DNA of 64,000 nucleotides from assembly GCF_004802635.2 (NCBI RefSeq), contig NZ_CP046052.1, positions 4,339,001 to 4,403,000 of the forward strand, written 5' to 3'. The stretch is from Methylocystis heyeri (lineage in GTDB: Bacteria; Pseudomonadota; Alphaproteobacteria; Rhizobiales; Beijerinckiaceae). This document shows, one piece after another, positions 1 to 64,000 of the stretch. The notes under the pieces were generated by a model that was not told the origin of the DNA, ran no database searches, and saw nothing but the letters and a program-made list of their open reading frames with translations. The number at the start of each line of letters is the position of its first letter. Positions within the stretch are counted from its first letter, which is position 1. The translations under genes were made by a program, and so were the position numbers.

Positions 1-542
1 CACGCAATATCGACCTCGAAACGGCGCAAAGCCTCGGCGCTCAGGCCGCAGGCCGGATTGCCAAAGTCGCGCTGACGGTGGACGCAAGCGACGAGGCGCT
101 CGATGCGATCGTCGCCGCGCTAAGCCCCGATTTTCTGCAGCTCCATGGCGGGGAGTCGCCGGCCCGGGTCGAGGCGATCAAGGCCCGTTTCGGTCTCCCC
201 ATCATCAAGGCCATCGGCGTCGCGAGCGCAGAGGATCTGCTCAGGGCGGAAGGTTACGCCAGCGCGGATATTCTCCTGTTCGACGCCAAGCCTTCTCCTG
301 ACGCCACGCTGCCGGGAGGCAATGGCGTGGCTTTCGATTGGTCGCTCCTTGCGGGAGCCTCCCCGGGAAAGCCCTGGCTGCTCTCCGGCGGCCTCGATCC
401 CGAAAATGTCGCGCAGGCTCTCATGATATCGAAAGCCCCCGGCGTCGACGTTTCCTCGGGCGTCGAAAAATCGCGCGGGGTCAAGGCCCCGGGCCTGATC
501 GCGGCCTTCGTCGCCGCCGCGCGGGCAAGGACGAGCCTATAG
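1..542 (+). CDS. trpF: Phosphoribosylanthranilate isomerase, C-terminal part (cut by window edge)
   Basis: Tryptophan biosynthesis: isomerises N-(5'-phosphoribosyl)anthranilate to the carboxyphenylamino-deoxyribulose phosphate. The reading frame is open from the first bases, so the true start lies left of the window. Visible family signatures are VALTVDA, the DFLQLHG strand (Q-L-H-G), IKAIGV, LLFDAK, and the C-terminal LSGGLDPENV followed by GVDVSSGVE, the phosphate-binding end of this TIM barrel. It ends TAG 61-85 bases before trpB, an order (trpF-trpB) typical of alphaproteobacteria. Identity is firm; only the N-terminus is missing. Confidence 0.95.
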   Translation, partial: RNIDLETAQSLGAQAAGRIAKVALTVDASDEALDAIVAALSPDFLQLHGGESPARVEAIKARFGLPIIKAIGVASAEDLLRAEGYASADILLFDAKPSPDATLPGGNGVAFDWSLLAGASPGKPWLLSGGLDPENVAQALMISKAPGVDVSSGVEKSRGVKAPGLIAAFVAAARARTSL

Positions 543-626
543 CCTTCAGGATGCCTGCGCCGCTTTCTTCGCGGGCGCTGAAAGGCTACATAAACGCGAC
601 ACATGCCCTTCCCGAGGAAACGCCCG

Positions 627-1865
627 GTGAACCAATTCGCGCCTAATTCCTTCCGCAATGGTCCAGACGAAAACGGCCGCTTCGGCATTTTCGGCGGCCG
701 CTTCGTCGCCGAAACGCTGATGCCTCTGGTGCTCGCTCTCGAGCGCGCCTACGGCGAAGCCAAGGCCGACCCGGCTTTCCACGCCGAACTGCAGGATCTC
801 CACAAGCATTATGTCGGCCGTCCCAGCGCGCTTTATTTCGCCGAGCGCATCACCGAGCATTTGCGGGAGAAGGCCGGCGAGGGCATGGGGGCCAAGGTCT
901 TTTTCAAGCGCGAGGAGCTCAACCACACCGGCGCGCATAAGATCAACAACGTCCTCGGCCAGATCGTCCTCGCCCGGCGCATGGGCAAGAAGCGCATCAT
1001 CGCCGAAACCGGCGCCGGCCAGCACGGCGTCGCGACGGCGACCGCCTGCGCGCGTTTCGGACTGCAATGCGTGGTCTATATGGGCGCGGTCGACGTCGAA
1101 CGGCAGAAGCCCAATGTGTTCCGCATGAAGATGCTGGGGGCGGAGGTCGTGCCGGTGCAGTCGGGCGCCCGCACCCTCAAGGACGCGATGAATGAGGCGC
1201 TGCGCGATTGGGTGACCAATGTCGCCGACACTTTTTATTGCATCGGCACGGCGGCGGGGCCGCATCCCTATCCGATGATGGTGCGCGATCTCCAGTCGAT
1301 CATCGGCAAGGAGACCCGCGACCAGATGCAGGAGATGGAGGGCCGTCTGCCGGATTCGCTGGTGGCCTGCATCGGCGGGGGCTCCAACGCCATCGGCCTG
1401 TTTCACCCCTTTCTGGACGAACCCGACATAGAAATTTACGGCGTCGAGGCGGCGGGCCATGGCCTGGAGGTTCCGAACGGCCATGCCGCCTCGCTCGCCG
1501 GCGGCCGGCCCGGCGTTCTGCATGGCAACCGCACTTATCTGCTGATGAACGACGATGGCCAGATTCTCGAAGGCCATTCGGTCTCGGCCGGCCTCGATTA
1601 TCCCGGCATCGGACCGGAGCACAGCTGGCTGCACGAGACGGGGCGGGTGAAATATCTCAACGCCACCGACAAGGAAGCGCTGGACGCGTTTCAGCTCTGC
1701 TCGCGCCTCGAAGGAATCATTCCCGCGCTGGAGCCTTCCCATGCTCTGGCCAAGGTGCTGGAACTCGCCCCCAAAAAGCCGCGCGACCATCTGATGGTGA
1801 TGAACCTGAGCGGCCGCGGCGACAAGGACATCTTCACCGTCGCCGAGGTCCTCGGCGGAATGTGA
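627..1865 (+). CDS. trpB: Tryptophan synthase beta chain
   Basis: PLP enzyme that condenses indole with serine to give tryptophan. The schiff-base lysine lies in [10 protein letters not shown] (about K105 from this start). Also visible are the phosphate-binding GGGSNAIG loop, the AETGAGQHG segment and the C-terminal NLSGRGDKD, so the protein is full length (about 412 residues). I chose GTG 627 because GAGGAAA lies six bases upstream and the N-terminus then begins NQFAPNSFR as in relatives; an in-frame ATG at 603 would add eight residues. It follows trpF, but no trpA comes next: a strong terminator and an opposite-strand gene follow directly. Confidence 0.96.
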
Positions 1866-1916
1866 GGCCGAAGCCGGGAAGGAAACTCCCGCCTCGCTCT
1901 CCGCGGCGATTACGCC

Positions 1917-1956
1917 AGCGCCTCCGCTTCGAAATACGAGGCGGAGGCGCTTTTTT
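1917..1956 (+). terminator. Rho-independent terminator after trpB
   Basis: Perfect 11-bp stem AGCGCCTCCGC / GCGGAGGCGCT with a 13-base loop, followed by a run of six T. It lies about 50 bases after the trpB stop and closes the trpF-trpB transcript. Confidence 0.9.
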
Positions 1957-2005
1957 GAGGCGGTCTCGTTTCCGCGGATCGCGAAACGGTCTCGCGGAAG
2001 CCGTA

Positions 2006-5000
2006 TCAGAGCTGCGACATCTTCGGCTTTATGCTCGAAGACTTCGGGACCGGAGGCAGATCGGGAGCCTTCAGGCTTTCCCAACCCGCCCTGGGCGGGG
2101 CCACGTCATTGGCCTCGCGCTTGGGTTGGCGCGGCTTGAAACCGTCCACCAGCGCCTTGGCCGCCGCAAGCTCCTTGGAATCCAGCCGCGAAGCCACCTC
2201 GTCGCGCTTCTTGGCGGCGTCGGCGTCGCCCTGCTGCGCCGCAGCCGAGAACCATAGATAGGATTGGGTCATGCTCTGGCCGACGCCGAGGCCGCGGGCG
2301 TAGAGGATGGCGAGATTATACTGGCTGTCGCGGACGCCGAGTTCGGCCGCGCGCCGGAACCAGTCCGAGGCGACGCCGTAGTCGGGCTTCCCGTCATTGC
2401 CTTCGGCGGCGAGGACGGCGAGATTATGCATCGCCCTCGCATTTCCCGCCTCCGCCGCCTGCTCATAGAGCTTGCGGGCGCGGGTGTAGTCGCGCTCGAC
2501 GCCTATGCCCTTCTCGTAATATGAGCCCAGCCGGTATTGCGCCGGGGCAAGGCCTTGTTCGGCCGCCTTCTGGAACCATTCAGCCGCGGCCTTGTTGTCG
2601 CGCGGCAGGCCGCGGCCATCCGCATAGCGGGAGCCGAGCTCATATTGCGCGGCGGCGTCGCCGGTGGCGGCGAGCGCCTTGATGGCGGCCGCGGTCTCCT
2701 GCGGGGAATGGCTGATCGCGCCGACCGGCGCGGTGTCGACGCCGGCGGCCGGCTTTGCAGCCGGATGCGGCGCCATGGCGGGGCCGGACGGGAAGGGGCC
2801 GATCGGCGCAAGGCCGAGCGGGGAGGACGCGGCCGTTCCCGCGGGGGTGGAATTTGGGCTCGCGAGCTGGGGGATCGAAGATCCGGCCGCGGCGGCGGGA
2901 TTGGCCTTTTGCGGTTCCGCGGCCGGCGCCGGCTCGGAAGGCGCGATCTGGGGCTGCGGGGCGGCGAGCTCGGCGGTTCCGCCGGTTTCGCCGATGGAAC
3001 GCGCGTCGCCGGTCTCCCCATGCTTGGTCGCGAGTTTGACATGATGGGCCATCTGATAGGCGCCCACCAGCATGACGAGAGCCGTCAGGCCGAGGAGAAT
3101 CGGACGCTTGCGCGCCGCGAGCGTCGCTCCGACGCCGGCGAGGACCGCGCTCTTTTCGTTTTCGGCCTCGACCGGCTTCGACTGCCTGGGCGCTTTCCTG
3201 CGCGCCGCTTCTTCGGCGCTCGCCTCCGATGCGACCTGCTGCGCGGCCCGGCGGGCTGCGGCGATGAAGGCCGACTGGGTGCTTTCGCCCCGCGGCGCGA
3301 AAGGAGCGGAGTCCTGCCGCAGCGAATCGAAGTCGACGTCCTCGACATCCCGGCCCCGGCGCATGCTCGGCTGTTCGATCGGCCGCTCGAGCGCGTCGAA
3401 AGAAGGCTCCGTTATGCGCTTCTGATAGGAGGAACGAGCTTCCCCGGCGCCTGATCCTCGCGCGGCCTCCCGCGGGCGGGCGGCTTCGGGCGCAGGACTG
3501 CGCAATTGCGGCGCGCTTCGGATTTCGGTGAGTTCGTCTTCGAAGATCGCGAGGCGATCCACGACGCGCTCCAGGGTTTCATGCACCGCGGACAGGGTTT
3601 CGTGCGTCCTCGCGCCGGCTTCGTCCTGCACCCGGCGGATGTCTTCGATTTCCTTGCGGGCGGCCGGATTGAGGGCGCCGGCCATATTCGAAGCCTCGCG
3701 CAATACTTCGAGCGTCGCCCTCCGCACCGCCGCCTCGGCGGCGTCGGTCGCGCCGATGCGGGTTTCCTCGATGCGGGAGAACAGTTCCGCGATCTTGCCC
3801 TCTATCGAGGCCAGCGCCGCTCCATTGCCGTCCTTGCGGTCGAGCCGCTGCGACAATTCCTTGATCTGGCCTTCGAGCGACAGGAGAACGGCGGCGTCGG
3901 CGTTGGGCTCGAGCGCGCTGTTCACCTTGCGCGTCACCTGCTCGACGAGATCGGCCATCTGGGCGCGGTTGATATCCTCGCGCGAGCGGGCGCCGGCTTC
4001 GATGCGCGCCGCCAGGGCGTTGTGCATGAAGTCGATTCGGTCCGATATCTCTTCGAACTGCGAAAGAGGCAAGGCGTCGTAGACAGATCCTTCGCCGCGC
4101 GCCGAGGAAATATCGCCGATCTTGTCCAGCTTTTGCGAGAGCTGTTCGACCTGATGTTCGAGCTGCTCGATGTCGCGGCGCCCGGCCTCGGGCTCCAAAG
4201 CGGCGTCGATGCGGTCTCCGAGCCGGCGGACGAGATCCTCTATGTGGCTGAGGTCCACGGCGCTGTGGGCGAAGCCGTCCTGCTCGTAGCGCGTCGTCAG
4301 CGTCTTGCCGATATTGTCTATCCGGTGCGCCAGCTCCTTGAAGTGCCCTTCGTGATCCGGGCCGGACAGAAGGCGTTCGATGCGGGCGATGGACTGCGCC
4401 GCCGCCGGGTCCTGAATTCTGGCCTCGAGCTTCTCGATCTTGCGCCCGAGCTCCTCGAAGGCGGGGTTGTGGTTCTTGTTATCGAGAGCGGAGTCGATCT
4501 TTTTCGCGAGCGACGCCACGAGGCTCTCGAGCGAGGCGGCGTTCGCCGTCTGCTGCTGGGCCATGCCGCGATCGATGCGCTGGGCCAGCGATTTGTGCAT
4601 GGTCTCGATGCGCGCGTCGATCTGGTCGAAGCGCTTGGCGCCGCTTTTCGCCGCGACTTCCTCGAGCTTGCCGGAAAGCTTCTCGAGCCGGTGGTTGAAG
4701 GCGTTGAGGCTGTTCCCTGTTTCCGCCGCGACGATCGAGCGGATCGCCTTGACCACCTCGTCGATTTCCTTGCCGGAACCCCTGCCGGCGGCGATCGACA
4801 GGCCGTCGACGCGCTGCGTGAGGTCGAACAGCCGGGTTTCCAGTTTTTCGAGCGGCAGGGGCCTCGAAGCGAGGGCTCCCAAAAGCTCCTTGATCTCCAG
4901 AGTCTGGCGGCTGAGCTGGCCGAGCGTCGCCGCGTCCGCCGGGCTCGCCGACGGCATGTTCTCGAGGCGCTGCGCGATCGCGCGCACGTCGGCGGAGAGA

Positions 5001-7066
5001 TTGCCGACGAGCGGAGACGGATCGAGATCTTTCATCACGGCGCGCAATTCGCCGGCGAGCCTCTCGACCGGAGCGAGAGCGGCTTCTCCTACTCCGCGGT
5101 CGCGCTGGGCGTCGATCCGGTGAAGAAGTTCGTGAACTGCGGACTCGATGGCGGTGGTGGAGGCGCGCGGGGCGAGATCGCGCAGCGCGCCGGAGAGAGA
5201 CTCGATCTCCTCGCGCAGGCGCTCGACGTCCTTCGAGATGCGCTCCTGGCGATCGGCGTTCTGACTTATCTCCTGATGAACCCCCGCGATCTCGCGCGAA
5301 AGGGAATGCACCGAATCGCCGAGCTGATCGAATCGGCGCGCCGCCTCGGGATTTTCCTTATGCGCGTTTTGATCGATCTGGCGTGAAAGCCTTTCGAACT
5401 GCTCGCCGAGCCGTCCAAAGCGTTCGGCCGTGGCCGGATGTTCCACGCGCAAGGCGTCTTCGACCCGACGCGAAAGCTCGTCGACTTGCTCGCTGAGCCC
5501 GGCGAAGCGGCGCGTGTGCGCCGGGTGATCGTATTGCGCCGTCGCGGAAATCTGGTCGCCGAGGCTTTCAATGAGCCCGGCGAGCTGCGAGAAACGCCGG
5601 GCGTTGGCCGGTTGATCCGATTGCAGGGCGGATTCGACCTGGCGCGAAAGCGTCTCGACCTGTTCGCCGAGTTCCCTGAAGCGGCGCTCGGCGGACGAGT
5701 CCTCCCGCGTCGAAAAGTCCTGCAGGTGACGCGACAGCGAATCGATCGTCTCGCCCAGCCGGTCGAAGCGGCGCACGATCGCGGGATGCTCCTTCCGGGA
5801 GAGGCCTTCGATCTGATCGGAAACCAGCGCGACCGTTTTGCCCAGCTGATCGAAGCGGTGTGCGATCGCAGGCGTCTCGCCGCGGGCGCTTTCCTCGATC
5901 TGGCGGCGCAGGCTGTCCACCTGCCGCATCAGCACCAGCTGCTGATCGGCGCGATCGCCTTCGCCGCTTTGGAGAGCTTCGAGCCTTCGGGCCACGGCGT
6001 CGACCGCCGCGTGCAGGTTCTCGAGACGCTCGATGGCGAGCCGGGGGTCGGGCGAGGGGGCTTCTTCGACGTCTTTCTTCGGCGGCGCGGCGGGCGCATC
6101 CGCTGCATCGAGCTCGGATTGGCGGCTGGCGATCTCGGCGATCGCGTCGGCGAGCGGCCGCTTATGGCGCGCGGCGGCGCCGAGCGGGGCGGGATCGACG
6201 GCGGCCCTGGGGGGCTCCTGCGGCGTTGGTCCGCGCTCCGCCGGTTCGGAACCGGCGCTCGCCGGTTTGGCCTCCCTTTCCCGCGCGTCGGCGTCGAGCC
6301 TGGAGGCTATGGCTGCGAGCCGCTTGTCGAGGCCGGAGATAGCCTCCTCGAAATCGGTGCCGCGGCCGTCGTTGGAAAGGCGGTCTATCCGTGATTCGAG
6401 CCGCGCCAACGCGCTGCGAATCGGGCGGGAATTGCCCTGCTCCGGTTGAGCGGCGATCTTCGATTCGATCCGGCCCAGCCGCTCGACGAGCACGTCGAGC
6501 GTTTCCGTTTCCTTCGGGCGCTTTTGCGCGCTGTTTTCGATGAGATCGGCGATGTTCTCCAGCGCTTCGGCGGTCCGGCGCTCGTTCTGCGCGGCGCGGC
6601 GCTCGAATGAGGCGACGGCGTCGTCGATGGCGCCGGGATCGAACCGCCGCTGGGTGGTCTCGATCATCTCTGCGATGTTTTCCAGGGCCCTGGCGGTATG
6701 GCGCTCGCTGGCCGCGACGCGGCGGGTCACCAGGGCGGCGGCGCTTTCCGCGATCTCGTCCGGATCGATCTTCGGCTCGGGCCGTCTCGGCTGGTCGCGC
6801 CAGCGGGGGGGCTGCGAATCGAATTCGGGCTCGCGCTCGCGCCGACGGTCGCGGCGCCTCGACGCCGAAGCGTGGCGGCGTTCCTCGAATTCGTCTTCTA
6901 CGAGACGATCTTCGGAGGCGGTTTCGAGGTCGGCCTCTTGGCGTTCGTCGCGCCAATCGTCACGCCGTCCATCGCGCTCGTTCTCGAAGCGTCGCGCTTC
7001 GGCGCGCCGAACCTGACGCGAGTCCTCGCCGGAATTTTTGAATTTGCGGGAAAGCGCCTTGATCAT
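2006..7066 (-). CDS. PodJ-like polar localization protein with coiled coils, one membrane segment and Sel1 repeats
   Basis: A 1686-residue protein. Residues 1-110 are extremely charged (Arg/Glu/Asp). Residues ~110-1250 are long predicted coiled coil with many ALENIA, LSRQVE and RIE type heptads, including seven 29-residue tandem repeats at residues 403-605. A single hydrophobic segment (LLGLTALVMLVGAY) sits near residue 1325, then a Pro/Ala-rich linker, then about four Sel1-like repeats (AAQYELGSRYADG, APAQYRLGSYYEKG, ARAMHNLAVLAAEG, DSQYNLAILYARG) near 1460-1640. This order (cytoplasmic coiled coil, one TM, periplasmic Sel1) matches PodJ-type polarity factors known from Caulobacter and rhizobia, but it is much longer. 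The specific role is inferred from architecture. Confidence 0.75.
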   Translation of the reverse strand: MIKALSRKFKNSGEDSRQVRRAEARRFENERDGRRDDWRDERQEADLETASEDRLVEDEFEERRHASASRRRDRRREREPEFDSQPPRWRDQPRRPEPKIDPDEIAESAAALVTRRVAASERHTARALENIAEMIETTQRRFDPGAIDDAVASFERRAAQNERRTAEALENIADLIENSAQKRPKETETLDVLVERLGRIESKIAAQPEQGNSRPIRSALARLESRIDRLSNDGRGTDFEEAISGLDKRLAAIASRLDADAREREAKPASAGSEPAERGPTPQEPPRAAVDPAPLGAAARHKRPLADAIAEIASRQSELDAADAPAAPPKKDVEEAPSPDPRLAIERLENLHAAVDAVARRLEALQSGEGDRADQQLVLMRQVDSLRRQIEESARGETPAIAHRFDQLGKTVALVSDQIEGLSRKEHPAIVRRFDRLGETIDSLSRHLQDFSTREDSSAERRFRELGEQVETLSRQVESALQSDQPANARRFSQLAGLIESLGDQISATAQYDHPAHTRRFAGLSEQVDELSRRVEDALRVEHPATAERFGRLGEQFERLSRQIDQNAHKENPEAARRFDQLGDSVHSLSREIAGVHQEISQNADRQERISKDVERLREEIESLSGALRDLAPRASTTAIESAVHELLHRIDAQRDRGVGEAALAPVERLAGELRAVMKDLDPSPLVGNLSADVRAIAQRLENMPSASPADAATLGQLSRQTLEIKELLGALASRPLPLEKLETRLFDLTQRVDGLSIAAGRGSGKEIDEVVKAIRSIVAAETGNSLNAFNHRLEKLSGKLEEVAAKSGAKRFDQIDARIETMHKSLAQRIDRGMAQQQTANAASLESLVASLAKKIDSALDNKNHNPAFEELGRKIEKLEARIQDPAAAQSIARIERLLSGPDHEGHFKELAHRIDNIGKTLTTRYEQDGFAHSAVDLSHIEDLVRRLGDRIDAALEPEAGRRDIEQLEHQVEQLSQKLDKIGDISSARGEGSVYDALPLSQFEEISDRIDFMHNALAARIEAGARSREDINRAQMADLVEQVTRKVNSALEPNADAAVLLSLEGQIKELSQRLDRKDGNGAALASIEGKIAELFSRIEETRIGATDAAEAAVRRATLEVLREASNMAGALNPAARKEIEDIRRVQDEAGARTHETLSAVHETLERVVDRLAIFEDELTEIRSAPQLRSPAPEAARPREAARGSGAGEARSSYQKRITEPSFDALERPIEQPSMRRGRDVEDVDFDSLRQDSAPFAPRGESTQSAFIAAARRAAQQVASEASAEEAARRKAPRQSKPVEAENEKSAVLAGVGATLAARKRPILLGLTALVMLVGAYQMAHHVKLATKHGETGDARSIGETGGTAELAAPQPQIAPSEPAPAAEPQKANPAAAAGSSIPQLASPNSTPAGTAASSPLGLAPIGPFPSGPAMAPHPAAKPAAGVDTAPVGAISHSPQETAAAIKALAATGDAAAQYELGSRYADGRGLPRDNKAAAEWFQKAAEQGLAPAQYRLGSYYEKGIGVERDYTRARKLYEQAAEAGNARAMHNLAVLAAEGNDGKPDYGVASDWFRRAAELGVRDSQYNLAILYARGLGVGQSMTQSYLWFSAAAQQGDADAAKKRDEVASRLDSKELAAAKALVDGFKPRQPKREANDVAPPRAGWESLKAPDLPPVPKSSSIKPKMSQL
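5252..5860 (-). repeat. Seven tandem 29-residue (87-bp) coding repeats
   Basis: Inside the PodJ-like gene. Each unit starts with (R/H/E)RF, then a pattern like xxLGExVxxLSRQVExA and an acidic/His-Pro tail (EHPA, DQPA, DHPA, EHPA, ENPE). Starts are exactly 29 residues apart at 403, 432, 461, 490, 519, 548 and 577. The last unit loses the pattern in its second half. Copies are diverged at protein level, so this is an old duplication. Confidence 0.85.
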
Positions 7067-7747
7067 GTGGGCATCCGCCGGGTCAGGCCCTGATGGGGAG
7101 TTGGATGATTAAGCTCGAGACTGACGCGGGCGCGGGGAACATCGCGCGGCACTAGCGGCCTGTGACGGCCTTTGAACGCGACTTTCCGTCAATCAGGGTA
7201 AACAGGAAGTTAACCGAACGGGGATTTATGAAGCCTGTGTTCATATTTACCTTCTCGCCGGCGCTATCGCCGCAGCTTCGGCGCAGGCGACCGCCCGCGC
7301 ATTCGTTTACGCACGAACGACGTTCGATAAGGACAGGGCTGGACGCTTGACGCGGGACAATATGCCGCCGTCTGGCGGGCTGGCCGAACGGGCCGGGCCG
7401 GAGCAGAGAATCGCGCGACGTCGGAGTGAACTCGAACAGCGAATCGCGACATCAAAATACAAAGCAGGCTCTAGGATTACCGACAAGACGTTTCTGCGAA
7501 AAAGCGCAGCACCGTTTCGTCGCAGCCGGGGGTCCCGGCGCGGATTCGGCGTCTTCGAATCGGGCTTGCCGGAGATGTTCCGCGATTTCCAAGGAGGCGC
7601 GGGCGGGCCGCGAACTCGCCTATTGCGTCGAAGCGCGGGCCTCTCTAGCTAGGGCAAGGCACGATACTAGATAATAGCGGCATCGGCCGTCGTGCGACAG
7701 CAGCGCCCTGCCTCGCAGCGGCGGCCGCCACGCTACTGGAGGGCGCA
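7067..7747. other. Long intergenic region, no gene recognised
   Basis: About 680 bases between the divergent PodJ-like gene and the acyl-CoA dehydrogenase gene. It must hold both promoters. Short frames exist (for example 7347-7652) but have no recognisable domain, no good ribosome site and the base composition of shadow frames. I see no tRNA or clear terminator. Confidence 0.5.
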
Positions 7748-9541
7748 ATGCCGATCTACAAGGCCCCGGTGGACGACGCGGTTTTTCTGTTGGACGACGT
7801 TCTTGATTTCAACGGTTACGGCCAGTTGCCGGGCTTCGGCGACCTTACCGTCGACATGCTTTCCCAGATTCTCGGCGAGGCGGCGAAGCTTTTCGAGGAA
7901 GTGACGCTGCCCTTGAACCAGATCGGCGACCGGGCAGGTTGCGTGCGTCTCGACGACGCGAGCGTGACCACTCCGCCGGGTTTCAAGGCGGCCTACAAAT
8001 CCCTCGCCGACGGCGGCTGGATCGGGCTTTCGATTCCGACCGAATACGGGGGGCAGGGCCTTCCCTATACGCTGACAGTGCTCATCAACGAATTCGCGAC
8101 CTCGGCCAATATGTCGCTCGCGATGTATTCCGGATTGACCCAGGGGGCGATGGCCGCCCTGCTGCGACATGGCGACGAGCGGCAGAAGCGCATATTCATC
8201 CCCAGGATGGCGTCCGGAGTCTGGGCCGGCACCATGAACCTCACCGAGCCGCAATGCGGAACCGATCTCGGGCTCCTCACCACCAGGGCTGCGCCCCGTC
8301 CCGATGGGAGCTACGCCATCACCGGGCAGAAGATCTTTATTTCTTCGGGCGAGCACGACCTCGCCGAAAACATCATTCATCTCGTGCTTGCGCGGATCGA
8401 GGGAGCGCCTGCGGGCGTGAAGGGCATTTCGCTGTTCATCGTGCCCAAGTTCAACCTGAACGGCGATGGTTCGCTGGGCTCCCGAAACAACGTGTCCTGC
8501 GGCTCGATCGAGCACAAGATGGGCATTCACGCCAATTCCACCTGCGTGATGAACTACGACGACGCGACGGGCTTTCTCGTGGGCGAAGCCAATCGCGGGC
8601 TCAACGCCATGTTCGTGATGATGAACGAGGCCCGGCTCGGCGTCGCGGTGCAGGGACTTTCAATATCGGAGATCGCCTATCAGAACGCCGCGCAATATGC
8701 GCGCGAGCGCTTGCAGGGCAGGTCCCTTTCCGGTCCCAAATATCCGGCGCAGAGCGCGGATCCCATCATCGTGCATCCCGACATCCGCAGGATGCTGCTC
8801 GAAATCCGCTCCTTCAACGAAGCTGCGCGCGGCCTCGCGCTCAGCGCCGCCCTCGACAGCGACGTGGCGCATCGATCGTCCGACCCGACAGCGCGCCAGG
8901 CGGCGGAGGATCGGCTCGGCCTGCTGACCCCTGTGCTGAAAGGCATGCTGACCGACGTCGGTTTCGAGAACGCGGTCAAGGCGATGCAGGTCTTCGGCGG
9001 CCACGGCTACATCGGCGAATGGGGCATGGAGCAATTCGTGCGCGACGCCCGCATCGCCATGATTTACGAAGGCGCCAACGGCATCCAGGCGCTCGACCTC
9101 GTGGGGCGCAAGCTGCCCAAGGACGGCGGCCGGGCCGCGATGGCCTGGTTCAAGGAAATTTCCGCCTTCATCGCCGCCAATGGCGAGAACGAGCCGTTGA
9201 AGCCGTTTGTTCAGGGACTTCAGTCCGCGCTGGGCGATCTGCAGAAGGCGACGGCGTGGCTGATGCAGAACGCTCTGGCCAAGCCCGACAATGCCGGCGC
9301 GGCCTCTTATGACTATATGCATCTCTTCGGGCGGGTCGCGCTGGGATACATGTGGGCGCGGATCGCCAAAGCCGCCCTCGCCGGGGCGCAGCGCGATCCT
9401 GCGTCCGCCAGGGCCATGGAGGCGAAGCTGATCGCCGGCAGGTTCTTCGTCGAGCGCATGCTTCCCGAAACGGCGTTTCGTCTCGCGCGCATCGTTTCGG
9501 GAGCGGACACGATGATGTCGCTGGACGCCGAAATGTTTTGA
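7748..9541 (+). CDS. Acyl-CoA dehydrogenase with extended C-terminal domain
   Basis: FAD enzyme that introduces the alpha-beta double bond into an acyl-CoA, the first step of beta-oxidation. At 597 residues it belongs to the long class with an extra C-terminal domain (seen in FadE-like and DmdC-like proteins). Seen: N-terminal DVLDFNGYG, GTMNLTEPQCGTDLG (flavin/substrate region), and MIYEGANGIQALDLVGRKL, whose Glu (~441) is the expected catalytic base. The tail YDYMHLFGRVALGYMWARIA is typical of the class. A GGAGGG site stands six bases before the ATG. It leads a three-gene beta-oxidation cluster; substrate chain length cannot be read from sequence. Confidence 0.9.
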   Translation: MPIYKAPVDDAVFLLDDVLDFNGYGQLPGFGDLTVDMLSQILGEAAKLFEEVTLPLNQIGDRAGCVRLDDASVTTPPGFKAAYKSLADGGWIGLSIPTEYGGQGLPYTLTVLINEFATSANMSLAMYSGLTQGAMAALLRHGDERQKRIFIPRMASGVWAGTMNLTEPQCGTDLGLLTTRAAPRPDGSYAITGQKIFISSGEHDLAENIIHLVLARIEGAPAGVKGISLFIVPKFNLNGDGSLGSRNNVSCGSIEHKMGIHANSTCVMNYDDATGFLVGEANRGLNAMFVMMNEARLGVAVQGLSISEIAYQNAAQYARERLQGRSLSGPKYPAQSADPIIVHPDIRRMLLEIRSFNEAARGLALSAALDSDVAHRSSDPTARQAAEDRLGLLTPVLKGMLTDVGFENAVKAMQVFGGHGYIGEWGMEQFVRDARIAMIYEGANGIQALDLVGRKLPKDGGRAAMAWFKEISAFIAANGENEPLKPFVQGLQSALGDLQKATAWLMQNALAKPDNAGAASYDYMHLFGRVALGYMWARIAKAALAGAQRDPASARAMEAKLIAGRFFVERMLPETAFRLARIVSGADTMMSLDAEMF

Positions 9542-9617
9542 TCGCGCTTTGCTTCTTCAGCGCGCCTGCGCGGCCTCAAGGCGTTCTTCGCCATAACGAC
9601 GATCCACGGGGAGTTTC

Positions 9618-10826
9618 ATGTCCGAAGCTTACATCTATGACGCAGTGCGCACGCCGCGGGGACGCGGCAAGCCGGACGGATCGCTGCACGAAGTGTCGAC
9701 GCTCGGCCTCGCCGTCACGGCGCTCCAGGCGATCAAGACCCGCAACGGCCTCGAAGGACCGGAGGTCGACGACGTCATTCTGGGCTGCGTCGATCCGGTC
9801 GGGGAGGCGGGCGGCGACATCGCCCGCGCCAGCGCGATCGCGGCCGGGTTTGGGAACACCGTTCCCGGCGTGCAGATCAACCGCTTCTGCGCTTCCGGCC
9901 TCGATTCGGTGAATTTCGCGGCGGCGCAGATCATGTCGGGCCAACACGATCTCGCCATCGGCGGCGGCGTCGAGAGCATGAGCCGCATCGGCATCGGGGC
10001 GTCGGGCGGGGCCTGGCCGGTCGATCCCGCCGTCGCCATTCCGTCCTATTTCATGCCTCAGGGCGTTTCGGCCGATCTCATCGCGACCAAATACGGCTTC
10101 AGCCGCGACGACGTCGACGCCTATGCGGTCGAATCGCAGAAGCGCGCGGCGCAGGCCTGGGACGAGGGAAGATTCAAAAAATCCATCGTGCCGGTGAAGG
10201 ACGTCAACGGCCTGACCATCCTCGATCGCGACGAGCACATGCGGCCCGGCACGGACATGCAGTCGCTCGCTTCCCTGAAAGCCTCCTTCGTGATGATGGG
10301 CGAGATGGGCGGCTTCGACGCCGTGGCGGTTCAGGCTCATCCCGAGATCGAAAACGTCAATCACGTGCACCACGCCGGCAATTCCTCGGGGATCGTGGAC
10401 GGCGCGGCCGCGGTGCTGATCGGCTCCAGGGAAGCCGGCGAGCGAATCGGCGCCAAGCCGCGCGCGCGCATACGCGCTTTCGCCAATATCGGCTCCGAGC
10501 CGGCCATGATGCTCACCGGCCCGGTGGATGTGACGAAAAAACTGCTGGCGCGGGCGAAGATGTCGCTTTCCGACATCGACCTCTTCGAGGTCAACGAGGC
10601 CTTCGCGGCCGTTGTGCTGCGCTATCTGCAGGCCTTCGATCTCGATCCCGCCAAGATCAACGTCAATGGCGGCGCCATCGCGCTCGGCCATCCGCTCGGC
10701 GCCACCGGGGCCATGCTGGCGGGAACCGCGCTCGACGAATTGGAGCGGAGCGGCAAGCGGACCGCCCTGGTGACGCTGTGCATCGGGGCCGGCATGGGCA
10801 CCGCCACGATCATCGAGCGGGTTTAG
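9618..10826 (+). CDS. Acetyl-CoA C-acyltransferase (thiolase)
   Basis: Thiolytic cleavage of 3-ketoacyl-CoA, the last beta-oxidation step (or acetoacetyl-CoA formation in reverse). The catalytic triad is present: acyl-accepting Cys91 in [10 protein letters not shown], His358 in [11 protein letters not shown] and Cys388 in [10 protein letters not shown]. At 402 residues it is the normal length. It lies 76 bases after the acyl-CoA dehydrogenase gene and before the hydratase/dehydrogenase gene, so all three probably act in one pathway. A biosynthetic (PhaA-like) role is less likely given these neighbours. Confidence 0.92.
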
Positions 10827-10838
10827 CGCCGACGCGCC

Positions 10839-10941
10839 CTTCGAGACGCCCGCTCCGCGGGCTCCTCAGGGCGAGGGACAGTGGGAATAAACGGGGCCCA
10901 GCTCCTCATCCTGACGAGCCCGCGGAGCGGGCGTCTTGAAG
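10839..10941. repeat. Palindromic intergenic repeat, copy 1
   Basis: Outer arms of about 26 bases, CTTCGAGACGCCCGCTCC... and its near-perfect reverse complement ...GGAGCGGGCGTCTTGAAG, surround a centre with CTCCTCAGGG and CTCATCCTGACGAG. The same family recurs at 49673-49778 (shared outer arm TTCGAGACGC/GCGTCT and inner CCTCAG). It lies between the thiolase and the next gene, so it could form a large hairpin in the shared transcript. Confidence 0.75.
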
Positions 10942-10983
10942 GATGAGCAAGATGCCCTCGATTCAATTCAACGGGAGAACCCC

Positions 10984-13191
10984 ATGAATCTCCGTAATTT
11001 CAAGTTCGAAACCGGCGCCGACGACATCGCGCTGCTGGTCTGGGACATGCCGGACCGCTCCATGAACGTCATCACCGAGGAGGTGATCGATGAACTGGCG
11101 CAGGCGGTGGAAAGAGTCGCGAACGAGCCCTCGATAAAGGGCTGCGTCATCGCCTCCGGCAAAAGCTCTTTTTCCGGCGGCGCCGATCTCTCCATGCTCC
11201 AGCGCAGCTCGGCCGCCTATGAAAAGGCGAGGCAGGAGCAAGGCGAAGAGGCGGCGGCCGAAATGTTTTTCGAGGGCGCGCGCCGGCTTTCGCAGCTCTA
11301 CCGCCGGCTCGAGACCTGCGGCAAGCCTTTCGCCATCGCCATCGACGGCGTCTGCCTCGGCGGCGCCTTCGAGCTGGCGCTCGCCTGTCACTACCGCGTC
11401 CTCGCCGACAACGACAAGACCAAGGTCGGCCTGCCGGAGATCAAGGTCGGTCTGTTCCCCGGCGCCGGCGGCACGCAGCGAATCGCGCGCATGCTGCATA
11501 CGGGAGACGCGCTGCAGTTTCTGTTCAAGGGCGAGCAGATCAAGGCCAAGGCGGCCAAGGCCGCCGGCCTCGCCCATGAGATTGCGCCGCAGTCCGAGAT
11601 CGTCGCCCGCGCCCGCGCCTGGATCGCCGCAGGCGGCAAGGGCGTCGCGCCCTGGGACCAGAAGGAATTCAAGAACCCCTCGGGCAAGGTGTTCTCTCCC
11701 GGCGGCATGATGGTCTGGATGCCGGCGAACGCCATCTATCGCCGCGAGACCATGGATAATTACCCGGCGGCCAAGGCGATCCTGCACAGTGTCTATGAGG
11801 GCCTGCAGCTGCCGATGGACCAGGCGCTGACGGTGGAGGCGCGCTGGTTCGCCCATATTCTGCGCTCGAAGGAAGCCGCGGCCATGATCCGCTCGCTGTT
11901 CCTCTCCAAGAGCGAATTGGAAAAGGGCGCGCATCGGCCGAAAGAAGTCCCGCCGACAAAATTCAAGAAAATCGGCGTGCTCGGCGCCGGTTTCATGGGC
12001 GCGGGCGTCGCCTATGTCAGCGCCGTCAACGGCCTCGAGGTCGTGCTGATCGATCGCGACCAGGAAAGCGCCGACAAGGGCAAGGCCCATTGCGACCAGC
12101 TCATATCCGGTCAGGTTTCGCGCGGCCGCGCAACGGCCGCCGACAAGGAAGCCCTGCTCGCCCGCATCGAGGCGACGCCCGATTACGGCAGGCTCAAGGG
12201 CTGCGACATGATCATCGAGGCGGTGTTCGAGGATCGCGCCGTTAAAGCGGAAGCGACCAGGCGCGCGCAGGAAGTGGTGGGGCCGGACGTGATCTTCGCC
12301 TCCAACACTTCCACGCTGCCGATCACTTCGCTGGCGCAGACCTCGCTTCGCCCGGAAAATTTCATCGGCATTCATTTCTTCTCGCCGGTGGAGAAAATGC
12401 TGCTCGTCGAAATCATCCTCGGCAAGGAGACCGGCGACGCCGCGCTCGCCGCAGCTTTCGATTATGTGCGGCTGCTCAAAAAGACGCCCATCGTCGTCAA
12501 CGACACGCGCGGTTTCTTCGCCAACCGCTGTGTGTTGAACTATGTGCGCGAGGGGCACATCATGCTGCTGGAGGGCGTGCCTCCGGCCATGATCGAGAAC
12601 ACCGCCCGCATGGCGGGTATGCCGGTGGGGCCACTGTCTCTCAACGACGAAATCGCGCTCGATCTCGCCTGGAAGATTCTCGTCGCCGCAAAGAAAGACC
12701 TCGGCGAAGCGGCTTCCGATCCGGCGCAGGAGCGCGCGCTCGGATTCATGGTGGAAGAACAGGGGCGCTTCGGGCGCAAGAACGGCAAAGGCTTTTACGA
12801 TTATCCCGCGGGCGGAAAGAAAACGCTTTGGCCGGGCCTGTCGCAACTCGCCGAACACAAGCTCGATCCCGATACGATCGACGTCGAGGAATTGAAGCAT
12901 CGCTTCCTCGCCGTGCAGGCTGTGGAAGCGGCGCGCACCATCGCCGAAAATGTTGTGACCGATCCGCGCGAGGCCGATGTGGGCTCGATCCTCGGCTTCG
13001 GCTTTGCGCCCTTCACCGGCGGAACTTTGTCCTACATCGACGGCATGGGCGCGCAGGCTTTCGTCGAGCTGTGCGATAGGTTGGCGGCCAAATACGGGCC
13101 GCGGTTCTCGCCGCCGCAACTGCTGCGCGACATGGCCGCGAAGGGCCAGAGTTTTTACGGCCGCAAGGGCGAAAAGGCGGCGGCGGCGTAA
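10984..13191 (+). CDS. Bifunctional enoyl-CoA hydratase / 3-hydroxyacyl-CoA dehydrogenase (FadB/FadJ type)
   Basis: Carries out the two middle steps of beta-oxidation. N-terminal crotonase domain (residues ~1-200) with the oxyanion-loop segment SSFSGGADLSML and GVCLGGAFELALACHYR, and the PEIKVGLFPGAGGTQR helix. Then a Rossmann NAD domain beginning KIGVLGAGFMGAGVAY (~residue 329) and the C-terminal 3-HCDH domains (FFSPVEKMLLVEI, NDTRGFFANR). I chose ATG 10984 (736 aa) because GGGAG lies just before it; an upstream in-frame ATG at 10936 falls in the palindromic repeat. Third gene of the beta-oxidation cluster. Confidence 0.93.
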   Translation: MNLRNFKFETGADDIALLVWDMPDRSMNVITEEVIDELAQAVERVANEPSIKGCVIASGKSSFSGGADLSMLQRSSAAYEKARQEQGEEAAAEMFFEGARRLSQLYRRLETCGKPFAIAIDGVCLGGAFELALACHYRVLADNDKTKVGLPEIKVGLFPGAGGTQRIARMLHTGDALQFLFKGEQIKAKAAKAAGLAHEIAPQSEIVARARAWIAAGGKGVAPWDQKEFKNPSGKVFSPGGMMVWMPANAIYRRETMDNYPAAKAILHSVYEGLQLPMDQALTVEARWFAHILRSKEAAAMIRSLFLSKSELEKGAHRPKEVPPTKFKKIGVLGAGFMGAGVAYVSAVNGLEVVLIDRDQESADKGKAHCDQLISGQVSRGRATAADKEALLARIEATPDYGRLKGCDMIIEAVFEDRAVKAEATRRAQEVVGPDVIFASNTSTLPITSLAQTSLRPENFIGIHFFSPVEKMLLVEIILGKETGDAALAAAFDYVRLLKKTPIVVNDTRGFFANRCVLNYVREGHIMLLEGVPPAMIENTARMAGMPVGPLSLNDEIALDLAWKILVAAKKDLGEAASDPAQERALGFMVEEQGRFGRKNGKGFYDYPAGGKKTLWPGLSQLAEHKLDPDTIDVEELKHRFLAVQAVEAARTIAENVVTDPREADVGSILGFGFAPFTGGTLSYIDGMGAQAFVELCDRLAAKYGPRFSPPQLLRDMAAKGQSFYGRKGEKAAAA

Positions 13192-13359
13192 TCTGCGCGC
13201 GGCGCTTGGGAGTTTTCTCGAGCGCCGCAAGCTCGTATCTATTTTTGGTAAATCGGGAACGGTTCAGGTTCCTGCACGACGCGAGTTTTCGCTGCATGCG
13301 GATCACTTCGAGGAAATTCATGTTCCAGATATAGCTGCAGAGGGGTATCAGTTAATATA

Positions 13360-13695
13360 ATGCCTTGCCGTGGCAAAAAGTACTGGATTATAGAAATCAC
13401 AAGCGGCTTCGATACCGTTTTCCGAAAGCGCTTGGCAGGGAATCTGAGTAATTCTGAGGTTGTGATAATTTTACAGAGACTGGTCTGCCGGAATCTGACT
13501 CTTGCGGAGGTTGTGGCTGCCTCGATCAGAAAGCCAAATCGTACGTCGCATTTGGAATACCGTGTTGATGGTCCTCCCAGCGGTAAACGGACTATGGTCT
13601 GGCTTCCCGCTTATCCTGATTACAAAGCGAGCCGCTGGCGCGAGGAAGAGCTCGAAAATCATCCCGAGATATTGCCTGAGGAGCAAATAGAATAG
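13360..13695 (+). CDS. Hypothetical protein of atypical base composition
   Basis: An 111-residue frame with no domain I recognise. The N-terminus reads MPCRGKKYWIIEI and the C-terminus is acidic (WREEELENHPEILPEE). Its DNA (and ~130 bases before it) is visibly richer in A/T than all neighbours, with codons such as ATA, TTA and AAT rare elsewhere here. A GAGGGG lies about 13 bases before the ATG, a rather long spacing. No opposite-strand gene competes for this stretch. It may be a transferred or orphan gene; that it is expressed is unproven. Confidence 0.45.
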   Translation: MPCRGKKYWIIEITSGFDTVFRKRLAGNLSNSEVVIILQRLVCRNLTLAEVVAASIRKPNRTSHLEYRVDGPPSGKRTMVWLPAYPDYKASRWREEELENHPEILPEEQIE

Positions 13696-14235
13696 GCACG
13701 AACCAAAGAGCCTCGCCAAGGGGATCACTTTAAGAAGCATGAGGCCCCGATGCCGCTTTTGATCCGAAGCCGACTCAAGGCCTGAGACAGTCGAAGTGAT
13801 AAAGGCGGGGCGAGAGGGTCGGTCGGCGAAGCGGTTGAGGACGTTGTTCGTCGAACCCGGATAACCGCGTTGCAGGGATATCTGAGCGTGGCTGGCATGC
13901 CGTCCTCCTCCGCGGAAGGAACTATATCTCGGTATCGGCTGCCGCCCTCCTCCAACCCTAACCCCCGCTTAACCGCCCCTTCGCGCGCTCGGTCTCAAAA
14001 TAAGAATCCCGGCCCCAAACATGAACGAAGCCGGTCCGAATCGGGAGCGCCCGATTCGGGCGGAGCCCTCCGTTAAGGAAGCCTTGCCGACCGAAAAACG
14101 GTTTTTGCGCCGGCTCCGGTTGCTTCCTCCTGACTCAAAAACGCAAGCAACGTCATGGAATTGTTATGATCTGCGTCATCTGAACGACGTATAAGCGGCA
14201 CAAAAGCGTTGCGTGAGACGCCTACTGTTCCAGAC
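13696..14235. other. Intergenic region with one perfect small hairpin
   Basis: 540 bases without a convincing gene. At 14036-14059 there is a perfect 10-bp inverted repeat CCGAATCGGG-AGCG-CCCGATTCGG without a following T run. Further on, GACCGAAAAACGGTTTTTG is a weaker A/T-looped inverted repeat. Function unknown; it may be the promoter/leader of the PAP2 gene. Confidence 0.45.
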
Positions 14236-14856
14236 ATGACGTTCATGCCCAATCCCCTCTCTTCGACAGCGCGCCTCTCTTATCGTTCGGGGCTTTCGCC
14301 GCTCGGCGTACGCCTTTCGATCTGGGCCGCGAAATTCGCCGATCTCGACCTTCGCGCCGTGAGAACGATCAGCGCGTCGGCCGCCGCCCGTCCGCTCGCG
14401 AAAAACTTCGCCATCGCAGTGAGCAAGCTCGGCAACGGCTGGATCTACCCGCTTCTCGCGGCGTTGATCTTCGCCCAGTGGGAGTGGCAGGACGCCCGGC
14501 GCATCATCGCCCTGGCGGCGCTCAACGCTGCGCTGATGCATATCATTTATCCGCTGGTCAAAAAGCGCTTCAAACGGCTGCGGCCTTTCAAGGTCGATCC
14601 GCGCCTGCCTTCGCTGCTGCCTACGCTCGACGAACATTCCTTTCCGAGCGGCCACGCCATGACCCTGACCGGGGTGCTTGCGCCCATCGTTCTGCTCTGG
14701 CCCGCCATGCTGTTCTCGGCCGTGGTCATGGCCTGCTGCATGGCCTGGTCGCGGATCGCCACCGGCCATCATTATCCGAGCGACGTCGCCGCCGGCGTCC
14801 TGTTCGGCGTGTGCCTCGGCGTCCCGCTCTCCAATACCCTGATCGCCTATTTCTGA
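14236..14856 (+). CDS. PAP2-family membrane phosphatase
   Basis: Probable lipid or undecaprenyl-type phosphatase. All three motifs of the family are visible in order: KKRFKRLRPF, PSGHAMT and SRIATGHHYPSD, with hydrophobic segments before, between and after (for example YPLLAALIFA, VLAPIVLLWPAMLFSAVVMA, VAAGVLFGVCLGVPL). About 206 residues from ATG 14236; a TTG at 14209 or ATG 14245 are possible starts, and no strong ribosome site decides. It stands alone between intergenic regions. The substrate cannot be assigned. Confidence 0.85.
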   Translation: MTFMPNPLSSTARLSYRSGLSPLGVRLSIWAAKFADLDLRAVRTISASAAARPLAKNFAIAVSKLGNGWIYPLLAALIFAQWEWQDARRIIALAALNAALMHIIYPLVKKRFKRLRPFKVDPRLPSLLPTLDEHSFPSGHAMTLTGVLAPIVLLWPAMLFSAVVMACCMAWSRIATGHHYPSDVAAGVLFGVCLGVPLSNTLIAYF

Positions 14857-15145
14857 AGCTTTGGAATAGTTCTCAGCCGTCGGCGCGATTTGCGCCGAAA
14901 GGGGCAGGGGAAACCGCCCCGCATCGGCCCTTTCCAGCCACAGCCGCGCCATCGGGCGTTTGTCCGCGCGGCCGAAGACGGCCCCTGACAAGAGCCGTTA
15001 CACTCCCTATATAGAGATGCTTGGACTAGGCGCATTCGCGCGCGAGCCTTTGCGGCTTTGGGCGGGAAGCGCTTTGATTTGCTGATTCGGCGCGAACGCG
15101 CTCGCTCGCGATGATCCCCATTGCGTCCTTCGGGATGGGGGCGCG

Positions 15146-15191
15146 AGGCACGCTTCGTGCCTGTCCTGCCTCGGCAGGCCCGCGGAGCGGG
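15146..15191. repeat. Three consecutive short hairpins before the M16 peptidase gene
   Basis: AGGCACG-CTT-CGTGCCT, then CCTGCC-TC-GGCAGG, then CCCGC-GGA-GCGGG, with two, then zero bases between them. They lie 50-95 bases before the ATG at 15242 within a 385-base gap (14857-15241) that otherwise shows no gene. The sequence GCCCGCGGAGCGGGC is shared with the palindromic repeat at 10839-10941. Confidence 0.55.
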
Positions 15192-15241
15192 CGGAAAGCG
15201 CCAAAGCATTTGTCTCGGCCGGCGGCCGAAGAAAGGCGACC

Positions 15242-16579
15242 ATGTCGAATTCCTCGACGGCGAATACAGCTTTGACTCCAGGGGCGGCGGCTTCGGCCCA
15301 TGGGGCGTCCGCCGTGGCCCATGCAAAGCTCGACAACGGCATGGATGTCGTGGTGATCCCCGACCATCGCACCCCGGTCGTCACGCATATGGTGTGGTAC
15401 AAGAACGGCTCGGCCGACGATCCGGTGGGCAAATCCGGCATTGCGCATTTCCTCGAGCATCTGATGTTCAAGGGAACCAAGCAGCATCCGCAGGGCGCCT
15501 TCTCCAATCTCGTCGCCGAACTCGGCGGCCAGGAGAACGCTTTCACCAGCTATGATTATACCGCCTATTTCCAGCGGATCGGCAAGGAGCACCTCGCCAC
15601 GCTGATGGGTTTCGAGGCGGACCGCATGACCAATCTGGTCCTCACCGACGAGGTGGTGGGCCCGGAGCGCGAGGTCGTGCTGGAGGAGCGCCATATGAGG
15701 GTCGACAACGATCCCAGCGCCGAGCTCGACGAAACCGTGCAGTCGACCCTGTTCGGCCATCATCCCTATGGCACGCCGATCATCGGCTGGCGCCATGAGA
15801 TCGAGAGCCTGTCGCGGGAAGACGCGCTGAACTATTACAACCGCTTCTACACGCCGGAAAACGCCATTCTGGTCGTCGCCGGCGACGTCGACGCCGAGAC
15901 CGTCGAACGGCTTGCCAGGGAGACCTATGGCAGGATTCCGGCGCGCGCCGAAGCCCCCTTGCGCGCCCGTCCGCAGGAGCCTCCGGCGAGGGCGGAGCGG
16001 CGGGTCATGCTGGCCGACGAAAAAGTCGAGCAGCCGGGCCATGAGCGGGTTTTCGTCGTGCCTTCCTACAGCACGGCCGCGCCCGGCGAGGCCGAAGCGC
16101 TCGATCTTCTCGCCCATATCCTCGGCGGCGGCCCCGCCAGCGTGCTTTACGAGGCTCTGGTTCGCGAGGAGAAGCTCGCCGTATCCGCCGGCGCCTATTA
16201 TATGGGAACGGCGCTGGACGACACGCGGCTCTATATTTTCGTGACCCCCGCCGAAGGCGTTACGCTGGAGGATCTGGACGCCGCGCTGGATCGCGCGCTG
16301 GAGCGCTTCGTGTCCTCGGAGCTGAAGGCGGAAGACCTGCAGCGCGCCAAGACCCGCATGATCGCCGACGCGGTATACGCCCAGGACAGCCAGGTGTCGC
16401 TCGCGCGCTGGTATGGCGAAGCTCTCGCCACTGGCCTCGGAGTCGGCGACGTGGCGAGCTGGACCGACCGGATCGACGCCGTGACCGCCGATGCGATCGT
16501 CGCCGCGGCGCAAAAATGGCTCGACAAGAAACGCTCCGTCACCGGCTTTCTTCTGCCCAAAGAGACCGCCGCAGCCTGA
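15242..16579 (+). CDS. M16 family zinc metallopeptidase (catalytic, pitrilysin/MPP-beta-like)
   Basis: 445 residues. The inverted zinc motif HxxEH is present as H69-F-L-E72-H73, with the third zinc ligand expected about 75 residues on in VVLEERHM (E148/E149). GTPIIGWRHEIESL and the C-terminal half domain follow the M16B pattern. The N-terminus is short, without a clear signal peptide. It is followed 138 bases later by a second M16 protein lacking the zinc motif; such pairs are known to form a heterodimer with one active subunit. Likely processes peptides or proteins; substrate unknown. Confidence 0.9.
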   Translation: MSNSSTANTALTPGAAASAHGASAVAHAKLDNGMDVVVIPDHRTPVVTHMVWYKNGSADDPVGKSGIAHFLEHLMFKGTKQHPQGAFSNLVAELGGQENAFTSYDYTAYFQRIGKEHLATLMGFEADRMTNLVLTDEVVGPEREVVLEERHMRVDNDPSAELDETVQSTLFGHHPYGTPIIGWRHEIESLSREDALNYYNRFYTPENAILVVAGDVDAETVERLARETYGRIPARAEAPLRARPQEPPARAERRVMLADEKVEQPGHERVFVVPSYSTAAPGEAEALDLLAHILGGGPASVLYEALVREEKLAVSAGAYYMGTALDDTRLYIFVTPAEGVTLEDLDAALDRALERFVSSELKAEDLQRAKTRMIADAVYAQDSQVSLARWYGEALATGLGVGDVASWTDRIDAVTADAIVAAAQKWLDKKRSVTGFLLPKETAAA

Positions 16580-16717
16580 TCCCGGAGAAGTTGCGGCTTT
16601 GGCTGAACTGCAACTTCTCCGAATTCCCTGATTGACGGGTTTTCTTTTCGCGAAGCGCTATCCACTTCGCTCGAAAACCCTCCAGCAACGCGGCCGACGG
16701 CCGACCGGAACATTCCG

Positions 16718-18004
16718 ATGAATGCTTACAACACGCTCGAATCCCCCAAATCCAGGGCCGAAAACGTTCAACGCGTCGTCACGCCTTCGGGCGTCGAGGC
16801 CTGGCTGGTGGAAAGCTACGCCGTGCCTCTGGTGGCGCTGGAGTTTTCGGTGCGCGGCGGCGGCGCCCAGGACCCGGCCGGCAAAGACGGATTGGCGACC
16901 ATGCTCGCCGGCCTGCTCGACGAGGGCGCCGGTCCCCATGATTCGCGCGCCTTCCATCGGGCCGTCGAGGACCTTGCAGTGCATATCGGCTTCGGAGCCG
17001 ACCGCGATGCGATCTCGGGCCATTTCCAGACCCTGACCCGCAACGCCGACAAGGCCTTCGAACTGCTGAAGCTCGCCGTGAACGAACCGCGTTTCGACCA
17101 GGAGTCGGTCGACCGCGTGCGTAGCCAGCTTTCCGCCGGCATCAGGCGCGACGCCAACGACCCCGACTCCATGGTGGCCAAGGCGTTCCGCGAGGCGGCC
17201 TTTCCGGGCCATCCCTACAGCCGCGCCACCCGCGGGGAAATCGAAACGCTGGAAAGAGTGGCGCGCGACGACCTCGAGGCCATGCGGGCCCGGGTTTTCG
17301 CAAAGAAAAACCTCAAGATAGCCGTCGTCGGCGCGATCGACGCCGCGACGCTGGCGGCGCGGCTCGACGCTATTTTCGGCGGTTGGCGCGAAAGCCCCGA
17401 TCTCATCGCGATACCCGACATCGTGGCCCAGAACGTCGGCGAGCGCCGCATCATCGATCTCGACGTGCCGCAAACCACGATGCGCTTCGGACGGCCCGGA
17501 ATGGCCAAGGCCGACCCCGATTATTTCGCGGCCGTGGTCGCCAATCACATTCTCGGCGGCGGCGTCTTCACCGCGCGCCTGTTCAACGAGGTGCGCGAGA
17601 AGCGCGGTCTCGCCTATTCGGTGTTTTCGCAGCTCCACGAGTTCGATCATTGTCCCACGCTGCTCGGCGGCGCCGGCACCAAGAACGACAGGGCCAAGGA
17701 AACGCTCGAGGTGATCGAGGAGCAGTGCCGCCTGCTGGCGAGCGAAGGCCCGACCGAGGACGAACTCGACAAGGCCAGGAAATATCTGACCGGCAGCTAC
17801 GCCTTGCGTTTCGACACTTCGACCAAGATCGCGAGTCAGCTCGTCAGCCTTCAGCTCGACGGGCGCGAGCCGAGCTTCCTCGACGAGCGCAACCGGCGAA
17901 TCGAGGCGGTGACGCTGGACGACGCCCGCCGCGCCGCCCGTCGCCTGCTCGGCGACGGCAAGCTGCTGGTGGCGATGGCCGGCCGGCCGGTGGGGATCGC
18001 TTAA
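16718..18004 (+). CDS. M16 family peptidase-like protein without zinc motif
   Basis: 428 residues with the same fold pattern as the preceding gene (VRGGGAQDPAGKDGLATML...LLDEGAG, VPQTTMRFGRPG, NHILGGGVFTARLFNEVREKRGLAYSVFS). At the position of HxxEH it reads LATMLAGLLDEG, so the zinc ligands are absent. By analogy with paired M16B proteins it should be the non-catalytic partner of the upstream enzyme. The C-terminal RLLGDGKLLVAMAGRPV is ordinary for the family. Confidence 0.88.
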   Translation: MNAYNTLESPKSRAENVQRVVTPSGVEAWLVESYAVPLVALEFSVRGGGAQDPAGKDGLATMLAGLLDEGAGPHDSRAFHRAVEDLAVHIGFGADRDAISGHFQTLTRNADKAFELLKLAVNEPRFDQESVDRVRSQLSAGIRRDANDPDSMVAKAFREAAFPGHPYSRATRGEIETLERVARDDLEAMRARVFAKKNLKIAVVGAIDAATLAARLDAIFGGWRESPDLIAIPDIVAQNVGERRIIDLDVPQTTMRFGRPGMAKADPDYFAAVVANHILGGGVFTARLFNEVREKRGLAYSVFSQLHEFDHCPTLLGGAGTKNDRAKETLEVIEEQCRLLASEGPTEDELDKARKYLTGSYALRFDTSTKIASQLVSLQLDGREPSFLDERNRRIEAVTLDDARRAARRLLGDGKLLVAMAGRPVGIA

Positions 18005-18043
18005 TTCTCCAGCCGCCCGCTTGTTGGGAACTTGGCGGGCGGA

Positions 18044-19384
18044 CTATTTCACCACTGGAAGATTTCGCGCCGAGGGAAAATTCACGACCTCGCGGCCTCG
18101 CGTGAGGGCCAGGCGCCGCTCCTCTATCGCCCGCCGGGCCTGATCGAGCGCGAGCGTGATCAGATGCAGGCCCGGCGCCTCCACGCCCCGCAGCCTGCGG
18201 TCTCCGAGCGTATTGGTCAGCACCTCGTCGACCTGCCGCTCGAGATCGTCGAGTTCCGTCGGAGTCGCCGCCGCCCGCGCAGTCTGCAGCACTTCCAGGA
18301 GTTTTTCCGTCAGTTGCTCGCTGCGCTCGTGCGCATGCGTGTTGAAGCGGCTCGCCAGCGCCGCAGCTCCCGAGCCGATCAGCGAAAGCAGCATCGCCCC
18401 GATATAGAACAGATCGCTGTAACGCTCGAAAAAGCCGCGCTCGTTGCCGTCGAGATAGTCGGCCGCGCCCTGATGCACGGGAATGGCGCTGCCCTTGTCG
18501 GTCGAGGGGGCCTCGATCGAATTTGCGAGCGGCGCCGTCAATGCGATGGCGCCGCGATGGGAGAAAAACAGGCGGGTGACTTCGGCCGCCAGCGAATCAT
18601 GCAGCGAGCCGCGCGCCACCAGAAGGGCGCTCACGCTGAGACTGTCTATGGCAGCCTGCGGGCGGGGCGGGTCGCCGCCGAAGGCGCCCTGTATGATCTC
18701 ATAGGGCTCCAGGGCGGGAAAACGCTTGGCGATGGCCTTGGCCTCGGAAATCGGGATGAAGACCGGCGGCTTGCGCGACACCGAGGCGATGGCGCCCAGG
18801 ATTTCGTTGACGAGGCCGTTCTGGGGCGCGATCGCCGCGAATATGGCGTCGACCCGGCCTGTCTCCACCGCCGCCCGCACCTCGCCGGGCGACAGCGAAA
18901 CCATTGTGACCGCCTTCGGCGATATCTCATATTGTGAGAGGATGGCGTCGAGCAGGCGCGCATTCGGGTCCATGGAGCGGACCTCATGGACGACGCCGAT
19001 GCGCTTTCCGCGCAAATCGCCCACATGGCGCAGTTTCGTGCCGCCGGGCGCGATCAGCAGAATGGCGTTGCGGTGGAGTATGGCCAGAGTCTGGGCGCTC
19101 GAGGTGAGCGCGATGTCGCTGCGCATGACCGCGAGATCGGCCGCGCCCGATTCCAGCGCCGTCGCCGCCGAGGCCGAGTCCTCGACGGGCACGATGCGCA
19201 GGCGGATCTGCTCATGCTGATGATTGAAGACATGCTCGGCGGAGGCCATCAGATGGACGTCCTCGACCATCGAAGGCACGGCGACGTGAAGGACCTCCGG
19301 CCGGTTGAGGAGATAGAGGGCGGCAGCCGCGCCTCCCAGCGCGACCATCGCCACCGCCACCACCGCCAGAACGGTCTTTCCCAT
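18044..19384 (-). CDS. Membrane-anchored TAXI-family solute-binding protein
   Basis: 446 residues. An N-terminal hydrophobic segment (VLAVVAVAMVALGGAAAALYLL) anchors or exports the protein. The centre resembles TAXI-type TRAP substrate-binding proteins (ALESGAADLAVMRSDIAL, LRGKRIGVVH, VETGRVDAIFAAIAPQNGLV). Unlike soluble members it has a second hydrophobic segment (FYIGAMLLSLIGSGAAALA, ~residues 325-345) followed by a ~100-residue helical tail rich in Arg/Glu. No TRAP membrane component (DctM/QM) lies next to it; its neighbours are an M16 peptidase and argG. It may be a sensor-like or orphan binding protein; ligand unknown. Confidence 0.7.
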   Translation of the reverse strand: MGKTVLAVVAVAMVALGGAAAALYLLNRPEVLHVAVPSMVEDVHLMASAEHVFNHQHEQIRLRIVPVEDSASAATALESGAADLAVMRSDIALTSSAQTLAILHRNAILLIAPGGTKLRHVGDLRGKRIGVVHEVRSMDPNARLLDAILSQYEISPKAVTMVSLSPGEVRAAVETGRVDAIFAAIAPQNGLVNEILGAIASVSRKPPVFIPISEAKAIAKRFPALEPYEIIQGAFGGDPPRPQAAIDSLSVSALLVARGSLHDSLAAEVTRLFFSHRGAIALTAPLANSIEAPSTDKGSAIPVHQGAADYLDGNERGFFERYSDLFYIGAMLLSLIGSGAAALASRFNTHAHERSEQLTEKLLEVLQTARAAATPTELDDLERQVDEVLTNTLGDRRLRGVEAPGLHLITLALDQARRAIEERRLALTRGREVVNFPSARNLPVVK

Positions 19385-19462
19385 CGCGCCGACCCGAACT
19401 CCCTCGCCCTCGACTAATATTGGGCGGGAATCGCGGCGGACTAATGGCCAGACCCGGAGGCG

Positions 19463-20704
19463 CTACTTTTTGCCGCCCCTGGCGGCGCGCTTGGCCAGCG
19501 TGCGCAGGCGCAGCGCGTTCAGCTTGATGAAGCCTTCGGCGTCGCGGTGGTCGTAGGCGACGGCGCCTTCCTCGAAAGTGACCAGCTCCTGATCATACAG
19601 GGAGTAGGGGCTTTCGCGGCCGACCAGCGTGGCGCTGCCCTTGTAGAGCTTCAGCCGCACCCGGCCAGTGACGAATTCCTGGCTCTTGTCTATGGCGGCC
19701 TGGAGCATCTCGCGCTCCGGCGCGAACCAGAAGCCGTTGTAGATCAGCTCGGCGTAGCGCGGCATCAGCTCGTCCTTGAGATGGGCGGCGCCGCGGTCGA
19801 GAGTCAGGCTCTCGATGCCCCGATGGGCGACCAGGAGGATCGCGCCGCCGGGGGTCTCGTACATGCCGCGCGACTTCATGCCGACGAAGCGGTTTTCCAC
19901 GAGATCGAGCCGGCCGATTCCGTGCAGCCGCCCGAGTTCGTTCAGCCTGGTCAGCAAAGCGGCCGGGGAGAGCTTCTCGTCGTCGATGGCCACCGCGTCG
20001 CCGCGCTCGAAATCGATCGTGACATATTGCGGGGTATCGGGCGCCTTCTCGGGGTCGTTGGTGCGGGAATAAACGTAATCCGGGACCTCCTGGGCCGGGT
20101 CCTCCAGCACCTTGCCTTCCGAGGAGACGTGAAGAAGGTTGGCGTCGGTGGAGAAGGGCGCTTCGCCGCGCTTGTCCTTCTGGATCGGGATCTGATTCTT
20201 CTCGGCGAATTCGATCAGGGCGGTGCGGGAGGTCAGATCCCACTCGCGCCAGGGAGCGATCACGGCGATGTCGGGCTCCAGCGCGTAATAGCCGAGTTCG
20301 AAGCGCACCTGATCGTTGCCCTTGCCGGTGGCGCCGTGGCAGACGGCGTCCGCGCCGGTCTTGCGGGCGATCTCGATCTGCTTCTTGGCGATCAGGGGGC
20401 GCGCGATCGAGGTGCCGAGCAGATACAGCCCTTCATATTGGGCGTTGGCGCGGAACATCGGAAAGACGTAATCGCGCACGAACTCTTCGCGCAGATCCTC
20501 GATGAAGATGTTTTCCGGCTTGACGCCCAGAAGCTCCGCTTTTGCGCGCGCCGGCCCGAGCTCCTCGCCCTGGCCGAGATCTGCGGTGAAGGTTATCACT
20601 TCCGCGCCATAGGTCGTCTGCAGCCACTTCAGAATGATCGAGGTGTCGAGTCCTCCCGAATAGGCGAGGACGACGCGATTGATTTCTTTTTTCCTGGAGG
20701 TCAT
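19463..20704 (-). CDS. argG: Argininosuccinate synthase
   Basis: Arginine biosynthesis: joins citrulline and aspartate using ATP. The ATP pyrophosphatase P-loop AYSGGLDTS is near the N-terminus, with [35 protein letters not shown] and YETPGGAIL as in the family. 413 residues is the normal length, with a basic C-terminal tail (KRAARGGKK). It stands as a single gene; the ~380-base upstream gap holds its promoter. Confidence 0.96.
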
Positions 20705-21085
20705 TTCGGGCTCTGTCTCGAAGCGGCGTCGAAAGCTGCGCGACTATAGCGACAAGGCGCGCTTGCGCAAGCCGCTGCGCCGGGGGAAAAGTCGCCGGGC
20801 CTTCTACTCGCGGCCGCCGAGCTTCGCCGACGGTCCGGCCCGCCCCTTTCTGCGCAGCCGCAGCATGTCGCGCTCGCCGCGGAGGACGAAGGCCGGATGG
20901 CGAAAACACGCAATTCCGGGGCGTTGCACGCCTTGACTTCGCTGTAGCGCAACAATATGTTGCGCCCCGGCTCGGAGAGGCCCTCGCACGAGGGTTCGGC
21001 CAAGTCTGTCGTTTTCCCGCTTCACGCCCTATAAATCCGCTCGTCAGACGGAGCTCCGCACCAAATGCGGGCAGGGATTTTACCG
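20705..21085. other. Divergent intergenic region argG / atpI
   Basis: About 380 bases. It must contain the argG promoter (leftward) and the atp operon promoter (rightward). No recognisable gene or RNA. A GCAGGGAT stretch just before 21086 is the ribosome site of atpI. Confidence 0.5.
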
Positions 21086-21430
21086 ATGAGCGAGCGCAAG
21101 CAAAACGAAGACGAGGCGGCTCTGAGAGCGCGACTCGAAAGGCTCGACAGGGCGCTTCGAGCCCGCGACGAGCGCGAAGCCGCAGAAAAAGACGCGGAAT
21201 CCCCGCGCGGCGCAGGCTTCGGGCGCGCGATCAGCGCCGGGCTCAATGTTTTCGCCGAATTTGTTTCGGCGGTGGTCGTCGGCGCCTTGATCGGCTGGCA
21301 GGGCGACGCGTGGTTGGGAACGAGGCCGTGGCTTCTGGTCCTCTTTCTGGGGCTGGGGACGGCGGCCGGGTTCTGGAACATCTATCGCATGGCGGCCCGC
21401 AAAGGGTCGTCGCGGGAAGAGAACTCATGA
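21086..21430 (+). CDS. atpI: ATP synthase protein I
   Basis: Small assembly helper of the F1Fo ATP synthase. 114 residues: a charged N-terminal helix (EAALRARLERLDRALRARDE) followed by two hydrophobic segments (FAEFVSAVVVGALIGW and WLLVLFLGLGTAAGFW), the usual AtpI/Rhizobiales layout. ATG 21086 was preferred over 21065 because AGGGAT precedes it at suitable distance. First gene of atpI-B-E-F'-F. Confidence 0.88.
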   Translation: MSERKQNEDEAALRARLERLDRALRARDEREAAEKDAESPRGAGFGRAISAGLNVFAEFVSAVVVGALIGWQGDAWLGTRPWLLVLFLGLGTAAGFWNIYRMAARKGSSREENS

Positions 21431-21481
21431 ACAGGCGCCGGCGCGTTCCGGGGCCTTAGCGATGCGAAGGGCCGGGTGGCG

Positions 21482-22246
21482 ATGAATCCTGAGACTGCGG
21501 CGAAGCCAAATCCGATTGAGCAGTTCGAGCTTCTGCGTTACTGGAAGCATGACGTCTACGGCGTCGACGTCTCTTTCACCAACGCCTCGGCCTATATGCT
21601 GGCCGCCGCTTTCGGCGTCGTGCTGCTGATGATATTCGCCACCGGCAAAAAGTCGCTGGTGCCGGGGCGCGGTCAGGCCGCCGCCGAGTCGCTTTACGAA
21701 TTCGTCGCCAATATGGTGCGCCAGGTGGCCGGCGAAGAGGGCATGAAATTTTTCCCCTTCGTCTTCAGTCTGTTCGCCTTCATCCTGATCTCCAATCTGA
21801 TCGGCCTGGTGCCCTATACCTTCTCGGTCACCAGCCAGATCATTGTGACCTTCTCGCTCGCGCTCCTGGTGCTCGCGATCGTCGTCGCCTATGGCTTTTG
21901 GCGCAACGGGCTGGGTTTCCTCAAGCTGTTCGTGCCCCACGGCGTTCCGGCCCCCGTTCTGGTCGTGCTGGTTCCGATCGAAATCATCTCCTTCCTCTCG
22001 CGGCCGATCTCGCTCTCTGTTCGTCTCTTCGCGAACATTCTCGCAGGGCACATCACGCTCGCGGTGTTCGGCGGCTTCGTCGCGATGCTGCTGGGCGCCG
22101 GAGCCTGGGCCGCGCTTTCGCCGGTTCCGCTAATCGCGATCACCGCGCTCTACGCTCTCGAACTGCTGGTCGCCTGCCTGCAGGCGTTCGTCTTTTCGGT
22201 TCTCACTTGCGTCTACCTCAACGACGCAATTCACCCGGGCCACTGA
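21482..22246 (+). CDS. atpB: ATP synthase Fo subunit a
   Basis: Membrane subunit that carries the proton half-channels. About 254 residues from ATG 21482 (GTG 21476 is an alternative two codons earlier). The essential arginine lies in the helix [17 protein letters not shown], and the C-terminal helix [20 protein letters not shown] is also typical. Several strongly hydrophobic segments are visible. It precedes atpE by about 50 bases. Confidence 0.95.
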
Positions 22247-22295
22247 TAAACACCCAACAATAAATAGTCGCCCACATTCCTGCCAGGAGATGACA

Positions 22296-22517
22296 ATGGC
22301 TACTGAACTTCAACTCGTCGGCGCGGGTCTCGCCGCCATCGGCACCGGCGCAGCCGCTATCGGCGTCGGCATCATTTTCGGTAACTTCGTCAATGGCGCG
22401 CTCCGCAATCCGTCGGCCGCCGCGAGCCAGTTCACCAACGCCATCATCGGCGCGGCTCTCGCCGAAGGTCTCGGCATCTTCGCGTTCCTCATCGCGATCC
22501 TGCTCTATCTCAAGTGA
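22296..22517 (+). CDS. atpE: ATP synthase Fo subunit c
   Basis: 73-residue hairpin of two membrane helices forming the rotor ring. Polar loop RNPS in [11 protein letters not shown] joins them. The proton-carrying acidic residue is the Glu in [13 protein letters not shown] of helix 2. The start is ATG 22296: AGGAG lies six bases before it, while ATG 22290 is too close to that site. Confidence 0.95.
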
Positions 22518-22618
22518 GTTTTCATCCGGCCCGGTTCTCGCCGGGCCGGAGCTCTTGATCACGCGCAACGAGGCGCGCTCACGCGCGAGCAGCGCCCGCA
22601 TAAGTTATCGGAGCCGTC

Positions 22619-23236
22619 ATGGCGATCATCTCTTCCGCCGTCGCAGCCGAAGAAGCGACTCACGAAAACCACGCCGTCGCCGGCGATGAAGAGCACGCGG
22701 GCGCAGCCGGAACGCTGGCCCATGGCGGGGCTCACGAAGGCGGCGCCTTTCCACCCTTCGAGACCGCGAATTTCGAGCACCAGCTTGTTTGGCTCGTGCT
22801 GGTTTTCGGTCTGCTTTACGTGCTGATGTCGCGCATCGCGCTGCCGCGTATCGCCGGCATTCTCGCCCATCGCGAGAACACGATCGGCTCCAACCTCGAC
22901 GCCGCGCGCGAATTGCAGGCGAAAGCCCATGCCGCCGACGCCCAGAACAACGCGACGCTGCGCGCCAAAAAGGAAGAAGCCCAGGCTATCGGCCGGGAAG
23001 GCCAGGAAAAAATCGGCGCTGAAGTCGGCGCGCTGCGGGCGAACGCGGAAAAGAAATTCGCCGAGGAGCTCGCCGCCGCAGAATCGCGCATCGCCGCCGA
23101 AAAGGCGGAGGCGCTGAGCCATGTCGAGAGCCTGGCCAAGGACGCGGCCGCGGCCATCATCGCCAAGCTGACCGGCGCGCATGTGGACGCCAATGTCATA
23201 GCGGCGGCCTATCGCGATCTGCCCAAGGGCCATTGA
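22619..23236 (+). CDS. atpG: ATP synthase Fo subunit b'
   Basis: Peripheral stalk subunit of the duplicated type (b') found in alphaproteobacteria and phototrophs. 205 residues: a His/Glu/Ala-rich N-terminal extension, one hydrophobic anchor (LVWLVLVFGLLYVLM), then a long Ala/Glu/Lys coiled coil (AARELQAKAHAADAQNN, AAESRIAAEKAEAL). It is followed 13 bases later by the second b subunit, which defines the b'/b pair. The gene is called atpF' or atpG in different annotations. Confidence 0.9.
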   Translation: MAIISSAVAAEEATHENHAVAGDEEHAGAAGTLAHGGAHEGGAFPPFETANFEHQLVWLVLVFGLLYVLMSRIALPRIAGILAHRENTIGSNLDAARELQAKAHAADAQNNATLRAKKEEAQAIGREGQEKIGAEVGALRANAEKKFAEELAAAESRIAAEKAEALSHVESLAKDAAAAIIAKLTGAHVDANVIAAAYRDLPKGH

Positions 23237-23249
23237 GGAGAAGAGGATT

Positions 23250-23729
23250 ATGTTGGACGCCGAACTCTTCGTCTTGGCCGGCTTTGGCCTCTTTCTCGCG
23301 GTTCTGTTCAAGGTCGGCGCCCCGGGCAAGCTGATCGGCGCGCTGGACGCGCGCAGCAACCGGATCAGCAACGAACTCGCTGAAGCCGAAAAGCTTCGCT
23401 CCGAAGCCGAGGCCCTGCTGGCTTCCTTCGAGAAGAAGCGCGCCGAAGCCGAAGCCGAGGCGGCCGCCATCGTCGCCAGCGCCCGGGCGGAAGCGGATAT
23501 GATGGCTGCTGAATCCCGCAAGCGTCTCGAAGAATTCGTCGCTCGCGGCGAAAAGCAGATCAGGGACAAGATCGCCCAGGCGGAAGCCTCCGCCATCGCC
23601 GAGGTGCGCTCCGCTGCAGCCGACACCGCCAGCCGGGTCGCCGAGGCTGTGCTGCGCGGCGGCGTGAACGGCGGCAAGGATTTCGTCGCCGACGGCATTC
23701 GCGAATTGCGTTCCCTTACGGCGCACTGA
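23250..23729 (+). CDS. atpF: ATP synthase Fo subunit b
   Basis: 159 residues: N-terminal anchor (ELFVLAGFGLFLAVLF), the RSNRISNELAEAEKLRSEAEA start of the stalk helix in pieces (ARSNRISNEL, AEAEKLRSEAEALL), then a long coiled coil. Last gene of the Fo cluster; a strong terminator follows at 23831, so the F1 genes lie elsewhere, as usual in this order. Confidence 0.93.
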   Translation: MLDAELFVLAGFGLFLAVLFKVGAPGKLIGALDARSNRISNELAEAEKLRSEAEALLASFEKKRAEAEAEAAAIVASARAEADMMAAESRKRLEEFVARGEKQIRDKIAQAEASAIAEVRSAAADTASRVAEAVLRGGVNGGKDFVADGIRELRSLTAH

Positions 23730-23830
23730 GGGGGTGTTCCGCCCTGGAACCCTTGGGTTCCGGAGGCGAGACATTGTTCTGCCCAGCGGAGTTGGAAGAC
23801 ATTCCGCTCCAGAAATCCCAAATAGAAAAG

Positions 23831-23865
23831 GCGCCCGCGGCCCATAAAGCCGGCGGGCGCTTTTC
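23831..23865 (+). terminator. Rho-independent terminator after the atp Fo operon
   Basis: GCGCCCGC ... GCGGGCGC stem with an inner CGG/CCG extension, followed by TTTTCGTCTTT. About 100 bases after the atpF stop. Confidence 0.85.
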
Positions 23866-23933
23866 GTCTTTGAGGGACCGTTCGAAGGGCACGAGTCGTC
23901 GGTCGATAAGACCACGCGCCAGATCAAATGGTT

Positions 23934-23980
23934 GGAGCGCGTTCCTATCGGAACATCCCCGCCTTTGCGGAGCGCGTTCC
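23934..23980. repeat. Duplicated GGAGCGCGTTCC motif in the post-atp gap
   Basis: GGAGCGCGTTCC occurs at 23934-23945 and again at 23969-23980; the first is followed by GGAAC to form GTTCC-TATC-GGAAC. It lies in a ~300-base stretch (23866-24162) with no recognisable gene. Confidence 0.45.
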
Positions 23981-24162
23981 GATATTATGTGTTCGAGCCA
24001 ATTCGACGACGGTCGCCTGCAGGAAAAAACCGCCCGTCTAGAAAGGATTCCCGCAGGGCGCCGATCCGCCGCGCCTAAACAGCGCTTCTCACCCCCTCGG
24101 GCATTTCCCGGCACGGCCGCCCGGCGCATGAACGCCGACCGACGACCCGCCGGGCTAAGAGA

Positions 24163-24849
24163 CTATTCGCTCTTGCGGCGTTTTTTTCCTGGCGAGGCCT
24201 GCGCGCCGCCCTCGGGCGCAAAACCGATTATGATCTCGTAATCGTCATTGGGGTTGGCGCTGACCAGAGGCGCCGTGAGATCGTCGACAAGGATCGAATA
24301 TTCGCCCCTCGCACTCCCCGCGCCCACGGCGGCGCCGACCTTCAGCGTCTTGGAACTGAACAGCTGCTCGTCCTTCTTGCGCCGGAGAGCGATGCGCAGA
24401 TTGCCGTAATAAGCGCCCGCTTGACCGGCCGGCCCGAGCATCACCGAGCCGTTTACGCCGAGCTTCACAGAGAATTGATCCCCGGCCCGGGCGCATTCGC
24501 GCGCCGTGCGCCCAAGCGCAATTTCATATCGCAGGCTGGAGGCTTCGGCTCCCGCCGGCGACCGTAAATCGGCGGCGCCTCCATCGACGATCACTTCGGG
24601 ACATCCCTGAAGCGCGTTGTCCTTGGAGCCCGCCTCCTTCGGCTCGCCGCCGCCCTCTTCGTGCGGCCCGAGTTTCTGAAGCATCTGAACAACGAAGGGC
24701 GGCTTAGCGGCGTCGTCCGATTCGGCCAAGGCTGCGTTCGCGGAGGAACAGAGGAGCAGAAGCCCGGCGAGGCAGCGCTGGGCGATAGGGCGATCGTTGA
24801 AAACGCGCCATTTTGTCTTCAACTCAACATTGTCGGTTTTGTCGATCAT
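24163..24849 (-). CDS. Exported protein of unknown function (conserved Hyphomicrobiales type)
   Basis: 228 residues. N-terminal hydrophobic segment CLAGLLLLCSSANAALAES looks like a Sec signal peptide. The body contains CPEVIVDGGAADLR, SLRYEIALGRTARECA and VKLGVNGSVMLGPAGQAGAYYG, a pattern I associate with exported Hyphomicrobiales proteins of undefined role; the tail is basic (GKKRRKSE). Its ATG overlaps the stop of the IalB-like gene by four bases (ATGA), so the two are translated together. Function unknown. Confidence 0.7.
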   Translation of the reverse strand: MIDKTDNVELKTKWRVFNDRPIAQRCLAGLLLLCSSANAALAESDDAAKPPFVVQMLQKLGPHEEGGGEPKEAGSKDNALQGCPEVIVDGGAADLRSPAGAEASSLRYEIALGRTARECARAGDQFSVKLGVNGSVMLGPAGQAGAYYGNLRIALRRKKDEQLFSSKTLKVGAAVGAGSARGEYSILVDDLTAPLVSANPNDDYEIIIGFAPEGGAQASPGKKRRKSE

Positions 24850-25412
24850 GGCAGCTTTGCATAGCCCTCTTTGAAGCCGTTGAGCGAAAGAGGCAGGCCA
24901 ATGCCCTCGTCGGGCGTCTGATGAATGACGAAGGTTGCGATCTTGCCGCTTTTCAGCTGATCGATCAGCTTGTCTTCCATGATGACTTCGGCCACGCAGC
25001 CGGTGGGCAGGCATTTGACGAAGCCTGCGCTGCCGATTTTGGCCTCGTCGATATTGAGCCCGAGACCGCTGGGCAGGAGAACTCCCAAAGGGGCGATGAC
25101 CCGGAGCAATCGGGATTTGCCGTCGCTGGTCTTCAACACGATGACCACCAGATTGACGTTGGCTTTGTCCTCGGCGGTGACGCTCTGGATCAGCGCGCAT
25201 TGATCGGCGGTCGCCCCGGCGGGCTTTTCGCACCGAATCTCCCAGTCGCCGTATTTCGCTTTGGCTACGCCTTGGGCGTATGTCGGACAGGGGCCGACGA
25301 GAGCGCCGAAGAACAGCGCCGCCACGCCCGATGACATTTTTGTAAACAGGCCAGCGCCCGCGACCAGTTGTCGCGACCAGGCGTTTGAAATTTCGGCGCT
25401 CAATGGCGTCAT
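24846..25412 (-). CDS. Invasion-associated locus B (IalB) family protein
   Basis: 188 residues, exported: hydrophobic SSGVAALFFGALVGPCPTYAQG with probable cleavage after TYA. Family marks are the early YGDWEIRCEKP, CALIQSV, VIAPLGVLLPSGL, and FVKCLPTGCVAEVIM with paired Cys. IalB proteins are named from Bartonella but are common in free-living relatives, where the role is not settled. ATG 25412 was chosen because GGAGA precedes it; an upstream in-frame start at 25451 has no such site. Overlaps the next exported-protein gene. Confidence 0.85.
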   Translation of the reverse strand: MTPLSAEISNAWSRQLVAGAGLFTKMSSGVAALFFGALVGPCPTYAQGVAKAKYGDWEIRCEKPAGATADQCALIQSVTAEDKANVNLVVIVLKTSDGKSRLLRVIAPLGVLLPSGLGLNIDEAKIGSAGFVKCLPTGCVAEVIMEDKLIDQLKSGKIATFVIHQTPDEGIGLPLSLNGFKEGYAKLP

Positions 25413-25720
25413 GAGGTCTCCAGCGGTGTTGCAGTCGGCATCGGTCCCCACAGCCCTGCAGCGACAAAATGCGTAGCAAAAGGACTAAGGCTGTCAAGGC
25501 GGATTTTTGGCGGGAAATCCGGCGACCCGAGCCTTCCGGGTGCGGCGTTTTGCCTGTATGGTCGCCGCGGCGCAGCAATTGCGCGCGGCGATTGTTTGTG
25601 ATTGATACGGGCGGATCGTCGAACGGTCCGGGCTCGATTGCCCAGCGTGTTCGATTCTTGCATAAAGCACGCGCGCAAGCGATCCAAACCGACAGACGAA
25701 AGGTGCGAAAGGCGACCTTC
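25413..25720. other. Divergent promoter region, ialB-like gene / cytochrome oxidase operon
   Basis: 308 bases between the leftward IalB-like gene and ctaC. An open frame continues upstream of ctaC, but its composition and lack of domain argue that it is not coding. It must hold the cta operon promoter. No regulator site was recognised. Confidence 0.5.
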
Positions 25721-26584
25721 ATGCTCACCGGCAAACGACAACTAATTCGCCGCGCTGCTCTTGCAGGCGCAGCATTTATTCCGGTTCTTCTCTTTGCGGG
25801 ATTGGCCGCGGCACAAGTAGAAGGACAACCAACTCCCGGTGGCGTGGGGCTTCCTCCGACGGTCACCGAAGTGGGTCGGGAGACGCAGCAATTCTACAAC
25901 GTCGTGCTGCTTCCGATCATCACCTTCATCGCTTTGTCGGTGCTCGGCTTGCTGATGTATGTGGCCTGGCGTTTCAACGAGAACGCCAATCCGGTTCCTT
26001 CCAAGCTCACGCATCACACCGGCCTGGAGATCGTCTGGACGCTCGTCCCGGTCCTGATTCTGGTCTTCATCGCGATTCCGTCCTTCCGCCTTCTTGCGCA
26101 TCAGGTCGAAATTCCGGCGGCCAAAGTCACCATCAAGGTCACCGGCAACCAGTGGTACTGGTCCTACAAATATCCTGAAGATCAGGGCGGCTTCGGCTTC
26201 GACCAGGTCATGAAGCAGGACGCCGATCTCCAGCCCGGGGACGTCCGGCTGCTGTCGGTCGACAATGAAGCGGTCGTTCCGGTCAACGAAGTGGTGAAGC
26301 TTCAGGTCACCGCCTCCGACGTGATCCACTCCTTCACCATTCCCGCCTTCACCGTCCGTATGGACGCGGTGCCGGGTCGCCTGAACGAGACCTGGTTCAA
26401 GGCGGAAAAGGAAGGAATCTACTACGGGCAGTGCTCGAAGATCTGCGGCAAAGACCACGCCTTCATGCCGATCGCGATCCGCGTCGTGAGCTGGGAGAAG
26501 TATCAGGAGTGGCTCGCCGAGGCGAAGAAGAAATTCGCCGGCGCGGGGCCGCGTCAGCAATTCGCCGCCGTCAGCGCTCGCTGA
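25721..26584 (+). CDS. ctaC: Cytochrome c oxidase subunit II
   Basis: Accepts electrons from cytochrome c at the Cu-A centre of the aa3 oxidase. 287 residues: signal peptide (LAGAAFIPVLLFAGLAAAQ), two transmembrane helices, then the cupredoxin domain. Cu-A ligands visible: H203 (SDVIHSF), C238, C242, H246 and M249. NQWYWSYKYP is the aromatic electron-entry region. The residue between the cysteines that is normally Glu (CSExCG, side chain binding Mg/Mn) is Lys240 here (CSKICG). ATG 25721 is supported by the signal peptide; first gene of the operon. Confidence 0.95.
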   Translation: MLTGKRQLIRRAALAGAAFIPVLLFAGLAAAQVEGQPTPGGVGLPPTVTEVGRETQQFYNVVLLPIITFIALSVLGLLMYVAWRFNENANPVPSKLTHHTGLEIVWTLVPVLILVFIAIPSFRLLAHQVEIPAAKVTIKVTGNQWYWSYKYPEDQGGFGFDQVMKQDADLQPGDVRLLSVDNEAVVPVNEVVKLQVTASDVIHSFTIPAFTVRMDAVPGRLNETWFKAEKEGIYYGQCSKICGKDHAFMPIAIRVVSWEKYQEWLAEAKKKFAGAGPRQQFAAVSAR

Positions 26585-26602
26585 TCCGCCAATAGTACAT
26601 AG

Positions 26603-28288
<1,686 letters not shown>

Positions 28289-28297
28289 GGCGACCTG

Positions 28298-28410
28298 TCG
28301 CCCGGACGAATATGTTCGGGCGATAAGGAACCGGACTTGAAAACAAGAGCGGATCGGCCAGGCGCCTCCGCTCCTTCCAAAAAAGCTCCCGCCGGCCTCA
28401 GGGCCGGCGG
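28298..28410 (+). other. Two hairpins between ctaD and ctaB
   Basis: 28298-28323: TCGCCCGGAC-gaatat-GTTCGGGCGA (one G-T pair). 28389-28410: CCGCCGGCC-TCAG-GGCCGGCGG, perfect 9-bp stem. Neither is followed by a T run, so they look like transcript-stabilising or attenuating structures inside the operon rather than terminators; this could set higher ctaCD than assembly-gene expression. Confidence 0.55.
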
Positions 28411-28483
28411 ACGGCGCCCCAAAAAGGTTCGGCTAAAGGGGCTGCGGCCGAATTCCCAAGCTGGAAATCAAGCGGAGCGATAA

Positions 28484-29422
28484 GTGAGCGACGCCTCTTT
28501 CACGGTCAATGACAGCCGGGTTCCGCATATACCCGTCGCGGCCCCATCCGATTATTTCGCGCTGCTGAAGCCGCGTGTGATGTCGCTGGTGATCTTCACC
28601 GCGCTCGCCGGTCTGCTGATGGCTCCGGTCCCGCCGCATCCGGTAATCGCTTTCGCCTCGCTGCTCGCGATCGCCGTGGGGGCGGGAGCGTCGGGCGCGT
28701 TGAACATGTGGTACGACGCCGACATCGACGCCGTGATGACGCGGACCAGAACCCGACCGATTCCGGCGGGGCGGCTGACGCGGGAGGAAGCCCTGGCTTT
28801 CGGGCTCGTCCTCGCCAGCATGGCGATCACGACGCTTGGCTTGGTCGCCAACTGGCTCGCCGCGGGCCTGCTCGCCTTCACGATCTTCTTTTACGTCGTG
28901 ATCTATACGATGTGGCTCAAGCGCTCGACGCCGATGAACATCGTTATCGGCGGCGCTGCGGGCGCGCTGCCGCCGATGGTCGGCTTCGCCGCCGCGGCGG
29001 GAGAAGCCAGCCTGTCGAGCTTCATCCTGTTCTCGATCATCTTCATCTGGACTCCTCCTCATTTCTGGGCCCTGGCCCTGCTCAAGAGCGAGGATTACGG
29101 GCGCGCGGGCGTGCCCATGCTGCCCAATGTGGCGGGACCGGACCGTACGCGGCTGGAAATCCTCATCTACTCCCTGATTCTCGCGCCGGTCGGCGTCGCC
29201 CCCTATGCGCTCGGCTACGCTTCGCCGGCCTATGGAGCCATCTCCGTCGCGTTCGGCGCCGTCTTCGCGGCTTTGGCCATAACCACCTATCGGCGACGAG
29301 AGGGCGAAGCGGCGAAAAAAGCGGCGCGGCGGCTCTTTTTCTTTTCGATCTTCTACCTCTTCGCGCTGTTTCTCGTTCTCGTCGTCGAACGCGTTCTCCA
29401 CCTCGCGGCGGTGATTCAATAG
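28484..29422 (+). CDS. ctaB: Protohaem IX farnesyltransferase (haem O synthase)
   Basis: Adds the farnesyl chain to haem B to make haem O, precursor of haem A. 312 residues with UbiA-type prenyltransferase motifs: [19 protein letters not shown] (the NxxxDxxxD metal/diphosphate site) and the second loop [22 protein letters not shown] in two parts ([18 protein letters not shown]). Multiple hydrophobic helices. GTG start at 28484 preceded by GGAGCGA. Fits between ctaD and the ctaG assembly gene. Confidence 0.95.
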
Positions 29423-29459
29423 GACGTCAAATCGAAGGCGCCGAACTAGCGGGTCAAGG

Positions 29460-29645
29460 ATGTCGAAGCAGCGCCCCGAAGGGCAGAATGCAGAGCAGGA
29501 AGGCGTGATCCTGACAAAGGAGCAGAAGCAGAGTCGGCGCGCGCGCAATATCGCGATCGGACTCGGCATCGCTTTCCTGGTCCTGCTGTTTTATGTCGTA
29601 ACCATCGTCAAGCTGAGCGGCGCAGTCGCTCCGTCGGCGGGTTGA
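29460..29645 (+). CDS. Small membrane protein of the cta operon (CoxF-like)
   Basis: 61 residues: a polar N-terminus with EQKQSRRARN, then one hydrophobic helix (IAIGLGIAFLVLLFYVVTIVKL). Small single-helix proteins lie between ctaB and ctaG in many alphaproteobacterial oxidase operons; I recognise it by position and shape. AAGGA stands directly upstream. The role is unknown, presumably assembly. Confidence 0.75.
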   Translation: MSKQRPEGQNAEQEGVILTKEQKQSRRARNIAIGLGIAFLVLLFYVVTIVKLSGAVAPSAG

Positions 29646-29655
29646 GGCGGCCGGG

Positions 29656-30249
29656 ATGGACGTTCGGGAAAAAGGCAAAAAATCGGGACGCGTCGCGCTG
29701 CCGCTCATCGCAGGCTCCTTCGCGATGCTGGCGCTGAGCTTTGCTTCCGTTCCGCTTTACCGGATGTTCTGCGCCGCCACCGGATTTGGCGGCACGACGC
29801 AGGTCGCCGGCCAGAGCGCCGAAAAACTGGGTGATCGCGTGCTCAACGTGCGGTTCGACGCCAATGTCGCGCGCGACCTTCCCTGGCGTTTCGAACCGGA
29901 AGTCGCGAAGATATCGCTCAGGACCGGGCAGACGGCCACCGTCTATTACAAGGTGGCGAATCTCGCGGACCACGAAACGCGTGGAGTGGCGGCCTATAAC
30001 GTCGCCCCGGATCAGGCGGGCTCGTTCTTCAAGAAGCTGGCCTGTTTCTGTTTCTCCGAACAGCGGCTGGCGGCCCATGAGACGGCCGAATGGCCGGTGG
30101 TCTTCTTCCTCGATCCCGCGCTGGAGACGGACGAAACCATGCGCGGCGTCGAAGAAGTCACGCTTTCCTACTCGTTTTTCGCGGTAAAAGGCGCCGGTCC
30201 CGCCGCCGCCCGGAGCAGCGAAGCAGCGCCGGTAAAGCCCAGGAGTTGA
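29656..30249 (+). CDS. ctaG: Cytochrome c oxidase assembly protein CtaG (Cox11 family)
   Basis: Delivers copper to CuB of subunit I. 197 residues: one N-terminal membrane helix (LIAGSFAMLALSFASVPLY), then RMFCAATGFGG and the periplasmic Ig-like domain. The copper-binding CFCF motif is in KKLACFCFSEQ, with FFLDPALETDE after it. Separated by ten bases from the preceding small gene, so co-translated. Confidence 0.95.
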   Translation: MDVREKGKKSGRVALPLIAGSFAMLALSFASVPLYRMFCAATGFGGTTQVAGQSAEKLGDRVLNVRFDANVARDLPWRFEPEVAKISLRTGQTATVYYKVANLADHETRGVAAYNVAPDQAGSFFKKLACFCFSEQRLAAHETAEWPVVFFLDPALETDETMRGVEEVTLSYSFFAVKGAGPAAARSSEAAPVKPRS

Positions 30250-30336
30250 TCTTGTCCGGCGCGAGACGGAAGCGCGCGGGCTCGAAGAGGTTTCAAACAA
30301 GCCGGCCTGTCCGGCGCAGTCGAAGGAAGTGATGAC

Positions 30337-31218
30337 ATGGCCGATGGACACGCCAAACCGCAACACGACTACCATCTCGTCGATCCGAGCCCGTGGCCGC
30401 TCGTCGGCGCCCTCTCGGCTCTGGTGCTGGCGATCGGGGCCATCAGCTGGATGAAGGGCATGCCCATCCTCGGCCAGAAAATCGGTCCGATGGTTTTCTT
30501 CGCCGGATTGGCCGGCGTCCTCTTCACCATGTATTCGTGGTGGAGCGACATCATCGACGAAGCCGAAGTCAGGGGCGATCACACCCCGGTGGTGCAGCTT
30601 CATCACCGCTACGGGATGATCCTCTTCATCGTCTCGGAGGTGATGTTCTTCGTCGCATGGTTCTGGGCCTTCTTCAATTCGAGCCTTTTCCCGGCCGACG
30701 CAGCGCAGACCATCCGCTCCGCGCTGTTCGACGGCGTGTGGCCGCCGAAGGGCATCGAAGTGCTGAGCCCCTGGAAGCTGCCGCTCCTCAACACGCTCAT
30801 TCTTCTCAGCTCCGGCGCGACCCTCACCTGGGGCCACCATGGCCTGCTGCATGGCGACCGTGAACAGCTCAAGAAGGGCCTGATCGCCACGATCGCCCTC
30901 GGCCTGTTGTTCACGACGATCCAGGGCTGGGAATACGCCCACGCGCCTTTCGCCTTCAGGTTCGATCCGGCGCATCCCGCCGCGACGAATTACGGCTCGA
31001 CCTTCTTCATGGCGACCGGTTTCCATGGCTTCCACGTCATCGTGGGCACGCTGTTCCTGATCGTTTGCCTTCTGCGCACGGTGAAGGGGCAGTTCAAGCC
31101 GGAACAGCACCTCGGACTCGAATTCGCCGCCTGGTACTGGCATTTCGTCGACGTGGTCTGGCTGTTCCTGTTCGCCGCGATATATGTTTGGGGCAACTGG
31201 GGCGGCGCCGTCGAATAA
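30337..31218 (+). CDS. ctaE: Cytochrome c oxidase subunit III
   Basis: 293 residues with seven hydrophobic segments. Typical stretches: YHLVDPSPWPL, MYSWWSDIIDEAEVRGDHT in parts (SWWSDII, EGDHT-like RGDHTPVV), HHRYGMILFIVSEVMFFVAWFW in parts (YGMILFIVSEVMFF), SGATLTWGHHGLL and the C-terminal WYWHFVDVVWLFLFAAIY. Subunit III stabilises the core and the proton input path. A perfect hairpin follows (31267-31292). Confidence 0.96.
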   Translation: MADGHAKPQHDYHLVDPSPWPLVGALSALVLAIGAISWMKGMPILGQKIGPMVFFAGLAGVLFTMYSWWSDIIDEAEVRGDHTPVVQLHHRYGMILFIVSEVMFFVAWFWAFFNSSLFPADAAQTIRSALFDGVWPPKGIEVLSPWKLPLLNTLILLSSGATLTWGHHGLLHGDREQLKKGLIATIALGLLFTTIQGWEYAHAPFAFRFDPAHPAATNYGSTFFMATGFHGFHVIVGTLFLIVCLLRTVKGQFKPEQHLGLEFAAWYWHFVDVVWLFLFAAIYVWGNWGGAVE

Positions 31219-31266
31219 GAGTCCGGCGGACGCTTCAAGCGACGACAAACCATGTAACCACTTCCG

Positions 31267-31292
31267 ACGGTCACGGATTGCTCCGTGACCGT
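31267..31292 (+). terminator. Strong hairpin between ctaE and DUF983 gene
   Basis: Perfect 11-bp stem ACGGTCACGGA-TTGC-TCCGTGACCGT, then TCCCGTTTGG. The T run is poor, so it may be a partial terminator or a stabiliser within the operon. Confidence 0.5.
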
Positions 31293-31315
31293 TCCCGTTT
31301 GGCGAAAGGCGTCTG

Positions 31316-31693
31316 ATGTCCAACCTCGACCATCCTCCGCACGTCAATCCCTATTGGGCCGGGTTCACCGGTTCATGCCCTCGCTGCGGCAAAGGTAAAA
31401 TGTTCAACGGCCTTTTGCGCATCGCCGACAAATGCGATGCCTGTGGACTTGACTATTCCTTCGCCGATACCGGCGACGGGCCCGCGATTTTCGTGATGAT
31501 GATCGCGGGATTTCTGATCGTCGGAGTCGCCGCCTGGGTCGAAATCGTATACCAGCCCCCATATTGGGTGCATGCCGCGATCTTCCTGCCTTTCTCCGCC
31601 GCGGTCTGCATCGGGATGCTGCGCCCGACAAAGGGATTGCTGGTGGCCCTCCAATATTACAATCGAGCGGAAGAAGGACGGCGGATCAAGTGA
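31316..31693 (+). CDS. DUF983 membrane protein
   Basis: 125 residues. N-terminal zinc-ribbon-like pair CPRCGKGKMF and CDACGLDY, then two hydrophobic segments (FVMMIAGFLIVGVAAWVEI and HAAIFLPFSAAVCIGML). DUF983 proteins are regularly encoded between coxIII and surf1 in alphaproteobacteria; the function is not established, presumably oxidase assembly. Its TGA overlaps the GTG of surf1. Confidence 0.88.
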   Translation: MSNLDHPPHVNPYWAGFTGSCPRCGKGKMFNGLLRIADKCDACGLDYSFADTGDGPAIFVMMIAGFLIVGVAAWVEIVYQPPYWVHAAIFLPFSAAVCIGMLRPTKGLLVALQYYNRAEEGRRIK

Positions 31694-32445
31694 GGCCTCT
31701 GCCCCGTTCGCTGGGTTGGCAGGCTCTGAGCGCAGGCCTCGCACTGGCGTTGCTGTTGTCTCTCGGCTTCTGGCAGACGAGGAGGCTTGCGTGGAAAGAG
31801 GCTCTCATCGCCCGGGCTGAGACCCGTATGCGGGCGGCGCCGGTCGCGCCGCCGCCGCGCGACCAGTGGGCGCTGCTCGCGCCGGAAGAATACGAATATC
31901 GCCACGTCGAAATCAGCGGCGAATTCCAGCACGCGCTCAACGCGCTGGTTTACGCGCAGGCCCCGCCAGGAGGCGGGCTCGAACCGGGATTTGTGGTTCT
32001 CACTCCCTTGAAGCTCGACGATGGAGGAGTGGTTGTCGTCAACCGCGGCTTCTCCCCGAAATCGAAGATCGATCAGGGCGCCTGGAAAGGCGAGCCGGCA
32101 GGTCGCGTCAGCATCAGCGGGCTGCTACGGGCGCCGCAGGGACGCAACATGTTCACTCCCGAGGACGATCCCCGGCGCGGCTTGTGGTACACCAGCGACG
32201 CGATCAGAATCGCGGCAGCCCTCGGAATCGAGGGCGCGGCGCCGTTCATCCTCCAACAGGACCCCGGCGCCGATCGAGCTCAGGCGAGCGCGGAGGGCCT
32301 GCTTCGCACGCCGATCGAGGCGGTCGACATACCCAACAACCATTTTTCCTACGCCGTCACCTGGTTCAGTCTGGCGGCGGCGCTTGCGGTCGTCTTCGCC
32401 TTATATGCGCGTGCGCGCCTCGAGGAGCCGCGGGCTCGAGCTTGA
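31690..32445 (+). CDS. SURF1 family cytochrome oxidase assembly protein
   Basis: 251 residues from GTG 31690, which overlaps the DUF983 stop (GTGA). Two membrane helices at the ends (ALSAGLALALLLSLGFWQTRR and FSYAVTWFSLAAALAVVFALY) flank a periplasmic domain. Family marks are LGFWQTRRLAWK, PGFVVLTPL, VVVNRGF and NNHFSYAVTWF. SURF1 helps insert haem A. It ends the oxidase operon; the IS element lies 235 bases further. Confidence 0.93.
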   Translation: MRPLPRSLGWQALSAGLALALLLSLGFWQTRRLAWKEALIARAETRMRAAPVAPPPRDQWALLAPEEYEYRHVEISGEFQHALNALVYAQAPPGGGLEPGFVVLTPLKLDDGGVVVVNRGFSPKSKIDQGAWKGEPAGRVSISGLLRAPQGRNMFTPEDDPRRGLWYTSDAIRIAAALGIEGAAPFILQQDPGADRAQASAEGLLRTPIEAVDIPNNHFSYAVTWFSLAAALAVVFALYARARLEEPRARA

Positions 32446-32680
32446 ATCGGAAAGCCCGGAGGCCGGCTGGCCAGCGCAGGCCGCAGCCTGCGAAAAGTGC
32501 GGCGTCGTGCTATAGGGACGTCGCCGCCGGGCCGCCCTCCATGCGCTTTTTTGACGAAAAAGGGGCGCGGCTCTGCTAGTGTGCGTGCGGTTCGAACAGA
32601 ACCGGACGCGCTGCAAATCTCATTGATCGAGCATGTTCTTTTCCAAAGGCCGCGCAGTGCGTTTTGGGTGCATGCTCTAG

Positions 32681-33511
32681 GGCTTGTTGAGATTCATCGC
32701 GAATTGATGAGCGCGGCGGCGAGGCGGATCATGGCTGTGAAGCTTTGATCGGTTTTGTCGGCGCGCAGGGCGATCCGCTTGAACTCCTTGAGTTTGCCGA
32801 AGAAGTTTTCGATGAGGTGACGGGCTTTGTAAAGCTCGATGTCGATGGCGAGAGGCGCGTTTCGTCTTGGATGTTGGGAGATGACGATTTGCGCGCCGCG
32901 CTCGTTCAGTTCGGCGACGATCCAGTCGCTGTCGAAGGCCTTGTCGGCGAGCAGCGCGCCAAATTCGACGCCCTCGATCAAAGGCGCGACGCCGACCGTG
33001 TCGAAGCGTTGCCCCGGCAGCAGAACGAAGCGGACCAAATTGCCGAGCGCGTCGGTGAGCGCGAGGATTTTGGTGGTCCAGCCGCCTTTGGATTTGCCTA
33101 TGGCCTGGCCCTGAGTCCCCCTTTTGCGCCCTGTCCATGGCGGTGGACCTTGACGATGGTGGCGTCGATCATGGCGTATTCCATGTCTGGATCGTCCGAC
33201 ACGGCGTCAAACATCCGCTTGAACACATCGGCCTTCACCCAATCGCGAAAGCGTTTGAACACGGTGTTCCACTTGCCGAAGGCGGGAGGCAGATCGCGCC
33301 AGGGGCTGCCCGTGCGCGCAATCCACAAGATCGCCTCTAAAAACAATCGCCCATCGCTCCCGGTCCGGCCGGGATCGGAGGGCTTGCCAAGACAAAAGGG
33401 CTCCAGCTTCGACCATTGGCCGTCCGTCAGACAGAATCGGGGCATTGCAAACTCCTTTCGGAGCTTGAATCATCCTTCCACCAAAATGGGAATCCTGATT
33501 CTCAACAGGCC
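32681..33511 (-). mobile_element. IS5 family (IS427-type) insertion sequence
   Basis: 831 bases. Ends: GGCTTGTTGAGATTC on the left and, read inward from the right, GGCCTGTTGAGAATC, an imperfect terminal inverted repeat of about 15 bases. Both ends are flanked by CTAG (32677-32680 and 33512-33515), the expected target duplication for this group. It encodes one transposase in two frames. It separates surf1 from thrC. Confidence 0.88.
32694..33445 (-). CDS. IS5/IS427-type transposase, two frames joined by a -1 frameshift
   Basis: First frame (33445 to ~33098): LTDGQWSKLEPF, DGRLFLEAILWIARTGSPWRDLP in parts (ILWIARTG, SPWRDLP), and AMIDATIVKVHRHGQGAKGG, holding the first Asp of the DDE triad. 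Second frame (to 32694): LLADKAFDSDWI (second Asp) and HLIENFFGKLKEFKRIALR (Glu). The frames meet at a AAAAGGGGG run near 33113-33121; stepping back one base gives a continuous ...GAKGGTQGQAIGKSKGGW. Full catalytic triad remains, so programmed frameshifting is more likely than decay. Confidence 0.8.
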
Positions 33512-33646
33512 CTAGAGCGCATTTGCGCGCAAAGCGGACAAGCTTTTGCGATAAGAATGCGCCCCACCATATGATCTGGAGCGATTTCATATCGACCTGG
33601 CGCAGCCGTCCGGTCCGAAAACGCTCTGGAAGACCGCCGCTCCGCC

Positions 33647-35083
33647 ATGCAACAGGTGTCAGACTTGCAATATATTTCCACTCGCGGCGATGCGCCCGAA
33701 CTCGCCTTCGACGATGTGCTTCTCGCGGGTTTGGCCGCGGACGGCGGGCTTTATGTTCCAAAAACCTATCCGGCTCTGGATCGAGACGCGATCGCCGCTC
33801 TCGCGGGAATTCCCTATGCCGATGCGGCGGCGAGGCTGATCGCTCCTTTCGCGGCCGGGACATTCCCCGGGAATGTGCTCGCCCAGGCGACGCGTAGCGC
33901 CTATTCCGGATTTTCTCATGCTTCTGTCGCGCCCTTGGTCCAGATCGCCGACAACCTCTTCGTGCTCGAGCTTTTCCAGGGCCCCACGCTGGCCTTCAAG
34001 GATCTCGCAATGCAGCTGCTCGCGCGGCTGATGAACCACGCCCTCGAGCAGAGAGGACGGGGCGCGACGATCGTGGGCGCAACCTCGGGCGACACGGGGG
34101 CCGCGGCGATAGAGGCGTTCCGAGGCCAGGACCGCGTCGATGTATTCATCCTCTATCCGGACGGACGCGTCTCGGATGTGCAGCGCCGGCAGATGACCAC
34201 CGTCGCCGATTCCAATATCCATGCGATCGCTCTGAAGGGAACCTTCGACGACGCCCAATCGATTCTCAAAAGCCTGTTCCGCGACAAGGAATTTCGCACC
34301 GGCGTCGGGCTCGCAGGGGTGAATTCGATCAATTGGGCGAGGGTCGTCGCCCAGACGGTCTATTATTTCACCGGCGCAGTGTCGCTGGGGGCGCCGCTTC
34401 GCAAGCTTTCCTTCGCTGTGCCGACCGGGAATTTCGGCGACGTTCTCGCGGGCTATGTCGCCAAACGCATGGGGCTCCCGATTTCCCGGCTGATCGTGGC
34501 GACCAACGCCAACGACATTCTGGCGCGGGCTCTCGCCACCGGCCGCTATGAGCCTCGCGGCGTCACGCCGACCCAATCGCCTTCGATGGACATCCAGCTT
34601 TCCTCCAACTTCGAACGGCTGCTGTTCGACGCCATGGGGCGCGATCCCGCGGCCCTGCGCGCGGCTTTCGCCGGACTGGACCAGTCGGGCGGCTTCGACA
34701 TCCCCGAATCGGCGCTCCGCGCGATCCGCGAGGAATTCGACGCCCGGTCGGTCAGCGAGGAAGAGACCACCGCGGAGATCGCCCGGACTTGGCGCGAATC
34801 GGGCTATGTGCTCGATCCGCACACGGCCACCGGGGTTCGCGCGGCCCGGGAGAGTTTGGCGAAGGACCCCTCCACCCCCGTCATCGCCCTCGCAACCGCT
34901 CATCCGGCCAAGTTCCCGGCGGCGATAGAAAAGGCGATCGGGCGCGCTGCGCCGCTGCCCGCGAAAATGGAGCGCATCCTCACCGCGGCGGAGCGTTACA
35001 CGCTGCTGGACAACGACGAAGCCCGCATCCGAAGCTTCATCGCGGAAAATGCGCGGGCCAAGCCGGTTGGAGCAGGGGCGTGA
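33647..35083 (+). CDS. thrC: Threonine synthase
   Basis: PLP enzyme converting O-phosphohomoserine to threonine. 478 residues, the longer bacterial class. PLP lysine is K118 in TLAFKDLAMQ; GATSGDTGAAAIEAF and PTGNFGDVLAGYVAKRMG are further cofactor/substrate loops, and N-terminal YISTRGDAPELAFDDVLLAGLA is typical. GTG 33656 is a possible later start (MSDLQYIST). The IS and split repeat lie upstream, which may affect its promoter. The next gene begins at the stop codon. Confidence 0.94.
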   Translation: MQQVSDLQYISTRGDAPELAFDDVLLAGLAADGGLYVPKTYPALDRDAIAALAGIPYADAAARLIAPFAAGTFPGNVLAQATRSAYSGFSHASVAPLVQIADNLFVLELFQGPTLAFKDLAMQLLARLMNHALEQRGRGATIVGATSGDTGAAAIEAFRGQDRVDVFILYPDGRVSDVQRRQMTTVADSNIHAIALKGTFDDAQSILKSLFRDKEFRTGVGLAGVNSINWARVVAQTVYYFTGAVSLGAPLRKLSFAVPTGNFGDVLAGYVAKRMGLPISRLIVATNANDILARALATGRYEPRGVTPTQSPSMDIQLSSNFERLLFDAMGRDPAALRAAFAGLDQSGGFDIPESALRAIREEFDARSVSEEETTAEIARTWRESGYVLDPHTATGVRAARESLAKDPSTPVIALATAHPAKFPAAIEKAIGRAAPLPAKMERILTAAERYTLLDNDEARIRSFIAENARAKPVGAGA

Positions 35084-35085
35084 TC

Positions 35086-35691
35086 ATGGCGCTTTTCGGC
35101 GTCTCCCTCAGTCGGCGCTATCTTCCGGTTCGGGGCGAGGGCGTTTATCTCCGCCTTTCGGAAACCGGCGACTATCAGGAATGGGCGGAACTGAGAGAAA
35201 AAAGCCGCGCCTTTCTGACCCCTTGGGAGCCCTTGTGGCCGGCCGACGACCTCACGCGGGCGAGCTTCCGCAACCGCGTGCGGCGCCATGCCGACGAAAT
35301 GGCCCGCGACGAAGCCTATTCCTTCTTCGTTTTTCGGGAAGAAGACGACGCGCTGCTGGGCGGCCTGTCGCTCGGCCATGTGCGGCGCGGCGTTTCGCAG
35401 GCGGCGACGCTCGGCTATTGGATGGGCGAGCCCTATGCCGGCAGAGGCTATATGAGCCGCGCCGTGCGCGCGGTCATCGGTTACGCTTTCAAGATCCAGG
35501 GCCTGCATCGCATCGAGGCCGCCTGCCTGCCCTCCAACGAGCCTTCGAAGCGACTGCTCGAGCGCGTGGGGTTCCAGCAGGAGGGCTACGCAAGAGCCTA
35601 TCTCAATATAAACGGCCAGTGGCGCGACCATCTGCTCTTTGCGCTGCTCGAAAGCGATCCGCCGCCCCTGCGCACGCCGGGGCAGAGATAA
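35086..35691 (+). CDS. GNAT acetyltransferase, RimJ/RimL-like
   Basis: 201 residues. Acetyl-CoA-binding pattern of the GNAT fold: LGYWMGEPYAGRGYMSRAVRAVIGYAF in parts (GYWMGEPYAGRGYM), then HRIEAACLPSNEPSKRLLERVGFQQEG in parts (EAACLPSNEPSKRLLE, GFQQEGYAR), matching the RimJ group that acetylates protein N-termini, but the substrate here is unknown. GGAGCAGGGGC overlaps the thrC end; ATG 35086 starts three bases after the thrC stop, so the two are co-translated. GTG 35080 is an alternative. Confidence 0.87.
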   Translation: MALFGVSLSRRYLPVRGEGVYLRLSETGDYQEWAELREKSRAFLTPWEPLWPADDLTRASFRNRVRRHADEMARDEAYSFFVFREEDDALLGGLSLGHVRRGVSQAATLGYWMGEPYAGRGYMSRAVRAVIGYAFKIQGLHRIEAACLPSNEPSKRLLERVGFQQEGYARAYLNINGQWRDHLLFALLESDPPPLRTPGQR

Positions 35692-35788
35692 CCCCGGCGT
35701 GTTTTGCGCGGCGGGCGAGCGCGCGCCCTTTCGCGCCCGCCCGGTTCTTGCTATCTCGCGGCCTCCACACTCGAAAAAGGATTGGATG

Positions 35789-36328
35789 ATGAGCGGGATC
35801 TGGCTGGCGACGGGCGAGGCGACGGTATTGGCGGCGGACGGGCAATATACCGACGCCATGCCCGAGGTGATGATCGGCAACGTCAAGGGGCCGGTGGGAC
35901 ACGCCTTCGCCTCGATGGCGGGGCAGGTGGCCGGGCATCCGCGCATGTTCGTGATCAGGGACCTCAACCAGCAGGTGCGTCCCGCCACCATGATGACCAC
36001 CAAGATGACGGTGAGGTCGGAGGCTTATGTGGAGCTGCTCGGCGGCGTGGTTCAGGCCGCGACCGGCGACGCGATCATCGATTGCGTGGCGGAGGGCATT
36101 CTGCCCAAGGCGGAAGCCGGCGAGCTCTGCATGGTCATCATGGTCTGGCTCGATCCCCGCTGCGCGACCGACGAGAACCTGGACCGCAAGGATCTCTACC
36201 GCACCAATTACGAGGCGACCAAGCTCGCGATTTCGCGCGCCGTCAAGGGCGAGCCGACCATCGACGAGCTGATCAAGAACCGCAAGACGATCTCGCATTA
36301 CGCGCTGGAAGGCGTGTTCGACGTTTAA
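35789..36328 (+). CDS. Divergent formaldehyde-activating enzyme (Fae) family protein
   Basis: 179 residues. Fae condenses formaldehyde with tetrahydromethanopterin in methylotrophs. The family is recognisable by IGNVKGPVGHAFASM, TKMTV, AEGILPKAEAGEL and especially TNYEATKLAISRAVKGEP. From recalled Fae sequence, the proposed catalytic His (His17 of Methylorubrum Fae) aligns with Met24 in DAMPEVMIG, so that side chain is missing. It may be a Fae2/Fae3-type paralogue with another role (C1 carrier binding or sensing). AAGGA lies seven bases before ATG 35789. It converges on the bufferin-like genes. Confidence 0.82.
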   Translation: MSGIWLATGEATVLAADGQYTDAMPEVMIGNVKGPVGHAFASMAGQVAGHPRMFVIRDLNQQVRPATMMTTKMTVRSEAYVELLGGVVQAATGDAIIDCVAEGILPKAEAGELCMVIMVWLDPRCATDENLDRKDLYRTNYEATKLAISRAVKGEPTIDELIKNRKTISHYALEGVFDV

Positions 36329-36391
36329 GGCGAAGAGAGCGCCTTTCCGCCGCCATGGGGAGGAAGGGCGCCGCCTGCCGGACTGGGTCTT

Positions 36392-37186
36392 TCACGCCAC
36401 AGCCAGCTCCGCTCCCGTCACCAACCCTTCCGAAAACCAGCTTACGAGAAACTGTGCGAGGCGCTCGGCGGCGGGCTGTTCTTCGTTCTGGAACGCGACC
36501 ATCTGGCAGATTTCGCCGAAGGACTGGCCGGCGCGCGCCTCGTTGAGCGCCAGAAACTCATCGGCCTCGAGACCTCGGTAGAGAGGATCGTGATTGGAGC
36601 GCCACACCGCGACAGCCTCCAATCCTTCCTCCGGCGGCGGGATTTCTTCGCCCTCGTCCGAGTTCAGCGCGATATATGCGTCGAGCGTGCCGGCGGCGAC
36701 TTCCAGCAAGCGAAAGCTGGGATGGAAGCTGAAACTGAGCCTCGGCCAGTCCTCGGGCGAAAAATCGGCCAGGGTCTCGATCGAGAGAACGGGAGCGTCG
36801 GCGGCGTCGAATGCGTCGGTCAACGCCCGTTCGAACATGGCCATGCCGATGGCGGGCAGGTCGAAGCGCCATTCTTCATGCTGGCGCATGAATTCGGGCA
36901 GTCGCGAGGCGTACCAGCGGGCGTTTCGATCCCGGGAGGGATTGGCGGCGATATATTCTTCGACCAGCGCCTCGAAGACGTCATCCCCGACCAGCGCGCG
37001 CAGCGTCGGGTAGTCCTCGTCGAGATATTCGGCGAGCCGGATGCGGTAGGCGCTGACGTAAACGCCGAATTTGGTGGGCTTGTCGGCGCCGCCTTGCGCC
37101 GAGACCGCGCCGAGAACAGCGGCGTCTTCCTCGTCGCCGGCGAGGACTGCAGCCTGAAAAAGGCTTTGGAGCTCCTTGAGGTTCAC
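36392..37186 (-). CDS. DUF2063 / BufC-like partner protein of the MNIO enzyme
   Basis: 264 residues from GTG 37186, which overlaps the stop of the MNIO gene (GTGA). N-terminal half matches the DUF2063 'putative DNA-binding' domain: LQSLFQAAVL, FGVYVSAYRIRLAEYLDEDYPTLRALVGDD in parts (VYVSAYRIRLAEYL, DYPTLRALVGDD), FEALVEEYIAANPS. The C-terminal half is acidic. Proteins of this family assist DUF692 enzymes by recognising the precursor peptide (known for bufferin and methanobactin-type systems); a DNA-binding role is not supported by context. Confidence 0.85.
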   Translation of the reverse strand: MNLKELQSLFQAAVLAGDEEDAAVLGAVSAQGGADKPTKFGVYVSAYRIRLAEYLDEDYPTLRALVGDDVFEALVEEYIAANPSRDRNARWYASRLPEFMRQHEEWRFDLPAIGMAMFERALTDAFDAADAPVLSIETLADFSPEDWPRLSFSFHPSFRLLEVAAGTLDAYIALNSDEGEEIPPPEEGLEAVAVWRSNHDPLYRGLEADEFLALNEARAGQSFGEICQMVAFQNEEQPAAERLAQFLVSWFSEGLVTGAELAVA

Positions 37187-38028
37187 GCGCGGCTCCGCTG
37201 CTCCGGCGCGGGAAGAGCCGCGTCTATGTCGCGCATGCGCTGCAGTTCCGCGAGCAGTTCGGCGAAAGGCGGGAAATTGTCGTCGCGCTCGATCATGGCC
37301 GAGACGTCGCCGAAGCGCCGCCGGGCCAGGGCGTAGAGCGACCACACCTCTTCGCTCACGGGCTGGTCGTGGGTGTCGATGCGATGGGTTTCGTTGTCGG
37401 TGAAGCCCGCCATATGCATTTGAGCGACGCGGGAGGGAGCAATCGCGTCGATATAACGGCTGGCGTCGAAGCCGTGGTTGAAGGCGGACACGGCTACGTT
37501 GTTGACGTCCAGCAGCAGCATGCAGTCGGCCCGTTCCGTCATTGCCGAGACGAACTCCCATTCCTCCATTTCCGATTCTGCGAAAGAAACATAGGTGGAG
37601 GGGTTCTCGACGACGAGCGGGCGCCCGAGAAAATCCTGCACCCGGAGGATTCGCTCCACGACATGGTCGAGCGCTTCCGCCGTATAGGGGATCGGCAGAA
37701 GGTCGTGCAGATTGACGCCCCGCACCCCGGTCCAGGCGAGATGGTCCGACACCCAGGCCGGCTCGATGCGCTCGGCGAGCGCTTTCAGCGCCGCGAGATA
37801 GTCGAAATCGAGCGGATCGGTCGAGGCGAGCGACATCGAAACGCCGTGCATGACGATCGGGTAATCGGCGCGCACGCGTTCCAGCATCGCCAGCGGCCTG
37901 CCGCCGGGGATCATGTAATTCTCGGAAATGATCTCGAACCAGTCGACCGCCGGCTTCTCCGACAGAATTTCTTCGTAATAGACTGGTCTTAGACCCAGGC
38001 CGTAGCCCAGGCGAGGAAGCGGGTCCAT
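37183..38028 (-). CDS. MNIO (DUF692) multinuclear iron oxidative enzyme, BufB-like
   Basis: 281 residues, TIM-barrel iron enzyme that modifies Cys residues of precursor peptides. Candidate metal ligands in the conserved positions: H61 (VMHGVSM), H96 (SDHLAW), E141 (VENPSTY), D174/N177 (LLLDVNNV), H185 (NHGF), H205 (MHMAGF), H220 (DTHDQPV) and E247 (IERDD). GGAGG stands eight bases before ATG 38028. It is downstream of two small Cys-containing exported peptides and overlaps the DUF2063 gene, the arrangement of bufferin RiPP operons (copper-binding peptides). The exact product is inferred. Confidence 0.9.
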   Translation of the reverse strand: MDPLPRLGYGLGLRPVYYEEILSEKPAVDWFEIISENYMIPGGRPLAMLERVRADYPIVMHGVSMSLASTDPLDFDYLAALKALAERIEPAWVSDHLAWTGVRGVNLHDLLPIPYTAEALDHVVERILRVQDFLGRPLVVENPSTYVSFAESEMEEWEFVSAMTERADCMLLLDVNNVAVSAFNHGFDASRYIDAIAPSRVAQMHMAGFTDNETHRIDTHDQPVSEEVWSLYALARRRFGDVSAMIERDDNFPPFAELLAELQRMRDIDAALPAPEQRSRA

Positions 38029-38129
38029 TTTGATGCCCTCCCGCGACGGCGGCGCGCCGCCGTCGCGTGAAGTAGAAAATAGCAAAAGGCGACCGTCACG
38101 CCAGAGCGTTCGTCGCCTCTCGTCGCCTG

Positions 38130-38384
38130 TCAGTCGATGACCTTGCCGCCTTCGCTTTCGCAGGCTTTGGCGGAATCCTTGTAGATCCAGCCCTGGCCCT
38201 TGCAGGCGTTGGCGCCTTTGCAGCTGTTTTTGGGCGTCATGCAATCGCTCTTGCCCTTGCAGCCGTTCACCCCGAAGCAATGAACCTTGCCGGTTTCGGC
38301 GGCGGCGGGAGCGACCCCGCCGGCGATGGCGAGCGAGACCGCGGCGATGGCGAGCGCGGCTCCTGAGCGCGATTTGTTCTTCAT
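38130..38384 (-). CDS. Bufferin-like RiPP precursor (six-Cys exported peptide)
   Basis: 84 residues. Sec signal peptide (ALAIAAVSLAIAGGVAPAAA, cleavage about after residue 29), then a mature part of ~55 residues with six Cys: C36 (HCFGVNGC), C42, C48, C55, C61 (ACKGQGW) and C75 (ACESEGG). The HCFGVNGCKGK and CKGQGW pattern is what I know from small proteins encoded beside DUF692 enzymes. The MNIO enzyme gene starts 100 bases downstream. Expected to be modified on Cys and to bind copper in the periplasm; that is by analogy. Confidence 0.82.
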   Translation of the reverse strand: MKNKSRSGAALAIAAVSLAIAGGVAPAAAETGKVHCFGVNGCKGKSDCMTPKNSCKGANACKGQGWIYKDSAKACESEGGKVID

Positions 38385-38433
38385 GCGGTTGTTCCAGAGG
38401 TTGGGGTTGACATACGCCTATTCGCGGCAAGCG

Positions 38434-38655
38434 TCATTTTGTTTCGCTTGCGGACTCCGCGGGGGCCGGGGCCGCCGCGCCCTTGCCGTTCGACTTGGCG
38501 GAGCAACCGTTCTTGCCGCCGCAGCCGTGCTTGTCGACTTTCTTGTGATGTCCCTGGGTCTTGTGGGGTTTCGCCGCGGCCGGAGCCGCGCCGGCCAGAA
38601 CCAGCCCGACCGCCGCAGCGGCGACGGTCGCTCCGCAAAAGATTTTTGCTTTCAC
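38434..38655 (-). CDS. Second small exported His/Cys peptide, possible MNIO substrate
   Basis: 73 residues from a GTG with AAGGAAG just before it. Signal peptide IFCGATVAAAAVGLVLAGAAPAAA, then a short mature part with KPHKTQGHHKKVDKHGCGGKNGCSAK and a Pro/Ala/Ser tail. It has only two mature Cys (C45, C51) spaced C-x5-C, and four His (31, 36, 37, 43). It is co-directional and 49 bases upstream of the six-Cys precursor. I do not recognise a named family; it could be a second precursor or a metal-binding accessory peptide. Confidence 0.65.
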   Translation of the reverse strand: MKAKIFCGATVAAAAVGLVLAGAAPAAAKPHKTQGHHKKVDKHGCGGKNGCSAKSNGKGAAAPAPAESASETK

Positions 38656-39004
38656 GCGATCTTCCTTTCTCGCGCCCTCGCCAAATCGAGGCGTCAGACT
38701 GAAGTCCGGCCGCTCGCCGCTGTCAAGATGCTCGGTCGCGGAAAGCTTGCGCGACCTTCTCCCGCCGTCTCGGGCCGCCCCGGAGCGGAGCGGCGATCTC
38801 CGCGAAGAGCGTTTTTATATCTTGTGGGCGGCGCTTTCCGCCGTTTGCGTCGCCTGCGCCGACCGGCGGGCTACCCGCCTTTAACCATTTGATTGCTTAT
38901 AGCTTGTACTTGGCGGTCTGACCGGTTGCGCTTTTCCGGGCGTCGTGTAGGTTGCAGTTCATAGTGCTGTGCAATTCACTCTCGAAATTTCCAAGGTTTT
39001 CGAA
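38656..39004. other. Intergenic region upstream of the bufferin-like genes
   Basis: About 350 bases, probably carrying the leftward promoter of the bufferin-like operon and the rightward promoter of the small gene at 39005. No clear copper-responsive operator (for example CueR or CsoR type) was recognised by eye. Confidence 0.4.
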
Positions 39005-39271
39005 ATGGTCGACAATGCAAGACTGAAAAGCTGGTTGGATCGCGCCGATTCGATCGTCCGGCAAAAAGACTTCGACTGCGCAGCCGCGCTGGATCTCGCC
39101 CGGGAAATAAGGCTGGAGCGCATCTATGGCGTTTCGTGGCGGGCGACCCAGGCTTTCATCGTGATGGACAAGGCTCATCGGCGCGATCACGGCCGCGACG
39201 CCGGGACGGCGCTTCAGGCTTTCAGCGACATGCGCGAGGCGCTGGTGGAGCAACTCCCCTACTCCAAGTAA
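39005..39271 (+). CDS. Hypothetical protein, helical
   Basis: 88 residues beginning MVDNARLKSWLDRADSIV, mostly amphipathic helix with Arg/Asp/Ala; no domain recognised. ATG 39005 is preceded by CCAAGG at eight bases; an upstream in-frame GTG at 38969 would add twelve residues. Located before rpsA in the same direction, with a hairpin between them. Confidence 0.5.
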   Translation: MVDNARLKSWLDRADSIVRQKDFDCAAALDLAREIRLERIYGVSWRATQAFIVMDKAHRRDHGRDAGTALQAFSDMREALVEQLPYSK

Positions 39272-39349
39272 AACTCCGGCGTCTCGGGGCTTTCGCCTCC
39301 GCCCGGCGCGGGTAAATCCTTGCGTCGAGCCGCGTCGCCTGATAAGGAC

Positions 39350-39389
39350 GTTATGCCTCGCTGGGCTTTTTGGTCCTGCGGGGCATAAC
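39350..39389 (+). promoter_or_regulatory. Stable hairpin in the rpsA leader region
   Basis: GTTATGCCTCGC pairs with GCGGGGCATAAC (12 bp, one G-T), enclosing a 16-base loop containing TTTTT. It lies 170 bases before the rpsA start. Ribosomal protein genes often carry leader structures bound by their own product, but this one I cannot match to a named family. It could also attenuate read-through from the upstream gene. Confidence 0.45.
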
Positions 39390-39558
39390 CACGACTTTCG
39401 ACCTTCGGGCCGCGCCGGCCAGTTCGTTTGAACTTTCGTTTCCATGCAGCGTTATCCGCCTCGGGCGGCGCCGCGGAAACGTCCGAAAAGCCGAAAGCTC
39501 CCTTCCAACGCCAACCCAGCCGGCGCCCGCTCCGGGATGGAGCTCTCCAGGAGAAACA

Positions 39559-41313
39559 ATGTCATCCGCAACTGCCCAGCGCGCCCCGTCGCGCGACGAT
39601 TTCGCCGCCCTGCTCGATGAAAGCTACGGCGGCTCCGACGCCTTGGAAGGTTCCGTCATCAAGGGCCGCGTGGTCGGGATAGAAAAAGACGTCGCCGTCA
39701 TCGACATCGGACTGAAGACCGAAGGCCGCGTCCCCCTGAAAGAATTCACCGGCTTTGGCCGCGATCCCGCTCCGCAGGTGGGCGAGGAGGTTGAGGTCTA
39801 TCTGGAGCGCATCGAAAACGCGCTCGGCGAGGCCGTCATCTCGCGCGAGAAGGCGCGCCGCGAAGAGAGCTGGGTCAAGCTCGAGAAGGCCTTCGAGAGC
39901 AACGAGAAGGTCGAAGGCGTCATCTTCAACCAGGTCAAGGGCGGCTTCACGGTCGATCTCGACAGCGCCGTCGCCTTCCTGCCGCGCAGCCAGGTCGACA
40001 TCCGCCCGATCCGCGACGCCGCGCCGCTGATGAACGTGCCGCAGCCGTTCCACATCCTCAAGATGGACCGCCGCCGCGGCAATATCGTCGTGTCGCGCCG
40101 CACGGTTCTCGAGGAGAGCCGCGCCGAGCAGCGTCACGAGATCGTCGCCAACCTCGAAGAGGGGCAGGTGATCGAGGGCGTCGTCAAGAACATCACCGAT
40201 TACGGCGCCTTCGTGGATCTCGGCGGCATCGACGGTCTGCTGCATGTGACCGACATCGCCTGGCGCCGCGTCAACCATCCGTCCGAAGTGCTCACGATCG
40301 GCCAGACCGTTCGCGTGAAGATCATCAAGATCAATCACGAGACCCACCGCATTTCGCTCGGCATGAAGCAGTTGCTGGAAGATCCCTGGCAGGGCATCGA
40401 GGCCAAATATCCGATCGGCGCCAAGTTCCACGGCCGCGTGACCAACATCACCGATTACGGCGCCTTCGTGGAGCTGGAGCCGGGCATCGAGGGACTGGTT
40501 CACGTCTCCGAAATGTCCTGGACCAAGAAGAACGTCCATCCCGGCAAGATCGTTTCGACCAGCCAGGAAGTCGACGTTCAGGTGCTCGAGGTCGATCCGG
40601 TCAAGCGCCGCATCTCCCTCGGCCTCAAGCAGTGCCTGCAGAATCCCTGGGAAGCCTTCGCCGAGAAGCATCCGGTGGGCTCGATCGTCGAAGGCGAGGT
40701 CAAGAACAAGACCGAGTTCGGCCTCTTCATCGGCCTCGACGGCGACGTGGACGGCATGGTCCATCTCTCCGATCTCGACTGGAACCGTCCGGGCGAGCAG
40801 GTGATCGAGGAATACAAGAAGGGCGACGTCATCAAGGCGCAGGTTCTCGACGTCGACATCGAGAAGGAGCGCATCTCGCTCGGCGTCAAGCAGCTTGCGG
40901 GCGATCCCTTCGCCACCGCCAGCGTCGAGGACGGCGGCACGGTCGAGATCAAGAAGGGCGCCGTGGTCACCTCCGAGGTGATCGAGGTCAAGGAGTCCGG
41001 CATCGACGTCAAGATCGTCGGCACCGACCTCACGACCTTCGTCAAGCGCGCCGAGCTGGCGCGTGACCGGGCCGACCAGCGCCCCGAGCGTTTCGCCGTC
41101 GGCGAGAAGGTCGATGTCCGCGTCACCCTGTTCGACCGCAAGGCGCGCAAGATCGCCGTGTCGATCAAGGCGCTTGAAATGGCCGAGGAGAAGGAAGCCA
41201 TCGCTCAATATGGCTCCGCCGACTCGGGCGCTTCGCTCGGCGACATCCTCGGCGCCGCCCTTAAGGCGCGCGAAGGCGAGGCCGCCAAGAAAAAGGGGAA
41301 AGGCGAGGAATAA
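39559..41313 (+). CDS. rpsA: 30S ribosomal protein S1
   Basis: 584 residues with six S1 (OB-fold) domains, e.g. GSVIKGRVVGIEKDVAVIDI, GVIFNQVKGGFTVDL, GVVKNITDYGAFVDLGG, GRVTNITDYGAFVELE, GEVKNKTEFGLFIGL and a diverged sixth SEVIEVKESGIDVKI. S1 brings mRNA to the 30S subunit. Start ATG 39559 has AGGAGA eight bases upstream; the frame is open further left but that part is non-coding in character. A strong terminator follows. The usual neighbour cmk is not next to it here. Confidence 0.96.
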   Translation: MSSATAQRAPSRDDFAALLDESYGGSDALEGSVIKGRVVGIEKDVAVIDIGLKTEGRVPLKEFTGFGRDPAPQVGEEVEVYLERIENALGEAVISREKARREESWVKLEKAFESNEKVEGVIFNQVKGGFTVDLDSAVAFLPRSQVDIRPIRDAAPLMNVPQPFHILKMDRRRGNIVVSRRTVLEESRAEQRHEIVANLEEGQVIEGVVKNITDYGAFVDLGGIDGLLHVTDIAWRRVNHPSEVLTIGQTVRVKIIKINHETHRISLGMKQLLEDPWQGIEAKYPIGAKFHGRVTNITDYGAFVELEPGIEGLVHVSEMSWTKKNVHPGKIVSTSQEVDVQVLEVDPVKRRISLGLKQCLQNPWEAFAEKHPVGSIVEGEVKNKTEFGLFIGLDGDVDGMVHLSDLDWNRPGEQVIEEYKKGDVIKAQVLDVDIEKERISLGVKQLAGDPFATASVEDGGTVEIKKGAVVTSEVIEVKESGIDVKIVGTDLTTFVKRAELARDRADQRPERFAVGEKVDVRVTLFDRKARKIAVSIKALEMAEEKEAIAQYGSADSGASLGDILGAALKAREGEAAKKKGKGEE

Positions 41314-41337
41314 TCTTCCTCTCCGAGTCCTGCAAAG

Positions 41338-41369
41338 GCCCGCGCGGAACCACTCCGCGCGGGCTTTTT
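41338..41369 (+). terminator. Rho-independent terminator after rpsA
   Basis: Perfect 11-bp stem GCCCGCGCGGA-ACCAC-TCCGCGCGGGC followed by TTTTT. Confidence 0.92.
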
Positions 41370-41510
41370 CTTATCCTTATCGCGGATGATAAACTCTTTG
41401 TTCACCATGAGGTTAAATGGTTTCCGCACGGTAATGTTAATTTGGAGAATGTGGATAAAATGCTGCGTAGTTAAGGCCCGCTGACGAGGGCGGCGTGTTG
41501 GAGTTTCGTC

Positions 41511-42401
41511 ATGAGCGTGAGCGGTTTCGACCAGGAATATGTCACCCACCCCGGCGCAGAGCCGCTCTATGCGCGCCCGCTGGGCAATCTCGCCGCCGCG
41601 ATGATCGGCGTCGTCGCCTTCGTTGTTCTGGGGGCGGCACTCGTCCTTACCGGCGATCATCCTCCCGCGGTGGAGTCGCACAACGACGAGGACGCCCTGC
41701 GGGCTTTGGCCGCGGCGGCTCCCGCGGCCGAGACGGCGAGTGCGGCCAAACAATATTCCGCATTCGATCTTTCTTCGCCGGAGTTCGCGAAGGACAAAAA
41801 GAGCTTCACCGTAAAACAGCTCGAAGGGGGCGTCCGGGAGGACAACCTCACCTTCGGTCGTTTTGCTTCCGGCGAAGCTTACATGCGCCTCGATATTCGC
41901 CAGCCGAGCGGCGAAAAGCGGACGGTTCCCGATTTCTTCCTGGATCTGACCCGGCACGCCGCGCAGGCCGGCCTTTCGGTGACGAAAATCAGTCAGCCCA
42001 CGCCGCTTTCGACGCGCTTCGGCTCCTTCGAAGTCGCAGATATTCGTCTGTCTCAACCCTCCAGCGAGGGCGCGGCCACCGAGCGCGCCTGTCTCGCCCT
42101 GCGGCTCGCCGGCGGGAAGCAGCCGGTCGAAATCGCGGGCCTGTCCTGCGGCGTTCCGGCCAAGCCGCTCGATCGGCGCGCGCTCAGCTGCATCTTGGAT
42201 CGACTCGACTATTCCGCGAGCGGAGAAAACAAGGCCCTGGACGCTTTCTTCCTGGCGGCGGAGCAGGAGCGCGGCAAAGGCTGCGGCGGCGCGGCGCTGT
42301 CGCCCGGCGCGACGAAGTCCAGCTGGCTCGACGCCCATTCGACCATGCCGGCCTTGAAGAATGAGCCGACGCCGGCCAAGCGCGCCAAGAAGACGCGCTG
42401 A
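41511..42401 (+). CDS. Membrane-anchored protein of unknown function
   Basis: 296 residues. Short cytoplasmic N-terminus, one helix (AAAMIGVVAFVVLGAALVLTG, ~residues 28-48), then a soluble domain with RLDIRQPSGEKRTVPDFFLDL in parts (MRLDIRQPSG, VPDFFLDLTRHAA), several Cys (RACLALRL, GLSCGVP, LSCILDRL) and a basic C-terminus (PAKRAKKTR). The start follows GGAG by about ten bases. No family recognised; by shape a periplasmic single-pass protein. It sits between rpsA and a small secreted protein. Confidence 0.65.
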   Translation: MSVSGFDQEYVTHPGAEPLYARPLGNLAAAMIGVVAFVVLGAALVLTGDHPPAVESHNDEDALRALAAAAPAAETASAAKQYSAFDLSSPEFAKDKKSFTVKQLEGGVREDNLTFGRFASGEAYMRLDIRQPSGEKRTVPDFFLDLTRHAAQAGLSVTKISQPTPLSTRFGSFEVADIRLSQPSSEGAATERACLALRLAGGKQPVEIAGLSCGVPAKPLDRRALSCILDRLDYSASGENKALDAFFLAAEQERGKGCGGAALSPGATKSSWLDAHSTMPALKNEPTPAKRAKKTR

Positions 42402-42506
42402 AGCTTGAGCGAAATCATTAAGTATCGCCGCGCCGAGGTATCGCTTTTGGGCGGCGATCCGCTATTATTCGATTCAGAAATCGACATCTGAAGGGAGCTG
42501 CCGCAA

Positions 42507-42854
42507 ATGCGCAAAATCTCGATAATTTCGGCGTCTTTGGGCTGCCTCCTCGCGACCGCGCTTTGCGGCGGCGCGGCCAGCGCCAAGACCTACCGCCATC
42601 GCCACTATCATCACGGCGCCGCCTATGTCGCCGAAGGCCGCCGCCCGCTCGTCGTCGAGCGGCGCAGCTTCCTCGATCCCGGGCCGGTGGTTCCGGTCGG
42701 GACCTACACCCGCTACGTCTATACGCCGGCCTATCAGTGGGGCGATCCTCCGTCCACCTATCAGCGCAGCTGGTATATGGACGAGAACCTGCATCAGGCC
42801 TTCGACCCGCAGCCGCAGGCGCCGCTGGTGTGGCCGCCGCAGTTCTGGCCGTGA
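42507..42854 (+). CDS. Small secreted His/Tyr/Pro-rich protein
   Basis: 115 residues with a clear signal peptide (ISIISASLGCLLATALCGGAASA). The mature part starts KTYRHRHYHHGAAY and is rich in Tyr, Pro, His and Arg, ending VWPPQFWP. AAGGGAG stands about ten bases before ATG 42507. No catalytic motif; similar His/Tyr-rich short exported proteins are common in Hyphomicrobiales without known role. The HRHYHH stretch could bind metal (inference). Confidence 0.65.
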   Translation: MRKISIISASLGCLLATALCGGAASAKTYRHRHYHHGAAYVAEGRRPLVVERRSFLDPGPVVPVGTYTRYVYTPAYQWGDPPSTYQRSWYMDENLHQAFDPQPQAPLVWPPQFWP

Positions 42855-43246
42855 GGGCTTTTTCGCCGGCAGGGCGGATTTCAGCATAATGAAGCGCGCC
42901 AGCTCACCGAGTTCGGCGCGCTTTTTGTCGTTGAGGCGATCGCGGGCGGGTGTCGCCCTTGACATCGCAGGGGCGCTTTTGTAACCAAGCGCCTTCCGGT
43001 CCGGGCATTCCCGGCCCGGCTCGCACCCGTGGCGGCTCCCATAATCCTCAGTGATCGGTGAGCGGCCTGTCGGCCGAGCCTTACGGCTCGGCAGAGGAGG
43101 GCGCGTTTCCAGCCTTGCGGATTTTCGCAAGCCGCCAGAGAAACGCGGTCGGACGGCGCTTTTAAGCTTTCCTTCGGGAGAGCGCGCGTGCGTTTTGTCG
43201 CCTCTCGGCGCTTGCGTCGAAACCAGGATCGTTGAGAGGACACGCT
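42855..43246. promoter_or_regulatory. rpsD upstream region with a perfect hairpin
   Basis: 392 bases. At 43073-43092 GCCGAGCC-TTAC-GGCTCGGC forms a perfect 8-bp hairpin ~155 bases before rpsD. It may belong to the rpsD leader; no named r-protein leader was recognised. Rest contains no convincing gene. Confidence 0.45.
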
Positions 43247-43864
43247 GTGACAAAGCGCTCGGAAGCCAAGTATAAAATCGACCGCCGTATGGGCCAGAAC
43301 ATCTGGGGCCGCCCGAAGAGCCCCGTGAACCGCCGCGAATACGGCCCCGGCCAGCACGGTCAGCGCCGCAAGGGCAAGCCCTCCGACTTCGGCACCCAGC
43401 TCAAGGCCAAGCAGAAGCTCAAGGGTTATTACGGCAATATCTCCGAGAAGCAGTTCCGCAAATATTACGCCGAGGCCATCCGTCTCAAGGGCGACTCCTC
43501 GGACAATCTGATCGGCCTGCTCGAGCGCCGTCTCGACGCGGTGGTCTATCGCGCCAAATTCGTCTCCACCGTCTTCGCCGCGCGCCAGTTCGTCAACCAC
43601 GGCCATATCCGGGTCAACGGCCGCCGCGTGAACATTCCGTCCTATCTCGTCAAGCCGGGCGACGTGATCGAGGTCAAGGAAAGCTCCAAGCAGTCGGTGG
43701 TGGTTCTCGAGGCGGTCGCTCTTACCGAGCGCGACGTGCCGGAGTATTACGAGGTCGACCACAGCAAGATGACCGCCAAGCTGACCCGCGTGCCCCACGC
43801 CACCGAGGTGCCTTATCCGGTGCATATGGAGCCCAATCTGGTCATCGAATATTATTCGCGCTGA
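43247..43864 (+). CDS. rpsD: 30S ribosomal protein S4
   Basis: 205 residues from GTG 43247 (GAGAGGA six bases upstream). Typical S4: N-terminal [35 protein letters not shown] in parts ([10 protein letters not shown]), [20 protein letters not shown] in parts, and the S4 RNA-binding domain [14 protein letters not shown]...[16 protein letters not shown] single-gene unit outside the alpha operon, as in other Hyphomicrobiales, closed by a terminator. Confidence 0.97.
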
Positions 43865-43882
43865 TCTTTCGCGTTTCCTGGA

Positions 43883-43911
43883 GCGGGGCCGGGTTTCGGC
43901 CCCGCTTTTTT
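43883..43911 (+). terminator. Rho-independent terminator after rpsD
   Basis: GCGGGGCC-gggtttc-GGCCCCGC stem followed by TTTTTT, 20 bases after the stop. Confidence 0.92.
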
Positions 43912-43978
43912 ATACAATTCCGATTGCCTGATTTCCCCGAGTGGTTATGGTCGTGCCGCCTCCAATGACGGAACCACC

Positions 43979-44662
43979 ATGACGAAGACCAAATTTTCGC
44001 TCACTCGCCGCGCCGTTCTCGCCGGGTCCATTTCCGCCGCGGCGATCGCGTCGACAGCCGCCTTTGCGCAGAAGGCCGCCAATGGCGCGACCAAAGTGTC
44101 CCTTGCGGAATTGATGGCTCCCAACGCCCTGCCGGATATCGTCCAGGGCAAGGCCGACGCGCCGGTCACCATCGTGGAATATGCGTCGATGACCTGCGGT
44201 CATTGCGCCGCCTTCCATCGCGAGGTCTATCCTGCGCTCAAGAAGGATTACATCGAGACCGGCAAGATCAAGTTCATCCTGCGGGAATTTCCGCTCGACC
44301 CGATCGCCACCGCGGCCTTCATGCTCGCTCGCTCGCTCGGCGACGACAAGCGTGACGCGGCGGTCGATCTGCTTTTCGCGCAGCAGAAGAACTGGGCCTT
44401 CACCGAAACGCCGGTCGAAGGACTCGAGGGCGTCGTAAAGCAGGCTGGAATCGGCCAGGCCCAGTTCGAGTCGACGCTCAAGGACACCGACCTGCAAAAG
44501 AAGATCGTGTCGATACGCGATCGCGCCGCCGAGAAGTTCGGGGTCAACGCCACGCCCACTTTCTTCATCAACGGCGTGAAATTTTCCGGCGAGATGAAGG
44601 TTTCGGAACTCGACAAGGTCATTTCCGAGGCGGCCAAGGCGCCGGCGGAAGCGGGCAAGTAA
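43979..44662 (+). CDS. DsbA-like thiol:disulfide oxidoreductase
   Basis: 227 residues, exported: SLTRRAVLAGSISAAAIASTAAFA has a twin-arginine (TRRAVLAG) type signal. Thioredoxin-fold with the active site Cys73-G-H-Cys76 (SMTCGHCAAFH) and the cis-proline loop NATPTFFINGVKFSG. This matches the DsbA/BdbD group that forms disulfides in the periplasm. A single gene with ACGGAACCACC just before ATG 43979. Confidence 0.9.
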   Translation: MTKTKFSLTRRAVLAGSISAAAIASTAAFAQKAANGATKVSLAELMAPNALPDIVQGKADAPVTIVEYASMTCGHCAAFHREVYPALKKDYIETGKIKFILREFPLDPIATAAFMLARSLGDDKRDAAVDLLFAQQKNWAFTETPVEGLEGVVKQAGIGQAQFESTLKDTDLQKKIVSIRDRAAEKFGVNATPTFFINGVKFSGEMKVSELDKVISEAAKAPAEAGK

Positions 44663-44797
44663 TGCGAATTCCGGCTCGCGAGCCGAAGGCGACGCCTTCC
44701 AGAGTCGCCCAGTCCGCCTGGATTGCGTCGTCGCTGCGTTCCTCCTGATGACGTCGAGGGGAATGCAGTAAGACCGGGAAACCCCAATGGAGCGGCG

Positions 44798-45403
44798 TCA
44801 GAAAACCGTGCGCCGCTCCAGCGCCGCGGCGAGGGTCCCTTCGTCGAGATAATCGAGTTCGCCGCCGACCGGCACGCCATGGGCCAGTCGGGTGGTCTTC
44901 ACGCTGAGAGGCGCGATCAGATCGGCGATATAATGGGCGGTCGTCTGGCCGTCGACGGTCGCGTTGACCGCGATGATCGTTTCGCGGACTTCGCCGCCGC
45001 GCAATCTTTCGACCAGCCCCGCGATATTGAGATCGTCCGGCCCGACCCCGTCGAGCGGCGAAAGCACGCCGCCCAGCACATGGTAGCGCGCGCGGAGCAG
45101 CCCGGCGCGCTCCAGGGCCCACAGATCCGAAACGGTCTCGACCACGACGAGCAGGCTCCTGTCCCGCCGGACGTCGCGGCAGATGGTGCAGGGATCGCTG
45201 GTGTCGATATTGCCGCAGGTCGAGCAAGTCACGATGCGTTCATGCGCGACCCGCATGGCTTCGCTCAGCGGACCGAGCAGTTCCTCGCGTTTCTTGATGA
45301 GATGCAGCGCCGCCCGGCGCGCCGACCGCGGCCCAAGGCCGGGCAGGCGCGCGAGGAGCTGCACCAGCCGCTCGATTTCCGGTCCTGCGACAGGCGCCGC
45401 CAT
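44798..45403 (-). CDS. recR: Recombination protein RecR
   Basis: 201 residues. Helix-hairpin-helix start ([22 protein letters not shown] in parts), a zinc finger [16 protein letters not shown], and the Toprim domain ([32 protein letters not shown]). Works with RecF/RecO in loading RecA at gaps. One base separates it from ybaB, third gene of dnaX-ybaB-recR. Confidence 0.96.
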
Positions 45404-45404
45404 G

Positions 45405-45725
45405 TCAGAAAGGCAGTTTGAGGCCGGGCGGCAGCTGCAATCCGCCGGTGACCGATTTCATCTTCTCGGCGGTCGCAGCCTCGGCCTTGGCGCGGGCCTG
45501 GGCATGGGCGGAGACGATCAGGTCTTCGAGAATTTCTTTTTCCTCGGGCTTCAGCAGGCTCGGGTCGATCGACAGGCCTTTGAGGTCTCCCTTGGCGGTG
45601 AGCGTGATCCTCACGACGCCGGCCCCGGCTTCGCCTTCCACCTCCAGGGCTTCCAGCTCCGCCTGCGCCTCGGCCATTTTCGCCTGCAGGGCTTGAGCCT
45701 GTTTCATCATGCCCATGAAATCCAT
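45405..45725 (-). CDS. YbaB/EbfC family nucleoid-associated protein
   Basis: 106 residues: [21 protein letters not shown] start in pieces ([12 protein letters not shown]), [25 protein letters not shown] in parts ([15 protein letters not shown]), [17 protein letters not shown]. Dimeric DNA-binding protein encoded between dnaX and recR in most bacteria. AGGAGAGAC precedes the start. Confidence 0.95.
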
Positions 45726-45737
45726 AAGTCTCTCCTT

Positions 45738-47561
45738 TTAATCGTCGTTGTCATCGACGGGATCGCTGTAATCCGCTTCGGCGTCGGCCAGCGGCGCGCC
45801 GGCGGCGTCGCCATTGTCCTTGCCCCGTATGGCTATGATCTGCGCGCCCGGAAAATGCGCCAGCACGCTGGCGATCACCGGGTCCGCCTCGAGGCCGCTG
45901 CGGCGCTCGCGCTCTTTGGCCTCGCGGCGCTCGCTCAGCGTCGGCTGGCCGCCAGATTTAACGACCGAAACCATCCAGCGTTCGCCGGTCCAAAGCTGCA
46001 ACCGCTGCATCAGCGTTTGCGCAAGCTGGGGATCGCCGTTCGGCGCAAGCTCGAATTCGAGCCTGCCGGGCTCGTAGCGCACCAGCCGAACCTGCGATTC
46101 GAGGGCGATTTTAAGCAGCGCGTCGCGCTTTTCCGCCGCGAGAGCGACGAGCGCTTCGAAAGTCGCCGGGAGCGCGCCGCGGGGGACGGGAGCGGCCGTG
46201 GCCTGCAGGGCGCGGGGAGAGGGTTCGGCGAGGCGTGTCGCCTGCGCCGGAGCGGCGGCGCGCGGTGCGGGCGCCGGAGAGGCGCGAACGCTCTGCGGGG
46301 CGACGGCCCCGCGCGCGGCGGCCTGTCCCGCCCCCAGGCCGAGGCGGCGGAGGGCCTCGTCGAGCGGGGGCAGTTCGGCGGCGTGGGCGAGCCGCACCAG
46401 AACCATGTCGGCGGCGGCCAGAGGCGTTTGCGAGCTGCGCAGCTCTTCGACCCCTTTGGACAAAATCTGCCAGGCGCGGGACAGGACCGGGATCGAGAGG
46501 CGATCGGCGGCGGCCTGGCCCCGGCGGCTCTCCTCCGGCGTCAGCGCGGCCGATTCGGCCGTGTCGGGCGCGACCTTCATGCGCGTCGCGAGATGGGTGA
46601 ACTCCGCCAGTTCCTGCACCACTTGCGCAGGATCGGCGCCGCCGTCGTACTGGTCCTCGAGCAAGCGCAGCGCGGCGGCGATGTCGCCCGCCATCACCGC
46701 CTCGAACAGATCGATGACTTTCGCCTTGTCCGCGACTCCCAGCATCGCCCGCAGATCCTCCGCGCGGATGCTCGCCCCGCCATGGGCGATGGCCTGATCC
46801 AGCAGCGAAAGGGAGTCGCGCACCGAACCTTCGGCGGCGCGGGCGATCATCGCCAGCGCTTCGGCTTCGATGGAGACGCCTTCGAGATCGCAGATCCTGC
46901 GCAGATGCTCGCTCAGCAGGGCGGCGTCGATGCGCCGCAGGTCGAAACGCTGGCAGCGCGAGCGCACCGTCACCGGCACCTTGTCGATTTCGGTGGTGGC
47001 GAAGATGAATTTGACGTGCTCCGGCGGCTCCTCCAGGGTTTTCAAGAGGCCGTTGAAGGCGGCCTTGGAGAGCATGTGCACTTCGTCGATGATGTAGACC
47101 TTGGTGCGCGCCATCACCGGCCGGTAGCGGGCGTTGTCGATGATCTCGCGCACGTCGTCGATGCCGGTATGGGACGCAGCGTCCATTTCCAGCACGTCCA
47201 CATGCCGCGATTCGATGATCGCCTGGCAGTGGACGCCGAGCTCGTCCATGTGGATCGTAGGCCGCGTCACGGCCGGGCGGCCGTCCTTCTCGGGCAGTTC
47301 GTAATTGAAGGCGCGCGCCAGAATGCGCGCGGTGGTGGTCTTGCCGACGCCGCGCACGCCCGTCAGCAGATAGGCCTGATGGATGCGGTCCAGATCAAAA
47401 GCGTTCTGAAGGGTCCGCACCATGGGTTCCTGGCCGATGAGATCGGCGAAACTGCTCGGGCGGTATTTTCGGGCCAGCACGCGATAGGCGGGCGCAACGC
47501 CGGAAGGCGGCGGCGCGGCGCTCGAGGATGGCGCCTCCGATTCAGGGGGCTCTTGGTTCAT
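45738..47561 (-). CDS. dnaX: DNA polymerase III subunit tau/gamma
   Basis: Clamp-loader ATPase. 607 residues from ATG 47561 (GCGGAAG upstream; a frame opens further to 47666 but lacks conserved sequence). YRVLARKYRPSSFADLIGQE, Walker A GVRGVGKTTTAR, DEVHMLS (Walker B), SRCQRFDLRR (arginine finger). The zinc-binding Cys cluster of E. coli DnaX is reduced to one Cys (LGVHCQAI), usual for alphaproteobacteria as far as I know. Ala/Pro-rich linker then a C-terminal domain with acidic tail (DYSDPVDDNDD). Heads dnaX-ybaB-recR. Confidence 0.95.
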   Translation of the reverse strand: MNQEPPESEAPSSSAAPPPSGVAPAYRVLARKYRPSSFADLIGQEPMVRTLQNAFDLDRIHQAYLLTGVRGVGKTTTARILARAFNYELPEKDGRPAVTRPTIHMDELGVHCQAIIESRHVDVLEMDAASHTGIDDVREIIDNARYRPVMARTKVYIIDEVHMLSKAAFNGLLKTLEEPPEHVKFIFATTEIDKVPVTVRSRCQRFDLRRIDAALLSEHLRRICDLEGVSIEAEALAMIARAAEGSVRDSLSLLDQAIAHGGASIRAEDLRAMLGVADKAKVIDLFEAVMAGDIAAALRLLEDQYDGGADPAQVVQELAEFTHLATRMKVAPDTAESAALTPEESRRGQAAADRLSIPVLSRAWQILSKGVEELRSSQTPLAAADMVLVRLAHAAELPPLDEALRRLGLGAGQAAARGAVAPQSVRASPAPAPRAAAPAQATRLAEPSPRALQATAAPVPRGALPATFEALVALAAEKRDALLKIALESQVRLVRYEPGRLEFELAPNGDPQLAQTLMQRLQLWTGERWMVSVVKSGGQPTLSERREAKERERRSGLEADPVIASVLAHFPGAQIIAIRGKDNGDAAGAPLADAEADYSDPVDDNDD

Positions 47562-47698
47562 CTTCCGCTCGCGGCTCTTTGAACTCGAACGGCGTCGTTC
47601 GAGCGAAAGCGTATCGACGTTTTTGAAAATTCGCTCTGGCCGAGGCTGCAGCGCCATCGCGCGCAAGGCGCGTCTTGCGCCGCCGTGAGCGCGAAAGT

Positions 47699-47792
47699 GG
47701 GAGGTTGGACGAAGACCCGCCCGATCTCGTTAGGGCTGCTTCCTTCCGGACCTGACCCGGTTGGCGAGTGGAACGTCCACCGCCAACCTCCC
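47699..47792 (-). ncRNA. ffs: Signal recognition particle RNA (4.5S, small bacterial type)
   Basis: On the minus strand the conserved domain-IV core GGTCAGGTCCGGAAGGAAGC, followed by AGCC, is present. The ends GGGAGGTTGG and CCAACCTCCC pair perfectly, giving a ~94-nt hairpin RNA. Position directly upstream of dnaX on the same strand is characteristic of alphaproteobacteria. Confidence 0.95.
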
Positions 47793-47850
47793 GGCCTCTA
47801 TTTGGCAAATGACGGCTGCGATTGCAAGCGCCAGAGTGATCGCGACCCCG

Positions 47851-48708
47851 TCAGGCCGCCCCGGGAGGCGCAAGGCCGGCGTCTTCCGCCTTGGGTTTCT
47901 CGGCCTCCGCCCGCGCAAGGGCGTTATAGCGCCGCAGGCCGAAGGGAATCGCCGCGAGATAGGCGACGCTGAGGACGGTGAGGACCTCCATCGGATAGAT
48001 CGCCAGCAGCAGCAGGGTCACGCCGGCGCCGAACAGCAGCGGAATGATGAGGTCGCGAGAAATCTTGCCGACGCGCTTCCCGGACAGATGCGGGATCGGG
48101 CTGGCCATCAGAAAGGCGATCAGCAGCACGTAAAGAATGTAGATGACCACGAAGCCCTTGGAGGTCGGAAGCTCCATGGCGGAAAGATGCAGATAGAGCG
48201 GCAGCAGCGCGGTCACAGCGCCGGCCGGGGAGGGCATGCCCACGAAGAAGTCGGCGTGCCAGGCGGGACGGGCCGGGTTCTCCGCCATCACATTGAAGCG
48301 CGCGAGCCTCAGGGCGCAGGCGATGGCGAAGGCGAGAGCGGCGAACCAGCCGAAATCCTTGATCTCATGCAGGGCCCAGAAATAGAGCAGCAGGGCCGGC
48401 GCCACGCCGAAATCCACGAAATCGGCGAGCGAATCGAGCTCGGCTCCAAAACGCGAGGTTCCTTTAAGGGCGCGCGCGAGCCTGCCGTCGAGCCCGTCCA
48501 GCACCGCAGCGGCCATGACCGCGAGCACGGCGGTTTCAAAGCGGCCGTCGACCGCGAAGCGGATCGCGGTCAGACCCATGCACAGCGCCAGCAGCGTGAC
48601 GAGATTGGGCAGCACCACGCGGATCGGAATATTGCGAAAGCGCAGGCGGCGCCGCTCCAGCGGGCTCAACGAGCCGAAGGAGAAGTCGAAAGATTTTTCT
48701 TCGCTCAT
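47851..48708 (-). CDS. pssA: CDP-diacylglycerol-serine O-phosphatidyltransferase
   Basis: 285 residues. CDP-alcohol phosphotransferase motif DGLDGRLARALKGTSRFGAELDSLADF (read as D-G-x2-A-R-x8-G-x3-D-x3-D) near residues 75-100. About eight hydrophobic segments. Makes phosphatidylserine for the downstream decarboxylase. It lies 62 bases after psd on the same strand, so psd-pssA form one unit. Confidence 0.93.
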   Translation of the reverse strand: MSEEKSFDFSFGSLSPLERRRLRFRNIPIRVVLPNLVTLLALCMGLTAIRFAVDGRFETAVLAVMAAAVLDGLDGRLARALKGTSRFGAELDSLADFVDFGVAPALLLYFWALHEIKDFGWFAALAFAIACALRLARFNVMAENPARPAWHADFFVGMPSPAGAVTALLPLYLHLSAMELPTSKGFVVIYILYVLLIAFLMASPIPHLSGKRVGKISRDLIIPLLFGAGVTLLLLAIYPMEVLTVLSVAYLAAIPFGLRRYNALARAEAEKPKAEDAGLAPPGAA

Positions 48709-48770
48709 TTTCTGGCTCGCATCTTTGGCGGGCTCTTTCCGCTCAGATCGAAGCGGAAAGAGCCCGGGGG

Positions 48771-49469
48771 TCAGCCCGCCTTGAAGGAGAGCGCGGGCGT
48801 GCTGGTGGTGAGGTCCGCGAGCACGGTTTCGCCGGCTATGGCGCGCGAACCTATCGCTACGGTGGGCTTGGCGTGGGTCGGCATATAGACGTCGACGCGC
48901 GAGCCGAAGCGAATGAGGCCGAAGCGGTCTCCGACGCCGAGGGTTTCGCCTTCCTGCGCGAAACAGACGATGCGGCGGGCGACGAGCCCGGCGATCTGCA
49001 CGACGCCGAATCGGCCCTGCGGCGCGTCGATGACGAGCCCGTTGCGCTCATTGTCTTCGCTGGCCTTGTCGAGGTCGGCGTTGACGAAGAGGCCGGGGCG
49101 GTAGGCGATTCGGGCAATGCGTCCGGTGATGGGGGCGCGATTCACATGGCAGTCGAAGACGCTCATGAACACGGAGACGCGCTGCATCGGCTCGGCGCCG
49201 AGTCCGAGTTCGGCCGGCGGCAGAAAGAAGCCGATCGAGCAGATCACGCCGTCCGCGGGGGAAACCACGAGGCCTTCGCGCAGCGGCGTCACCCGCGGGG
49301 GATCGCGGAAGAAGTACACGCACCAGGCCGTAGCGATGAAGCCGATCCAGCCCAGCGTCGGGGAAAGCCAGTGGAGGACGAAAGCGACGATGGCGAAGCC
49401 GGCGATGAAAATATAGCCTTCCGGATGAACCGGGACGAGCGATTTGCGAACGGAATCAATCACCGACAT
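48771..49469 (-). CDS. psd: Phosphatidylserine decarboxylase proenzyme
   Basis: 232 residues, the short (Sinorhizobium-like) class. One hydrophobic region near the N-terminus ([17 protein letters not shown]), [20 protein letters not shown], and near the C-terminus [12 protein letters not shown], where self-cleavage at Gly-Ser creates the pyruvoyl group. Produces phosphatidylethanolamine from the product of the next gene, pssA. Confidence 0.94.
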
Positions 49470-49672
49470 GAAATCTCTCTCCCGTGCTTTGGCGCCTTGC
49501 GCGCGCGCAGTCGCGCCCGAGCGGAAAGCCGGACCAGGGCGCCGACCCGCGGACCCCGGCGAGAGGTCGCCGGCGGCCCGTTCGATTTAACCGCGCTGTA
49601 TTGCCATTTTGCGTCGCCAAAGTCACGGGGCGCGCAGACTGCCGACCACGTCACGATATCGCCCCCCGTGCT

Positions 49673-49778
49673 TCGAGACGCCTGCTTCGCAGGTTCCTCA
49701 GCATGAGGGGCTTCTTCGCCTGCCAGTTCCTTCATAGCCCTCATCTCGAGGAGCGAGATGTGCTCGCGTCTCGAAAAA
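49673..49778. repeat. Palindromic intergenic repeat, copy 2
   Basis: Outer arms TTCGAGACGC and GCGTCTCGAA form a perfect 10-bp inverted repeat. Inside are CCTGC-TTC-GCAGG, CCTCA-GCA-TGAGG and CATCTCG-AGGAG-CGAGATG. Same family as 10839-10941. It lies in the 366-base gap between psd and the DnaJ-class gene, which holds no other recognised feature. Confidence 0.75.
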
Positions 49779-49835
49779 CGAGGCCGCCTCAGAGGTTTGC
49801 CAATAGACCGGGAGCCCGCAAAGCGAGCCAGAACT

Positions 49836-50801
49836 TCACGCCTTGTCGAAGAATTTGCGCGGCTCGTAGGGTTTCTCGTCGCGCCATTTCGTCATCAGGG
49901 CCTCGTATTCCGGGTCGGAGGCCTCAGGGGACATGAGTTTCAGCGAAACATAGAGATCGCCTGCAGGCTTGCCGTCGGACGCCGGAAGGCCCTTGCCGCG
50001 CAGCCGCAGCGTGCGGCCGCCGTTGGAGCCGGCCGGGATCGTGAGCTCGACCTTGCCCGACAGGGTCGGCGCGGCGATCTTCCCGCCCAAAGCGGCTTCA
50101 TAGAGCGTGACCGGCAGATCGAGACGCAGATCGCGGCCCTCCACCCGGAAAAAGGGATGCGGCGCGATCTTCACGGCGATGAGGGCGTCGCCGGCTTCGC
50201 CGCCGATCGGCCCCGGCTGCCCCTGGCCGCGCAGCCTGATCTGCTTGCCGTCTTCTATGCCTGCGGGAATCTTGACGTCCATCGTGCGGCCGCTCGGCAG
50301 CACGACGCGCGTCGAGCCGCCGAGGGCCGCCGTTTCCAGCGGTATGGTCGCGGTGGCGGCGACGTCCTCTCCGCGGCGGGGCGGCGGCGCGCCCGCGCCT
50401 CCGCGGCCGCGCTTCGCTCCGGCGCCGAAAAGATCGGCGAAAAGGTCCGAGGGGTCGAAGCCGGCCCGGCCTCCGCCGCCGCCGAAATTGAATTCATAAT
50501 GCGATCCCGGCCCCGCGCCCGCCCGTCCGCCGAAGCCGCCGGGGCCGGCGCCGAATCCCTCGAAACCGGCAAAGCGCGGCTTGCCGTCGGGGCCGATTTC
50601 GCCCCGATCGAACTTGGCCTTCTTTTCCTCGTCCCCGACGATCTCATAGGCCGAATTGACCTCGGCGAAACGCTCCTTGGCCTTGGGATCGCTCTTGTTG
50701 TGGTCGGGATGGTATTTTTTGGCGAGCTGCCGATAGGCTTTCTTTATCTCGCTGGCGGTCGCCGAGCGGGCGACGCCCAATACTTCATATGGATCTCTCA
50801 T
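49836..50801 (-). CDS. DnaJ-class chaperone with C-terminal domains (CbpA-like)
   Basis: 321 residues. J-domain at the N-terminus ([25 protein letters not shown] in parts) with the HPD tripeptide in KYHPDHN, a Gly/Phe-rich linker ([19 protein letters not shown] in part), then DnaJ C-terminal beta domains ([31 protein letters not shown]). No zinc-finger cysteines, so a CbpA/class II type rather than DnaJ itself. ATG 50801 chosen; 50819 is six codons upstream. Confidence 0.9.
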
Positions 50802-50850
50802 GTTTTCCCGCAGGCCCAATTTGTGCGGCCGTCAAAATCGCTGCGGCCGC

Positions 50851-52629
50851 TCACGTCTCTTGTGCTATTTGGGCTTGATCCCGTTCTGGCGCAAGCGCAG
50901 GCGGGAGCTCACGGTCAGCTTCGTCTTCTCTCGCCCGCCGCAGGGTCGCAGCCCCTGGAGCGAGCTTGCGGGTCGCTTCGTCGACGCTGTGAAAAATGCG
51001 TCCCTCGCCAAGGGTCGCCATCACGCCGAATCTTCCGAGCGCATCCTGGGCGCGTAACGATTCGAGCCGGGCGATGGCGAAGTCGATCTTGTCCTTGCGG
51101 CACTGCGCGATGGCCGCGTTCAGGATTCGCGCGGCGGTGAAGTCGATTTCGACGATGCCGCTCGCCTCCAGCACCACCAGCGCGAGGCTTGGGCCGGCGT
51201 CGGCTATTTTCTTCTCCAGGTCCTTCTGAAAATCATAGGCGTTGAGGAACGACAACGGGCCCTGATAGGCGACGACGATGACGCTCGAGAGCTTTTCCCC
51301 GGTTATGGCGGGGCTTTGCGGCCACCACACGGAGGAGTCCGGCAGCCGTTCATATTCGATGAGGCGGCTGCGCGTCGTGGTGAAGACGCCGTGGAGCAAG
51401 GACAGCGTGATCGCAAGCCCGACGCCGGTCTGCACCGGCAGCATGGCGACGCCGAGCACGGTGGCGACGGCGAGGCCGAATTCGGCCCTGGTCTTGCCGG
51501 CGATGTCGCGAAACTCGCGCAGCCGCGAGATCCGCCCTGCAACGAACAGCAGCACCCCGGCCAGGGCCGCGGCCGGGACCTTGCCGAGCGCATCGGCGCC
51601 GTAAAGGCCCGTCATCACGACCACGCCGCAGGCGATCAGGCCGGAAATCTGGCTCCGCCCGCCGGTCTCCGCGACGACCGCCGTGCGCGGCGGGCTCGCA
51701 TTGACCGGGAACGCGCCCAGGAATCCGGCGAGGGCGCTGCCCGTCCCAAGGCCGATGAAGTCGCGGTCGATGTCGGGCCGCTCGCCCGCGTCGCCCGGAA
51801 AAGACCGCGACGTCGCCGCAGTCTGGACCATCACCACCATGGAGACCACCACCGCAAGGCCGATCACATGCGAGAGCTGGTCCAGCGTGGGCGCGGGAAA
51901 GGAAAAATGCGGGGCCTCGAAGGCGACGCCGCCGACGACCGCGACGCCTTTGGCCTCGAGCCCGAAATGGTCGACCGCGACGGTCGCCGCGGCGAGGGCG
52001 ATGAGGGCGCCGGGGATGCGCGGACTGATCCGCTCGGAAATCTCGATGACGGCGAGGCAGAACAGGCCGATCGCCAGCGTGAGGAAATTGGTTTGCCGGA
52101 TTTCGTGGGAGAGGGCGACCAGGCGGTCGTAGATTTCGCCATGGCCCGCGGGAAGGCCGAGCAGGGCCGGCGCCTGCGAGACCACGATATGCACGGCGAT
52201 TCCGGCAAGAAACCCGGTCATGACCGGGATCGAGAGCAGATCCGCGATCCAGCCGGCCCGCAGCAATCCGGCGAGGAGGAGAAAAGCGCCGATCAGCAGC
52301 GCCAGCACGGCGGCGAGAAAGCCGTATTCGGGCGAATCGGTCGAAACCACCAGCGCCAGCGCACCCGCAAAAATGGGGGTGATGGTCGAGTCCGCGCCGG
52401 ATGACAGGAGCCGGTTGGAGCCGAAGACGGCGAAGGCCACGGAGCCGGCGATGAAGGCGAGAAAGCCGACATAAGGCGGAAACCCGCCGAGCCGCGCCGT
52501 CGCCATCTGCTCGGGAATGGCGATGGCGGCGAGCGTCAGCCCGGCGAGAAGATCGTAGTGCAGCCCGGAGAGCCGAAGGCCCCGGAAGGAACGGAAGATC
52601 GGCCAGTCGAATGCGGGCTCGGCTTGCAT
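50851..52629 (-). CDS. SulP family anion transporter with STAS domain
   Basis: 592 residues. N-terminal transport domain with GLTLAAIAIPEQMATARLGGFPP in parts (AIAIPEQMATARLG), FGSNRLLSSGADSTI, GLGTGSALAGFLGAFPVNASPPRTAV in parts (GFLGAFPVNASPPRTAV), ten or more hydrophobic helices. C-terminal cytoplasmic STAS domain ~residues 440-560 (VVAYQGPLSFLNAY, LVVLEASGIVEIDFTAA). SulP proteins carry sulfate, bicarbonate or other anions; specificity cannot be told. Single gene. Confidence 0.9.
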   Translation of the reverse strand: MQAEPAFDWPIFRSFRGLRLSGLHYDLLAGLTLAAIAIPEQMATARLGGFPPYVGFLAFIAGSVAFAVFGSNRLLSSGADSTITPIFAGALALVVSTDSPEYGFLAAVLALLIGAFLLLAGLLRAGWIADLLSIPVMTGFLAGIAVHIVVSQAPALLGLPAGHGEIYDRLVALSHEIRQTNFLTLAIGLFCLAVIEISERISPRIPGALIALAAATVAVDHFGLEAKGVAVVGGVAFEAPHFSFPAPTLDQLSHVIGLAVVVSMVVMVQTAATSRSFPGDAGERPDIDRDFIGLGTGSALAGFLGAFPVNASPPRTAVVAETGGRSQISGLIACGVVVMTGLYGADALGKVPAAALAGVLLFVAGRISRLREFRDIAGKTRAEFGLAVATVLGVAMLPVQTGVGLAITLSLLHGVFTTTRSRLIEYERLPDSSVWWPQSPAITGEKLSSVIVVAYQGPLSFLNAYDFQKDLEKKIADAGPSLALVVLEASGIVEIDFTAARILNAAIAQCRKDKIDFAIARLESLRAQDALGRFGVMATLGEGRIFHSVDEATRKLAPGAATLRRAREDEADRELPPALAPERDQAQIAQET

Positions 52630-52701
52630 GCTGGAAACGCCTTCAGTGGCGCCCTTCGCCCGGGGACCCGGACGCGCGGCGCGAAAGCCCTGAGTCCTTC
52701 G

Positions 52702-53538
52702 CTATTCGGTCTTCTCGGTCTTTTCCTCGGGCTTGTCCGCCTTTTCGGCCTTGGCGGCCTGCTCGATCTTGAAGAGGGCGGGATCGGGCGTGCGTTTCTG
52801 GTCGATGTTGAACAGCGACAGAAGCGTCTGGTTGCCCTGAGGATCGGTGATCTGCCACTGCTTCAGCTTGAAGGTCTTCGGGTCGAAGATCAGCTTCAGA
52901 TAAGAGGTGCCGCCGAAGGTGGCCTTGTCCTCCACCGAGACGATGACGCCCGAATCGTCCGACGAAACATCCAGGACCTTGACGTCGGTCTCGAGGTCGA
53001 TCTTCTCCTTCATCAGGAATTTCAGAGGCGTCTGGTTGATGAAATAAAGGTCCTGGGTCTTCATCTTGCGGTCGCGCACCATGACCTGCACGCCGTCGGA
53101 GACGACCTCCAGAGTCGCGGGTTCCGCATATTCGAAGCGGACGCGTCCCGCCCTCTGGACATAGAGCTTGCCTTCCGAGCGCCTGCCGTCGGCGCCCATC
53201 TGCACGAAATCCGCGGTCATCACGGGAGAGGCGTTGAAAAAGGCGTTGGCGCGCTTGACCGCTTCGGCCCTTTCGACCTTGCCGGGCGGCAAAGGCGGGA
53301 GTTCCTGCTCCGCTGCGGCCGCGGGGGCCGTCTTGTCGCCGGCGGCGGGCGCCGCGGCCTGAGCCGGAGCGGCGGGCTTCGTCTTTTCGGCGGCGGCGTG
53401 AGGCTTGGCCGGTTTGGGCTTGGCGGGGGCGGCGGCCGGCTTGGGCGGGGTCGTTTTGGAGGAATCTTCCGCCGGGGCGGCGCCGCTCATGGAAAGGGTC
53501 AAAGCGAGGGCCAGCACGGCGCAGGAGAGGTTTTTCAC
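52702..53538 (-). CDS. LolA-like outer-membrane lipoprotein carrier protein
   Basis: 278 residues. Signal peptide (LSCAVLALALTLSMSGAAPA), then a ~70-residue Ala/Pro/Lys-rich low-complexity linker before the LolA domain: VKRANAFFNASPVMTADFVQMGADGRR in parts (FFNASPVMTADFVQ), GKLYVQRAGRVRFEYAEP, VMVRDRKMKTQDLYFINQTPL in parts, LIFDPKTFKLKQWQITDPQGN in parts. Acidic/Lys C-terminal tail. LolA shuttles lipoproteins across the periplasm. Its position after ftsK is shared with other Hyphomicrobiales. Confidence 0.88.
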   Translation of the reverse strand: MKNLSCAVLALALTLSMSGAAPAEDSSKTTPPKPAAAPAKPKPAKPHAAAEKTKPAAPAQAAAPAAGDKTAPAAAAEQELPPLPPGKVERAEAVKRANAFFNASPVMTADFVQMGADGRRSEGKLYVQRAGRVRFEYAEPATLEVVSDGVQVMVRDRKMKTQDLYFINQTPLKFLMKEKIDLETDVKVLDVSSDDSGVIVSVEDKATFGGTSYLKLIFDPKTFKLKQWQITDPQGNQTLLSLFNIDQKRTPDPALFKIEQAAKAEKADKPEEKTEKTE

Positions 53539-53634
53539 GGGGGCGTTTTCCGAGGGGTCGAATCAGAATCGATTATCCGCCCATTTATGGGCTAGCGAAA
53601 AGCTATCAAGGAAATACGCCGGTTCCGTGGTTTT

Positions 53635-53659
53635 TGAGGGAAGCCGATGGCTTCCCTCA
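53635..53659 (-). terminator. Hairpin overlapping the ftsK stop codon
   Basis: TGAGGGAAGCC-ATC-GGCTTCCCTCA on the minus strand, starting with the TGA stop itself (11-bp perfect stem). It is followed by AAAACC rather than T, so it is terminator-like only in its stem. Confidence 0.4.
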
Positions 53660-56251
53660 CTCCGCCGCCTCGATATCGAAGGCGCCGCGGTCGATCCCGC
53701 CGCCGACGAGGATTTCGCGCTTGCCGGAGTGGCTCGGCGGGCTGACCACGCCCTCGCGCTCCATCTGTTCGACCAGAGAGGCGGCCTTGTTGTAGCCGAC
53801 CGACAGGCGGCGCTGGATGTAGCTGGTCGAGCATTTCTTGTCGCGCAGGACGATGGCGACGGCGCGGTCGTAGAGATCGCCGGATTCTTCGGCGTCCATC
53901 GAGCCCGGGCTCGCCGCCGGCGCCTCGCCGGCCTCGGCGGGCTCGTCCTCGGTGGTGATGGCGTCGAGATACTGGGGCTGACCCTGGGTCTTGAGATAGC
54001 TCACGATATGCTCGACCTCGCCGTCCGAGACGAAGGGCCCGTGCACGCGCGAAATGCGCCCGCCGCCCGCCATGTAGAGCATGTCGCCCTGTCCAAGCAG
54101 CTGCTCGGCGCCCATCTCCCCGAGAATGGTGCGGCTGTCGATCTTGCTCGTCACCTGGAAGGAGATGCGGGTGGGGAAATTGGCCTTGATCGTGCCGGTG
54201 ATGACGTCGACCGAAGGACGTTGCGTCGCCATGATGAGGTGGATGCCGGCGGCGCGGGCCATCTGCGCGAGGCGCTGGATCGCGCCTTCGATATCCTTGC
54301 CGGCGACCAGCATGAGGTCGGCCATTTCGTCGACGATGACGACGATATAGGGCAAAGGCGCGAGATCCATTTCCTCGCGCTCGAAGATGGCTTCGCCGGT
54401 TTCGTGGTCGAAGCCGGTCTGGACCGTGCGGGTGATGACCTCTCCCTTGGCGCGGGCCTCCCCGACGCGGGCGTTGAAGCCGTCGATGTTGCGCACGCCC
54501 ACCTTGGACATCTTCTTGTAGCGGTCCTCCATCTCGCGAACCGCCCATTTCAGCGCCACGACCGCCTTCTTGGGATCGGTGACGACCGGCGTCAGCAGAT
54601 GAGGAATGTTGTCGTAGACCGAAAGCTCCAGCATCTTGGGATCGACCATGATCAGCCGGCATTCCTCGGGCTTCAGCCGGTAGAGCAGCGACAGGATCAT
54701 GGTGTTGATCGCGACCGATTTGCCCGAGCCCGTGGTGCCAGCGACCAGAAGATGCGGCATGCGGGCGAGATCGACGATGACGGGCTCGCCGCCGATGGTC
54801 TTGCCGAGCGCGATGGCGAGCTTGTGCTTGGAGGTCGCGAAATCCTCGCAGGCCAGCAGTTCGCGCAGATAGACGGTTTCGCGGCGCTGGTTCGGCAGTT
54901 CGATGCCGATGGCGTTGCGGCCGGGCACCACTGCGACGCGGGCCGAGACCGCCGACATGGAGCGCGCAATGTCGTCGGCGAGGCCGATGACACGGGAGGA
55001 TTTTATGCCCGGTGCGGGTTCGAGCTCATAAAGCGTCACCACCGGACCCGGACGCACATTGATGATTTCGCCCCGCACAGAGAAATCGTCCAGCACGCCC
55101 TCGAGGTTGCGGGCGTTCTGCTCCAGCGCGTCCTGGGAGATCTTGGCGCCGGCAGAGGGCTTTTTCGGTTCGGCGAGAAGTTCGAGTTCCGGCAGCCGGT
55201 AGGGGCGGGACGGAGCGCCCTTGCCCGCCGGCGCTGCGGCGCGCTCGCGAATCACTTGCTTTCCCCCCGTCGCGGCCGCGGCGGGAACCACCTGGCCGGG
55301 GGGGCTGACGACGAGCCGGGAAGGCGGAACGGAAGCGTCGGCGCGGGCGGCGGTCCGGGGCCGCGCCGGCGGTTCATCGGCGTCGAAATCGTTCAGATCG
55401 CCGAATATCGGCTCCCGGCGCTCATGGAGACCGGCGTTTGAAGGAGAGAGGTGGTCCTGCTGGTCCGGGGTCGGGCCGGCGGCGATCCTGCGGGCCGAGC
55501 GCAGCTTTTCGAAACTGCGCCGCAGAAAGGCTTTTACGGTGAGAACGGCGTGGAGGGCGGCTCCGACCGATACGATCGCGACGCCCGGCTCGCCGGCGGC
55601 GTCCTCGTCGTCGTCCTCCTTGGCCGGGCGTTGCAGCGGTCGAGACTGTTCCTCCTCGGAGTCGAGCCTCAGATCGCTCTCGCTCTCGAAACCGTAACCG
55701 GCCGCGCCGGTCAGCGCCAGAATGGCTCCCACGATCGAGAGAAGGCCCGTGATCGCGACGGCGATCCTGGCGCCGCCGGCGAGATGGCGCGGGAGAGCGA
55801 GGACGGCGTCGCCGACGACGCCGCCGAGGCCGGTCGGCAGCGGCCAACGGTCGGTCACCGGCAGAAGCGAAGCCGTGACGGCGGCGGAAAGCACGCCCAC
55901 GATCCACAGCATGAACCGCAGCCCCGAACGCTCGACGCCGCGATGGGTGAGGAGGCGCATTCCGATCGCCGCGACCGGGAGAATGGCGGCTATGGTCGCC
56001 ACCCCGAAGAGCTGCATGAACAGATCGGCGACGATCGCGCCCGGCGCGCCGAGAAGATTATGGACCCGCCCATCGGTGGCGTGGTTGAGCGATGGGTCCC
56101 GCGCCGACCAGGTGACGAGCGCCGCCGTCAGGGCTCCGCAGGCCCCGAGCGTGGCGAGCCCGACGGCTTCCGCCGCGCGCCGCCGCGCGAATTCGCGAAA
56201 GGTGTCGGATGCGGACCCAAGACTTTGGCTGCGCGTCATGATTTCCATCAA
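53657..56251 (-). CDS. ftsK: DNA translocase FtsK
   Basis: 864 residues. Four N-terminal hydrophobic segments (e.g. [72 protein letters not shown]), a Pro/Arg-rich linker, then the RecA-like motor with Walker [13 protein letters not shown] (~residue 505) and [16 protein letters not shown] (Walker B). The C-terminal gamma winged helix ([25 protein letters not shown] in parts) reads the KOPS sites. Anchored at the septum, it pumps chromosome ends during division. An alternative ATG lies at 56239. Confidence 0.95.
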
Positions 56252-56515
56252 GCCCGTGTTCGCTGCTGGTCTCGCCCGCGCCGCCGCAAAAGCCCGCCGG
56301 CTTTCGCGAGGCGAGGGCGCGCTGGGCGGCGAGGCGCCGTTTGCCGCGATAATGAACGCGCCGAGGAAATTTACCGTTAAGAGGAGTTAACCGGAATCTG
56401 GAGCGCGTTGTCGCAGAATTTGACGGCGATCTGCCGGAAAATGCGCTTCAACTCGTTGATGTGGCGGGATTTCATGTCGGCAGGACGGTCCGGGCGGGCG
56501 GCAAGCGCGCCGGTT

Positions 56516-57160
56516 TCAGCCCTTGGCCGCGATCTCCTGCGCCGCCGCGAGTTCATGATCCTCCCGACCGACCTTGCGGGCGGAGGGGCGCGACGCGATG
56601 CGCTCGAAATAGGCGGAAATTTCGGGCGTTGTGGGAACAAGCCCGAAAATGGTGGTCCAGCGCAGGGCCGTTCCCCAGAGCAGGTCGGCGGCCGTCAGCC
56701 TGTCGCCGAAAAGATAAGGTCCGCCCGCGAGCTGCGACCGGACGGCCGAAATCACGGCGTCGTAATCGCCATAGGGGCTCATGGCGCGCGAATCGGGAGC
56801 GCGCTGCTGCGAGCGGTCCACGATCGCCGGCTCGAAAGCCGAACCGTAAAAGGCGAGCCAGAGCAAATAGGGGCCGCGCAAGGGATCGCCGATGGCCGGG
56901 GCCAGTCCCGCATCCGGAAAAGCGTCGGCGAGATAGATGTAGATGGCGACCTGCTCCGTCACCACGGCGTCTCCGTGCTTTATCGCCGGGACCTTGCCGA
57001 GCGGATTGACGGCGAGATATTCGGGCTTGAGCTGATCGCCGAGCTTGAGGTTCAGAATATGCAGGCGATAGGGCGCCCCCAGCTCTTCGAGCAGGATGCG
57101 AACGCCCGAGGAGCGTGTGCGCGGCGCGTGATACAGGGTCAATTCGGGCGTATCGGACAT
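56516..57160 (-). CDS. Glutathione S-transferase family protein
   Basis: 214 residues. N-terminal thioredoxin-like domain: LTLYHAPRTRSSGVRILLEELGAPY in parts (Ser at the usual catalytic position SSGVR), NPLGKVPAIKHGDAVVTEQVAIYIYL in parts (GKVPAI cis-Pro, TEQVAI Glu-x-x glutathione site). Helical C-terminal domain with LTAADLLWGTALRW. ATG 57160 has GAGGAA upstream. Substrate unknown. Confidence 0.88.
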   Translation of the reverse strand: MSDTPELTLYHAPRTRSSGVRILLEELGAPYRLHILNLKLGDQLKPEYLAVNPLGKVPAIKHGDAVVTEQVAIYIYLADAFPDAGLAPAIGDPLRGPYLLWLAFYGSAFEPAIVDRSQQRAPDSRAMSPYGDYDAVISAVRSQLAGGPYLFGDRLTAADLLWGTALRWTTIFGLVPTTPEISAYFERIASRPSARKVGREDHELAAAQEIAAKG

Positions 57161-57291
57161 ATCTGGTTCCTCGCAGGCAATGGGGTCCAGATAGCGCGGC
57201 GGCGGGATCAAAATAATGGCGCCCGCAGCGCCGCCTTCATTTTTTGCGGGCGGACCTTCTTCGAGGCTGTCATTTGGCGAGGTTTCCTGTC

Positions 57292-57381
57292 GATTGGACG
57301 TTTCCGTCCGATCGGAAAGCGCATCTTTCCGACGGGAGAATTCTGATCGATCGGACTTTCGGTCCGATCGGAAAACGCGCT
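57292..57381. repeat. Direct pair of palindromic motifs before uvrC
   Basis: GATTGGACGTTTCCGTCCGA-TCGGAAAGCGC at 57292-57322 and GATCGGACTTTCGGTCCGA-TCGGAAAACGCGC at 57350-57381 are two diverged copies, each with an internal GGAC ... GTCC palindrome. The second ends 12 bases before the uvrC ATG. Confidence 0.6.
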
Positions 57382-57392
57382 AAATCATCGCC

Positions 57393-59375
57393 ATGACTTC
57401 CCCCGCCCGGTCCGCCGACGCTCCCCCGGAGGATAAATTCCCCGAAGACGAGGAGGATTTCGCTCTCGAGGAAAGCTCCGGGGTCGACCTCTCTGACGAG
57501 GCCGAGACGCCGGAGAGCGTGAAGCGCGGCATCGCCGTGATCAGGAGCTACTGGAAGAACGCGCCCAACGGACCCGGGGTCTATCGCATGATCGCCGAAA
57601 ACGGCGACGTGCTTTATGTCGGCAAGGCGAAAAACGTCAAAAAGCGGGTGGCGAGCTACACCCGCCTCGCCGGCCATGTGAACCGCATCGCCCGCATGAT
57701 CGCCGCGACCGCGAGCATGGTGTTCATTTCCGTGGAGACGGAAACCGATGCGCTGCTGCTCGAAGCCAATCTGATCAAGCAGCTCAAGCCGCGCTTCAAC
57801 GTACTGATGCGCGACGACAAGTCGTTTCCCTATATTTTGATCGCGCGCGACCATGAGGCCCCGCAAATCACCAAGCATCGTGGCGCCCGCGCGCGAAAAG
57901 GCGATTATTTCGGTCCCTTCGCCAGCGCATGGGCGGTCAATCGGGCGCTGAACGCTTTGGAGCGCGCTTTTCTGCTGCGCTCCTGCGCCGACTCATTTTA
58001 CGAGAACCGCACCCGCCCCTGCCTGCTCTACCAGATCAAGCGCTGCGCCGGCCCCTGCACCGGAGAGATCAGCATCGCGGACTATGCCGAGCTGGTGCAG
58101 GAAGCGCAGGACTTCCTGACCGGCAAAAGCCGCAGCGTGCGCGAGCATCTCGCCGCCGAAATGACCGCCGCCGCGGAGCGGCTGGAGTTCGAGCGCGCGG
58201 CGCGGCTGCGCGACCGCATTTCGGCGCTCTCCGCCATTCAGGGCGCGCAGGGGGTCAATCCGCGCAGCGTCGAGGAGGCCGACGTCTTCGCCATCGCCAA
58301 GGAAGCGGGGCGTTTCTGTATCGAGGCCTTCTTCTTTCGCGCCTATCAGAACTGGGGCAATCGCGCCTATTTTCCGCGCGCCGACCAGAGCCTTTCCGAA
58401 GAAGAAGTGCTGGACGCATTTCTGACCCAGTTCTACGGCGAGCATCCTCCGGCGCCGCTGGTGCTGCTGTCGCATAATATCGAAGATAAGGACGTCCTGG
58501 AGGACGCTCTCTATGTGCGGGCAAAGCGCCGCGTCGAGGTCGCAACGCCGCAGCGAGGCGAGAAGCGCGAACTGGTGGAGCACGCTCTCACCAATGCGCG
58601 CCAGACCATCGGGCGCAAGCTGGCGGAAGACGCCAGCCAGGAAAAGCTCCTCGCCGCAGTCGGGTTGCTGTTCGGGCTCGAAGCTCCCCCGCGGCGAGTC
58701 GAGGTCTACGACAACTCCCACACCGGCGGCGCGCAGGCGATCGGGGCGATGATCGTCGCCGGTCCCGCCGGCTTCATGAAGGCGCATTACCGCACATTCA
58801 ACATAGCGGGCGAAGCGATCACGCCCGGAGACGACTACGGGATGATGCGCGAGGTTCTGTCGCGGCGCTTCGCCCGGCTGGCCAAGACCGGGGAGCGCGA
58901 GGAAGACCCCGAGGCTTTTCCCTCGAAACCCGATCTCATTCTGATCGACGGCGGGCGCGGGCAGTTCGACGCGGCCTGGGAATCGATGAAGGCTTCGGGC
59001 GTCGAGGGCGTCACCATCGTCGGCGTGGCGAAAGGCGTCGACCGCAATGCTGGGCGAGAGACGTTTTTTGCGGAAGGCCGCGAGCCTTTCCGCCTGCCGC
59101 CCCACGATCCTGCGCTTTATTTCATCCAGAGGCTACGGGACGAAGCGCATCGCTTCGCGATCGGAACTCATCGCGCACGCCGCAAAAAGGCTTTCACGAA
59201 AAATCCGCTCGACGAAATCGCCGGCGTGGGGCCTTCGCGCAAACGAGCCCTGCTGCTCGCTTTCGGCTCGGCCAAGGCCGTGGCCGGCGCGGCGCTCTCG
59301 GACCTCGAGAAAGTGCCGGGCGTGAACAAGGCGACGGCGCGGCTGGTGTTCGACCATTTTCAGCGCGGCGATTGA
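57393..59375 (+). CDS. uvrC: Excinuclease ABC subunit C
   Basis: 660 residues; makes both incisions in nucleotide excision repair. An acidic N-terminal extension (~45 residues) precedes the GIY-YIG nuclease ([23 protein letters not shown] in parts), then CAGPCTGEI, the UVR region ([17 protein letters not shown]), the RNase H-like nuclease ([22 protein letters not shown]) and C-terminal helix-hairpin-helix ([23 protein letters not shown]). Complete. The palindromic pair lies directly before its start, so expression may be influenced by it. Confidence 0.96.
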
Positions 59376-59417
59376 TCCCGCGCGCCGAACCGGCATCCAC
59401 TGCGGCTGGAAACGCTT

Positions 59418-61778
59418 TTAGAACTTGTATCCGATCTTCGCCAGCACGCTGCGCGGCGGGCCGGGGAAATAGATGCCGGAGCTCGAGCTCTGCTGATAAT
59501 AGCCGTTGTTGATGAAGCCGATGTAGTGCGTATCGGTGATGTTCATGATCGACAGGCTGGCTTCGAGCGTCCCCCAGTCGAGCTTATGGGTATATTTGCC
59601 GGTGAGGTCCAGAGTGGCGTAGCCGGCGAGCGGCTGGAATCCTGAGGTGTCGCCCGAACGCGAGCCCACGATGTGCAGGATCGGCGTGAAGGTGAATTCA
59701 TCGACGCGCCAATTGGCGCCGAGGGTCGAGATCCAATAGGGCACATCGGGCAATTGTCGGCCGACCACCTGGGCCGAATAGACCGTCGCCGCCGACGCGC
59801 CGGGGAGCACCGGCAGGTTCTGGAGGAATTCGAGGCGCTGATAGCCGAGCGAGGCGAAGAGATCGACCGTCTCGATGGGGGAGTAATGCGCCATGAGCTG
59901 TCCGCCATAGCCTTGCGCTTCGCCGACATTCTGGCTGAAGGGCACGCCGACGCCCGGATCGTAGGAGACGTTCTTATTGTGGTTGCGCGAGTAATAGGCG
60001 GTGGGCTCGATGAAGCCGGAGCCGAACCAGTCGGAGAAGGACCAGTGCAAGCCGAGATCGAGCTGTGTCGAGGTCTCGGGCCGAATCGTATGCCAATATT
60101 GCTCGGCGGTAATGCCCTGCTTCATGAACGCGTTTGCGTTTTGCTGATAGGCCGGCCAACCGTCGTAGCTCCCCCCGCCATAGCCGCCGCCGCCGCTGAA
60201 TTTCAGCTTCAGGTCCTTGGCGAGGTCATAGGAGAGCGCGCCGTAGGGGAGGAATGTCCCGACGGTGAAGCCGGTCACGCTGCGGTTGGGGATGACGCCG
60301 GAAGAGAGCGCGAGCGCGGTGTCGTAGGGCAGGCCCGTGACGCCGTTCGCGTTATACTCGTCGATGCCAGCCATATGCTCCCACACGTAGCGGGCGCCGG
60401 CTTCGAGATGCAGGGGGCCGAAATCGCGGGCGGCGACGCCATAGGCGGCGTTGAAGTTGTGAGAGCTCTTCTGCTGCGCGAGGACCGACCATGAGCCGCC
60501 GGTGAGGCCGCCGGCGGCGTTGGGCTGGAACATCTGCCATTCGGTGGGCGGGCCCGGCAGGTTCTGGACGCCGTACCAATGGCCGACGGTCACGTCCGTA
60601 TCGGCGACTCGCGACTGGATCTCGCTGACCACCCCGTACATGTCGTGGTCGATCAGCCATTTGCGGACCATGCCATTGGCCATGCCGTCGAGGTAGTAGC
60701 CGTCCTCGCGATAATAATAGGGCTTGACGACGACGCGCGTCGCCTCGTTCAGTCGCAGGCTGAACTCCGAGAACGCGGTCCAAATGTCGAAATGCTGGAG
60801 ATTGTAGCCGTAGTAATTGTTCATCTGGCTCGGCAGCGAGCCGGGAATGGCGGCGAAGTCGAACCAGCGGTACACGCCGAGATTGCTGGCCTGATCATAG
60901 GTCAGGCCGCGATAGGTGTTGCCGTCGAAGCTGGTCTTTGCCGCGAAGATCTTGGCCTCGAAGGCCTCCGTCGGCCTCGTGTCGAGGCCGAAGTTGAAAT
61001 CGCCCTTGCCTTGCGGCGATTTTCCGGACCCTCGCCATTTGTCGGCGTCGACGAAGGAGCCGGAGAGAAAGGCCTTGGTCGTTCCGTTGAGGATCGTCCC
61101 GGTGTCGACGCGGGCGAATGTGCGCAGGAAGCTGAAGGAGCCGACGCTCTGCGAGATTTCACCGCCCATTTTTTCTTCTGGCCAGCGAATCTGGCTGTCG
61201 AACGCGCCGCCGACGGTGAAATAAGCGTTCACGTTCGAGGGCATGGGGCCCTCGTGAAGGACGATCTTGCTCAGGTTTTCGTTGTCGATCAGAAAGGTGG
61301 ATCCTGGGCCAGGATCGATCCCGGACAGGGGCAGGCCCTCCACCGTTCCGGTGCTGTTGCCGTGCTGGCTGACCTCGCCGCGGATGCGCAGGCCCTTGTT
61401 GCCGCCGGGAATATTGGCGAGGCCGTAAGGGTCGATCTCCGGGGCGTCCACCGAGGGCAGACGGGAGATGCCGCGGATCGGATTGGTTCCGCCCCCGCCG
61501 GAGGCGAGGTCGATCCCCTGCGCGCCGACGGCGTATTCGGTGGCGGCCGCATCGCGCGGCGTGTCCATGATCGTGTTTTTGGACGTTTCGGCGGAAGTTG
61601 TCGCGCTCGGCGTCCGCCCTGAAGCCCCCGCGCCGCCGATGTCGATCGCCGGCAGAGCCTGTTGCGCGTCGGCGCAGTTCGAAAAAGCGAGCAGCGCGGC
61701 GAGTGAGCCGCTGGCGAGTAGGCGAGCCCGGAAGCCGCAGCTCGGAAGGGACTGTCTGGCCGACGCGGTGCGCTTCAT
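59418..61778 (-). CDS. TonB-dependent outer-membrane receptor
   Basis: 786 residues from ATG 61778 (GAGAGG upstream; signal peptide RARLLASGSLAALLAFSNCADAQQ). Plug domain region with NPIRGISRLPSVDAPEIDPYG in parts, GLRIRGEVSQHGNSTGTVEGLPL in parts, then a beta-barrel very rich in Tyr/Trp/Gly, ending in the typical C-terminal aromatic strand VLAKIGYKF. No N-terminal signalling (STN) domain and no FecIR-type regulators nearby. The ligand is unknown; metal chelates are usual for this family. Confidence 0.88.
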   Translation of the reverse strand: MKRTASARQSLPSCGFRARLLASGSLAALLAFSNCADAQQALPAIDIGGAGASGRTPSATTSAETSKNTIMDTPRDAAATEYAVGAQGIDLASGGGGTNPIRGISRLPSVDAPEIDPYGLANIPGGNKGLRIRGEVSQHGNSTGTVEGLPLSGIDPGPGSTFLIDNENLSKIVLHEGPMPSNVNAYFTVGGAFDSQIRWPEEKMGGEISQSVGSFSFLRTFARVDTGTILNGTTKAFLSGSFVDADKWRGSGKSPQGKGDFNFGLDTRPTEAFEAKIFAAKTSFDGNTYRGLTYDQASNLGVYRWFDFAAIPGSLPSQMNNYYGYNLQHFDIWTAFSEFSLRLNEATRVVVKPYYYREDGYYLDGMANGMVRKWLIDHDMYGVVSEIQSRVADTDVTVGHWYGVQNLPGPPTEWQMFQPNAAGGLTGGSWSVLAQQKSSHNFNAAYGVAARDFGPLHLEAGARYVWEHMAGIDEYNANGVTGLPYDTALALSSGVIPNRSVTGFTVGTFLPYGALSYDLAKDLKLKFSGGGGYGGGSYDGWPAYQQNANAFMKQGITAEQYWHTIRPETSTQLDLGLHWSFSDWFGSGFIEPTAYYSRNHNKNVSYDPGVGVPFSQNVGEAQGYGGQLMAHYSPIETVDLFASLGYQRLEFLQNLPVLPGASAATVYSAQVVGRQLPDVPYWISTLGANWRVDEFTFTPILHIVGSRSGDTSGFQPLAGYATLDLTGKYTHKLDWGTLEASLSIMNITDTHYIGFINNGYYQQSSSSGIYFPGPPRSVLAKIGYKF

Positions 61779-61927
61779 GACGTTTCTGCCTCTCTGCCCG
61801 GCGATCTCGGGCGCGGCTGCTCGGTCCGGTGGGCTTCCCGGAGCAGGCTTCGACCCGTCGATTCGCAATATAGTTCTTTTACTTAATTTGCTCAGGCGGA
61901 GCTTTACAAGGACATTGAGTCGCCACA

Positions 61928-61946
61928 ATGCGCGATATTTGCGCAT
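61928..61946. promoter_or_regulatory. Operator-like inverted repeat upstream of the TonB receptor
   Basis: ATGCGC-GATATTT-GCGCAT, perfect 6-bp arms with an A/T-rich centre, about 150 bases before the receptor start in a locally A/T-rich promoter stretch. It looks like a dimeric regulator site; it does not match a canonical Fur box by eye. Confidence 0.4.
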
Positions 61947-62296
61947 AAACCGAAATAATCTGAGCGAACGTCAGGCAGATGATCGCTTTGTCGGCGGGCG
62001 TGATAAATTAGATACATCACGGTCGGGGGCGGCCCGCGCTCGGCCGCCGAGACCGGCGATCTGGGCGCGCGCCCCGGGGAGGGGCGCGTCCGCGCCCTGG
62101 GGCGGCGCTGGGGCTTGTCAGAGTATTAGCCGAAACATCGAAAGCCTCGGCCGTGTCTTCGGCTGATCTTGCACAAACATTTGTCTAGGCGCCGCTTCTA
62201 TAGCCTTGTCCGTCCGCGCCTCAATTATCTATATAGCAAAATTATATTACGTTCGAAAGCCGCGCCCGAACAAGGCTGGCGCCCCGAGGTGTCCCC
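61947..62296. other. Divergent intergenic region TonB receptor / porin
   Basis: 350 bases with a very G/C-rich middle (around 62030-62110) and A/T-rich flanks. A small inverted repeat ACAAA-CA-TTTGT lies near 62173. No gene recognised; it holds the porin promoter, with GAGGTG as ribosome site before 62297. Confidence 0.45.
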
Positions 62297-63205
62297 ATGA
62301 AAAAATCCGTTCTGTCAATATTGGCCGTCGCCGTGTCGGGCGCTTCCGCAGCCGCTGCGGATCTGCCCTCGCGCAAGGCCCCGCCGATCGTTCCCGTGAC
62401 GGCTCCGCCGCTTTGGACGGGCCTCTACCTCGGCGTCAACGCCGGCTACGCCTTCAGTGGAAGCTCTGACGTCGATGTGGGGATATACCGCATCACATCG
62501 CTCGCTATGGCGCCGCCGACCGGTCTTTCCGTCGCCTCGGCGATCGGCGCCGGCGGTCAATATTCGGCGAACGCCGACGGTTTCATCGGCGGCGGCCAGA
62601 TCGGCTATAATTGGCAGTTTTCCGGCAATTGGGTGGTGGGATTCGAGGCGGACATCCAAGGCGTCGCGGGCGCCAGCCAGAAGACGACGAGCAGCAACGC
62701 GTTCCAGCCCGCTCCGCAGCAATTCCAGATGATCGCCACGACGGTGACGGCGACGAGGAGCCTCGACTATCTCGGCACGGCGCGAGGCCGCATCGGCTAT
62801 CTCGTCACGCCGACCCTGCTGGTCTTCGGCTCCGGAGGTCTCGCCTATGGCGGCGTCGGCTCGAATTTGGGCATTTTCCAGGCCGTGACGACAGGCATGC
62901 CGGTCAATCCCGGCTTCGGCTCCACAGGCGGCTATTCCACCACGCGCGTCGGCTGGAGCGCCGGCGGCGGCCTGGAATGGATGTTCCTGCCGAAATGGAG
63001 CGCAAAGCTCGAATATCTCTATTACGACCTCGGCTCCTTCACTTATCCCGGCTCCTGGCTCGGAGCGACCCACACGTTCGACGGCTCGGCGCTGTTCATC
63101 AACGGCGTGAGCGCGACGACGCGATTCGACGGCCATATCGTCCGCGTCGGCCTCAATTATCACATCGATTGGGGAATTCCGGCGCCGACAGTCGCCAAAT
63201 ACTGA
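62297..63205 (+). CDS. Omp25-like outer-membrane beta-barrel protein
   Basis: 302 residues. Signal peptide (VLSILAVAVSGASAAAADLPS), then the family start LPSRKAPPIVPVTAPPLWTGLYLGVNAGYAF in parts (PPLWTGLYLGVNAGY). Alternating strands with GFIGGGQIGYNWQFSGNWVVGFEADIQG in parts, RGRIGYLVTPTLLVFGSGGLAYGG in parts, KLEYLYYDLGSF, and an ending VRVGLNYHIDWG. Typical 8-strand barrel of Hyphomicrobiales; structural role. Well-placed GAGGTG before the ATG. Confidence 0.92.
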   Translation: MKKSVLSILAVAVSGASAAAADLPSRKAPPIVPVTAPPLWTGLYLGVNAGYAFSGSSDVDVGIYRITSLAMAPPTGLSVASAIGAGGQYSANADGFIGGGQIGYNWQFSGNWVVGFEADIQGVAGASQKTTSSNAFQPAPQQFQMIATTVTATRSLDYLGTARGRIGYLVTPTLLVFGSGGLAYGGVGSNLGIFQAVTTGMPVNPGFGSTGGYSTTRVGWSAGGGLEWMFLPKWSAKLEYLYYDLGSFTYPGSWLGATHTFDGSALFINGVSATTRFDGHIVRVGLNYHIDWGIPAPTVAKY

Positions 63206-63363
63206 ACGACCGTCGGGGCGGCGAGAGCCGCTCCGCCTATCATCATCTCCACGTTAAAATTCGGGGCATGGCGGAGTTCCCGTCGAGGGCGATAAAGAAC
63301 GACCTGACGTTCTGCGTCTCGATTCGACGACGCTCGTAACCGCCCGCTTCGCTCGAGAATGTT

Positions 63364-63753
63364 CTACGCGCCGCCGCAGACATGTTCGGAATCGGGCAGC
63401 TTCCAACTCTTCTTGGTGCGCAGGTTGGTCGTGTAATAGACCTTGCCGCGCGTGTCGCCCGGCGGGCAGTTCAACGGCGTACTGATGAAACACATGCGTA
63501 CGCGGTCCCCCTTGCGCGATTCTTCGATCGCCGGCACGGTTTCATAGGAAACCTGGTAGCCGCCGTTGGAAAAGCGCACGGCGCTGCCCGAATTCGGAAT
63601 CGGCGCAGAGCCGTCGACGAGCCGCGTCTCAACGGCGTCGACGATGGTCACCACGCATGCGCCGACGCGGGTCGGCAAGGCGCCGCCGTTTTCGGCGCAG
63701 GCGGGGTTTGCGATCAAGGCGAGGATAATCCAGATCAGGCGGCTATGCGTCAT
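63364..63753 (-). CDS. Small exported protein of unknown function
   Basis: 129 residues from ATG 63753 (AAGGGG upstream). Signal peptide LIWIILALIANPACAENGG, then a soluble domain with GACVVTIVDAVETRL, SGSAVRFSNGGYQVSYETVP in parts, DRVRMCFISTPLNCPPGD and KSWKLPDSEHVCGGA; four Cys in the mature part suggest disulfides. PDSEHVCGG at the end and YYTTNLRT give no family I can name. It is transcribed away from the NifA-type promoter. Confidence 0.7.
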   Translation of the reverse strand: MTHSRLIWIILALIANPACAENGGALPTRVGACVVTIVDAVETRLVDGSAPIPNSGSAVRFSNGGYQVSYETVPAIEESRKGDRVRMCFISTPLNCPPGDTRGKVYYTTNLRTKKSWKLPDSEHVCGGA

Positions 63754-63862
63754 TTCGGCCCCTTCGAAAGGCGTAAGCTCATTATCCCATATCACAATGC
63801 GCGGCGACGGACCGCAACGGCGCTCCCGATGCGCTGCTGTTGAAGCGCGTCCCGGGCTGGAT

Positions 63863-63895
63863 TGTCAGAGTCCCTACAATGTGGGTTAGCCGACA
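63863..63895 (+). promoter_or_regulatory. Two tandem NifA upstream activator sites (TGT-N10-ACA)
   Basis: TGT-CAGAGTCCCT-ACA at 63863-63878 and TGT-GGGTTAGCCG-ACA at 63880-63895, separated by one base. Both exactly match the consensus TGT-N10-ACA of NifA. They end 43 bases before a sigma-54 promoter, within the usual activator distance. Confidence 0.75.
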
Positions 63896-63938
63896 GGGGG
63901 AAGCCCTGTTTTCCCTTGTTTTCGGCCCGTCTCCCGGG

Positions 63939-63955
63939 TTGGCATGACGGTTGCT
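63939..63955 (+). promoter_or_regulatory. Sigma-54 (-24/-12) promoter
   Basis: TTGGCATGACGGTTGCT matches the consensus TTGGCACGNNNNTTGCW except for one C to T change; GG and GC are at the required 10-base spacing. It points right, toward an ATG at 63995 with CGGAG before it. Confidence 0.8.
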
Positions 63956-63994
63956 TCTCGTCCGGCAGCAAAAATCATCGGACGGAGCGTCACA

Positions 63995-64000
63995 ATGATC
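63995..64000 (+). CDS. Start of a NifA/sigma-54-controlled gene (cut by window edge)
   Basis: Only ATG ATC is inside the window. GGACGGAGCGTCACA before it supplies a GGAG-type ribosome site, and the upstream promoter elements make a gene start here likely. The product cannot be told; from the promoter it should belong to nitrogen fixation or nitrogen metabolism. Confidence 0.45.

Follow-up and report, generated by a model that had tools for sequence, protein, structure and literature searches.

The window, i.e. the whole analyzed stretch of 64,000 nucleotides from Methylocystis heyeri, contains on its minus strand four co-directional genes in the order P2-BufA2-MNIO-DUF2063, at the place where a sequence-only reading of this DNA had described them and with the 4-bp overlap (GTGA) of the MNIO and DUF2063 genes. 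The parts of the operon and the two flanking genes used as synteny markers are the following:

38434 to 38655, minus strand: P2, a secreted peptide of 73 aa with GTG start (open reading frame and alignment of relatives)
38130 to 38384, minus strand: BufA2 bufferin precursor, 84 aa, six Cys, signal-peptide-like leader (NF050166)
38029 to 38129, minus strand: BufA2-MNIO spacer with a strong stem-loop just 5' of the MNIO start (folding versus shuffles)
37183 to 38028, minus strand: BufB-type MNIO (DUF692) enzyme, 281 aa (NF050167 and PF05114)
36392 to 37186, minus strand: BufC-type partner with DUF2063 domain, 264 aa, GTG start (PF09836)
35786 to 36328, plus strand: fae-like gene (formaldehyde-activating enzyme), convergent, exact start uncertain (PF08714, 182.1 bits); synteny marker outside the system
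39559 to 41313, plus strand: rpsA (ribosomal protein S1), divergent, exact start uncertain (PF00575, six matched stretches); synteny marker outside the system

Gene content of the operon and its host genome

The BufA2-BufB-BufC core is an already known kind of system: The BufA2 peptide scored 88.9 bits against the NCBIfam model NF050166 (cut-off 60), the MNIO enzyme 380.4 bits against NF050167 (MNIO_BufB; cut-off 310) and 365.5 bits against PF05114 (cut-off 25), and the partner protein 68.1 bits against PF09836 (cut-off 27.2). With the BufA2, BufB and DUF2063 models all passed in the order ABC, the former assignment to the bufferin-type operons was upheld. The BufA2 leader, judged by eye, consists of a positively charged start, an Ala/Leu-rich core and an AxA-like end. 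The MNIO sequence blocks HG, SDH, VEN, LDVNN, NHG, HxAG, DTH and ERDxNFPP align with the solved DUF692 protein 3BWW, and these conserved blocks include the residues that we take to be metal-binding; the DUF2063 protein had no match in the PDB at E 0.1. Precursor model (NF050166), enzyme model (NF050167), DUF2063 partner, bufABC order and signal-peptide-like leader are common to this operon and to bufferin 2 (Buf2 or Buf_6/12Cys; Caulobacter vibrioides and others), from which the locus differs in the extra, unlike precursor P2 upstream, in the lack of DoxX and in the presence of one enzyme pair for two precursor loci.

The spacer between BufA2 and the MNIO gene folded with −52.4 kcal/mol (z −4.12; none of 200 shuffles reached so low an energy); spacers of the relatives were also foldable, as judged by folding alone rather than against shuffles, and GC-rich, but unlike in sequence. 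The stem-loop may hold the enzyme level below that of the precursor and may set the precursor:enzyme ratio. A sigma-70 scan revealed no promoter for the operon, and no copper-responsive element was identified there.

The host genome (4.73 Mb, 3 contigs) carries three AMO/PmoA-family genes; the organism was therefore taken as a pMMO-type methanotroph, in line with the methylotroph proposed from the sequence alone. One MNIO match (the BufB-type enzyme) and one PF09836 match (its partner) were present genome-wide, both at the operon; bufferin-type precursors numbered three at two loci, the third being an unlinked BufA2. PF10048 (DUF2282) matched neither of the operon peptides nor, at E 0.001, any other protein of the genome, which excluded a bufferin 1 identity. 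The two DoxX matches (PF07681) of the genome are located away from the operon, and inspection of the bases beside one DoxX gene yielded nothing of use. The absence of DoxX from the locus had been noticed correctly before; as an oddity it is not telling, because doxX accompanies many but not all bufferin clusters according to the main-text parts of PMC12452194 covered here.

In a methanotroph with three AMO-family genes and no other MNIO in its genome, the operon could conceivably produce a methanobactin-like copper scavenger, i.e. serve copper uptake for pMMO. Methanobactin (MbnA-MbnB-MbnC) is, like the product proposed below, an MNIO-made copper-binding peptide of methanotrophs. However, the enzyme attained 83.7 bits as MbnB (cut-off 325) versus 380 bits as BufB, the operon encodes a DUF2063 partner and precursors with signal-peptide-like leaders, and published bufferins act in copper excess (PMC12452194, in the parts considered); MNIO subfamily, partner, leader and expected heterocycle all deviate from methanobactin. 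Since the only MNIO of the genome is of the BufB type, methanobactin itself is excluded, as had been suggested from the sequence, and we give very little credence to a methanobactin-like uptake function. The copper supply for a high demand that had been envisaged for this operon disagrees with the role assigned to bufferins in the same parts of PMC12452194, namely protection from excess copper. Of the alternatives formerly offered for the product, the 5-thiooxazole would be expected by analogy and the oxazolone would not: The product of the published relatives is a 5-thiooxazole rather than an oxazolone-thioamide (PMC12452194 and PMC13097082, main text in part). A copper-buffering RiPP apart from methanobactin would hereby be added for a pMMO methanotroph, in which copper handling is central.

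Sequence, conservation and distribution of P2

P2 is a new element of the operon: a second, lineage-specific peptide gene. Its mature part comprises two Cys (KHGCGGKNGCSAK), a His/Lys-rich linker and a Pro/Ala tail; the 73-aa His/Cys peptide of the sequence-only reading is thus present, with its third Cys falling into the leader. With 16.9 bits against NF050166 (cut-off 60) P2 lies outside the BufA2 model, whose six (or twelve) conserved Cys it lacks, and it remained below the cut-off of every curated model.

Among 60 stretches around MNIO genes, P2 was found at the orthologous locus of 14 of the 38 same-genus genomes, where it invariably preceded the main precursor on the upstream side. Non-conservation of the small genes beside the enzyme, one of the two findings named beforehand as speaking against the locus, was therefore not observed. 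P2 is missing from 17 of 31 same-genus loci and, in consequence, dispensable. The alignment of 15 P2 sequences revealed invariant leader positions Met1, Gly8, Ala14, Ala23, Pro25, Ala26 and Ala28; in the core, Lys42, Cys45 and Cys51 were the only invariant residues, and the lengths of linker and tail varied. Next to the second core Cys, on its C-terminal side, 11 of the 15 sequences have Pro, whereas the P2 of the window has Ser. In six of six pairs dN (0.10–0.33) was well below dS (0.62–1.38; simple NG86 values, several dS exceeding 1), which points to purifying selection on the P2 coding sequence. A chance open reading frame is ruled out by the retention of P2 in place in 14 same-genus genomes together with dN below dS.

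A profile of P2 (A1), searched against the 38 same-genus and 112 other genomes, gave 61.1–105.2 bits for the window and the 14 same-genus genomes, and at most 42.2 bits for all other matches in these 150 relatives, the strongest of them being main precursors of the same locus. Outside the genus, five genomes exhibited weak matches (E ≤0.008, ≤40.5 bits), including a Methylosinus-type main precursor and others of low score; no out-of-genus match of P2 strength was obtained, either among the 112 other genomes or in a set of 398 genomes drawn from the phylum. In the latter set, for which at most 14 candidates per genome were scored, the two P2 matches at E 1e-4 were that of the window itself and that of one same-genus genome. 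A rule-based scan of 80 named loci, in which no MNIO frame was recognized by pattern in four and no precursor in six, recorded P2 in three (L093, L095, L101). The titles, abstracts and main-text parts of the literature considered here contained no description of P2 or of the CHHK-type precursors treated below. The CxxxxC precursor family of PMC12452194 resembles P2 in its signal peptide and closely spaced Cys pair; as compared by the description in parts of that text, it comprises 76 proteins with a Lactamase_B_2 gene in 54% of the clusters, and P2 deviates by its mostly C-x5-C spacing.

One orthologous locus with differing main precursors

MNIO matches were present in 32 of the 38 same-genus genomes (one to seven each). 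The loci of the relatives were accompanied by rpsA in 29 of 32, by fae in 20 of 32 and by at least one of the two in 31 of 32 cases, the sole exception being a row inferred to be Methylosinus; the locus thus occupies the same genomic place across the relatives. His/Cys-rich peptides, and not BufA2, served as main precursor in 28 of the 31 same-genus loci (precursor classes follow patterns of our own; that of L039 was read by eye). The pair of unlike precursors formerly described as unusual exists, and P2 is conserved in some relatives; the differing main precursor of most relatives could not be seen in the sequence-only reading.

The MNIO tree, a quick tree with long branches flagged and 24 of 57 inner branches drawn open, included 61 of 68 matches (four of eight BufA1-type rows, the fragment L087, L089 and L091 were dropped). 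In this tree the enzymes of the locus formed one clade of 33 rows (SH-aLRT 97), which comprised a subclade of the window and three same-genus genomes with BufA2 and P2 (support 92), a second clade of 28 rows (support 99), in which the main precursor was either P9, with 9 Cys in most cases, or P6H, with 6 Cys and CHHK, and in which 11 rows had P2, and finally the presumed Methylosinus row, whose precursor was P9-like and which lacked P2. P2 was absent from a 17-member clade with P6H only. A fewest-change count resulted in two changes of the main precursor and two of P2 presence. The three groups diverge from a polytomy, which is compatible with a main-precursor change from BufA2 to His/Cys-rich or the reverse; BufA2 as the older main precursor is favored by the outgroup enzymes, which adjoin BufA2. 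The occurrence of P2 together with both kinds of main precursor indicates that it goes with the enzyme lineage and not with one partner peptide. Three features of this locus are new: a precursor class in addition to the main one, the conservation of this class together with a single enzyme lineage, and main precursors that differ among relatives although the site is orthologous.

P2 as a candidate substrate and the unlinked third precursor

The profile A2, built from 30 precursors other than P2, matched, genome-wide, the BufA2 of the window (106.3 bits), the unlinked BufA2 (94.9 bits) and, as third, P2 (37.1 bits, E 1.4e-8); only one further match was listed, with an E of 4. Of the 38.8 bits of P2 in an analysis by parts, 24.6 were contributed by the leader, which therefore resembles the leader of bufferin precursors; the window core alone gave 10.2 bits, and the cores of 13 other P2 sequences (one further core was left out) ranged from 15.0 to −3.9 bits. 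The kinship of P2 with bufferins thus rests mainly on the leader, its core resembling them weakly. Preliminary results mentioned in the Discussion of PMC12452194 (seen in part) make the signal peptide a part of the sequence recognized by BufB-BufC; in combination with the leader similarity this argues, without proof, that P2 is shown to the same enzyme, and P2 may be an undescribed substrate of the MNIO enzyme of the operon. Ala-rich signal peptides generally resemble one another, which weakens a kinship based on leaders.

Modification and role of P2 are what we infer, and some of the evidence speaks against modification: The related FonBC rejected Pro in its core positions (PMC13097082, main text in part), so that the Pro following the second Cys in most P2 sequences disfavors an easy modification. 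This Pro, the restriction to two Cys, the His/Lys-rich linker of variable length, the weakly bufferin-like core and the loci devoid of P2 would agree with an ordinary bufferin-2 operon in which P2 is an exported, unmodified His/Cys metal-binding peptide (a periplasmic copper carrier) that shares its leader by descent. On the other hand, no core position apart from the Cys pair and Lys42 is invariant, and a Lys is located at +3 of 24 of the 31 Cys in the 15 P2 peptides (mean 6.3 and maximum 15 in 500 shuffles that ignore the kinship among the sequences) and at +1 of none. Cys-x-x-Lys is likewise frequent in the sister clade, whose main precursors (Lys at +3 of 32 of 56 Cys in P9 and 38 of 54 Cys in P6H) directly precede the enzyme gene. 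An unmodified P2 of this kind appears rather unlikely, if still worth consideration. The conserved leader, the short core and the first place in the operon would likewise suit a regulator or dosage decoy that occupies BufB-BufC or Sec and tunes the maturation of the main precursor; a decoy would, however, have no need of the invariant core Cys pair and Lys, and this function is highly improbable.

BufA2-type cores (n=14) contained Lys at +1 of 51 of 84 Cys and at +3 of nine. The spacing may reflect a separate class: P2 would belong to Cys-x-x-Lys substrates of MNIO enzymes, the enzymes of the locus would accept Cys-Lys (BufA2) as well as Cys-x-x-Lys, and the Cys-Lys main precursor would, for the greater part of the genus, have given way in place to CHHK-type peptides rich in His and Cys and with Cys-x-x-Lys spacing, with enzyme, partner, leader and site unchanged. 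We put this forward tentatively and consider it less probable than not; if true, these loci would document how the substrate code of a RiPP enzyme has shifted in nature, P2 forming the link between the two codes. Asp249 and Asp250 of the MNIO enzyme correspond by sequence match to the proposed catalytic-base and substrate-Lys sites; the Caulobacter residue matching Asp250 was proposed to contact the substrate Lys (PMC13097082, main text in part). Asp250 is kept in 33 of 33 enzymes of the locus; the substrate spacing thus differs while the proposed contact residue stays, and Asp250 was rejected as a residue switching with the precursor type. Position 119 was the sole column exceeding the 85% rule (Ala in 22 of 25 BufA2-type rows, Ser in 27 of 29 His/Cys-type rows), a switch that may be plain ancestry. 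The MNIO and DUF2063 systems of PMC13097082 agree with the operon in their Cys-rich precursor and the thiooxazole chemistry to be expected; none of the three groups named in the parts of that text considered has the Cys-x-x-Lys spacing that prevails in P2 and in the His/Cys precursors of the relatives. Across the genus, the orthologous enzyme is found next to Cys-Lys, Cys-x-x-Lys and His/Cys-rich precursors, a ready panel from which the code of substrate choice in this large enzyme family could be learned.

We favor, with somewhat better than even confidence, a bufferin-2 operon that encodes an additional precursor specific to the lineage, both peptides being modified into copper chelators by the enzyme pair; most likely, a single enzyme pair acts on two or three unlike precursors, which then chelate copper in the periplasm. 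Gene content, orthology, co-conservation, purifying selection, leader similarity and the single enzyme pair were computed here; thiooxazole chemistry, copper binding and the signal peptide as recognition element are adopted from published relatives. BufA2 and P2 would be synthesized with similar Sec-type leaders, by which the sole MNIO-DUF2063 pair of the genome would bind both peptides; the core cysteines would, by analogy, be oxidized to 5-thiooxazoles and the modified peptides exported by Sec to the periplasm, where they might chelate excess copper in the pMMO-bearing cell. BufA2 would provide most of the sites, and P2, offering a single C-x5-C unit plus a His-rich linker, would act as a small accessory chelator. 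The enzyme pair would also act in trans on the unlinked BufA2. Whether one MNIO-partner pair modifies several precursors is left open in the Discussion of PMC12452194 (in the part seen); that paper also describes tandem-precursor clusters and several precursors with one MNIO-PME1 pair, likewise more than one precursor per enzyme. In the two-precursor loci L112, L151 and L163 both precursors are of the Cys-Lys BufA2 kind, in contrast to the unlike motif classes encountered here. One MNIO, one DUF2063 protein and three precursors at two loci would allow a clean test of multi-precursor modification.

The unlinked BufA2, an 86-residue frame at approximately 661 kb, is divergent to genes for an ECF sigma factor and an NrsF anti-sigma factor and has no MNIO gene beside it; a precursor depending only on the enzyme pair of the operon could not be seen in the sequence-only reading. 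In one same-genus genome (L087), the sigma and NrsF genes are grouped with a related BufA2 and a partial MNIO match, an arrangement that suggests loss of the enzyme gene and retention of the precursor in the host genome. The unlinked BufA2 is either modified in trans by the enzyme pair of the operon or left unmodified. Its neighborhood looks like an exception, because the parts of PMC12452194 covered here report sigma/NrsF genes with Buf1 and not with Buf2 clusters.

The SigF-type promoter pattern is GTAAC-N16-18-CGA. SigF-type control of the operon was rejected, as the window contains a single occurrence of the pattern (16.2 kb), which corresponds to chance level; the interval from the unlinked BufA2 to the sigma gene contains two (shuffle mean 0.40; at least two occurrences in 7 of 200 shuffles).

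An unlinked BufA2 gene and its neighbors

Besides the bufferin operon, the Methylocystis heyeri genome carries a further gene for a Buf2-type precursor (BufA2):

L176:6051-6311 (G000:C1, at about 661 kb), BufA2 gene not linked to the operon; genes for an ECF sigma factor and NrsF lie divergent to it

No MNIO gene adjoins this BufA2 gene. The interval separating it from the divergent sigma/NrsF genes contains two sites of the form GTAAC-N17-CGA. In a relative (G009, stretch L087), a partial MNIO match is grouped at one place with BufA2, sigma and NrsF genes; this arrangement likely depicts the unlinked locus prior to the loss of its enzyme, and the MNIO of L087 may itself be degraded. Sigma/NrsF genes have been reported with Buf1 and not with Buf2 clusters (PMC12452194), a rule to which the unlinked BufA2 gene looks like an exception.

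Precursors in related genomes

At the locus orthologous to the bufferin operon, the main precursors of L036-L062 and L090 are His/Cys-rich and CHHK-rich with 6 or 9 Cys; in two genomes (L056 and L062) a tandem precursor triplet occurs, made up of P2 (the secreted two-Cys peptide), P9 and P6H. The P2 profile also matched BufA2-type genes of 86-87 aa with the leader MKKxxxNGA in same-genus genomes (L177, L178, L180, L181, L182, L183, L190, L191), all located outside the MNIO loci read.

Adjoining BufA1 and BufA2 clusters, each with a separate MNIO gene, were seen in L063, L064, L065, L069, L070, L071 and L072.

Other frames in the window

38969-39271, + strand, conceptual protein of 100 aa, divergent from P2

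This protein gave no family match above the cut-off; among 60 stretches around MNIO genes, a kin frame occurs solely in L032 (62% identity). Two adjacent frames at 32694-33445 (- strand), judged by eye, look like a two-part insertion-sequence transposase.
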